A DNA stretch of 35,875 nt from contig SVQN01000026.1 in NCBI GenBank assembly GCA_015065295.1, positions 1 through 35,875 on the forward strand, written 5' to 3'. Position numbers and translations under genes: made by a program. Every line of letters begins with the position of its first letter. The first letter of the stretch is position 1. Below the pieces are notes generated by a model. The model did no database searches. It saw only the letters and a program-made list of their open reading frames with translations, and had not been told where the DNA came from. This DNA is from Oscillospiraceae bacterium. Lineage in GTDB: Bacteria > Bacillota > Clostridia > Oscillospirales > CAG-272. Of the stretch, positions 1 through 35,875 are shown one piece after another.

Positions 1-25
1 CGACACCTTGTCCTTCTATTTGTTT

Positions 26-87
26 AAAGTTTTTTGGAAAGGGGTTCGGGGAAAACCTTTTTGCAAAAAGGTTTTCCCCGAAAAAAA
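26..87 (+). repeat. Hairpin repeat, copy A
   Basis: An 18-bp perfect stem (45-62 with 65-82, loop GC) made of TTCGGGGAAAACCTTTTT and its complement. It is preceded by the flank AAAGTTTTTTGGAAAGGGG (27-44). The element ends one base before the TAA of the corrinoid gene (88-90), so it would form in the 3' end of that minus-strand mRNA. There is no clean T-run after the stem on the minus strand, so it is not a textbook terminator. Related copies lie at about 3964, 21056, 30280, 31820 and 32419. Confidence 0.85.
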
Positions 88-723
88 TTACTTTCTAAGA
101 TAAGCGATTGCTTCGTCGGATGCGGAGGCTGCGTCGGTGGTGTAGCAGTCTGCGCCGATCTTGTCGCAGTATTCCTGGGTGATCGGTGCGCCGCCGACCA
201 TGATGAATACGTTTTCACGGATGCCCTTTTCGGTAGCAACCTTGACTACGTTTTCCATTTCGTTCATGGTGGTGGTGAGAAGTGCGGAGCAGCAGATGAT
301 CTGTGCGTTGTTCGCAATTGCTTCTTCAACGAACTTTTCAGCGGATACGTCTACGCCGAGGTCAACAACGTTGATACCCTTGCCTTCGAGCATCATCTTA
401 ACGAGGTTCTTGCCGATGTCGTGGAGGTCGCCCTTAACGGTGCCGATGACAGCGGTGCCTGCGTCAGCCATTTCGCCGGAAGCCATGAGGGGCTTGAGAA
501 TGGTAACGCCTGCGTTCATTGCGCGTGCTGCGATCAGAACTTCGGGAACGTATACTTCGTTGTTCTTGAACTTTTCGCCGATGTTGCTCATGCCGGGGAG
601 CAGACCTTCGTCGAGGATTACCTTCGGTTCCACGCCGTCAGCAATTGCCTGGTTTACGAGTTCCTTAACAACCTTTACCTTACCGGTTTCGACCATTTTA
701 ATGAGTTCGGAAAAATCAGCCAT
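88..723 (-). CDS. Corrinoid (B12-binding) methyltransfer protein, MtbC/MtaC-like
   Basis: This 211-residue protein matches the stand-alone corrinoid proteins that carry a methyl group on cobalamin between a substrate methyltransferase and an acceptor methyltransferase. Residues 1-85 form the helical cap (VLIAARAMNAG is typical). From about 90 on comes the Rossmann-like B12 domain with GDLHDIG; D99, H101 and G104 form the DxHxxG signature, with H101 as the lower cobalt ligand. The later segments SALLTTTM and VGGAPIT also fit the family. Full length for the family. The start is set by AAGGAG seven bases upstream. Its methyltransferase partner is not in the window and may lie beyond the left edge, so the methyl donor (methylamine, methanol, methoxy compound) cannot be told. 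Confidence 0.93.
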   Translation of the reverse strand: MADFSELIKMVETGKVKVVKELVNQAIADGVEPKVILDEGLLPGMSNIGEKFKNNEVYVPEVLIAARAMNAGVTILKPLMASGEMADAGTAVIGTVKGDLHDIGKNLVKMMLEGKGINVVDLGVDVSAEKFVEEAIANNAQIICCSALLTTTMNEMENVVKVATEKGIRENVFIMVGGAPITQEYCDKIGADCYTTDAASASDEAIAYLRK

Positions 724-762
724 GTCAGTTCTCCTTTATATTGAGAATAGTTTTTTCATCTC

Positions 763-791
763 ATTATATCAATAAATCCGGCTTTCGTCAA
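763..791 (-). promoter_or_regulatory. Sigma-A promoter of the corrinoid gene
   Basis: On the minus strand TTGACG (786-791) and a perfect TATAAT (763-768) are separated by 17 bp, about 35-40 bp upstream of the corrinoid start codon. Confidence 0.8.
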
Positions 792-857
792 TAGATTTTT
801 GAGGTTTTGTCCGGAAAAATCCAAAATAAGAAAAAACAAATAGAATTGTTCTTTCCC

Positions 858-887
858 TTGACAGTCCCCGTCCGCCGGTGCTATAAT
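858..887 (+). promoter_or_regulatory. Sigma-A promoter of the ATPase leader
   Basis: Perfect TTGACA (858-863) and perfect TATAAT (882-887), 18-bp spacer. It predicts a transcript start near 894, giving a leader of about 175 nt before the ATPase start codon at 1070. Confidence 0.85.
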
Positions 888-926
888 CAAGTCAAATAAT
901 CCTTCCAATGAAAGCAGGTGGTTCCG

Positions 927-974
927 ATGAAACAACAAAAAACGCTGCGGTTCTGTGCCTGCTTTATGACATGA
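927..974 (+). CDS. Putative 15-residue leader peptide
   Basis: A short ORF, MKQQKTLRFCACFMT, starts about 33 nt after the predicted transcript start and has a modest ribosome site (AGGTGG, 6 bp upstream of ATG). The stem AAAGCAGG (911-918) / CCTGCTTT (958-965) covers its ribosome site and pairs it with its own last codons. Its stop falls in a 10-bp palindrome (971-980), and an intrinsic terminator follows 19 bp later. Position and size fit a translated attenuator peptide; no known leader peptide is recognised. That it is translated is inference. Confidence 0.5.
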   Translation: MKQQKTLRFCACFMT

Positions 975-992
975 TATCATAATCCGTTTCTC

Positions 993-1022
993 CACACATC
1001 CGTCAGCCGGGTGTGTTTTTTT
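993..1022 (+). terminator. Leader (attenuator-type) terminator
   Basis: CACAC (993-997) pairs with GTGTG (1011-1015) and CCG (1000-1002) with CGG (1008-1010) around loop TCAGC, followed by seven Ts (1016-1022). It lies between the leader ORF and the ATPase ribosome site. The 3' arm CCGGGTG can alternatively pair with CACCGCCCGG (1032-1041), and ATCCG (998-1002) with CGGAT (1039-1043), so competing folds are available. Confidence 0.7.
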
Positions 1023-1069
1023 ATTGGTTTTCACCGCCCGGATTTTTCAACTAAAGGAGGGATGTCCCT

Positions 1070-3355
1070 ATGAAACGACTTGCCGTACAGTTCATGACCC
1101 CGCAGACGGGCAATATCTTCGTCATCGTCCCCAGTGCCCCCGACCTCAGCTACCACGATAACGATCCCGTCTACTACTACAACGATATCGCCTTTGAATA
1201 CGAACAGCCCGGGAAACGCGACCACAGCATCCCCACCGTGGTCATCAAACTTCCTGTGGAAAACCTCATCGACGACGAATGTGCAAAGGAGAGTGATCTC
1301 ATGAAACGCCTGAAATATTATTTCAAACTCATGGAACGCGATACCGCGACCTACAATTACCGCGGCGAGGACAACAAACAGCATTCCCTCTATGACGGGG
1401 ATATGCTGATGTTCTATCCCGAACCCGAAGACCCCCTCGCCGGCGAACGCGACCCCGAACTTATCCACGATTCCACCTATTACGACGACAGCCACGCCTA
1501 CACCGTCGAGATGTCCAACAAAATGGCGAAGGACAAACCGACCGTCACCGTTGCCATCCCGACTGACGAAATCGACCCGCGCCTGCTTGACCTGTGGAAA
1601 AGTGCGGGAATTGACGCTCCCGCTGCCGCCAAAACCTCCGAAGCCGCACAGGACTATCTCCGTCAGGAAGAGGAAAAATCCCGCCTCAGAATCAACGTCA
1701 GCGGACGGAAAAATACCCTCATCCCGAAAATCGAGCCGCTTTCCTTCGCCGGAGAAGCCCTCACCACCGGACAGTTCGCCGCGATCCGCGATGCTGCCGC
1801 CGATTTCTGTCTCCGTGAATTCGCCCCGTATATCGACGCGCTCAACGCGGAACTCTACAACCGCAGCCGTCCCGATAAGGAAAACGGAAAATACTACCTC
1901 CATCGGCCGTCCGGCGAAATCCATACGAACAACGCCGCCTTTTTCGCCGTCTGTCCGCAGAAAGATTACGAAAACCTCGGCGGCATCCGCGTACGGCTCC
2001 TCGAAGACGGCGTGGAACGTCCGCCGAAACTCTGCCTGTGCATCCGGATGCAGATCCAGCTTCCGTTCAAGAAGCTCGAACGCTCCCAGAGAATGCTCTG
2101 CAAAGACCTCCCCGAAACCGTGGATATGTTCGCCGCACAGCTCAACCGGAAACGCCTTGCCGAAGCCTGCGAACTCGCCTACCGTCAGCAGAAAATCCGC
2201 GAATACCTCCGTACCAGCGACTACACCGCGTTCATCGCCAACGGAAGTATCCTCCCGCGCCTGTCCGACGGCGTCTCCCCGATGATGAACGCCATCCCGT
2301 TCCGCTCCACGCCGGAGGACGAAATCACCGTCTGCGGCGTCACCGGCATGGGAATCCGGCGCGGCGTGACCATCCTCACGGGCGGCGGTTATTCCGGAAA
2401 ATCCACCCTGCTCGACGCGATCGCATCCGGTATCTACAACCATACCATCGGCGACGGACGCGAACTCGTCCTGACCGACCCGACCGCCGTCAGCATCGCC
2501 GCCGAAGACGGACGGTGCGTCAAGAATACCAACATTTCCCCGTTCATCAAATGGCTCCCCGGCGGCGATACCACCGATTTTTCGACCGCGCACGCCTCCG
2601 GTTCGACCTCGCAGGCGGCGAATATCATGGAAGCCGTGGACATCGGCGCGTCGCTCCTGCTCATCGACGAAGACCGGAGCGCGACCAACTTCATGATCCG
2701 CGATAACAAGATGAAATCCCTCATCAAAAAAGAGCCGATCACCCCGTTCACCGACCGCGTACAGGAACTGTCCCGCAGAGGCGTGTCGACGATTCTGGTC
2801 ATCGGCGGAAGCGGCGAATACCTCGGCGTATGCGACCGCGTATATTTAATGGAAGATTACCTCATCCACGACGTGACCGAGCGCGCCGCCGAAATCTGGC
2901 AGACCGAGCGGAATCCGGACGAAATCATCATCCCCGCACCGGAAGTACGGTGGCATCAGGCGCGTACCCTCTCGGCGGAACATTTTTCGTCCTATCCGGA
3001 AGGCATGGGGACAGAAAAGCTCGAAGTCTCCGACATGGGCTTCCTCCTCATCGGGGACGAACAGATCGACATCCGCGGCCTGTACAACATCGCGTCCGAC
3101 GCACAGCGCAACGGCATCGCGTTCATCCTCCGGCAGATGTCGCTCCAGTTAAAACCTCAGACCACAGTGATCGACCTCGACGCGGAGCTTGACAGAATCT
3201 ACCGCAAAATCGAAACGGACGGCGTGGACTGCATCTTCTCGTCGTTCTTCACCACCGTGGACCGCTTCATCGACCTACCGCGCAAATGCGACGTCAAAAT
3301 GGTCATCCACCGGATGAGAAAAACAAAATGGCTAAGGACTAATGACGAATGGTGA
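1070..3355 (+). CDS. ABC-class P-loop ATPase (COG3044 / PF09818)
   Basis: 761 residues. The core matches the 'predicted ATPase of the ABC class' family: Walker A GGGYSGKST (438-446), the signature ASGSTSQAAN (509-518), a Walker B with the family's DEDRSATNF (533-541), then TDRVQELSRRGVSTILVIGGSGEY. The family has no transmembrane domain and its role is unknown. Roughly the first 190 residues are an extension rich in Asp, Tyr and Pro that I do not recognise, making the protein longer than the usual ~560. The start has AAGGAGG eight bases upstream. The last residues (KWLRTNDEW) are encoded by the left arm of a heptad repeat, so the C-terminus may have been altered by repeat insertion. Expression is probably set by the leader at 894-1069. 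Confidence 0.88.
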   Translation: MKRLAVQFMTPQTGNIFVIVPSAPDLSYHDNDPVYYYNDIAFEYEQPGKRDHSIPTVVIKLPVENLIDDECAKESDLMKRLKYYFKLMERDTATYNYRGEDNKQHSLYDGDMLMFYPEPEDPLAGERDPELIHDSTYYDDSHAYTVEMSNKMAKDKPTVTVAIPTDEIDPRLLDLWKSAGIDAPAAAKTSEAAQDYLRQEEEKSRLRINVSGRKNTLIPKIEPLSFAGEALTTGQFAAIRDAAADFCLREFAPYIDALNAELYNRSRPDKENGKYYLHRPSGEIHTNNAAFFAVCPQKDYENLGGIRVRLLEDGVERPPKLCLCIRMQIQLPFKKLERSQRMLCKDLPETVDMFAAQLNRKRLAEACELAYRQQKIREYLRTSDYTAFIANGSILPRLSDGVSPMMNAIPFRSTPEDEITVCGVTGMGIRRGVTILTGGGYSGKSTLLDAIASGIYNHTIGDGRELVLTDPTAVSIAAEDGRCVKNTNISPFIKWLPGGDTTDFSTAHASGSTSQAANIMEAVDIGASLLLIDEDRSATNFMIRDNKMKSLIKKEPITPFTDRVQELSRRGVSTILVIGGSGEYLGVCDRVYLMEDYLIHDVTERAAEIWQTERNPDEIIIPAPEVRWHQARTLSAEHFSSYPEGMGTEKLEVSDMGFLLIGDEQIDIRGLYNIASDAQRNGIAFILRQMSLQLKPQTTVIDLDAELDRIYRKIETDGVDCIFSSFFTTVDRFIDLPRKCDVKMVIHRMRKTKWLRTNDEW

Positions 3356-3432
3356 ATAACTATACACAACTTCCGTCAGCCGGAAGCCGTAAAATTATAT
3401 CCAGTCATTCACCATTAACCCTTAGTCCTTAG
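3332..3432. repeat. Heptad-repeat inverted pair between convergent genes
   Basis: Left arm 3332-3361 and the reverse complement of right arm 3403-3432 match at about 25 of 30 positions. Both arms are built on a 7-bp period, for example CTAAGGA/CTAATGA and TCCTTAG/CCCTTAG. A small stem CTTCCG (3370-3375) / CGGAAG (3381-3386) with loop TCAGC sits inside. The left arm contains the ATPase stop; the right arm follows the TAG of the minus-strand gene directly. The whole could fold as a bidirectional 3'-end hairpin. A third related arm lies at 18323-18352. Confidence 0.85.
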
Positions 3433-3433
3433 T

Positions 3434-3886
3434 CTATTCAAAGTCCTTGATTTTGTCCGCTTCTTCGCGCTCAAACGCGACGATTTCCCTGCACAGGGCT
3501 GTGACTTCCATGTCGCAGCCCTCTCTGTTCAGGCGGATCATCTGCCCTTCCAGATCGTCCACGCCCATGCGGGTGCCCTTTTCGATCATCTGCGCGATGT
3601 GGCGGTCGGACGAATTGAACAGCGTGTTCATCGCAATCCCGGCCTTCGCCATCGTTTTCTTCATGGCGGAGAGTTCCTGCGGACGGATGGAGCGTTTCCG
3701 CAGTTCGGCGGCGGTGCGGGCGGTGTAGTCGGAGTAGCGTTCGAGCTGGGAGGTCACGTTGGAAACGAGAAACTTGTCCGTGATTTTCGGGAGAACATCG
3801 CATAAACTTTCGGTGCCCATCTGCACGTTGCGGTACATGTGACCGAGCAGTTCGCCGGTATTTTCGGTGGTATGGGAAACTTTCAT
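3434..3886 (-). CDS. Hypothetical helical protein, 150 aa
   Basis: The protein is soluble, charged and almost wholly alpha-helical in appearance, with four or so amphipathic helices (for example CDVLPKITDKFLVSNVTSQL, SQLERYSDYTARTAAELRKR, a Met-rich AMKKTMAKAGIAMNTLF and a final REIVAFEREEADKI). This suggests a four-helix or ferritin-like bundle, but no di-iron motif is evident and I cannot name a family. GAGGT lies nine bases upstream of the ATG. It is transcribed convergently to the ATPase and has no clear operon partner. Full-length and intact. Confidence 0.75.
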   Translation of the reverse strand: MKVSHTTENTGELLGHMYRNVQMGTESLCDVLPKITDKFLVSNVTSQLERYSDYTARTAAELRKRSIRPQELSAMKKTMAKAGIAMNTLFNSSDRHIAQMIEKGTRMGVDDLEGQMIRLNREGCDMEVTALCREIVAFEREEADKIKDFE

Positions 3887-3963
3887 TGGATTTACCTCGT
3901 GAAATTACAGGATATCTTTATTCTCCCACATCTTATAAAAAATACTCTTCTTTTTCCCGATTT

Positions 3964-4018
3964 AAAAAGGTTTTTGAAGGGGTTCGGGGGAACTTTTTCC
4001 TCAAAAAAGTTCCCCCGA
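3964..4018 (+). repeat. Hairpin repeat, copy B
   Basis: Flank AAAAAGGTTTTTGAAGGGG (3964-3982), then a stem TCGGGGGAACTTTTT (3984-3998) with AAAAAGTTCCCCCGA (4004-4018), loop CCTCA. It sits in the 273-bp gap between two minus-strand genes, about 140 bp after the 801-residue lipoprotein gene ends. The rest of that gap shows no gene. Confidence 0.85.
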
Positions 4019-4159
4019 TTCTCATTTCTTAAACTTGAAAAACCGTTTCAGGAAAGGGACGGCGTATTTCGGACTTTTCCAGACAACCACTTTCATAGGC
4101 GGTACTCCCTTTATGTTGGATTCATTTACAGGATATGCGGGAGTGCGGGAGTGTGTGCA

Positions 4160-6565
4160 TCACTCATGCTCGCTCAGCCAGATACTCACGCGGGACTGGA
4201 TAACGTCCGCCGTGGATTCGGCGGTGGCATTGCCGGACAGATAGCGGCTGATCTCCTCGTTGATGATGTTCCGCAGCTCGGTTCGTGACAGTAAAGAATA
4301 CCACAGCGGAATCCCCGCCGTGTCCAGCATATTCTTTACCTCCCCGATCGCCGCACGGTCGAGCGTAACAAGCGTTCCCGGTCTTCCGTTGTAACGTCCG
4401 TCTCCGTCCAGCTTGCCGGCTGTGTCAAAACCGCCGACCGAACCGTTTTCGCCGTGGAAATAAAACACCTGATACCCTTCCAGCGCATCCAGATACTCGT
4501 CATAATCCGGCTTATAGGTTTTGAAAAAATACCCCGCTCCGATCTCATCGGAATGCGAATTTTCAAAATATGTCCGGTAATCATCTGCCGTCAGACGGCT
4601 TTCGATGAATTCCCATGCCGTTTCCACATCCCAGCAGTATGACGGAATCGCGTAAATACCCCCGTTGAAGTCGAGTTCCACACCGCTTCCGCACCGGTCA
4701 TCCACGGGACAGCCGATGTAATTCAGTTCAGTCGGACTTGTCACCCCGAACTGGTACGCCGCTTTCATGAATCTCGACGGCGACTGAAAAACGCCCGGAT
4801 CGGCAAGTTTGATCTTCCCGTTATGATACAGATTTTCCCCGCCGGCATCCACTTCCACCTGATCCAATGTGATCTCTCCCGCAAACAAAGCATCCAGATT
4901 GCTCGAACCGTGATCCATGTACAGCTGCGGTTCGGTCGGCAGAGATTTTGTAAATTCCAGAAGCCGCAGATAGTCCGGATCAAGGAAATCCGCTTCTCCG
5001 TCCCGGATAAAAGGTACGAACCCCAGGAAATTGAACAGCGTGTATTCCGCGTTCGTCTGCGAAATTTCTTCCATGAGATATTCTCCCTCTCCGAGACTTT
5101 CCGCAAAATCAAGGAATTCCGGAATTGACCATGTTTCCATATCGCCGATGGTATCGCGCCGTCCGGCGACAGTACTTATCATGAATTCCGGTACGATACC
5201 ATACAGACGCCCGTCTTCATCCTCCAGAGTATTCTTCACACAACCGTAAATCGTGTCCGGCGTAACTTTTCCGTCCATCAGTGTGTACAGATCGACGAAA
5301 TAGCCGTCCGCCGCATCGACAAGTTCCTGAAAATCAAAGGAAACCAGAAAAACGATGTCCGGCTGCAATACGCCTGTCGTCAGGTCAAGCATCAGCTTTG
5401 TGCGCCCCGCTCCCCAATCCTTTTCCGTATTGTATATGCTGTAGTCCAGTACCTCAATCCGCACATCCGTGTGGCTCTTGTTGAATTCCACCACCGCCTG
5501 TGTCAGCGAGGATTCCGGCTGAATACACGCCAGCGTCAGCGTTTCGATGGTTGACAGGTCGATTGTCGGGTCGGGACGGTACAGCCGCTGAAGAAAATAC
5601 ATCTTCTGCAATGCGGCACGTTCCGCCACCATGAACTCCCCGTCATACTCCCCGGGAATCCACGAGACATTCTGAACGTACTCGGCAGGAATTCCGGCAT
5701 CCAGAAAATCCATGATCTCGTCAAATACCGGTTCTTCTTCCGCCTCTGCGGTCAGCTTCCAGCGGTACACACCCTCGCTGTCCCACGCGGTCAGACAGCC
5801 GTCTCTGCACGACAGAATTTCCACTCCGCGGTAGGGATATTCATTGGAATGAAACCGTTCGGGCAGAACATACGATTCTGTTTCCGTCCCATCCTCCGCA
5901 AACCGTCCGAGATTCATGTTTCCGCTTTTTTCGTACACAATCCAGAACTCCGCGCCGTCCGCAAACAGCGCACAGGCTATCCCCGGCAGTTCGAACGCTC
6001 CTGTCCGGACAAAATTGTCATCCGCGAGGATGCAGGTATCGTTCCAGATCAGGGCAATCCCCTCGTCACGCTCGGCAAACAGCTTCCCGCTGTCGGCGGT
6101 ATCGTTGCTGTTCCCTTTTTCCCGCAGAACGGTGATGTCCGCCCACGCTTCCTGTTCCCCGTCAAACGAATACCGGATCAGGGAACGGTACGATTTCATT
6201 TCTTCCTCGTCATCCCACAGTCCCCAGACATAAATTCCGCGTTCCCCGAGAAACAACGCATCGCCGAAATCCTTTCCGTATTCGGTCAGCGGCATTTCCG
6301 AAAGAATATTGCCGTCCGCATCTGCCTGTACATAAAATATTCCGCTTTGTCCCGTTCCTGACTGTCCGCCGGTACCGTAAAGATAGGAATATCCGTTTTC
6401 CGTCCGCACCGTATTGCTGACCCGCAGGGTTTCCAGACCGTCCAGATGCTCAAACACCTGCCGGTACACCATCGTCCGGTATTCCGGCACTTCCTCCGTT
6501 CCGCATCCCGCGAACAGTCCGGTGAATGTCAGAATCATACCCAAAATCACCGCAAATTTTCTCAT
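4160..6565 (-). CDS. Solute-binding-like lipoprotein, 801 aa
   Basis: Signal peptide with lipobox LFAGC (Cys21), so a membrane-anchored surface lipoprotein. Residues about 30-335 are beta-rich with repeated short strands (GNILSEMPL, GIYVWGLWD, YSFDGEQ), resembling a propeller-like module. From about 341 (ETLTLACI) it reads as a family-1 extracellular solute-binding protein: SLTQAVVEFNKSH, QPDIVFL, YFVDLYTLMD, DGRLYGIVPEF. The C-terminus AESTADVIQSRVSIWLSEHE is nearly shared with the upstream neighbour, so the two are tandem paralogues. AGGAGG lies six bases before the ATG. The 92-bp gap to the upstream gene has no strong promoter, so the two are probably co-transcribed. No ABC permease is nearby; sugar or oligosaccharide binding is a guess. 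Confidence 0.85.
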   Translation of the reverse strand: MRKFAVILGMILTFTGLFAGCGTEEVPEYRTMVYRQVFEHLDGLETLRVSNTVRTENGYSYLYGTGGQSGTGQSGIFYVQADADGNILSEMPLTEYGKDFGDALFLGERGIYVWGLWDDEEEMKSYRSLIRYSFDGEQEAWADITVLREKGNSNDTADSGKLFAERDEGIALIWNDTCILADDNFVRTGAFELPGIACALFADGAEFWIVYEKSGNMNLGRFAEDGTETESYVLPERFHSNEYPYRGVEILSCRDGCLTAWDSEGVYRWKLTAEAEEEPVFDEIMDFLDAGIPAEYVQNVSWIPGEYDGEFMVAERAALQKMYFLQRLYRPDPTIDLSTIETLTLACIQPESSLTQAVVEFNKSHTDVRIEVLDYSIYNTEKDWGAGRTKLMLDLTTGVLQPDIVFLVSFDFQELVDAADGYFVDLYTLMDGKVTPDTIYGCVKNTLEDEDGRLYGIVPEFMISTVAGRRDTIGDMETWSIPEFLDFAESLGEGEYLMEEISQTNAEYTLFNFLGFVPFIRDGEADFLDPDYLRLLEFTKSLPTEPQLYMDHGSSNLDALFAGEITLDQVEVDAGGENLYHNGKIKLADPGVFQSPSRFMKAAYQFGVTSPTELNYIGCPVDDRCGSGVELDFNGGIYAIPSYCWDVETAWEFIESRLTADDYRTYFENSHSDEIGAGYFFKTYKPDYDEYLDALEGYQVFYFHGENGSVGGFDTAGKLDGDGRYNGRPGTLVTLDRAAIGEVKNMLDTAGIPLWYSLLSRTELRNIINEEISRYLSGNATAESTADVIQSRVSIWLSEHE

Positions 6566-6657
6566 AATGTCCTCCTGCTTTTTGAAGGTAATCTACTGTA
6601 TAGACGTTTCTGCTCCGCATTTTGTTCCATATTTCCGAAAATTTCCGCAAGTTTTAC

Positions 6658-8838
6658 TCACTCATGCTCACTCAGCCACAGCCCCACGCGGGACTGCACA
6701 ATATCCGCCGTGGATTCTGCCGTTTTCCCCATACCGAGAAACGCCGTCACTTCTTCCATCACAATCTCCTGAATTTCCGCCGGAACCGTCCGATACGCAG
6801 GTACGGTATCCAGAAATTCACAGAATTCCTCCGCAAAATCCGCTGCGTACACCTCCACATACGGCCGTCCCGTGTTGTCCTGCACCGTCAGCTCGCCGCC
6901 GCCCGAATATTTGCCGACCCGGTCGGTATAAATCTGGTACGGATACACGCCGTCCACCGCTTCCCATGCCTTCATGACCGATTTCAGTGCCGGAAGGGCG
7001 TCCATCCCGCGCACCCTCTCGGTTCTGCCGATCAGCGATTCCTCCGACAGCAGGAAGTTCAGAAACGCCATCGCCCCCTCCTTGTTCCCGCTTTCCGCCG
7101 ACACGGCATAATACTGGTCGGAATGAATCAGACACGCGCCGCCTTCCGACGACGGCAGTCCGACCACGGTTCCGCTGTTCCATCCGCCGAACACGCTGTT
7201 TATCATGGCGTAGGACGCATAATTGTTGACCGCATAGCCGTACAGCAGGATTTTGTCCGCCGCAAAGGGATTTTCCTCCGGCGACGATTTCCACTGCGAC
7301 TTCTCCGGCAGAGACGCGATATAGTCCAGCATCGCCGCGAACGAACCGTCGCCGAACCGGCAGGTATTGGTCTCCGTGTCCACCCATTCGGACAGCATGA
7401 ACCCCAGCATCGCTGTCATGGATTCCTGTGAATCATCTTCGGAAAACCGCATCCCCTCCGGCAGATTCCGCGCGGTCATCAGAAAGGCATCGACATCCCA
7501 CACGTCATAATCGGGCAGATTCGCCGTTTTCGCGGAAAAAACCGATATCTCGAACGTCCTCGGCAGACCGTACAGCTTCCCGCCGATTTCGCTTGCCTCC
7601 CGGACACTGCCGAACAGATCGTCTGCGGAAAATTCATCGTCCATCAGGGAATACAGGTCGGCGAGCAGTCCTTTGTCCGCGTACTTCGCCACCTCGTCCA
7701 TCGAGCGGAACAGCAGCAGATCGGCAGTTTCCCCGCGCAGGATTGCCGCATCCAGCCCGCTCATTTCTGCGGCATGACCTTCGGCTTCCCCGTAATTCTC
7801 GCAGATCACCTGATATTCCGTCTGTGCGCCGTTGAACTCCACCGCCGCCATTTCGATATTGCTCGTTCCGCTGTTCTCGTATCCAACGCGGATCACCGTT
7901 TTTTCAACTTCGCGGTCGGGTGCGCCGGTAAATTTCAGGATCCGGTTTTCGCCGTCGTGAATGTAGATCGTTTCCGGCGCGACGACTGCAATTTCCGGAA
8001 TGCGGTTGGTCATAAACCCGCAGTTGACCCAGTTCATCAGCGGAACGCTTTCCCCGCCGACTTCACAGCCGATCAGTTCCTCGCCGCCGTTGTAGTAAAA
8101 ATCATAGCCGTTTCCCGGATAAATGGTCTCGGTATTCTCCGGCATCTGCGCCAGCGCGTCTTTCCACGCGGCATCCTCCGTCAGCGAACCGTCCGCACCG
8201 ACCGCATAACAGAAGCCCTTCCCCCAGACACGGACAGCACCGTCCGTTTCCAGAACGCCAAAGATATCCGCCGGAAGCGTGTGGCTTTTCACGAGATTCC
8301 CCGCATTGTCCACGAGCAGCAGGGTCGATTCCGCCCCGATGTACCACGTTCCGTCCTTCCAGACAACCGAAGGCATCCGGGACAGCCGGTCGCCGACGTC
8401 CGTAAATTCGTCCAGACGCTTTTCCCAGACGACCGTACCGTCCGCTACGGAATGCAGGATGTACCCCTCTTTCTTCTGAAGATCGTCGTGGTCGGACAGT
8501 ATGAACAGATACCCTTCCTCTCCGACCGCGAACACCGTGGCATACGCCATCCCCGGCACATTCTCGTAAGTGAAGGAATCGTCCGCCGGATCGAGAATTA
8601 CGACCGACGCAAGCCGTTCTTCCCCGTCGATCATGGTGGTGTACATATAGATTTTCCCGTCCCGGAGGGTCATATTCCGGATATAGGTGATCCGTTCGTC
8701 CATTTCCAGAACGGTTTTCTCATACACGCCGGTCAGCGTGGTCACGGAATTGTCCCTCTCCGGCAGTTCGGATGCCGTACACGCGGTAAACAGCAGGAGC
8801 AGGGTCACAAGTACTGCAAAAATTCTCCGATAAGTCAT
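6658..8838 (-). CDS. Solute-binding-like lipoprotein, 726 aa, paralogue of the next gene
   Basis: Lipobox LFTAC (Cys20). Same design as its downstream neighbour: a beta-rich N-terminal half (about 30-310, e.g. DGKIYMYTTM, DGTWYIGAES, IYIHDGENRILKF) followed by a solute-binding domain from about 315 (KTVIRVGYENSG), with LLADLYSLMDDEFSADDLF, KLYGLPRTFEISVF and EGAMAFLNFLLSEES. It ends in AESTADIVQSRVGLWLSEHE. AAGGAGG lies eight bases upstream of ATG. It is first in a two-gene unit behind a consensus promoter covered by a 40-bp palindrome. The ligand is unknown and no permease is adjacent, so a sensing or scavenging role is as likely as transport. Confidence 0.85.
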   Translation of the reverse strand: MTYRRIFAVLVTLLLLFTACTASELPERDNSVTTLTGVYEKTVLEMDERITYIRNMTLRDGKIYMYTTMIDGEERLASVVILDPADDSFTYENVPGMAYATVFAVGEEGYLFILSDHDDLQKKEGYILHSVADGTVVWEKRLDEFTDVGDRLSRMPSVVWKDGTWYIGAESTLLLVDNAGNLVKSHTLPADIFGVLETDGAVRVWGKGFCYAVGADGSLTEDAAWKDALAQMPENTETIYPGNGYDFYYNGGEELIGCEVGGESVPLMNWVNCGFMTNRIPEIAVVAPETIYIHDGENRILKFTGAPDREVEKTVIRVGYENSGTSNIEMAAVEFNGAQTEYQVICENYGEAEGHAAEMSGLDAAILRGETADLLLFRSMDEVAKYADKGLLADLYSLMDDEFSADDLFGSVREASEIGGKLYGLPRTFEISVFSAKTANLPDYDVWDVDAFLMTARNLPEGMRFSEDDSQESMTAMLGFMLSEWVDTETNTCRFGDGSFAAMLDYIASLPEKSQWKSSPEENPFAADKILLYGYAVNNYASYAMINSVFGGWNSGTVVGLPSSEGGACLIHSDQYYAVSAESGNKEGAMAFLNFLLSEESLIGRTERVRGMDALPALKSVMKAWEAVDGVYPYQIYTDRVGKYSGGGELTVQDNTGRPYVEVYAADFAEEFCEFLDTVPAYRTVPAEIQEIVMEEVTAFLGMGKTAESTADIVQSRVGLWLSEHE

Positions 8839-8861
8839 AGAAAATCCTCCTTGAACAAAAA

Positions 8862-8901
8862 AATACTGTATAATTGTAATATATTACAATTATACAGTAT
8901 T
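8862..8901. promoter_or_regulatory. Perfect 40-bp palindromic operator
   Basis: The half-site AATACTGTATAATTGTAATA (8862-8881) is followed at once by its exact reverse complement. The palindrome covers the minus-strand -10 box and the predicted transcript start. The outer ACTGTAT...ATACAGT arms are GntR/YtrA-like in style, but the regulator is not in the window; the assignment is inference. Confidence 0.85.
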
Positions 8902-8917
8902 CAATGATATATGTCAA
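8889..8917 (-). promoter_or_regulatory. Consensus promoter of the paired lipoprotein genes
   Basis: Minus-strand TTGACA (8912-8917), 17-bp spacer, TATAAT (8889-8894), both perfect. The -10 lies inside the palindrome, which argues that this intrinsically strong promoter is repressed by a protein bound there. Confidence 0.88.
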
Positions 8918-8945
8918 GTGTAAATCGCTTGATATTTATAAAATC

Positions 8946-9584
8946 CTATTTCCGGCTCGTCACCAGAATCGCGGCACCGTCGACTTTCACCGTGGCATAT
9001 TCCCCTGCCACTTCGTTGCTCACCGCATACGGCATCTGACGTACAAGCTGCGCGCCGTCGAGCGGGTATTTGCAACCCGTCTCCGACACAACGCAGGTGT
9101 CCAGCGCGAAGATCGAGAAATAACCACCGTCGTTCAGCACCGTCACTGTTTCGTCGAGGATCACCTGCACGGTGTTTTCCCCGTCCGTCAGCTTCACGCG
9201 GATTCCCTGCCGGCGCAGGCCTTCCAGATACAGGACGTTCGACAGCGAATGGTCGATCCGTCCGCCCGTTCCGCCGACAATCGTAATGTACCGGCAGCCC
9301 TGTTCTTTCGCATATTCGCACGCGAGCATCGTATCGGTCACGTCCTTTTCGCACGCTACCTGCAGAATCGGCATCTCCGTCGGGAGCGTCTCTCGGTACG
9401 AGTCAAAATCCCCCATCGTGATATCCGGCGTGATCCCCAGCTTTTTTGCCGTCGCATAGCCGCTGTCCGCCGCGATGGTCAGGTCAACATCCACCGGAAG
9501 AAGCCGCCGCACCGCGTCCACGTTGCAGTAGCCGCCCGTGATTACCAGTGCCGTCTTCGGGGTCAGGTCATTCGTCTTTTCCAT
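8946..9584 (-). CDS. thiN: Thiamine pyrophosphokinase
   Basis: 212 residues, the usual length. Transfers pyrophosphate from ATP to thiamine to give the cofactor thiamine diphosphate in the cytosol. Motifs: GDFDS (58-62) and EKDVTDTMLA (79-88) for metal and substrate binding, GGTGGRIDHSLSN (104-116) in the catalytic domain, then the C-terminal thiamine-binding beta domain (GCKYPLDG). The start overlaps the end of rsgA by 22 bp and has AGGAG nine bases upstream, so translation is coupled. Last gene of the long cluster. No TPP riboswitch is seen nearby. The ~28 bp that follow lead into the divergent promoter region. Confidence 0.95.
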   Translation of the reverse strand: MEKTNDLTPKTALVITGGYCNVDAVRRLLPVDVDLTIAADSGYATAKKLGITPDITMGDFDSYRETLPTEMPILQVACEKDVTDTMLACEYAKEQGCRYITIVGGTGGRIDHSLSNVLYLEGLRRQGIRVKLTDGENTVQVILDETVTVLNDGGYFSIFALDTCVVSETGCKYPLDGAQLVRQMPYAVSNEVAGEYATVKVDGAAILVTSRK

Positions 9585-10636
9585 TCGGGAACACTCCTTT
9601 GCTCATCATAAATCCGCACATAGCTCTCATGCCGGGACGGGGCAATGCCGCCGCGTTCCATTTTTTCGAGAACTGCGCAGCCTTCTTCCTTCCGGTGCGT
9701 ACATTTCGTGTACCGGCATTCGCCGAGACATTCCTCGAATTCCCGGAAACTCGCCGCCAGTTCATCATACGGGAAGAAGTTGTACCGCGTGAAGTCGAGC
9801 ATCGAGAATCCCGGCGTATCGGCGAGCCAGAAGCATCCGCCCGACGCCGTTTCCAGTGGGTAGATTTCCACATGGCGCGTGGTATGCCGTCCGCGCTCGG
9901 TCTTGCGGCTGACCCCGCCCGTTTTCAGGTTCAGATCGGGGAACAGTGCGGTCATCAGCGTCGATTTGCCGCCGCCGGAAACTCCCGCAAATGCCCCGCT
10001 GATGTGCGTTTTTCCGGCATCCGGCGCGGTGATTTCCGCGATATACGCCGCCAGTGCGTCCATACCGTCGCCGCGTTCCGCACTCACCGGGAAGACGGTG
10101 TACCCCGCCGTCCGGTAAATTTCCGTCAGCCGTGCGGAGGATTCGGGATCAAGGTCGGATTTGTTCACGATCACGACCGTTTCGATGCCGTAGTTTTCCG
10201 CAATGACGGTCAGCTTGTCTGCCGTCAAAAGATCGGGAGCGGGCGACGCCGCCGGAATGACCGCGAACAGATAGTCGAGATTCGCGGTCGGCGGGCGGAT
10301 CAGCAGGTTCCGGCGCGGCAGAATTTCGTCGATCACAAAATCCACACGCACATCCTGCTTTTTTCCGCGGGATTTTTTTGCGTCCCGCGCTTCCCGCAGT
10401 TCCTCATCGGGGACATACCAGTCTTCGGTCGAACCGCCGTCCGCCGTGTCCACCGGCTCGATCATCACTTCGTCGCCCACGGTCGGGGTGATGTGATTCT
10501 GCCGGAAGATGCCGCGCGCACGGCAGAGGACTTCTTCCGAGATGCGTTCCCCTGCCGATTTTTCACGGTCAATGGTGCGAACCCCGTAAAGTCCGCCGAC
10601 CCCGCGGGTGATTATGCCATATTTTCGTTCTTTCAT
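9563..10636 (-). CDS. rsgA: Ribosome small-subunit-dependent GTPase RsgA
   Basis: 357 residues. A circularly permuted GTPase that checks late 30S assembly and releases RbfA. An OB-fold domain comes first; G4 NKSD (158-161) precedes G1 GVSGGGKST (218-226) and G3 DTPG (273-276), the permuted order of the family. The C-terminal zinc site is C307, C312, H314, C320. Oddities: the OB fold carries an extra charged stretch at about 63-95 (DTADGG to GKKQDV), and G1 has GGG where GVG is usual. The start lies 21 bp after the kinase stop with only a weak ribosome site, suggesting coupling. Neighbours prkC and prpC match the classical Firmicutes order. Confidence 0.95.
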   Translation of the reverse strand: MKERKYGIITRGVGGLYGVRTIDREKSAGERISEEVLCRARGIFRQNHITPTVGDEVMIEPVDTADGGSTEDWYVPDEELREARDAKKSRGKKQDVRVDFVIDEILPRRNLLIRPPTANLDYLFAVIPAASPAPDLLTADKLTVIAENYGIETVVIVNKSDLDPESSARLTEIYRTAGYTVFPVSAERGDGMDALAAYIAEITAPDAGKTHISGAFAGVSGGGKSTLMTALFPDLNLKTGGVSRKTERGRHTTRHVEIYPLETASGGCFWLADTPGFSMLDFTRYNFFPYDELAASFREFEECLGECRYTKCTHRKEEGCAVLEKMERGGIAPSRHESYVRIYDEQRSVPEWKRRMT

Positions 10637-10657
10637 ATACTTGTCATATCCTGTAGG

Positions 10658-12667
10658 TTACGGACGGATCCAGTCCCATCCGAGATCCCACCAGTTGTCA
10701 TCGTCCGACGTATCGTCTTCTTCTGTACCGCCGGACGTATCATCCATCCACGAATCGTCGGTCGAACCGCTGTCCTCGTCGGTGTTGTCTTCCCATACCG
10801 TACCGGCAGAATCGTCTGTCCAGCCGCTGTTGTCATCGTTCGTGTCGTCTGTCCAATCACTGCTGCCGTTCCCGTCATCCCATGTGTTGTCCGGTTCCGG
10901 CGTCACAACCGGTTCCGGCGTTTCCACCGGCGTCCACTTCATATCGTCTTCGGTGGGAATGGTCTTCCCGTCACCGGCATACGACGGTCCGCCGCTCACG
11001 GTAAAGCTGATTTCCGAATACTTCGGAACGCTCGACCATGCGTCCACGCTCTGACCGATGACCGTTCCGGCGGTCTGCCAGTTCTTTTCATAGGTAACGT
11101 CGCCGACGTTCAGGTCGTGTTCCATCAGCGTAATCAGCGCGCGCGCTTCGCTGAGTCCCTTGAAATCGGGAACGCTCACCGTCACGGTATCGCTGCCGTT
11201 GCTGATGTAGATGGTCACGGTGTCATCCTCATGCAGCACGGTTCCGACACCGGGTTCCGTCCGGACAACGTAGCCCGTCAGGAGAATGCTGTCCGTGACC
11301 CGTTCTTCCTTGACGTTCAGACCGAGGTCACGCAGTTCGGTTCGCACTTCCCGGTAATCGCGGACGGAATAGTCCTCCAGCGTAATCGTGCGTGCGCCCT
11401 GACTGACGGTCAGCTGCACTTCGCATTCCTGCTTGCCGGGGAGAACCTTTCGTTTTTCCTCTGCAAGCGGCTCCTGTTCCATGATCTTCCCTTTTTCCAC
11501 CGTATCGCTGTAAACGTAGGTGATGACGGGATCGGTGTAATATTCACTGCTTTCAAACCATTCCGCCAGTTCTTCCGTATACGCAGAACCGACAAAATTC
11601 GGGATCCGCAGTTCCTCGTAATCGTTCATCGAGCCGTTGAGGAACAGACGGTCGAGCATATAGTACCCGGCAACACCCGCGACGACCAGGAATGCGAGTG
11701 TAACGCCCATGATGATCGGGAACATGGAACGGCTGGTCTTGTGCTTCGGCTTGGATGCCGCAGTATCCGCATTTTTCTGCTTCTTCTGCTTGTTTTTCGC
11801 GGCTTTGTTTTCCTTGAAAATGATTTTCGGATTTTCGCGGAGCTTCAGCAGGTGTTCGAGCATCTCCTCCGCGCTCTGATAACGCGCATCCGGATCCTTT
11901 TCCATCGCGCGGGTGATGATCTGTTCCAGTCCCACGGGAATGTGCGGATTGATCTCGCGCGGCGGCGTTGCGGTATCGTTGACCTGCATGAGTGCCACAG
12001 ACACCGGCGTTTCCGCCGAAAACGGAAGCGAACCGGTCGCCATTTCGTAAAGCATAACGCCGAGGGCGTACAGGTCGCTGCGCGCGTCGGTCGGACTGCC
12101 GTTCACCTGTTCGGGGCTGATATAGTACACCGTGCCGATCGCCTTGTCGGTCATGGTAACGGTTTCCGCATTCGGAATCTTGGCAATCCCGAAGTCCATC
12201 ACCTTGATGACGCCGTTTTTTAGAAGCATAATGTTCTGCGGCTTGATGTCACGGTGGATAATTCCTTTTTTATGTGCGTGATCCAATGCCCGGAGAATCT
12301 GCGTGGTATAGCTGATGATCTCGCGGAGATTGAGAACCTCGCGGTGCTGCATATAGTTTTTGAGGGTAATGCCCTCAACATATTCCATGACGATATATTT
12401 GATATTGTCGCGGACGGACGCATCGTGGATGTTCACAATGTTCTGGTGCGACAGCATGGCGACGGCGCGGTATTCGTGCTTGAACCGCTGTACCGCCTGT
12501 TCGTCCGCGGAAATCTCGTCCTTGAGAATTTTGATCGCCACGGTGCGGCGCATCAGCAGGTCGGTCGCCTTGAACACAACCGCCATACCGCCGATTCCGA
12601 CAATGCGTTCCACGCGATACCGGTTGTCGAACACCAGCCCGACATATTTTTCATACAATTCCATCAT
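10658..12667 (-). CDS. prkC: Membrane Ser/Thr protein kinase with PASTA domains
   Basis: 669 residues. Cytoplasmic Hanks-type kinase (11-275): glycine loop GIGGMAVV (24-31), VAIK with K46, HRDIKPQN (138-145), DFG (158-160), APE-like SPEQ. A Lys-rich linker (285-313) leads to one transmembrane helix (315-337), then three extracellular PASTA repeats (about 351-424, 425-492, 493-560) that in this family bind muropeptides or lipid II. Residues 565-669 form a very acidic Asp/Ser/Thr tail with regularly spaced Trp (NTWDD, SDWTDD, SGWTDD, TVWEDN, DSWMDD, ending WWDLGWDW), which is not standard. Controls cell wall growth, sporulation or germination in relatives. Paired with the prpC phosphatase just upstream. 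Start ATG has AAGGAT about ten bases before; the second ATG is also possible. Confidence 0.95.
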   Translation of the reverse strand: MMELYEKYVGLVFDNRYRVERIVGIGGMAVVFKATDLLMRRTVAIKILKDEISADEQAVQRFKHEYRAVAMLSHQNIVNIHDASVRDNIKYIVMEYVEGITLKNYMQHREVLNLREIISYTTQILRALDHAHKKGIIHRDIKPQNIMLLKNGVIKVMDFGIAKIPNAETVTMTDKAIGTVYYISPEQVNGSPTDARSDLYALGVMLYEMATGSLPFSAETPVSVALMQVNDTATPPREINPHIPVGLEQIITRAMEKDPDARYQSAEEMLEHLLKLRENPKIIFKENKAAKNKQKKQKNADTAASKPKHKTSRSMFPIIMGVTLAFLVVAGVAGYYMLDRLFLNGSMNDYEELRIPNFVGSAYTEELAEWFESSEYYTDPVITYVYSDTVEKGKIMEQEPLAEEKRKVLPGKQECEVQLTVSQGARTITLEDYSVRDYREVRTELRDLGLNVKEERVTDSILLTGYVVRTEPGVGTVLHEDDTVTIYISNGSDTVTVSVPDFKGLSEARALITLMEHDLNVGDVTYEKNWQTAGTVIGQSVDAWSSVPKYSEISFTVSGGPSYAGDGKTIPTEDDMKWTPVETPEPVVTPEPDNTWDDGNGSSDWTDDTNDDNSGWTDDSAGTVWEDNTDEDSGSTDDSWMDDTSGGTEEDDTSDDDNWWDLGWDWIRP

Positions 12668-12770
12668 TACAGTTGATCCTTTTTCCGTTTGTTTTGGTTA
12701 AGTCCGTGCCGATTTACGCTTTTTTCCAGCAAAAGCGCAGGAAACCGGCGTTTCCTTATCCCCTCGTCAA

Positions 12771-12850
12771 GACGACATTTTCAAGTCGACGACATTATCA
12801 AGTCGACGACATTTTCAAGCCGGCTTGTCAAGTCGACTTTTTCAAGTCGA
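12771..12850. repeat. 17-bp tandem repeat array between prpC and prkC
   Basis: Three near-identical 17-bp units, GACGACATTTTCAAGTC and variants (12771-12787, 12788-12804, 12805-12821), then two shortened units reaching into the prpC stop codon. On the minus strand every unit carries CTTGA, and the first of these is the actual prpC stop (ACT TGA). A hairpin CGACTT (12834-12839) / AAGTCG (12844-12849) wraps the stop, and CAAGCCGGCTTG (12816-12827) is a perfect palindrome. Upstream of prkC the mRNA also has a GGAAAC/GTTTCC stem. No promoter was seen here. Confidence 0.85.
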
Positions 12851-13597
12851 AAGGATAACAGCGGTAATGTTATCATGTCCGCCGCGGCTGTTCGCACAGT
12901 CGATGAGAGCCGCGCACGCCTCTTCCATCGTTGCCGTTTGTCCGATCGTACCGACCGTTTCGCAGATTTCTTCGGGTTCCACAAGGTCCGTCAGACCGTC
13001 CGAACAGAGCACGGCGTATGTACCGGGCTTCATTTCGCAGACAAACAGATCCGCGTCCACCGTCTTGTACGTTCCGACCGCGCGGGTAATCACATGGCGG
13101 AACATATGATGCTTGGCTTCTTCGGGAGTCAGCGTACCATCATCGACCAGTTCCTGCACTTTCGAATGGTCGTGCGTGACCTGTTCGATCTCGCCGCCTT
13201 CGACCAGATACAGACGGCTGTCCCCGACATTGACAATATATCCCTTTTCGCCCGAAAGAATGCAGGCAACCAGCGTCGTGCCCATACCGGCAAGGGAGGC
13301 TTCCGCAATCGAGAGCTTGTACACCGCACGGTTTGCCGCCGTCACTCCGGCGGAAAGACAGTCCACGATATCCTCTTCGCTCTCGCCGAAAAAGGACGGA
13401 TGTGCCTTTTCGTATTCATCCAGTTCCGCAATGAAGGTTTCCACGGCGACCTTGCTTGCGACGTTCCCGCCGTTCGCACCGCCCATCCCGTCGCATACCA
13501 CGGCGGCCAGCACATCATCGGCATACTTCCGGATGATGAAATCGTCCTGATTCATCTCACGGCGTCGGCCGATATCGGTTTTTCCATAAAATAACAT
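12842..13597 (-). CDS. prpC: PP2C-family Ser/Thr phosphatase
   Basis: 251 residues from the chosen ATG (MLFYGKTDIG), which has GAGG nine bases upstream; an in-frame ATG at 13606 lies right against that GAGG and is less likely. Metal-dependent phosphatase that reverses phosphorylation by PrkC and dephosphorylates EF-G-type targets in relatives. PP2C motifs: TDIGRRREMNQDDF, VVCDGMGGANGG, GMGTTLVA, VNVGDSRLYL, VTHDHSKVQEL, HVITRAVG, LCSDGLTDLV, GGHDNITAVIL, with the metal-binding Asp residues all present. The 3' end is encoded within the tandem repeat. A 143-bp gap, AT-rich, separates it from rlmN and may hold a weak promoter that I cannot define. Confidence 0.94.
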   Translation of the reverse strand: MLFYGKTDIGRRREMNQDDFIIRKYADDVLAAVVCDGMGGANGGNVASKVAVETFIAELDEYEKAHPSFFGESEEDIVDCLSAGVTAANRAVYKLSIAEASLAGMGTTLVACILSGEKGYIVNVGDSRLYLVEGGEIEQVTHDHSKVQELVDDGTLTPEEAKHHMFRHVITRAVGTYKTVDADLFVCEMKPGTYAVLCSDGLTDLVEPEEICETVGTIGQTATMEEACAALIDCANSRGGHDNITAVILST

Positions 13598-13740
13598 ATA
13601 ACTCATCCTCGAATTCTCAAGTGAAATTCTGTTTCTTTGAATGATGTTTGCGTAACTTCTTTATATTTTACCGCAAATCCCTGCGGATTTCTACAGAAAT
13701 TCTTTAATATTTTACGTTTGTTTATGTTTTCCGGAAAATT

Positions 13741-14790
13741 TTATTCCCGGGCTGCCGCATTGTCCGCCAGTTTCTGGAGACGGAGCTGTCCGCAGGAAGC
13801 GTTGATATCCGATCCGAGACGGCGGCGGATGGTCGCACCGACCCCGTTCCGGTTCAGTTCTTCGGCAAATTCCCTGGCACGCTGACGTCCGGGAGCGGTC
13901 AGTCCGGTTTCCGCCACCTCGTTGAGCATGATGAGATTGACGTGCGCCGTCGCCCGCATTCCTTCGCGGATCACTCTGGCAAGACGGACGGCGTCTGCCT
14001 TCGCGTCGTTTTTGCCGGAGATGAGCGTATATTCAAACGATACGCGGCGGCCGGTCACTTCAAAATAGTTCCGGCAGGCTTTCATGAGTTCGGCAATGTT
14101 GTATTTGCGGTTGATCGGCATGAGCGCGCTCCGCGTTTCGTCGTCCGACGCATGGAGCGAAACGGACAGCGTGACAGGCAGTCCTTCCTTCGCCAGATCG
14201 TAAATGCGTGGAACCAGACCGCAGGTGGAGAGCGAAATGTGGCGCAGTCCGATCCCGAGTCCGCGTTCGTCCGAGACAAGACGGAGGAAGCGGACAGTGT
14301 TGTCGTAATTGTCGAGCGGTTCGCCGATGCCCATCATGACGATTCCGTCCACACGTTCGCCGGTATCGCGTGCGGCAAGTGCCGCCTGTCCGAGAATTTC
14401 CGACGCGGTCAGGTTGCGGACACGTCCGTTGAGCGTGGACGCACAGAATTTGCAGCCCATCGCACATCCGGCCTGCGACGATACGCAGAGACTGGTGCCG
14501 TGGTCGTATTTCATGAAGACCGACTCGACGCACTCCCCGTCGTTCAGAGAGAACAGGTATTTGACCGTCCCGTCGATCTGCGAAACGAGCTTGCGTTCAA
14601 TGACCGGCAGACGGTAATCCGCCTCGGCCTTCAGCGCGTCGCGGAATTTTTTTGAGAGATTGGTCATCTCGTCAATGGACGCACCGCGCGACATCCAGGT
14701 AAACAGCTGTCCCGCCCGGTATTCCGGCTCCCCGATGGACTTCACAAAGCCTTTCAGCTCGTCCACGGTCATCGACATGATATCTGTCAT
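13741..14790 (-). CDS. rlmN: 23S rRNA (A2503-C2)/tRNA (A37-C2) methyltransferase RlmN
   Basis: 349 residues. Radical-SAM enzyme that methylates C2 of A2503 in 23S rRNA and of A37 in some tRNAs. The cluster motif is CAMGCKFC (C109, C113, C116); MGIGEPL and the SLHA segment follow; C333 in GSDINASCGQL is the cysteine that carries the methyl group. The start MTDIMSMTVDELKG is chosen because GAGG lies six bases upstream; reading frames extended further upstream run into the rsmB 3' end. Thirty-five bases separate it from rsmB. Confidence 0.95.
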   Translation of the reverse strand: MTDIMSMTVDELKGFVKSIGEPEYRAGQLFTWMSRGASIDEMTNLSKKFRDALKAEADYRLPVIERKLVSQIDGTVKYLFSLNDGECVESVFMKYDHGTSLCVSSQAGCAMGCKFCASTLNGRVRNLTASEILGQAALAARDTGERVDGIVMMGIGEPLDNYDNTVRFLRLVSDERGLGIGLRHISLSTCGLVPRIYDLAKEGLPVTLSVSLHASDDETRSALMPINRKYNIAELMKACRNYFEVTGRRVSFEYTLISGKNDAKADAVRLARVIREGMRATAHVNLIMLNEVAETGLTAPGRQRAREFAEELNRNGVGATIRRRLGSDINASCGQLRLQKLADNAAARE

Positions 14791-14825
14791 ATACATCCTC
14801 TTCCTGTCAAATGTGTTTTTCTTCT

Positions 14826-16106
14826 TTATGACTTTTTCGTCATCACCGCGCAGAAGAAACCGTCGCATCCGTCGCGGTGCGGATAGAACGTCCGCATGGA
14901 TTCCAATGTGAATTCCGGATGTTCCGCGAGGAATTTTTCCGCAATTTCTTCGTTTTCCGCCCGGTTGATTGTGCAGGTGGAGTACACAAGTGTTCCTCCG
15001 TCCTTCACATAAGCCGCCGCGCCGCAGAGCACCGGATACTGAATCTCCGGCAGACGTCCGACCTGCGAAAGGTCTTTATAGCGGATATCCGGCTTTTTGG
15101 CAATGACCCCAAGTCCGGAGCACGGCGCGTCGCAGAGAACCCGATCCGCCGTTCCGATCAGGGATTCGTCCGGTTCACGGGCATCGCGGCATCCGGTTTC
15201 GATCATCGTGATCCCGAGCTTTTCCGCGCCGGATTTTATCAGCGAAAGTTTGTTTTTGTGCAGATCGAACGAATACAGCTTACCTGTATTGTTCATATCA
15301 ATCGCCATGGAGAAGCTCTTCCCGCCGGGACACGCACAGGTGTCCACCACGGTTTCTCCCGGCTTCGCTCCAACGGAGACCGCCGTAATCCGCGAGGCTT
15401 CGTCCTGCACGAACCACAGCCCTTCCTCAATGCCCGCCTTGACCGTATCGTCAAGCGAAAGCACCTTCACGATATCCGGTGCAATGTCCGAAACGGTACC
15501 GCCGACCTTCGCCGCCGCTTCTTCGACGGACAGCTTCAGCCGGTTCACCCGGAGCGCGATCTGCGGTTCGCGGTTCATCGCTTCGAGCAGAGGTTCGATT
15601 TCGTCCCCGACCGACGTATGCAGCAGTTCGCACAGATCGCGCGGAACGGAATAGGCCACCGAAAGATAGGTCATATAGTCCGCCGTTCTGTCGGGCAGGT
15701 CGATCCGTTTCCCGTCCCGCAGGAACGAGCGCAGGATCGCGTTGACAAATCCGGTCGAACGCTTCGCCACCAGTCCGGCGGATTCCCCGACGGCAGCGTG
15801 TTCCGGAATGCGGTCCATCCACACAAGCTGATACAGTCCCATGCGGAGCGCACAGCGCACATCCGGATCGAGGTCTTTTGCCGGAAGGCGGGAGTACTTC
15901 CCGATGATATAATCGAGTGTGATCCGCCGTTCCGTCACCCCGTAGACCAGACGGGTATACAGTCCGCGGTCCGCACCTCCCAGTGAGGATGCGACAAGCG
16001 CGGAGTTGATTTCGAGATTGGAGTACCGTCCGTCTCTTTCCAGCGCGATCAGGGATTCCAGCGCAAGGGAACGGGCGGTCGTTTTCTTTGGATTGTTTGT
16101 TTTCAT
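14826..16106 (-). CDS. rsmB: 16S rRNA (C967-C5) methyltransferase RsmB
   Basis: 426 residues. Methylates C967 of 16S rRNA. A NusB-like helical domain (about 5-135) precedes the SAM-dependent domain: ACPGGKS (258-264), C329 in DAPCSG and C378 in YSTCT, the two cysteines of the m5C mechanism. The start is the ATG just after the peptidase stop (8 bp), with no clear ribosome site, implying translational coupling; an in-frame TTG at 16112 is the alternative. Full length for the family. Confidence 0.95.
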   Translation of the reverse strand: MKTNNPKKTTARSLALESLIALERDGRYSNLEINSALVASSLGGADRGLYTRLVYGVTERRITLDYIIGKYSRLPAKDLDPDVRCALRMGLYQLVWMDRIPEHAAVGESAGLVAKRSTGFVNAILRSFLRDGKRIDLPDRTADYMTYLSVAYSVPRDLCELLHTSVGDEIEPLLEAMNREPQIALRVNRLKLSVEEAAAKVGGTVSDIAPDIVKVLSLDDTVKAGIEEGLWFVQDEASRITAVSVGAKPGETVVDTCACPGGKSFSMAIDMNNTGKLYSFDLHKNKLSLIKSGAEKLGITMIETGCRDAREPDESLIGTADRVLCDAPCSGLGVIAKKPDIRYKDLSQVGRLPEIQYPVLCGAAAYVKDGGTLVYSTCTINRAENEEIAEKFLAEHPEFTLESMRTFYPHRDGCDGFFCAVMTKKS

Positions 16107-16114
16107 AGTCAATT

Positions 16115-16804
16115 TCAGTCTCGCCGACGGTTCACCAGCGTCACCAGCCGCAGAAGGTTCCCGATGGCAACCGCCAGTGCGGCAACGTACGTCAGCGCGG
16201 CGGCAGTCAAAACCTGTTTGGCGGCGGAAAGTCCTTCGTCCGAGAGTGCCCCCGAATCCGAAAGAGCCTTCACCGCGCGGCGGCTGGCATCAAATTCAAC
16301 GGGGAGCGTGATGAGCTGGAACACAACGGACACGCCGAAGCAGAGAACGCCGAGGTACGCCAGCGATTCAAAGGACAGAGCCAGTCCGAGCAGAACCAGC
16401 GGCATCGCCAGATTGGAGCCGATATTGGTGATCGGAATAATCGCCGCGCGCAGTTTGATCGGGCCGTAATTCTCCGCATATTGGGCGGCATGACCGGCTT
16501 CGTGCGCGGCAACCCCGACCGCAGCGGCCGTCCGGACATCGTGTACCGAATCCGACAGGCTGATGACATTGGAGCGCGGGTCGTAGTGGTCGGTCAGATG
16601 CCCCTGCACCTGTCCGATCCCGACATTGCTGAGACCGTATCCCCGCAGAACGAGACGGGCGGCATCCGCACCGGTCATCGCGGAGGGAACGCGGCTGTAT
16701 TTCTTGAAGGTCGAGGTCACGTTATGCTGCGCCCACATCGCAAGAATCAGCGCAGGCAGCACGTAGACGATGTACGACCAGTCAATTCCGTAGTAGTAGG
16801 GCAT
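16115..16804 (-). CDS. yugP: YugP-like membrane zinc metallopeptidase
   Basis: 229 residues. Membrane protein of the PF04298 family: an N-terminal transmembrane helix (IVYVLPALILAMWA), then HLTDHYDPRSNVISLSDSVHD and the zinc motif HEAGHA in AAAVGVAAHEAGHAAQYAE, followed by three more hydrophobic segments (about 120-140, 145-170, 205-222). The physiological substrate is unknown. ATG at 16804 is favoured (AAAGG eight bases upstream) over a GTG at 16813. Commonly found between fmt and rsmB in Clostridia, as here. Confidence 0.9.
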   Translation of the reverse strand: MPYYYGIDWSYIVYVLPALILAMWAQHNVTSTFKKYSRVPSAMTGADAARLVLRGYGLSNVGIGQVQGHLTDHYDPRSNVISLSDSVHDVRTAAAVGVAAHEAGHAAQYAENYGPIKLRAAIIPITNIGSNLAMPLVLLGLALSFESLAYLGVLCFGVSVVFQLITLPVEFDASRRAVKALSDSGALSDEGLSAAKQVLTAAALTYVAALAVAIGNLLRLVTLVNRRRD

Positions 16805-16835
16805 AAAGAACACCTTTCCTTCGTGTATTTGATTT

Positions 16836-17780
16836 TTATTCGTATTTCAGAATGTCTCCGGCGGCAATTTTTCTTCCGCGGATATAGTCGGCGGCCGGCA
16901 TCGGCTTCTTTCCTTCCGGAACCACGCCGGTCACGGTCAGAACGCCGCCTCCGCAGGCAATCCGGAGGACTCCGCCGTCGATGGACAGCACCGTTCCGGC
17001 AGCCGCATCGGATGTTTCGTCTGTGGGAGCTTCCGCCGCCGTGATTTTCAGCAGCTTACCGTCCGGCGTACGGGTCATCGCGTAAGGCATCGGGGACAGT
17101 CCGCGAATCTGGTTGAACACCTCGCGCGAGGACTTCGTAAAGTCGATCACACTGTCCTCCTTCGTGATCTTGGCGGCATAGTTCGCGCCTTCGTCCGGCT
17201 GTTTTTCGCGGGTGATCGTCCCGTCGAGCGTCCGGTCGATGGTCAGGCACATCGCTTCGCCGGCGAGAACCGCCAGTTTATCGTGGAGCGTACCGAAATT
17301 GTCTTCATCCGTGATCGCGCATTCGAGCTTGAGGATCATGTCGCCCGTGTCGATGCCGTCGTCCATATACATCGCCGTAATGCCGGTGACGGTTTCGCCT
17401 TCGATGATCGCACGCTGGATCGGCGCGGCACCGCGGTACTTCGGAAGAAGCGAACCGTGCGCGTTGACGCAGCCGTACTTCGGATATTCGAGCACATACG
17501 GCGGCAGAATCTTGCCGTATGCCACAACGATAATCATGTCGGGATCGAGTTCCGCGAGGGTTTCGGCAAACGCGCCGTCCTTCAGCGTCTGCGGCTGCCA
17601 GACCGGAATGCCGTGTTCTTCGGCAAATACCTTCACCGGCGGCGGAATCATTTTCATCCCGCGTCCCTTCGGCTTATCCGTCTGGGTCACAACGCCGATG
17701 ATCTCGGTTCCCTCTTTTTCGTACACCGCCCGCAGACATTCCGCCGCGAGATCCGGTGTTCCCATAAACAGTATTCTCAT
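16836..17780 (-). CDS. fmt: Methionyl-tRNA formyltransferase
   Basis: 314 residues. Formylates initiator Met-tRNA using 10-formyl-THF. The catalytic core NAHGSLLPKYRGAAPIQ holds N106 and H108, with D144 in DDGIDTGD, the same numbering as the family norm; the C-terminal OB-like tRNA-binding domain starts near 205. The ATG overlaps the def stop by ATGA (17777-17780), so the deformylase/formyltransferase pair is translationally coupled. Intact. Confidence 0.96.
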   Translation of the reverse strand: MRILFMGTPDLAAECLRAVYEKEGTEIIGVVTQTDKPKGRGMKMIPPPVKVFAEEHGIPVWQPQTLKDGAFAETLAELDPDMIIVVAYGKILPPYVLEYPKYGCVNAHGSLLPKYRGAAPIQRAIIEGETVTGITAMYMDDGIDTGDMILKLECAITDEDNFGTLHDKLAVLAGEAMCLTIDRTLDGTITREKQPDEGANYAAKITKEDSVIDFTKSSREVFNQIRGLSPMPYAMTRTPDGKLLKITAAEAPTDETSDAAAGTVLSIDGGVLRIACGGGVLTVTGVVPEGKKPMPAADYIRGRKIAAGDILKYE

Positions 17781-18268
17781 TCGTCGTCTTCTCCGTCAAA
17801 CAGTTCATCCACTTCTTCGGGCGTCAGGATGTGAACCGCCTTGTCGATGAACAGATGACCGTCGAGGTGGTCAAGTTCATGGCAGAAGCAGCGCGCCACC
17901 AGACCTTCGCCGGTAGCGGTAAATTCTTCGCCGTGACGGTTCATCGCCTTGACCGTGACCTTCATCGGACGGTCGGTGATGCCCCATACGTCCGGAACGG
18001 ACAGACAGCCTTCGACCTCCTGCTGTTCGCCTTCCGCCGCGATGATTTCGGGATTGATGAGTTCGAGAATCTCATCGCCGGTGTCCACTACAACGATCCG
18101 GCGGAGAATGCCGACCTGCGGAGCCGCAAGACCCGCGCCGTTGGCCTCTTCGAGGGTTTCGACCATGTCGTCGAGAAGCTGAAGAATGCGGGGCGTGATT
18201 TCCGTTACCGGACGGCACACCTTCCGCAGAATCGGTTCGCCTTCTTTAACAATATTCAGTAATGCCAT
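17777..18268 (-). CDS. def: Peptide deformylase
   Basis: 163 residues. Removes the formyl group from nascent proteins; metal hydrolase. The three family motifs are GAGLAAPQ (44-51), EGCLS (86-90) and HELDH (130-134), giving the Cys-His-His metal site and the catalytic Glu. AGGAG is ten bases upstream of ATG. An acidic C-terminal tail ends DGEDDE. It follows priA after 86 bp that contain a heptad repeat. Confidence 0.97.
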   Translation of the reverse strand: MALLNIVKEGEPILRKVCRPVTEITPRILQLLDDMVETLEEANGAGLAAPQVGILRRIVVVDTGDEILELINPEIIAAEGEQQEVEGCLSVPDVWGITDRPMKVTVKAMNRHGEEFTATGEGLVARCFCHELDHLDGHLFIDKAVHILTPEEVDELFDGEDDE

Positions 18269-18322
18269 ATCAAAAAATCTCCTGCAAAATAATATTCTGT
18301 AAGCGAAAGAGCAAACTGTGAC

Positions 18323-18352
18323 AGTTATTCACTATTCACTCTTAGTTCTTAG
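18323..18352. repeat. Heptad repeat, single arm after priA
   Basis: A 7-bp-periodic segment, units TTATTCA, CTATTCA, CTCTTAG, TTCTTAG, closely matching the right arm at 3403-3432. On the coding strand it begins directly after the priA TAG stop, the same placement as at the other two arms. Confidence 0.8.
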
Positions 18353-18354
18353 CT

Positions 18355-21042
18355 CTATACGGTTGTGGGATTCAGATCGACCGAAATGGTCAGCTTCCGG
18401 TTGCTCTTTGCTCCGGAAACCGCCGCCGAACCTTTGTATTTCACACTTGTTCCGGCTTCCCGGTCGTTTTTGGTTTTGTCCGCCGTGGGGGTAAACCGCC
18501 CGAATTCGCACACCAGACCGGATATAAAATCTCTCGTCCGTCGGTTCAGCCGGCATTTCAGGACAAACCGCATCCGGCATAAGTTCTGCATCCGGTAGAT
18601 GGGGGCTTCAAACGGCCCATAGAGGACGACCGGCACGTCGCCGAATTCGGTCTTGAGGGTTTCGAGCATCCGCTCGTACATCCGCGTTGTCACCAGTCCG
18701 AGATACGCTTCGTCCGCCGAGGACAGCGTAATCACCGCAATGTCGCAGAACGGCGGGAACGTCAGCGATTTTCGGAGCCGGATCTCGCCTTTGTAAAATC
18801 CCTTGTAGTCCTGTGCAGCGGCATACCGCAGAACTTCATGATCGGGATTGTACGTCTGGATAATCGCCGTACCGGGAACATCCGCACGTCCGGCACGTCC
18901 GATCACCTGCGTGAGCATCGCAAACGTCCGTTCCGCCGCACGGTAATCGTCCAGCATCAGCGCACTGTCGGAATTGAGTACCCCGACGGTCGCCACCTTC
19001 GGGAAATCATGCCCTTTCGTCACCATCTGCGTACCGAGCAGAACGTCCGCTTCCCCCGCGCGGAATTTTCCGAGGATTTCCTCAATCGAAAATTTCGCCT
19101 GCGTGGTATCGTGATCCATCCGCAGGACACGCAGATCGGGGAGCATCGCGCAGATGTCGTCCTCGGCCTTCTGGGTACCGCATCCCATGAACAGGAAGTG
19201 TTCCTTCCCGCAGTCCGGGCATTTTTCCGGCAGACGCATCCGGTAGCCGCACAGATGGCAGACCAGCAGACCGTTCCGCCGGCGGTCTTCGATGTAGTCG
19301 TCGGAGGCGGTATCGACCTCCAGCATTTCCTTTGATGCACGCTTCACGCTCGAATGATACGTCAGCGTGACCGAGCAGTGCGGGCATTTGATGCCCTTGC
19401 CGCAGCTCCGGCAGGACACATAATTGTTGTATCCGCGCCGGTTGAGGAAGAGGATCGACTGATTCCCCTCCGTCTTGTCGCGCATCAGACGGGATGCGAG
19501 CAGATCGCCGATGGGGGAGAGATTGCCGTTTGCGGTCTCGCCGCGCATATCGTAAATCTGCACGTCCGGCAGTTTCGCATTTCCATAGCGTTCGGTCAGC
19601 TCAACGAGGGTATAGGTTCCCGTCTGCGCCTTGTAGTAACTCGTGACCGACGGCGTTGCGGACGACAGCACCAGAACGGCATTGTGGTCGCGGCAGCGGT
19701 ACCGTGCGATATCGTGGGCGTGATATTTCGGATTGGTATCCGATTTATAGGTATATTCGTGTTCTTCGTCGATGATAATCATGCCGATGTCCGGCAGAGG
19801 TGCGAAAATCGCCGAACGGGTTCCGACGACCACGCGGGCTTCGCCGAGCCTGATCCTTCGCCACGCATCGTAGCGTTCGCCGTTCGACAGTGCCGAGTGG
19901 ATCACGGCAACGGTATCGCCGTACCGCGCCATGAAAATCCCGACGGTCTGCGGGGTCAGCGCGATTTCCGGAACGAGCATGATAACGCCGCGTCCGTCTT
20001 CCAGCACACGGTCGATGGCGGCGAGAATGACGTTGGTCTTTCCCGAGCCGGTCACACCGTGAAGGAGTGCCGCCGCCGGAAGACCGCGTTCGTACAGGCC
20101 GACAATTTTCCCGCAGGCTTCCTGCTGATGCGGAGAAAGCACGGGCTTTGCCGAACCACGCTGTTCCGCGAACGCGCAGGCCTCGGCGGTGAAGCGGTTG
20201 CGGTAGAGGTCTTCCTTCTCGATTTTGAGATAATTTTTCTTTTCCAGCGCGGCAGCTGCGGTTTTTCCTGCCGACGCCGGGATTCCAGCCGTCGTATAGG
20301 CGTCGTTTTCCTCAACCGGACCGGTCTCCGCAACGGCGGCAAGCAGTTTTTTCTGGTTTTCGCCGCGCAGTTTCGCAAGGATTCCGTTCAGGTACTCCCC
20401 GGAACCGTCCAGTTTGGTTTCCAGCGCAAGGGACTCCGATAATGACAAAATCCGGCGGTATTTCACACCGGCGGAGCCTTTTACTTCGGAATATTTTTCG
20501 CACAGGTCAAGTTTGACCATCTGCGCGAGAATGCGGGTACAGTCAAATTCAAATTCCGCGGACAGCGTCTGGCGGGTGAACCGCTGCCGTCCCGCGACAA
20601 GGTGATAGACCAGCCGTCCGCGTTCGCCGAGCTGTTCAAGCGCATCCTCAAAGGGAACGTCGGACGCCCTCTCCTCACGCGGAACAACGCGGTAAGAATG
20701 GACGACCTTCGACATCGCGGCTGAGGGAACCGCCGCCCGCACCGCGTCACCGAAGGTACAAAGGGTATATTCTTTGACAAAGCGGCAGAGACCGAGCATC
20801 TCCTCCGAAAGCAGAGGACCGTCCCCGAGAACGGAAACGACGGGCTTCATGCGCTCGTCCTCCGTATCCGTGAAACGGCATTCCGAGACAACCCCGGTCA
20901 TCCGGCGGTTTCCGATCCCGAACGGGACTTCGACAAGCGCACCCGGCACAACGGACTCGTCCAGCATTTCGGGCACATAATAACTGTATGCCTTGTCCGC
21001 GTAATACGGCACGTCCATCACATACACAAGCGCACTTTTCAT
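18355..21042 (-). CDS. priA: Primosomal replication-restart helicase PriA
   Basis: 895 residues. 3'-5' helicase that reloads the replisome at stalled forks. Walker A GVTGSGKT (329-336), DEEH (425-428), GTRSA, and zinc cysteines C544, C547, C553, C556 and C595, C598, C608, C611. Between the two cysteine groups there is an extra stretch (about 564-590, KRASKEML to DDYIEDRRR) not usual in PriA. The start MKSALVYVMD is chosen by homology; the frame stays open upstream but only through the hairpin repeat, giving a spurious MQKGFPEKN. The ribosome site is weak. Confidence 0.95.
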   Translation of the reverse strand: MKSALVYVMDVPYYADKAYSYYVPEMLDESVVPGALVEVPFGIGNRRMTGVVSECRFTDTEDERMKPVVSVLGDGPLLSEEMLGLCRFVKEYTLCTFGDAVRAAVPSAAMSKVVHSYRVVPREERASDVPFEDALEQLGERGRLVYHLVAGRQRFTRQTLSAEFEFDCTRILAQMVKLDLCEKYSEVKGSAGVKYRRILSLSESLALETKLDGSGEYLNGILAKLRGENQKKLLAAVAETGPVEENDAYTTAGIPASAGKTAAAALEKKNYLKIEKEDLYRNRFTAEACAFAEQRGSAKPVLSPHQQEACGKIVGLYERGLPAAALLHGVTGSGKTNVILAAIDRVLEDGRGVIMLVPEIALTPQTVGIFMARYGDTVAVIHSALSNGERYDAWRRIRLGEARVVVGTRSAIFAPLPDIGMIIIDEEHEYTYKSDTNPKYHAHDIARYRCRDHNAVLVLSSATPSVTSYYKAQTGTYTLVELTERYGNAKLPDVQIYDMRGETANGNLSPIGDLLASRLMRDKTEGNQSILFLNRRGYNNYVSCRSCGKGIKCPHCSVTLTYHSSVKRASKEMLEVDTASDDYIEDRRRNGLLVCHLCGYRMRLPEKCPDCGKEHFLFMGCGTQKAEDDICAMLPDLRVLRMDHDTTQAKFSIEEILGKFRAGEADVLLGTQMVTKGHDFPKVATVGVLNSDSALMLDDYRAAERTFAMLTQVIGRAGRADVPGTAIIQTYNPDHEVLRYAAAQDYKGFYKGEIRLRKSLTFPPFCDIAVITLSSADEAYLGLVTTRMYERMLETLKTEFGDVPVVLYGPFEAPIYRMQNLCRMRFVLKCRLNRRTRDFISGLVCEFGRFTPTADKTKNDREAGTSVKYKGSAAVSGAKSNRKLTISVDLNPTTV

Positions 21043-21055
21043 GTGGGGATTTTTC

Positions 21056-21111
21056 TCGGGAAAACCTTTTTGCAAAAAGGTTTTCCCGAACCCTTTCCAA
21101 AAAACTTTAAA
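21056..21111 (-). repeat. Hairpin repeat, copy C
   Basis: A 16-bp stem, TCGGGAAAACCTTTTT (21056-21071) with its complement (21074-21089), and the flank as GAACCCTTTCCAAAAAACTTT on the right, so the copy is inverted relative to copy A. It lies inside the housekeeping operon between rpoZ and priA, 14 bp from the priA start, and may reduce or buffer priA translation. Confidence 0.85.
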
Positions 21112-21158
21112 CGAAATGGATTTTCAGAGTTCCTGCAAATTTGAAGAACGATCGTTTC

Positions 21159-21512
21159 TTATTCAGCGGTTTCCGCTTCTGCCTTTTCTTCGGCGGGAGT
21201 TTCGAATTCTTCAATGGTGTGGCCGCCGAGCATTTCGATCTTTCCGTCGGGTTCGATGATCTTGAATTCGCCTTCGTACAGACCGGAGATGGCGGTCTTG
21301 ACGGCCTTTTCGTCGCGGTATTCGCGCTTAATCATGCTGGCGATATTCTTGCCCTTGTCGGAATCCTTGCTTGCGACGAGCTTTTCGGCGTATTCGCGCT
21401 GCTTGGTGTATTCGTCGGTGATGATGCGCGCGCACTTTGCGGTTGCAACAACGAGGGTATAGCGGTTGATCTTGTAATTATTGGTAAGTTCTCCGATGGA
21501 CGGGTAAATCAT
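21159..21512 (-). CDS. rpoZ: RNA polymerase omega subunit
   Basis: 117 residues. Small subunit that stabilises beta-prime in the core enzyme. N-terminus MIYPSIGELTNNYKINRYTL plus VVATAKCARIITDE matches omega; the conserved Arg-Tyr-Thr-Leu and A-K-x-A-R pattern is present. A middle Lys/Asp-rich part and an acidic Glu/Ala tail (PAEEKAEAETAE) make it a bit longer than usual. GGAAGG about ten bases upstream. Placed after gmk as in other Firmicutes. Confidence 0.92.
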   Translation of the reverse strand: MIYPSIGELTNNYKINRYTLVVATAKCARIITDEYTKQREYAEKLVASKDSDKGKNIASMIKREYRDEKAVKTAISGLYEGEFKIIEPDGKIEMLGGHTIEEFETPAEEKAEAETAE

Positions 21513-21571
21513 GTCAGTGTACCTTCCTTTATTAGACTGTGGTATGTATATATGAAATGGTAATTGCCTGC

Positions 21572-22186
21572 TTATTCAAAATATTCGGCGATGTAGGAGT
21601 TCATTCTCTCCGTACGGAAATGTTCCGCCTTTATGATTGCCAGAATGTTCTCCGCGCATTCGGTCTGTTTGCCGCTTTCGTTGACAACAATGTAGTCGTA
21701 GTTGACCGCTTCTTTGATTTCGGCCTTGGCGCGTGCGAGACGTCCCTGAATGACCTCTTCGGATTCGGTGCCGCGTCCGCGCAGACGGCTTTCCTGTTCC
21801 GCCGCCGACGGTGCGATGAGCATGACGGAAACGCATTCGTTCCCCATGAGACGCTTGATCTGTCCGCCGCCGTCCACTTCGATTTCGAGAATGAGGTCGT
21901 CGCCGGCGGAGATGATGCGTTCCGCCTCAGACTTCAGCGTACCGTAGTAGTTGCCGTTGTACTGGGTGTATTCCAGCACTTCGCCGCGTTCGATGAGTCC
22001 TTCAAACTCCTCGCGGGTTTTGAAATAATATTCCACGCCGTTGGTTTCGCCTTCTCTGGGAAGACGTGTGGTTGCCGAAACGGAAACCTGCATAGTCGGG
22101 CAGATGCCGCGCAGTTCCTTCACAACGGTCCCCTTGCCGCTTCCGGACGGGCCGGAAATTACGATCACGATGCCGCGTTTACTCAT
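21572..22186 (-). CDS. gmk: Guanylate kinase
   Basis: 204 residues from MSKRGIVIVI, chosen because GGAGGAG lies six bases upstream. Phosphorylates GMP to GDP. P-loop GPSGSGKGT, then SATTRLPREGE and GVEYYF for GMP binding, DDLILEIEVDGG, and the lid Arg residues (LRGRGTESEE). The start overlaps the remA stop by 8 bp. An upstream in-frame ATG (22213) would lie inside remA and lacks a good ribosome site. Confidence 0.96.
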   Translation of the reverse strand: MSKRGIVIVISGPSGSGKGTVVKELRGICPTMQVSVSATTRLPREGETNGVEYYFKTREEFEGLIERGEVLEYTQYNGNYYGTLKSEAERIISAGDDLILEIEVDGGGQIKRLMGNECVSVMLIAPSAAEQESRLRGRGTESEEVIQGRLARAKAEIKEAVNYDYIVVNESGKQTECAENILAIIKAEHFRTERMNSYIAEYFE

Positions 22187-22454
22187 TGTCTTCTCCTCCG
22201 TCTTCTTCCGCACGCGCGGTTTCTCCGTTCAGTCTCGCGGAAACGGTTTCGTTCTGCAGAGCCGACAGAATCACATGGTCGCTGTCCATGATGACCACAC
22301 AGCGGGTCTTTCGTCCGCAGGTGCAGTCGATGGCACGGCCGCCGTCCTTAGCATCCTGCATCAGGCGTTTCGCCGGTGCGGAATCGGACGCAACCACCGC
22401 GACCACCCGTGCCGCGTTAATCATATTGTTGAATCCTACGTTTACAAATTTCAT
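22179..22454 (-). CDS. remA: RemA-type regulator (DUF370)
   Basis: 91 residues. DNA-binding regulator of the RemA/YlzA family, which controls biofilm matrix and osmoprotection genes in Bacillus. Typical features are the start MKFVNVGFNNMI and the conserved SAPAKRLMQDAK and DCTCGRKTRCVVIMDSDHV. The last ~20 residues are an extra acidic tail. AAGGGG lies six bases upstream of the ATG. Always next to gmk in this lineage. Confidence 0.93.
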   Translation of the reverse strand: MKFVNVGFNNMINAARVVAVVASDSAPAKRLMQDAKDGGRAIDCTCGRKTRCVVIMDSDHVILSALQNETVSARLNGETARAEEDGGEDNE

Positions 22455-22464
22455 GATGTCCCCT

Positions 22465-23358
22465 TTATTCGAGGTTCTGGATCTGTTCGCGGATCTTTTC
22501 GAGTTCCGTCTTCATATCCACGACAAGGTGCGCGATTTCGGCGTTGCCCGCCTTGGAGCCGATGGTATTGACCTCGCGGTTGATTTCCTGAAGAAGGAAG
22601 TCGAGCTTCCGTCCGAACGCTTCGTTGGCGTTGACGATTTCGTCGAGTGCCTTGAAGTGCGAGGACAAACGGACGAGTTCTTCGTCGATGGCCGCCTTGT
22701 CCGCGTAAATCGCCGCCTCGGTGAGGATACGCTGCTCGGTCGTTTCGACGTCGAAATCCTTCAGAAGCTGCTTGATGCGCGCTTCCAGCTTGGCCGGATA
22801 TCCGGCGATATCGTTCGCGGAAATTTCGGCGATCTTCGCGGCGGATGCCTGAATGCCTTCGGCTTTTTTCAGGATATCCGCGCAGAGGTTCGCACCTTCG
22901 CGTTCGCGCATTGCCACAAATTCCTGTGCGGCGGACGCCAGAACGGTCTTGACTTCCAGCCAGTCGCGTTCCATGTCGTCGTCGGGCTTCTTTACCGTGA
23001 AGATGTCGCGGTTTCCGGCAACGGACATCACGGAAATGTCGTCGCGCAGCCCGAACGTGTCGCGGAGAAGTTCCAGCGCGGCGATGTAGGCACCGGCCGC
23101 TTCCTTATCGAGGGAAATCTGAAGCCCCCGCTGTTCGATCACGTCGATGCCGATGTAAACCTCCACCTTACCGCGGACAATGCCCGCTTCGGAGAGGAAT
23201 GCCTTGATTTTTTCTTCGAGGAAGCCGTACATCCGGGGGAGCTTGACCGTGCAGTCGAGGTATCTCGAATTGACGCTCTTGATTTCCGCCGTAATATCCA
23301 GTGCGCCGTCGGACGAAACGGCTCTCGCGCGTCCGAACGCAGTCATACTTTTCAACAT
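22465..23358 (-). CDS. yicC: YicC/YloC-family endoribonuclease
   Basis: 297 residues. Cytosolic YicC-type RNase, linked in other bacteria to mRNA and sRNA turnover. Begins MLKSMTAFGRA and SVNSRYLD, the family hallmark, and ends with the DUF1732 signature FLLQEINREVNTIGSKA and VVDMKTELEKIREQIQNLE. The start is set by homology; AAAGGA lies about eleven bases upstream. Ten bases separate it from remA, so the two share a transcript. Confidence 0.93.
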   Translation of the reverse strand: MLKSMTAFGRARAVSSDGALDITAEIKSVNSRYLDCTVKLPRMYGFLEEKIKAFLSEAGIVRGKVEVYIGIDVIEQRGLQISLDKEAAGAYIAALELLRDTFGLRDDISVMSVAGNRDIFTVKKPDDDMERDWLEVKTVLASAAQEFVAMREREGANLCADILKKAEGIQASAAKIAEISANDIAGYPAKLEARIKQLLKDFDVETTEQRILTEAAIYADKAAIDEELVRLSSHFKALDEIVNANEAFGRKLDFLLQEINREVNTIGSKAGNAEIAHLVVDMKTELEKIREQIQNLE

Positions 23359-23386
23359 ACTATATAAAATCCTTTGATATAATTTT

Positions 23387-24565
23387 TTATTCCGCACGCT
23401 GGAATTCCGTATAAAGACCGTGTCCGGTCACAACGGATTTTGCCACCGCGATATTGTTATAGGAAGCGTACAGGGACATCCCCGCTCCTTCGCCTTCGGT
23501 TTCCTTCGCCAGCCGGAAGACATCCGCATAGCCGTATTCGGTCAGTGCCGCACACGCCGGAGAATCGGCCGCACCGTCATACATCCCGCCGAACAAAACG
23601 GGAAGTCCGGTACAGTGTTCCGCAAAGCCGCCGAACACCTTCAGACGATCGCCGACCGCATTCGCCGGAACACCGGACAAGTCCGCCGAACAGAAGACCA
23701 TCTTTTCCTTCGTTTCCGCACAGCGAACCACACAGTAGGAGAACCATCCCTTTTCGTCCGCCGTCAGCATGGGCATCTGCGACAGCATCAGGGAACCTTC
23801 CGAGGAATAGGTGTAGGTATTGGTATTGTAATACATCAGCTCACGCCGGCCGTTTTCCGAACCGTCGGGAGCAAAATCGGCACCGAGCGCGTAGCCGTCC
23901 GGCAGAAGCACGTCCGCAGCCGCGAAATCCGCATTCCGGACGATCACAAAATCGGGAGAATATTCTTCAATTTCCGCCGTTACCTCCCGTTCATTGCTGC
24001 GCGTGAAGTCAACCGTCAGGACGGAATAAACCTTCCCCTGTCCCTCTTTCACTTCGCCGTAGATGTAATTGTCCGCCGCCGAGAAGGAAAACGGCGCACC
24101 GTCTGCCGTCCGTCCGGCGAGGAAAGACTTGAACTCCTCGACCGCCTGACGGGTTGTCTCCTCATCATGTCCGGCGATCACGATTTTCTGACCGACCAGC
24201 GCATAGCCGTACTGCCACATCTGGAGGCTGTCGAGAAATTCCGCAGATTCGGGACGGTTCGTCTCGCCGACAAGGATTTCGTAGTCGCCCATGGCATATT
24301 CGGGATAGCCTTCGCGGAAGAAGTCCGTCGTCAGTTTGAGTTCATAGCCTGCATTTTCAAACGCATACCGGACATCCATGCCGCATTTCACGAGATCGCC
24401 CTCAGCGTAATCGGAGCGCACGACCTGATACTGAAGAATCTCCGCCGCGTCGATCGCGGGAAGGTCATCGGCAGCGGGAGCGGTTTCGTCTCCGCAGGCA
24501 CAAAGGGTCAGAACAAGCGTACCGATCAGCACCGGCACGAACTTGGATAAAAATCGTTTTTTCAA
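23387..24565 (-). CDS. Lipoprotein, possibly a degenerate EEP-type protein
   Basis: 392 residues from a TTG start (LKKRFLSKFVPVL) with GGAGGG four to five bases upstream; a TTG at 24583 is the alternative. Signal peptide with lipobox LCAC. Residues about 30-160 (DYEILVGETNRPES, YGYALVGQKIVIAGHDEETT) look like the N-terminal alpha/beta module found before glycosidase or phosphatase domains. The rest has the order of an endonuclease/exonuclease/phosphatase fold (YSVLTVDFTRSNE, PDFVIVRNAD, KMVFCSADLSG, PVLFGGMYD), but the expected catalytic Glu, THxD and GDFN residues are missing. That match is inference; function unknown. First gene behind a consensus promoter and upstream of yicC. Confidence 0.8.
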   Translation of the reverse strand: MKKRFLSKFVPVLIGTLVLTLCACGDETAPAADDLPAIDAAEILQYQVVRSDYAEGDLVKCGMDVRYAFENAGYELKLTTDFFREGYPEYAMGDYEILVGETNRPESAEFLDSLQMWQYGYALVGQKIVIAGHDEETTRQAVEEFKSFLAGRTADGAPFSFSAADNYIYGEVKEGQGKVYSVLTVDFTRSNEREVTAEIEEYSPDFVIVRNADFAAADVLLPDGYALGADFAPDGSENGRRELMYYNTNTYTYSSEGSLMLSQMPMLTADEKGWFSYCVVRCAETKEKMVFCSADLSGVPANAVGDRLKVFGGFAEHCTGLPVLFGGMYDGAADSPACAALTEYGYADVFRLAKETEGEGAGMSLYASYNNIAVAKSVVTGHGLYTEFQRAE

Positions 24566-24661
24566 ACTGCCCTCCGTTTCCAATTTTGTAGGTCATTCTG
24601 CCGCCGGCAGAGGGAAAACCGCCGACAGCCGATACTTAACCCATTATGATACTTACCTTAT

Positions 24662-24691
24662 ATTATACAATATCCGGGTCTCGCTTGTCAA
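24662..24691 (-). promoter_or_regulatory. Main promoter of the 15-gene minus-strand cluster
   Basis: Perfect TTGACA (24686-24691), 18-bp spacer, perfect TATAAT (24662-24667) on the minus strand, about 95 bp upstream of the lipoprotein start. No terminator is seen between the lipoprotein gene and yicC, so the promoter may feed the downstream housekeeping genes. Confidence 0.85.
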
Positions 24692-24756
24692 CGAAAAGGA
24701 ACAAAAATTCCCTACAAAGAAAGAACGGAGAGGATTCCGTTTTTCGTGAATTATAA

Positions 24757-24781
24757 GGAAGAAAAACGCCCCTTCGGGGCG
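24757..24781 (-). terminator. Intrinsic terminator ahead of the cluster promoter
   Basis: CGCCCC (24767-24772) pairs with GGGGCG (24776-24781) and on the minus strand is followed by TTTTTCTTCCTT. It would stop read-through from the right before the cluster promoter. The bases from here to 25258 hold no gene, only repeats R1 and R2 and a second terminator. Confidence 0.7.
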
Positions 24782-24786
24782 AAAGG

Positions 24787-25012
24787 TAGAAAACCGCTAA
24801 AGCGGTTTTCAAAATTAATGTCCCTACGCGGGACGGGCGCACAAAGGGGCTCAGACGCCGCCCCTTTGTGAATTCCTGGCTTGGCGTTTGTGGGACTCGG
24901 CCTTGAGGCCTCGGACATACAGCGGTTTGCCCGCATTCAGGGCGTTCGGAAGAGACAAAGTCTGTGCAAATCTGTCCAAATTGTTCGTTCAGTAGAAACA
25001 GCCGTGAGGGAT
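24787..25012 (+). repeat. Structured repeat R1
   Basis: A ~225-bp non-coding unit with ordered hairpins: GAAAACCGCT/AGCGGTTTTC (24789-24810), GTCCC/GGGAC (24820-24834), CACAAAGGGGC/GCCCCTTTGTG (24840-24870) and GGCCTTGAGGCC (24899-24910), then ACATACAGCGGTTTGCCCGC. Copy R3 at 26902 is in the same direction and R2 at 25038 is inverted. Overall similarity is high by eye, with paired changes in the stems. Confidence 0.88.
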
Positions 25013-25037
25013 AACTGAAAATTAAAGTTCCACCTTT

Positions 25038-25193
25038 GGTTGAACGAAATCCCTGTTCTTCCGTGCGATCTGCTGAGTGCAAACTGCTGTCTGTTTGAGC
25101 CCTTAAGGGCGAGTCCCACTTACGCCAAGCCGGGAATCCATAAAGGGGCGGCGATTGAGCCCCTTTATGCGCCGTCCCGCGCAGGGACATAAA
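25038..25193 (-). repeat. Structured repeat R2, inverted copy
   Basis: Reads in the opposite direction to R1. It keeps the GTCCC/GGGAC hairpin, the CATAAAGGGGC/GCCCCTTTATG hairpin (25139-25169) and GCCCTTAAGGGC (25099-25110); the first AAAACCGCT hairpin is absent. R1 and R2 together make a large inverted pair around 25013-25037. Confidence 0.85.
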
Positions 25194-25197
25194 ATTG

Positions 25198-25224
25198 AAA
25201 AAAGTACCCAACGGGTACTTTTTT
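25198..25224. terminator. Bidirectional intrinsic terminator
   Basis: AAAAAAGTACCC (25198-25209) pairs with GGGTACTTTTTT (25213-25224) around AAC. It lies 35 bp downstream of the minus-strand gene at 25259. Confidence 0.85.
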
Positions 25225-25258
25225 CTTCCTTCCGCGACAACGTCGCGCCATTACGCCA

Positions 25259-25819
25259 TTATTCTTTGAGAACTTTCTTCTCCCCGGAAGAAAGTTTGTA
25301 TTCCTCCAGCGGCTGTTCGCCGTACCGGATCACCTGCGTGCTTTCAAAGCCGTCACGCAGCTCCATGACCACCGTCAGCGTGTCCGCTTCGCCGAGATTG
25401 ACCCCCGACGCGCTCAGCTTGCGGTAGCTGTACATGACCCGCTTCTTCGCATCCAGCGCGGTCAGCGGGAACGTCTCGCCGGTCGCTTCGTTCAGCAGAT
25501 AGAAGCTGTATTCATGTCCCGGCGTCATGCCGGTATAATCATATACGCTGTCGTTCCAGCGAACCGTCACCTGTACTTCGCCGGTCTCGGGGACATAACA
25601 GAAAGCGTAGGCGGCAAAATATCCGTCGTCCGCAATCTCGCGCTCCACGTCAACGGTCTGCACGGTCAGTTCCCCGTCAGCGTAGGCAGCGGTCAGCGAA
25701 TCCGTCGCGTAGAGGGTGTCGAAAATGGATTTGTCCGCCACCAGACAGCACCGCAGAATGAACATTCCGCAGACGATGAACAGCAGTGCCGTGGCGATCC
25801 GCTTGATGATTTTTACCAT
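25259..25819 (-). CDS. Hypothetical membrane-anchored protein, 186 aa
   Basis: One N-terminal transmembrane segment (ATALLFIVCGMFILRCCLVA, about 9-28), then a predicted extracellular beta-rich domain (LTVQTVDVEREIADDGYF, VQVTVRWNDSVYDY, YSFYLLNEATGETFPL, LTVVMELRDGFE). I do not recognise a family; the strand pattern suggests an immunoglobulin-like or related sandwich. Only GGAG about 13 bases upstream of the ATG. It has its own promoter and terminator, so it is a single-gene unit, divergent from yceD-rpmF. Confidence 0.8.
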   Translation of the reverse strand: MVKIIKRIATALLFIVCGMFILRCCLVADKSIFDTLYATDSLTAAYADGELTVQTVDVEREIADDGYFAAYAFCYVPETGEVQVTVRWNDSVYDYTGMTPGHEYSFYLLNEATGETFPLTALDAKKRVMYSYRKLSASGVNLGEADTLTVVMELRDGFESTQVIRYGEQPLEEYKLSSGEKKVLKE

Positions 25820-25859
25820 ATATTGTTATTTCGCTCCGTATCTTTGGGATGATTCTTTT

Positions 25860-25888
25860 ATTATAACAGCAATATTTGAATAATTCAA
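25860..25888 (-). promoter_or_regulatory. Promoter of the 186-aa protein gene
   Basis: Minus-strand TTGAAT (25883-25888), 17-bp spacer, TATAAT (25860-25865). An imperfect inverted repeat, AATATTTGAAT and ATTCAATATT (25871-25892), covers the -35 box and could be an operator. Confidence 0.7.
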
Positions 25889-25941
25889 TATTAAGTACAG
25901 AAACTGTGAAAAAAATCGCCGAAAACTGTTAAAAATAAAGA

Positions 25942-25970
25942 TTGACAGAACGCGAATAATTGATTATAAT
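25942..25970 (+). promoter_or_regulatory. Promoter of yceD-rpmF
   Basis: Perfect TTGACA (25942-25947), 17-bp spacer, perfect TATAAT (25965-25970), about 50 bp before the yceD start. Confidence 0.88.
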
Positions 25971-26021
25971 ATCTTTACCGTGGAATTTTATGCTGATAAG
26001 CTGATATTGGAGGTCTGACGC

Positions 26022-26588
26022 ATGAAAATCGACATCTGCGAACTGATGAACCGGCGTCTCGACCGGATCGACTTCGCATACCGCTTCGACCCGCGCCATA
26101 CCGACGCCGAGTGCGTGCTTCTTCCGGAGGATGTTGTGATCCCGGACGACGGCATCTCGGTCTGCGGCAGCATCACCGACACGCTCGGCTGTATGACATT
26201 CCGTGCGACTGTGACGGTTTCGTACGTTACCGCCTGCGCGCGCTGTCTGGACGAGGTGCGTGAGGAACTCGAATTCGATTTTGAACGGATGATTCTGACC
26301 GAGGCCATCGAGTCGGACAATTCGTTTGACGAAGACGAGGAATGGGACGGAGAGCTGGATGACGTTTTATACGTCAACGAAGCGAAGATCATCCCGGACG
26401 CGGACATCATGGAGGAAATTTCTCTGGAGCTGCCCTCGTTCGTGCTTTGCAGCGACGACTGTCCCGGGCTTTGTCCGACCTGCGGACACCGGCTTGCGGA
26501 CGGTGACTGCGGATGCGCGGCAAAAGCGAAAAAAGAAATTGATCCCAGGCTCGCAATTTTACAAAAACTACTTGATAATCCCGAATGA
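26022..26588 (+). CDS. yceD: YceD/DUF177 family protein (rRNA-linked)
   Basis: 188 residues. PF02620 proteins sit before rpmF in most bacteria and are linked to 23S rRNA accumulation. The family landmarks CARCLDEVREELEFDFERM and the acidic stretch DEDEEWDGELDD are present, followed by a Cys-rich C-terminus (CSDDCPGLCPTCGHRLADG with CGCAAKAK) that can bind zinc and ends in DPRLAILQKLLDN, the usual family ending. GGAGG lies eight bases before the ATG. Co-transcribed with rpmF; a second promoter sits in its 3' end. Confidence 0.92.
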   Translation: MKIDICELMNRRLDRIDFAYRFDPRHTDAECVLLPEDVVIPDDGISVCGSITDTLGCMTFRATVTVSYVTACARCLDEVREELEFDFERMILTEAIESDNSFDEDEEWDGELDDVLYVNEAKIIPDADIMEEISLELPSFVLCSDDCPGLCPTCGHRLADGDCGCAAKAKKEIDPRLAILQKLLDNPE

Positions 26589-26600
26589 TTGTGGTATAAT
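26572..26600 (+). promoter_or_regulatory. Internal promoter for rpmF
   Basis: TTGATA (26572-26577), 17-bp spacer, perfect TATAAT (26595-26600), overlapping the end of yceD. It would give rpmF extra, independent transcription. Confidence 0.7.
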
Positions 26601-26653
26601 TAAGTGTACTGCGCAAAACAGCAAACCTAATTATAAGTTTGAGGAGGTTCATC

Positions 26654-26842
26654 ATGGCTGTACCGAAGAGAAAAACATCCAAAGCAAGACGCGACAAGAG
26701 ACGTTCCAACGTATGGAAGCTCGACATGCCCGGCATGGTTAAGTGCTCTCACTGCGGCGAATACAACGTTGCTCACCGTGTTTGCAAGTCCTGCGGCTAC
26801 TACGACGGCAAGCAGATCATCAAGACAACTGAAGAAGCGTAA
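26654..26842 (+). CDS. rpmF: Ribosomal protein L32
   Basis: 62 residues. Start [18 protein letters not shown] is the L32 hallmark; the zinc ribbon CSHCGEYN and CKSCGYYDG keeps all four cysteines, so this is the zinc-binding form. GAGGAGG lies six bases upstream; an in-frame upstream ATG at 26639 is not used because it would read through the ribosome site. A terminator follows at once. plsX, a common downstream partner, is absent. Confidence 0.97.
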
Positions 26843-26848
26843 CATAGA

Positions 26849-26887
26849 ATCCGTGCTATCGTAAGGTAACACGGATGCGCTTTTTTT
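26849..26887 (+). terminator. rpmF terminator
   Basis: ATCCGTG (26849-26855) pairs with CACGGAT (26870-26876), then GCGC and seven Ts (26881-26887). Confidence 0.85.
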
Positions 26888-26901
26888 GGGGAAAAGAAGG
26901 A

Positions 26902-27126
26902 AGAAAACCGCTGAAGCGGTTTTCTATTTTATGTCCCTGCGCGGGACGGCGCACAAAGGGGCTCAAACGCCGCCCCTTTGTGAATTCCCGGCTTAACGTT
27001 CGGGGGACTCGCCCTTGAGGGCTCAGACATACAGCGGTTTGCCCGCATTCAGATTGCCTGGAAGAGACAAGATTTGGGTGCAAACTTGTCTAAATCGTTC
27101 GACTTAAGAAGCAAGCCGTAGAGAAC
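26902..27126 (+). repeat. Structured repeat R3
   Basis: Same direction as R1. Hairpins GAAAACCGCT/AGCGGTTTTC (26903-26924), GTCCC/GGGAC (26933-26947), CACAAAGGGGC/GCCCCTTTGTG (26952-26982), GCCCTTGAGGGC (27011-27022). It fills most of the 322-bp gap between rpmF and the next gene; I see no promoter or gene in the gap besides this. Confidence 0.88.
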
Positions 27127-27165
27127 GTCCTGATTTTTCGAATTCATTTCTTTTTCGAGGTTTTT

Positions 27166-27777
27166 ATGCGTTGTTCTCCTTCTCAGAAAAATCCGCGCGT
27201 GGCGGTGATGATTGCTGCGCTCCTTATTTTCGGCGGAATTGCTTATGCGATTCCGATTTTCTGCAATGCCAATGGCATTGCCATTGGCGGAGCCGTTTTT
27301 CAGCTTGTGACTGTGGCGGCGGTGGTGGCGGCGGTTTTTCTTGCCGTACGGTATCAGATGACCCATTTCGTTTATCTCATCCGGCCGCGCTCCGATATTG
27401 ACGAAACCGGCATGGAAACCGCGTTGGCAGGAAATATTGGTACGTTGAATGCCGCTCATCTTCCGGCGGATATGCTCGATTTCGTTGTGATCCGGTCGCA
27501 GGGCAATCGTGCGGGGGCGGCGGAATGTGTGCTTTCGATTGCCGATCTTGCGGCGGTGATTCCTGTTGAAAAGATCGGGACGGACAAGAAGCGGATCCGC
27601 GAACGCTATCAGGCGGACGGGTATGTGTATTACGATTACACCGTAACGCTCGGGCTGGACAATGCGCTTGCTCTGGTTTTCATTGACGGAAACCGGTATG
27701 CCGGTATTTTCATTGAGCCGGACGAGGCGATGCGGGCGTATTTTCTGGGACTCGGCAAAACAAAAAAATTGGGATGA
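27166..27777 (+). CDS. Hypothetical membrane protein, 203 aa
   Basis: Two transmembrane segments near the start (about 12-33, VAVMIAALLIFGGIAYAIPI, and 37-60, IAIGGAVFQLVTVAAVVAAV) followed by a soluble part of some 140 residues with alternating strands and helices (MLDFVVIRSQGNRAGAAEC, YVYYDYTVTLGLDNALALVF, YAGIFIEPDEAMRAYFLGL). Family not recognised. GAGG lies five bases before the ATG; no clear promoter of its own. Its stop codon lies in the stem of a terminator. It is convergent to the symporter gene. Confidence 0.78.
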   Translation: MRCSPSQKNPRVAVMIAALLIFGGIAYAIPIFCNANGIAIGGAVFQLVTVAAVVAAVFLAVRYQMTHFVYLIRPRSDIDETGMETALAGNIGTLNAAHLPADMLDFVVIRSQGNRAGAAECVLSIADLAAVIPVEKIGTDKKRIRERYQADGYVYYDYTVTLGLDNALALVFIDGNRYAGIFIEPDEAMRAYFLGLGKTKKLG

Positions 27778-27803
27778 CTTTCTGTGGGAAAGTCATCCCT
27801 TTT
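27771..27803. terminator. Bidirectional terminator between convergent genes
   Basis: GGGATGACTTTC (27771-27782) pairs with GAAAGTCATCCC (27788-27799), followed by TTTTC on + and AATTTTTTTG on -. It includes the stop codon of the upstream gene (27775-27777) and serves the symporter gene from the other side. Confidence 0.88.
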
Positions 27804-27811
27804 CTTATGGA

Positions 27812-29182
27812 TTAAAATGCGGACATGATAAGGACAACGATAATGATTACCGGGAGGACATAGGTTGCGTACGGGCGGATCCACTTCGGAACCTTCAGGC
27901 CGTTGCCGGCGTTGGCTTCCTTGATGAAGTTATCCCAGCCCCAGCCGAACTTCTGTGTACAGAAGAGGATATACGCAAGGCTGCCGACCGGAAGAAGAAT
28001 GTTCGATACGGTATAGTCTTCGAGGTCCATGAAGTTCTTGCCGAAGATGAGGATATCGTCCCATACATTCAGGCTGAGAATGCACGGCAGGGAGAGGATC
28101 AGCATCAGGACGATGTTGATGATCGCTACCTTGGCGCGGCTCAGCTTGGTGAGTTCGAGCCAGAACGATACGATATTTTCAAAGACGGCGATAACGGTGG
28201 AAAGTGCCGCAAAGATCATGAAAAGGAAGAACAGGATACCGATGATACGGCCGCCGGGCATTGCATTGAAGATGCTGGACAGGGTGGTGAAGAGGAAACT
28301 TGCACCGACGGAGCCTGCGTCTGCGGTCACACCGTTGTTATAGGTAAAGCAAGCCGGGAACACGATCAGACCTGCGGTCAGGGCAACGAAGGTATCGAGC
28401 CCGATGATGGTGCAGGCTTCACCGAGGAGGCTGCGGTTCTTGTCGATGTAGCTGCCGAAGATAGCAATGGAGCCGATACCGACGCTGAGGGTGAAGAATG
28501 CCTGACCCATTGCCGCAGAAATAACGGTCATGATGCCGGAATCCATCATATTGGAAATAGAGGGAACGAGGTAGAACTTCAGACCTTCCGCCGCGTTGTC
28601 AAGGGTACAGGAATATACAGCAAGGCCGATGAGGAGAACGAGGAGCGCGACCATCATCCATTTGGTGATGCGTTCCACGCCTTTCTGAAGACCGAGAGAG
28701 CAGATGCCGAAGCAGATGAGAATGACTGCGAAGGTCGCCGCGATGTTCAGACCGGTATTCGTAACCATGGAGCCGAACACGCCGCCGAGTTCTTCCGCAC
28801 CCTGCGCGGACATGATGGAACCGGTCAGGTACTTGAGGAAGTACATGAACATCCATCCGGCAATGGTGGTGTAGAACATCATAAGGAGATAGTTGCCGCC
28901 GATGCCGAGGTACTTCATCCAGTGCCATTTCTGGCCTTTCTTTTCGAGAACATCAAAAGAGGATGCGATACTTCTCTGGCTGGCACGTCCAACGGAAAGC
29001 TCCGCGGTCATGACCGGAATGCCGAGAAGGATGAGGAACGCAATGTAAACAAGCACGAACATTGCGCCGCCGTACGCGCCGGTGATGATCGGGAAGCGGT
29101 AGACGTTGCCGAGACCGATGGCACAGCCCGCCGAGATCAGGATAAAACCGAGGCGCGACGAGAATTTTTCACGCTGATTCAT
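27812..29182 (-). CDS. Sodium-dependent amino-acid-type symporter (NSS/SNF family)
   Basis: 456 residues, about 11 transmembrane helices, the usual bacterial form. LeuT-fold importer coupling Na+ to uptake of amino acids or related amines. TM1 carries GCAIGLGNVYRFP, the Na+/substrate site signature (Trp to Tyr in the NVWRFP motif). TM6-like GQAFFTLSVGIGSIAIFGSY and TM8-like segments (IFAALSTVIAVFENIV) are present, and the short C-terminus fits 11-helix relatives of MhsT or TnaT. The substrate is unknown. AAAGGA lies eight bases before the ATG. Its leader carries a terminator-type hairpin and a palindrome, suggesting regulation. Confidence 0.92.
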   Translation of the reverse strand: MNQREKFSSRLGFILISAGCAIGLGNVYRFPIITGAYGGAMFVLVYIAFLILLGIPVMTAELSVGRASQRSIASSFDVLEKKGQKWHWMKYLGIGGNYLLMMFYTTIAGWMFMYFLKYLTGSIMSAQGAEELGGVFGSMVTNTGLNIAATFAVILICFGICSLGLQKGVERITKWMMVALLVLLIGLAVYSCTLDNAAEGLKFYLVPSISNMMDSGIMTVISAAMGQAFFTLSVGIGSIAIFGSYIDKNRSLLGEACTIIGLDTFVALTAGLIVFPACFTYNNGVTADAGSVGASFLFTTLSSIFNAMPGGRIIGILFFLFMIFAALSTVIAVFENIVSFWLELTKLSRAKVAIINIVLMLILSLPCILSLNVWDDILIFGKNFMDLEDYTVSNILLPVGSLAYILFCTQKFGWGWDNFIKEANAGNGLKVPKWIRPYATYVLPVIIIVVLIMSAF

Positions 29183-29218
29183 AGGGAAATCCTTTCTTTC
29201 ATACAGATTCGTAAATTT

Positions 29219-29242
29219 AAAAACCGTTTTTAGACGGTTTTT
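29219..29242 (-). terminator. Terminator-type hairpin in the symporter leader
   Basis: AAAAACCGT (29219-29227) pairs with ACGGTTTTT (29234-29242); on the minus strand the stem ends in TTTTT and AAATTT follows. It lies between the symporter promoter and start codon, so it could act as an attenuator. It would also be read as a terminator-type stem on the plus strand. Confidence 0.55.
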
Positions 29243-29250
29243 ATAAAATC

Positions 29251-29265
29251 CATGAATAATTCATG
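29251..29265. promoter_or_regulatory. Palindrome at the symporter transcript start
   Basis: CATGAATAATTCATG, a perfect 15-bp palindrome (CATGAAT and ATTCATG around A), at the predicted start of the minus-strand transcript. Operator-like; the protein is unknown. Confidence 0.55.
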
Positions 29266-29267
29266 TT

Positions 29268-29296
29268 ATTCTACCATATCTTTTGCGGATAATCAA
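29268..29296 (-). promoter_or_regulatory. Symporter promoter
   Basis: Minus-strand TTGATT (29291-29296), 17-bp spacer, TAGAAT (29268-29273), giving a leader of about 80 nt. Confidence 0.6.
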
Positions 29297-29366
29297 GGGG
29301 ATTGCAGAAAATTCCAGAACAAACCATGGAAATCCGGGATTCCGGCGATGATTTTTTCAAAACCTC

Positions 29367-29397
29367 TTGACATTCCCCTAATGGGGAATGTTATACT
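29367..29397 (+). promoter_or_regulatory. MerR-type promoter with 19-bp spacer and palindromic operator
   Basis: TTGACA (29367-29372) and TATACT (29392-29397) are 19 bp apart, the long spacer typical of promoters untwisted by MerR regulators. The inverted repeat ACATTCCCC (29370-29378) / GGGGAATGT (29383-29391) fills the spacer. It drives the merR gene 32 bp downstream, so autoregulation is likely. Confidence 0.9.
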
Positions 29398-29428
29398 TAC
29401 CGCAGAACGAACAGACGAGGAAACCATC

Positions 29429-30223
29429 ATGCTGAAAATCAGTGAATTCGCAAAACTCTGCAATACATCCGAAAAGACTCTCCGTTTTTATGACAAAGTC
29501 GGCGTTCTGAAAGCCGAATACATCCATCCGGACAACGGCTACCGCTACTACAGCCGCGCACAGCTTGAACAATACAACCGCATCGTGGAACTGAAAGAGG
29601 TCGGCTTCACCTTGGAGGAAATCCGCAGCCGCTTTCTTGACGCGGACAACGAAACCATCCTCCGCCATCTCCGCGAAAAGGAACAGACTCTGCTGGAATC
29701 CTACAACAACTGCCGGAAAATGATCGAAATCTACGAGGAGAGAGAAAAAATGAAAGAAAACACCGAACCGAAACTCACGATCCATCGCTATCCCGAAAAG
29801 AACGAGATCACTCTCGACGACGGAAACCGCTTCGTCACCTACCCGTGCAGCGCATCCGTGATGAAACCGTGCTGCCGGATGTTTGAGGAATATTTCAATT
29901 TTCCGAATTATATCAACCTTGATTTCGCCGATCTTCCCGCCCCGACCGATCCGACCCGTCCTATTCTGTACCGCGAAACCGTCGCGGAAAGCAAGGAAAC
30001 CCTTCCGGATGACGCAGAACGCCTTTACGCTTCCGCAGAAGAACTGAAAGAAGCAGAATGCGTCATGATCCTCATGGAACTGTCCCCGGACGTCGATCTG
30101 GACACCGTCGAGGAAGTCAGCCGTCGTCTCGGAGATTATGCGAATGAAATGGCCATTATCCTCTGGGCGTCCACCTTCACCAAAGACATCTCCTACCGTA
30201 TCAGCCTCATCGGAATCTTCTGA
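29429..30223 (+). CDS. MerR-family transcriptional regulator with C-terminal sensor domain
   Basis: 264 residues. N-terminal winged-helix domain MLKISEFAKLCNTSEKTLRFYDKVGVL and HPDNGYRYYSRAQLEQ, then the dimer coiled coil (about 70-110, REKEQTLLESYNNCRKMIEI). Residues 115-264 form an effector-type domain with a PCSASVMKPCCRMFEEYF cluster of cysteines and a beta-rich end (ECVMILMELSPDVDLD, MAIILWASTF), in the style of BmrR/GyrI-like drug-sensing domains; the effector is unknown. GAGG lies eight bases upstream of ATG. No other gene shares its operon, so it probably controls itself and distant targets. Confidence 0.92.
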   Translation: MLKISEFAKLCNTSEKTLRFYDKVGVLKAEYIHPDNGYRYYSRAQLEQYNRIVELKEVGFTLEEIRSRFLDADNETILRHLREKEQTLLESYNNCRKMIEIYEEREKMKENTEPKLTIHRYPEKNEITLDDGNRFVTYPCSASVMKPCCRMFEEYFNFPNYINLDFADLPAPTDPTRPILYRETVAESKETLPDDAERLYASAEELKEAECVMILMELSPDVDLDTVEEVSRRLGDYANEMAIILWASTFTKDISYRISLIGIF

Positions 30224-30279
30224 AGCCAAAAGTACCGTACAGACCCCAAATCTGCACGGTACTTTGTCATTTATCCAGT

Positions 30280-30362
30280 CCAAAAAGGTTTTTGGAAAGG
30301 GGGTTCGGACGAGATTTGCTTCGCAAACTCGAACCTTTTTCCTCAAAAAAGGTTTCCCCGAG
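30280..30362 (+). repeat. Hairpin repeat, copy D, with nested hairpin
   Basis: Flank AAAAAGGTTTTTGGAAAGG (30282-30300) and stem AACCTTTTT (30332-30340) / AAAAAGGTT (30346-30354) as in the other copies, but the left arm is interrupted by a second hairpin (30310-30331; CGAG/CTCG and TTTGC/GCAAA). Twelve bases separate it from the antiporter stop (30375); it lies in the convergent gap after merR. Confidence 0.85.
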
Positions 30363-30374
30363 AAACTACATATC

Positions 30375-31658
30375 TTATTTCTTCGCGTCCAGCTTGGCCT
30401 GCATACGAGCGGGGATGGGCTTTTCGGTGATTTCACCGGCCTTTTCGAGCGCGATGCGGGTCAGCAGAGGACCGACAAGTTCATAGACGAGAACGGCAAA
30501 CAGAGCAACGCTGCGGATGATAACGCCGGGTTCGCCGAGAGAAAGGGCGGTCAGCGTCATACCGAGGGCAACGCCGGCCTGCGGAAGGAGCGTGATGCCG
30601 AGGTACTTCTGGATGGTCGGCTCGGTCTTCATGAACTTCGCGGAGATGTTCGCACCGACAATCTTACCGGCAGAGCGGAAGAGGATGTAAACCACGCCGA
30701 CGAGGATGATCGCCCAGTCGCTGAAGACGGAGAACTCGAGGTCGGCACCGCTGATAACGAAGAACAGCACCATGATCGGGCCGGTCCAGCGGTCCATACG
30801 TTCCATAAGTTCTTCCGAGAAATCGCAGAGGTTGCAGAAGATGGTACCCATCATCATGCAGACGAGGAGAGAGGAGAATTCGACGGTCACGGGACCGAGG
30901 TGGAATTCCGCCATGGACAGCGCAACCGCGAGGAAAACGTAAGTGACGGAAATGGTCATACGCTTGCTGCGGGAGTGGAAGAACTGTTCGGTGAAGTGGA
31001 ACAGCAGACCGATCAGCGCACCGAGAATCAGGGATGCAACGACTTCCACCAGCGGATTTACAATAATGGAGACGATATCAAGCGCGCCGTGTTCCAGAGC
31101 CTTGGCAATCCCGAAGGAGATCGCAAACACAATCAGACCGACCACGTCGTCGAGTGCAACAACGGGAAGGAGCATCTTGGTCAGAGGACCGTCCGCCTTG
31201 TACTGCTTGACGACCATGAGCGTTGCGGCGGGAGCCGTAGCCGTAGCGACCGCACCGAGCGTAATGGCGCAGGACAGCGGGAGCTTTTCGGGCATGATGA
31301 AGTGAAGCGAGATCAGCGCGATGTCCACAAAGATCGTCGCAACGACCGCCTGGAAGATCGCAATCACAACCGCCTTGCGGCCGATGTGCTTGAGTTCGGA
31401 CAGACGGAACTCGTTCCCCATCGCCACTGCGATAAAGCCGAGAGCCGCTTCGGAAACGATAGAGTAGGACGTAACGTCCTCATGAGAGATAAAACCAAGT
31501 CCGGGAATACCCAGCTGTCCGAGACAGTACGGCCCGATGAGAATCCCGGCAACCAGATACGCGGTGACGGCGGGCAGGTTCCAGACCTTCGTAAGTCTGG
31601 ACATCATAAGTCCGGCGAGCATCGCAATGGAAAGCGCGAGCAGAGTCTGCATAATCAT
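30375..31658 (-). CDS. CPA2-type cation/proton antiporter
   Basis: 427 residues, about 12 transmembrane helices, matching the Na+/H+ (or K+/H+) exchanger fold. It opens with LLALSIAMLAGLMMSRLTKVWNLP and contains YLVAGILIGP, a family landmark; the paired acidic residues of the unwound helix (PVVALDDVVGLIVF) are the likely ion site. LLPQAGVALGMTL near the end fits too. No KTN/RCK domain. Acts in the membrane for pH or sodium homeostasis. ATG at 31658 has GAGG five bases upstream. It has its own promoter; copy D of the hairpin repeat follows its stop. Confidence 0.93.
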   Translation of the reverse strand: MIMQTLLALSIAMLAGLMMSRLTKVWNLPAVTAYLVAGILIGPYCLGQLGIPGLGFISHEDVTSYSIVSEAALGFIAVAMGNEFRLSELKHIGRKAVVIAIFQAVVATIFVDIALISLHFIMPEKLPLSCAITLGAVATATAPAATLMVVKQYKADGPLTKMLLPVVALDDVVGLIVFAISFGIAKALEHGALDIVSIIVNPLVEVVASLILGALIGLLFHFTEQFFHSRSKRMTISVTYVFLAVALSMAEFHLGPVTVEFSSLLVCMMMGTIFCNLCDFSEELMERMDRWTGPIMVLFFVISGADLEFSVFSDWAIILVGVVYILFRSAGKIVGANISAKFMKTEPTIQKYLGITLLPQAGVALGMTLTALSLGEPGVIIRSVALFAVLVYELVGPLLTRIALEKAGEITEKPIPARMQAKLDAKK

Positions 31659-31709
31659 AACGCCTCTATTCTACAATAATACTATTTCGATGAAACCGAA
31701 ATTGGTTTT

Positions 31710-31738
31710 ATTATACTCCATGCCGCTCCGAAAAACAA
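31710..31738 (-). promoter_or_regulatory. Antiporter promoter
   Basis: Minus-strand TTGTTT (31733-31738), 17-bp spacer, perfect TATAAT (31710-31715), leaving a leader of about 45 nt. Confidence 0.65.
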
Positions 31739-31819
31739 GTGGTTTCTTTGCCGAATTGTGAACGGGTTTATGGGGGAAATAAATATAATATGTACAAAAA
31801 ATTTTGGGAGGGGATGCGC

Positions 31820-31870
31820 TTGGGGGAAACTTTTTGGAAAAAGTTTCCCCCAAACCCCTTTCAAAAACTT
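31820..31870 (-). repeat. Hairpin repeat, copy E
   Basis: A 16-bp stem TTGGGGGAAACTTTTT (31820-31835) with its complement (31838-31853) and flank ACCCCTTTCAAAAACTTT on the right, inverted relative to copy A. It lies upstream of the antiporter promoter, at the left of the 851-bp gene-free stretch 31659-32510. Confidence 0.85.
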
Positions 31871-32003
31871 TTCGGCTGCGGCTGACGATTTGTGCAGCTG
31901 ATATGATGGGGAGGGGGAAAAGAAAAAACTCCGTGGAGTATGTCTTAAGAGTGTTCGGCCCGTTGACATGGGGCTGGTTTGAATTTCTTCGAAAATTATA
32001 ACG

Positions 32004-32310
32004 GGGAAGTCAGGCTCCGCCAAGACCCTGACTTCCCACGCCATGTTGCGACTGCTTGATTCAGTACGCCACGATTGAATTCAGCTACGGATTGTTGGGT
32101 TTCCGCGCGTCTTGGCTCGCCCGCCGTCCGCGCTTTGCGTCAGTTCGGTCGGCTGACATACAGTTTTCTTGGAAAAGCACGAACGGCGTCAGCCAAGGAG
32201 TGCGGGGGACAACTTACCGTAGCTGAATTCAAACGTGGCACACTATATCACGCAATCAAAAACCGTCTGTGGCGAGCAGGGTCTCGGCGGCCCCTGCGAG
32301 CTCGCTCCAC
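32004..32310. repeat. Long inverted-repeat element flanked by two hairpins
   Basis: Two 23-bp arms, 32068-32090 and 32217-32239, are reverse complements at 22 of 23 positions (core TTGAATTCAGCTACGG). Pairing continues imperfectly outward (to about 32043 and 32264, with ATCA and GCA blocks in register) and inward (CTTGGCT, GCCGT and GCTTT blocks), so the whole could fold into one hairpin of some 100 bp. An 11-bp stem GGGAAGTCAGG (32004-32014) / CCTGACTTCCC (32027-32037) lies on the left, and a CAGGG/CCCTG hairpin (about 32277-32300) on the right. No believable coding sequence. Either a miniature mobile element or a structured RNA. Confidence 0.8.
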
Positions 32311-32418
32311 GGATTCTTATACATTGTAGGCAGTTCCCGCTGTCAGCTACACAAACCCCCCCTTATCTCTCCCATAAAAAAACAAAAAATCTGCAATAAC
32401 CAAATGGCTACCACAGAT

Positions 32419-32476
32419 CAAAAAGGTTTTGGAAGGGGTTTGGGGAAACCTTTTCCTCAAAAAGGTTTCCCCAAGA
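32419..32476 (+). repeat. Hairpin repeat, copy F
   Basis: Flank AAAAAGGTTTTGGAAGGGG (32420-32438), stem TTGGGGAAACCTTTT (32440-32454) with AAAAGGTTTCCCCAA (32460-32474). It ends 35 bp from the stop of the solute-binding lipoprotein gene, on its 3' side. Confidence 0.85.
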
Positions 32477-32510
32477 AAAAACCAAACAATATTTATTTGA
32501 TACCCGAAAC

Positions 32511-34001
32511 TCAGCCAAGCAGATCCATAACACGTTCGATCTTCTTGGTCAGAACCTTCTGCTGGGTCGCGTAAGTAGAAGCGAGATCGCGCTGGTTGTT
32601 CGCGTAGAGGGAGGCCATGAAGCCGTCGCGGACGTCGGAGCAGAAGAGGGTGTCGCCGAGGTCGATCACGCGGTTGGCGAAGATCAGGTCGAGCATCGCA
32701 ACGCTTTCTTCGTCGCGGGAGACCTTACCCTTGAGGGCGATTTCATAGTAGGCCGGGGTGACGGTCTGCTTTGCGAGGAAGTTCGTCAGTTCGAGAACCG
32801 CGCCGGTCATTTCGAGCTGCTGGTTCGTCGCCGGAAGTACCGGAGGCATGTAGTAGCTTACGCGTGCGTGGTAGTCCGCCTGGGATTCGTCGCGCTTCGG
32901 GTACGGAATGATACCGAAGTCCATTTCCATGTCGCGGAGTGCTTCTACCCAGAACATCGAACAGTCGATAAAGAGAACCTTGCCTTCCTGGAACAGTTCG
33001 CGCGATACCGTCGGTACGTCCTGACCATCGTTGCGGTCTGCACCGTTGTACTTCGAGCCGTTGTCGTAGGTGATCTGGAAGACCTTTTCAAAGAAGTTGA
33101 TGAACGCTTCGTCGCCGATGTGCAGCGTCGGAGTGCCCGCGTCGTCCAGACCGATCGTCTGGAAGCCTGCGCCTACCCAGAAGCTCGGCAGCGTCATCTT
33201 CGTGTGGGCAGCGTAACCGTACTGGTCGTCGCGCGTCCACTGACCGTCACCGTTCAGATCCACCGTCGCACCTTCCATCATCGCCGCCATCGCGTCTACC
33301 GTCCACTTGCCGCTGCTGACAAGATCGTACGGATTGTCCATGCCGTGGTCGGTAATCAGACCCTTGTTGAACAGAAGAATGTACGTCAGGTCGTGCGTCG
33401 AAATCGACAGGTCGCCGATTGCCGCATAGCGCATATCGCCGATCATCAGTTCGTTGTTGACGCTCTTGTCCCAGTAGGGCTTTTCGAGGTCAATGTAGGG
33501 TACGTCCTTGTATCCCTGAATCTGACCGCCGTTCATCAGCGTCGTCGCGTCAACGCAGAATACGTTCGCTACCTGAATCACGTCGTCGCCCGCCGCGATC
33601 AGGGGAGTCAGACTGTTCGCCGCCGGATAACCCGTCGTCATAACAAACTGTTCGATGGTAACGTCAAGCTGTTCCTGCGCGTCTTCGATGACCGAGAACT
33701 GCGCGTCGTTCAGTGCTTCGCCGGTCAGTTCTTCCATAACGAGGAAGTTGCGCGCGTTCGGATTGTCAACAACCCCGAACGTGAACGTCGATCCGGTGAA
33801 CTTCAGGTCTGCCGGAAGATCCGGCTTGATGATTTCGGGTTCGGTTTCGGCTTCTTCCACTACTTCTTCCGCTGCGGAAGGAGTGCTGCTGCCGTCGGCG
33901 GTCGTTTCCGCATTGCCCGTGCTGTCCGAGCAGGAGAACATCGTTCCCGCAGACGCAAGCATCAGAGCCGCAAGAATTACACTGAGAAGTTTCTTTTTCA
34001 T
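32511..34001 (-). CDS. Extracellular solute-binding lipoprotein, 496 aa
   Basis: Signal peptide with lipobox MFSC (Cys24), an acidic low-complexity linker (about 28-60, rich in Glu, Thr, Ser), then a family-1 type binding domain: STFTFGVVDNPNARN, DDVIQVANVFC, LFNKGLI, PYDLVSSGKWTVDAMAAMM, LFQEGKVLFIDCSMF, DFGIIPYPKRDES, characteristic of sugar-binding lipoproteins of gut Clostridia. DLNGDGQWTRDD is an EF-hand-like calcium loop. No permease or ATPase gene is next to it. AAAGGAAG lies eight bases before ATG. Direct repeats TTCATATT lie upstream near a TATAAT. The divergent GH13 gene suggests a role in glucan use. Confidence 0.9.
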   Translation of the reverse strand: MKKKLLSVILAALMLASAGTMFSCSDSTGNAETTADGSSTPSAAEEVVEEAETEPEIIKPDLPADLKFTGSTFTFGVVDNPNARNFLVMEELTGEALNDAQFSVIEDAQEQLDVTIEQFVMTTGYPAANSLTPLIAAGDDVIQVANVFCVDATTLMNGGQIQGYKDVPYIDLEKPYWDKSVNNELMIGDMRYAAIGDLSISTHDLTYILLFNKGLITDHGMDNPYDLVSSGKWTVDAMAAMMEGATVDLNGDGQWTRDDQYGYAAHTKMTLPSFWVGAGFQTIGLDDAGTPTLHIGDEAFINFFEKVFQITYDNGSKYNGADRNDGQDVPTVSRELFQEGKVLFIDCSMFWVEALRDMEMDFGIIPYPKRDESQADYHARVSYYMPPVLPATNQQLEMTGAVLELTNFLAKQTVTPAYYEIALKGKVSRDEESVAMLDLIFANRVIDLGDTLFCSDVRDGFMASLYANNQRDLASTYATQQKVLTKKIERVMDLLG

Positions 34002-34108
34002 GTTGAGACTTCCTTTCTCATACTTTATTAATTCTGTAGGGTCGTGCTTATTATAAACCCGAAATATGAATCCAATATGAACAATCCCATCAAATCCGCT
34101 CGATTTCC

Positions 34109-34137
34109 TTGCCTTTTCCCGCGTTTTCTGTTATAAT
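34109..34137 (+). promoter_or_regulatory. Promoter of the GH13 gene
   Basis: TTGCCT (34109-34114), 17-bp spacer, perfect TATAAT (34132-34137), leaving a leader of about 90 nt, AT-rich, with ATAAATTTATAA inside. Confidence 0.65.
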
Positions 34138-34232
34138 TTTCTTGAAACCCACCGGAAATTTCCCCGATAAATTTATAAGCTCTATACACAAATAATAACT
34201 ATTTATTAACTTATTAACGAAAGGAGCCATCC

Positions 34233-35648
34233 ATGTCCGAATTTCTCCGAACCGACAACCGTTCCCTTCTTCCGCCGTACCGTCCCGACCGCGATGTCCG
34301 GCTGATCCCATCCTCCGCCGACGGACACCTGCTTTCCCCCGACTGGACGGACGAACTCGTCCTCGTGGAAATCCATCCCGAAACCGCCACCCGCGAAGGA
34401 ACGCTCGCTTCCCTTCTCCCCGTCCTCGATCATCTTGCCGCGCTCGGCGTCAACGGCATCTGGCTCACGCCGATCTACGAAAAAGGTCCCGGCGGCAACG
34501 GCTACGGCAATCAGGGACCGCATACCCTCGAACCCGCCGTCACCGGATGCACGGATGTAAACGAAGGCTGGCAGCGTGTCCGCGCCTTTGTCGAAGAAGC
34601 CCACTGCCGGAACATCCGCGTCCTGCTCGACCTCATCACCTGGGGAACCATGAAAAATTCCTCCCTCCAGCGGGAGCATCCCGACTGGTTTCACGGCGAA
34701 GCGTGGGGCGGCGCGGCGTTCGACTGGAAAAACGACGACTTCTGCGAATGGTACATCGACACCTGCGTCCGCAATATCCTCGTCACCGGTGCGGACGGAT
34801 ACCGCGCAGACTGCGAGCCCATGTTCGCCGGACACCGTATTTTTGCGGAAATCCGCCGCCGTCTGCTGGAATCCGGCCGTAAAGTCCTCCTGATCGCCGA
34901 GGAATCGTCGGAACGCGGCGGCGCGTACGATTTTGAACAGGACGGCATCACAAACTGGATCGGCTGGTCCCGCGGCGAACAGTATCAGCAGCCGAAAGCG
35001 TACTTCCTCGAAGGATGGAACATCGTGGACTGCGTGAAGTCCGGAATGCTGCACGGAAGCGCGGCATCCCAGCAGGACGGCACCTCCGGTCAGGACAAAT
35101 ATTATACCTATTGCATTTCCAATCACGATTTCCAGCGTTCCCTCGTGAACGGAAACCGTCTGGTGATGGGGTATCAGGCAATTTTCGCGCCGTACATTCC
35201 GCTGTGGTATCTCGGATCGGAATTCGGAATGCGGGCGGAAAATCAGGTCATCTACTTCGTTCCCGTAGACTGGTCACTGCTCGAACGGGAGGAAAACCGT
35301 GCATTCTGCGAGGATATCGCGCAGTATCTCCGCATCCGCCGGACATACCCGGATATTTTCGCTTACTGGCCGATGAATCACCGGGAAACGAATATCCGCG
35401 CGGTGGACGCAGACACGGAACTGCCGTCCTACGAACGCTATACGGAAAACCGCCGGGTCTTCGTCATCCCGAACGGCAGTGACCGCCCCAAAACGTACAC
35501 CGTGTCCGTCCATACATCGGAGGACTTCCGTACCCTGACCGATCTTCTGTCCGGACAGCCGCTTTCCTTCACCCGCGCGGGCGATACGATCACCTTCCGC
35601 GCCGCTGTGGAGAGCGGGAAAATCGGCGTATTTCTGCTCGAAAAATAA
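34233..35648 (+). CDS. GH13 (alpha-amylase family) glycoside hydrolase, cytoplasmic
   Basis: 471 residues, no signal peptide, so it probably acts on sugars inside the cell. (Beta/alpha)8 barrel with LGVNGIWLTPIYEKGPGGNGYGN, region II GADGYRADCEP (nucleophile Asp), region III VLLIAEES (acid/base Glu) and region IV CISNHD (Asp). Region I, normally DxVxNH, here reads LLDLITWGT, keeping the Asp but losing Asn and His. A C-terminal beta domain (about 390-470) ends the protein. AAAGGAG lies seven bases before ATG. The substrate is unknown. Divergent from a solute-binding lipoprotein gene. Confidence 0.9.
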   Translation: MSEFLRTDNRSLLPPYRPDRDVRLIPSSADGHLLSPDWTDELVLVEIHPETATREGTLASLLPVLDHLAALGVNGIWLTPIYEKGPGGNGYGNQGPHTLEPAVTGCTDVNEGWQRVRAFVEEAHCRNIRVLLDLITWGTMKNSSLQREHPDWFHGEAWGGAAFDWKNDDFCEWYIDTCVRNILVTGADGYRADCEPMFAGHRIFAEIRRRLLESGRKVLLIAEESSERGGAYDFEQDGITNWIGWSRGEQYQQPKAYFLEGWNIVDCVKSGMLHGSAASQQDGTSGQDKYYTYCISNHDFQRSLVNGNRLVMGYQAIFAPYIPLWYLGSEFGMRAENQVIYFVPVDWSLLEREENRAFCEDIAQYLRIRRTYPDIFAYWPMNHRETNIRAVDADTELPSYERYTENRRVFVIPNGSDRPKTYTVSVHTSEDFRTLTDLLSGQPLSFTRAGDTITFRAAVESGKIGVFLLEK

Positions 35649-35694
35649 CAGAATAAAAAAATTCAAAAAAATCGAAAAAACTTTCAAAAAGGTA

Positions 35695-35723
35695 TTGACA
35701 AATCCAAACCGGCGTGGTATAAT
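35695..35723 (+). promoter_or_regulatory. tRNA promoter
   Basis: Perfect TTGACA (35695-35700), 17-bp spacer, perfect TATAAT (35718-35723), ahead of the tRNA by about 70 bp. Confidence 0.88.
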
Positions 35724-35796
35724 AACAACGTCCTCGAGAGAGCGGGTAAAAAACAACAAAGAACCGCAGAAACGAGCAATGAAAATTGTATAAAAT

Positions 35797-35871
35797 GCTG
35801 GTGTGGCTCAATGGCAGAGCAGCTGATTTGTAATCAGCAGGTTGTTGGTTCGACTCCGATCACCAGCTCCA
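35797..35871 (+). tRNA. tRNA-Thr (anticodon UGU)
   Basis: Full cloverleaf with acceptor GCTGGTG/CACCAGC, D arm GGCTCAATGGCAGAGC, anticodon stem GCTGA/TCAGC with loop TTTGTAA (anticodon TGT, reading ACA), T arm GTTGGTTCGACTCCGAT and an encoded CCA at 35869-35871. Further tRNAs may follow beyond the window edge. Confidence 0.95.
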
Positions 35872-35875
35872 GGGG

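Follow-up and report, generated by a model that had tools for sequence, protein, structure and literature searches.

A conserved short-ORF leader before a long-form COG3044 ATPase gene has the sequence features of a ribosome-sensing transcription attenuator

Introduction

What signal turns on a conserved ATPase for which the accessible open-licence literature states no bacterial role, and why do a short open reading frame (ORF) and a terminator stand between its promoter and its start codon? The question arises near the left end of a contig from an Oscillospiraceae bacterium (SVQN01000026.1, assembly GCA_015065295.1; the whole 35,875-nt stretch analysed is called the window here). An initial annotation had described a perfect promoter, a 15-codon ORF with a ribosome site, a stem hiding that site, an intrinsic terminator and an alternative pairing that would break it, all stacked before the gene of a COG3044 ABC-class ATPase, and had read the whole as ribosome-mediated attenuation of the kind used by resistance genes. 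It knew of no such leader for COG3044, and searches of the accessible open-licence literature likewise gave no description of one, nor any of the regulation of COG3044, of PF09818/MRB1590, or of an ABC-class ATPase with antibiotics.

Results

A short ORF, a terminator and competing helices precede the ATPase gene

Three promoter-like sites were found in window positions 1–4000, and only the one before the leader matches the consensus at 12 of 12 positions (Table 1). Behind it, a stem between AAAGCAGG and CCTGCTTT covers the first bases of the leader Shine–Dalgarno sequence (SD), and this SD–ORF duplex exceeds 200 dinucleotide shuffles at p 0.015. None of 200 shuffles of positions 976–1024 folds as well as the terminator (z −4.1), and the alternative pairing of 943–958 with 992–1007 reaches a dG of −14.1 (p 0.025, shuffles). 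The leader elements named in the initial annotation are all borne out by these values. Folded as a whole, the 182-nt leader exceeds its shuffles in stability only slightly (z −1.84, equalled by 8 of the 200), which makes conservation the real evidence. Rfam 15 gave no leader match above the gathering score for window positions 700–1200 and seven relatives.

Erm-type translational attenuators hide the SD of the main gene in a conserved leader hairpin. In the full-length minimum free energy fold, the SD of the main gene is paired with a 5′ UCCUUCC, a pairing that by eye is weaker in two relatives, L030 and L031. The same fold pairs TTGGTTTTCACCGCCC (window 1023–1038, directly past the terminator and largely conserved in both relatives) with the leader SD and start region; this segment may re-close the leader ORF in read-through mRNA.

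Table 1 Features of the leader and the ATPase gene in the window
Feature	Position	Strand	Evidence or remark
Sigma-A-type promoter: TTGACA 858–863, TATAAT 882–887, 18-nt spacer, TG before −10	858–887	+	12/12 consensus matches
Entire leader, span of the match to covariance model R1	905–1024	+	33.7 bits, E 4.8e-6
Segment 1, leader-ORF ribosome-binding region	911–926	+	SD-like AGGTGG 916–921 overlaps stem arm AAAGCAGG 911–918
Leader ORF, 15 codons, MKQQKTLRFCACFMT*	927–974	+	ORF homologues at L030 and L031
Segment 2a, antiterminator 5′ strand CGCTGCGGTTCTGTGC	943–958	+	Begins 16 nt past the A of ATG; kept in relatives
Segment 2b, anti-SD CCTGCTTT (anti-antiterminator)	958–965	+	Partner is 911–918
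Segment 3, antiterminator 3′ strand including terminator 5′ arm	992–1007	+	Duplex with 943–958
Intrinsic terminator: hairpin 994–1016, T-run to 1022	994–1022	+	Sequence and folding
ATPase-gene ribosome site AAAGGAGG	1053–1060	+	Sequence
Long-form COG3044/PF09818 ABC-class ATPase, 761 aa	1070–3355	+	PF09818 E 3.7e-98; MRB1590_C E 8.3e-8

The arrangement is conserved among long-form COG3044 loci

L030 and L031, the two closest relatives, whose protein is ~88% identical to that of the window, have the promoter, the SD with its ORF, the stem, the terminator and also the alternative pairing, and CCTGCTT in the anti-SD region as well as CACACATCCG and CAGCCGGGTGTGTTTTTTT in the terminator are invariant among the three leaders. 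In distant members of the genus and in other genera of the family the arrangement is kept while the letters differ. An automatic rule (SD, ATG, ORF of 3–45 codons and terminator before the gene) recovered it at 41 of 48 long-form COG3044 loci (L029 left out of the 48) and at 0 of 30 canonical COG3044 loci, the latter being the 30 best-scoring of the class-genome COG3044 matches and coming from other bacterial families, so that gene type and lineage are confounded in this comparison. The expectation in the initial annotation that relatives would share the ORF and the terminator was thus upheld.

Six of the seven loci missed by the rule (L021, L028, L032, L082, L083 and L099) had a leader by eye, and the seventh, L101, is leader-like. 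No leader was seen at the long-form locus G011:C260 (L029), nor at L027, L106 or L114; these and L101 stand outside the curated set used below, together with the leaders of L080, L092 and L100, which are partial or cut by contig ends.

A covariance model, R1, was built from 21 relatives, two of them from the genus of the window and the window itself excluded. Over the 35,875 bases of the window, the leader is its sole match at E ≤ 1. Canonical COG3044 loci, rejected as leader carriers by the automatic rule, gave one weak R1 match (E 0.09) in 114,849 bases. Two further features recur within the family: downstream of the first terminator many of L070–L094 have another hairpin, GCACCCGNAGGGGTGC, with T after it, and some leaders contain an extra short ORF that overlaps the COG3044 start.

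In most leaders the antiterminator begins at a similar distance from the start codon

Sixty leaders were curated by eye, of which 45 remained after an 80% identity cut; four of these had no terminator by rule, leaving 41, and one terminator lay beyond +135, leaving 40 for the analyses of spacing and arm swapping. The 5′ edge of the antiterminator falls 15–20 nt past the A of the ATG in 28 of the 40, against 5.4 expected from shuffles, and 100,000 simulations never gave more than 17. Since the search for the edge began at +10, the clustering at +15 to +20 is not an edge effect. The 30S toeprint of Bacillus subtilis vmlR lies 16 nt downstream of the start-codon A in the accessible text of PMC9226507, so the antiterminator begins just beyond an initiating ribosome. 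The stop codon of the leader ORF is located from 6 nt before to 16 nt after the 3′ end of the anti-SD in 36 of 40 leaders, and because most ORFs end near the anti-SD, a freely translating ribosome would cover the antiterminator strand.

Partition-function folds of transcripts ending at the terminator loop are in line with this geometry. Masking a ribosome at the start raised the expected number of antiterminator pairs from 5.8 to 11.2 (up in 39 of 40) and masking it over the antiterminator strand lowered the number to 2.7, although both shifts are partly built into the masking, the gain because the antiterminator strand is set free by construction once the SD is masked. What is conserved looks to be the position that an initiating ribosome would occupy.

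We put at roughly 0.7 the probability that the window leader is a ribosome-mediated transcription attenuator that senses a ribosome arrested on the leader start codon or immediately past it; most likely it would work as vmlR does, with a start-stalled ribosome freeing the antiterminator. From the sequences we infer three states of such a switch. With no ribosome on the leader, the SD would be engaged by the 3′ portion of the ORF and the antiterminator strand tied up, the terminator would form and the gene would be off. In normal translation, the ribosome would sweep over the antiterminator strand and stop near the anti-SD, and the terminator would again form and keep the gene off. A ribosome that had stalled on the opening codons would hold the SD and leave the bases from about +16 free to pair with the 5′ arm of the terminator, transcription would continue and the COG3044 ATPase would be made. 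Candidate triggers of this third state are inhibitors of initiation or early elongation (for example pleuromutilins, lincosamides and streptogramin A) or slow initiation. A leader that appears built to respond to jammed ribosomes hints that the ATPase may help cells cope with blocked protein synthesis.

The downstream gene encodes a patchily distributed ATPase

The protein scores 328.5 bits against PF09818 (Pfam cut-off 23.2), in agreement with the conserved COG3044 ATPase of the initial annotation, and its Walker A motif, GGGYSGKST, is invariant in alignment A2. Its relatives of solved structure, as judged by sequence, are PDB 5d6a, a predicted ABC-class ATPase, and MRB1590 of T. brucei, both related to it in the ATPase domain. 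MRB1590 forms a dimer with an RNA-binding pore in the accessible text of PMC4538832; its N-terminal RNA-binding part has no sequence match in the window ATPase, and it acts in mitochondrial RNA editing in a trypanosome. An identity as an ABC-F ribosome protection protein was rejected, since the protein has one PF09818 stretch, not two ABC domains, and no NCBIfam match at E ≤ 0.001; searches for a defence-system or NCBIfam identity were likewise without match. A fold model of the protein had a mean pLDDT of 41.9 and was too poor for use. Carriage on plasmids or phages was also set aside, as such records (11 plasmid and 3 phage) held only relatives below 60% identity.

COG3044/PF09818 is present in 47 of 391 class genomes, and 5 of the 391 have a COG3044 match at E ≤ 1e-150. 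Protein searches, with the shorter paralog counted, matched in 14 of 25 genomes of the genus and 39 of 196 of the family, a patchy distribution. The genome of the window itself has a further COG3044 gene, shorter than the first and preceded by a leader of its own (G000:C50:25199-26431, L002), as seen also at L017; R1 finds the L002 leader weakly (E 0.017), and here the ORF segment GAATACATTGCAG pairs with the segment directly before the T-run, a layout different from that of the window leader. Beside some COG3044 genes lie tRNA genes (L072 3624–3707, L074 3644–3724, L079 921–1081), possibly as insertion sites. Further along the window, on the minus strand at 4160–8838, two large adjacent ORFs of 801 and 726 aa end alike at the C terminus (AESTAD..QSRV..WLSEHE) and seem to encode related lipoprotein-like proteins.

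The same leader class precedes an ABC-F gene and ABC exporter genes

Searching 196 family genomes with R1 returned 41 matches at E ≤ 1e-4, 17 of them training sequences. By reading, the gene downstream is a long-form COG3044 in 21 cases, the shorter paralog in 5 and a decayed COG3044 in 5; others are a Lsa-family ABC-F (1), ABC exporters (3), a methyltransferase (1) and unassigned genes (2), and in the last three cases the contig ends or no gene follows. Decay was called by tblastn at G585, G431 and G472:C20, and more weakly at G478, by a match of E 0.011, and at G528, by an N-terminal motif only. Some leaders seem to have outlived their gene: those of L195 (G020), L146, L147, L148 and L144 look intact, with COG3044 gone or decayed. 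Of the 33 weaker family matches (E above 1e-4), 5 have a COG3044 gene downstream, that of the window being one, and none of the seven weak stretches read (L158–L164) has a convincing leader. A second model, R2, made from leaders of the genus of the window, gave 11 strong matches in 25 genus genomes (9 of them training sequences). Long-form COG3044 follows ten of these, and the remaining one, in G020, is an orphan leader. In 391 class genomes, the five R1 matches at E ≤ 1e-3 are the window, two further leaders before COG3044, an exporter locus (L207) and one spurious-looking hit.

At L155, an ABC-F gene stands directly behind the leader and passes the NCBIfam Lsa cut-off (762 over 750). The ABC-F at L146 (G472:C20) starts 458 nt past the leader, and the one cut-off that its score clears is that of the general ribosomal-protection model (464 over 380); this gene was rejected as a second direct case because a decayed COG3044 lies in between (tblastn E 4e-11). 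The idea that Lsa genes as a rule go with this leader was rejected as well: the 196 family genomes contain 21 Lsa-like genes, one upstream being cut by its contig, and only one of the 20 upstreams read (up to 420 nt) bears the leader directly. Several of the other Lsa genes have tiny ORFs of their own (for example MYIG, MRK, MSK and MKL), similar in size to ABC-F upstream ORFs (uORFs) in the accessible text of PMC10201436.

Four ABC-exporter genes lie directly behind an R1 leader (L151, L156, L157 and L207). By eye, a second half-transporter gene follows in the first three, and the L207 exporter, from another family, resembles the other leader-bearing exporters. The exporters match ABC exporter models only below the NCBIfam cut-offs; the L157 protein resembles ABCB-type exporters and YheI (E 2e-48), which we take to be BmrC. 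Searches with tblastn found no COG3044 remnant at the exporter and methyltransferase loci, save a match of E 0.008 inside the L157 exporter itself. The methyltransferase (L154 263–1069) is probably SAM-dependent and stands behind a leader of the L082/L104 kind. In all four exporter leaders the antiterminator begins at +38 to +52, which suggests a later stall site; in the L155 leader it begins at +39.

The presence of the leader directly before a Lsa ABC-F and exporters makes translation inhibitors a plausible signal. Tentatively, and at somewhat less than even odds, we propose that long-form COG3044 is a novel type of ATPase of the translation-stress or antibiotic response, unrelated to ABC-F and belonging to a small regulon joined by one modular RNA, in which the distance from start codon to antiterminator would choose the stall that is read (about +16 to +21 for the start codon, as before most long-form COG3044 genes, and about +38 to +52 for later stalls, as before the exporters).

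The leader could alternatively gauge initiation capacity or growth state ((p)ppGpp, cold, ribosome assembly defects) through the frequency or duration of ribosome occupancy at the SD, antibiotics then not being the natural signal; vmlR too is raised by ribosome assembly defects, with (p)ppGpp involved, in the accessible text of PMC9226507. The anatomy would be identical under either reading, and the ABC-F link is a single direct case. Against a growth-state gauge speaks the occurrence of the leader class before exporter genes as well as before that ABC-F. The patchiness of COG3044 also argues against it, being like that of many accessory resistance genes, which are often patchy in distribution. 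We consider this reading unlikely.

Some paired positions change together, and the RNA arrangement is kept across differing peptides

A helix between the SD region and the ORF was significant (p ≤ 0.05, dinucleotide shuffles) in 31 of the 45 non-redundant leaders; at L098 it was not found (p 0.76, shuffles). Among ordinary gene starts called mechanically within these loci, 8 of 124 reached that threshold. Pairing of the ORF with the terminator arm reached p ≤ 0.05 in 19 of 41 leaders and was not above shuffles (p > 0.05) in the other 22, and in one group (L082, L083, L015, L104) the antiterminator is unconvincing. When arms were swapped among the 40 leaders, own arms paired at a mean of −13.43 kcal/mol against −11.50 kcal/mol for foreign ones; in the 22 leaders that lack CGGATG, own arms gave −12.53 against a permutation mean of −10.27. 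In each comparison 0 of 20,000 permutations were as good, although the leaders share ancestry, so that these p-values are not independent and give strength rather than exact probability.

In alignment A3 (21 leaders, window excluded), pairs form in 95.5% of cells for the SD helix plus terminator and in 94.5% for the antiterminator; with the partners slid, the values are at most 48.2% and 45.5%, respectively. Both bases have changed in 4 of the 9 pairs that make up the antiterminator, in 2 of the 8 in the terminator and in none of the 7 in the SD helix; one compatible change, CGGATG/CATCCG to CGAATG/CATTCG, is found in two similar leaders (L078, L084). Together, the anatomy, helix tests and swap test support, at the level of sequence, the ribosome-mediated attenuation architecture proposed in the initial annotation. 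A plain promoter-proximal terminator beside a fortuitous or decaying short ORF, with no conditional switch, would fit the mild stability of the whole leader (z −1.84) and the 22 leaders with no significant antiterminator; set against the SD helix, the swap test, the +16 spacing and the compatible changes in many leaders, it is very improbable.

Through the family the leader peptide and its codons vary, and the RNA arrangement is kept. Of the 60 leaders, 34 have a CGGATG-type motif between +10 and +40, which lies in frame 0 in 10 cases, in frame 1 in 11 and in frame 2 in 13 (similar leaders counted apart). Leader ORFs are 14–25 codons long in 39 of 40, and that of L077 has 4 codons only. Read in frame 0, all 40 leaders have a stop ahead of the terminator, and read in frame 2, 23 of them do; frame 1 is uninformative because most starts read ATGA. 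Conserved regulatory codons of the kind that mark trp-type amino-acid attenuators were not found, as both peptide and frame vary. The label of leader peptide from the initial annotation is therefore misleading, in that the RNA arrangement around a short ORF is conserved and the encoded peptide is not. Attenuation by a pause at particular codons for want of a charged tRNA (such as the Cys codons of CAC in the window) or by a nascent-peptide stall, to which the CACF common to the window leader, L030 and L031 would lend itself, was rejected as the main mechanism on account of the differing peptides, the use of all three frames and the four-codon ORF of L077, and is marginally less probable again than the plain terminator.

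Discussion

The anatomy, conservation, compatible changes and spacing described above can be read directly from comparison of the leaders; the three states, the inducing drugs and a role of the ATPase under blocked translation are inferred from them. A leader that apparently reads jammed ribosomes would provide the first concrete, testable signal for long-form COG3044, and R1 provides a searchable RNA model for candidate translation-stress genes in uncultured gut Clostridia. The spacing of the leader further suggests a simple rule for which stall such switches detect.

The class of mechanism is already known. As described in the accessible text of Takada et al. 2022 (PMC9226507), vmlR of B. 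subtilis shares with the leader a uORF, an anti-antiterminator hairpin, an antiterminator and an intrinsic terminator, and its inducers stall ribosomes at initiation. The leader is a candidate member of the vmlR-type attenuators on its sequence features, which comprise promoter, uORF and terminator, an antiterminator that excludes the terminator, and an anti-antiterminator hairpin. The likeness is one of layout, with differences: in that text the vmlR uORF has 3 codons, far from the usual leader-ORF length here; its SD is single-stranded and precedes the hairpin, whereas the SD of the COG3044 leader is part of it; and vmlR encodes an ABC-F, whereas this leader precedes a COG3044 ATPase.

The cplR and lsaA genes of Clostridioides difficile also have short uORFs, and in cplR the uORF lies inside a 5′ hairpin followed by a terminator, as in the COG3044 leader (accessible text of PMC10201436). 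By the same source, these uORFs are thought to be stalled with little need for context, but they have only 3–4 codons (MRI, MAGN), no COG3044 is involved, and the cplR terminator also hides the main SD. The likeness to drug attenuators drawn in the initial annotation stands in part: the leader does occur before one Lsa ABC-F and before exporters, and its nearest models among the studied systems consulted are vmlR and cplR rather than tet(M). The bmrB leader of BmrCD provides a precedent in which an ABC drug exporter is under ribosome-mediated transcription attenuation (accessible text of PMC4191407), and we suspect, likening them by description rather than by leader sequence, that the leaders before exporters regulate as bmrB does. 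Beside these systems, and as far as the accessible literature shows, what is new here is COG3044 as the family that would be controlled, an RNA with no Rfam 15 match, an SD placed inside the anti-antiterminator, and a leader common to exporter genes and an ABC-F.
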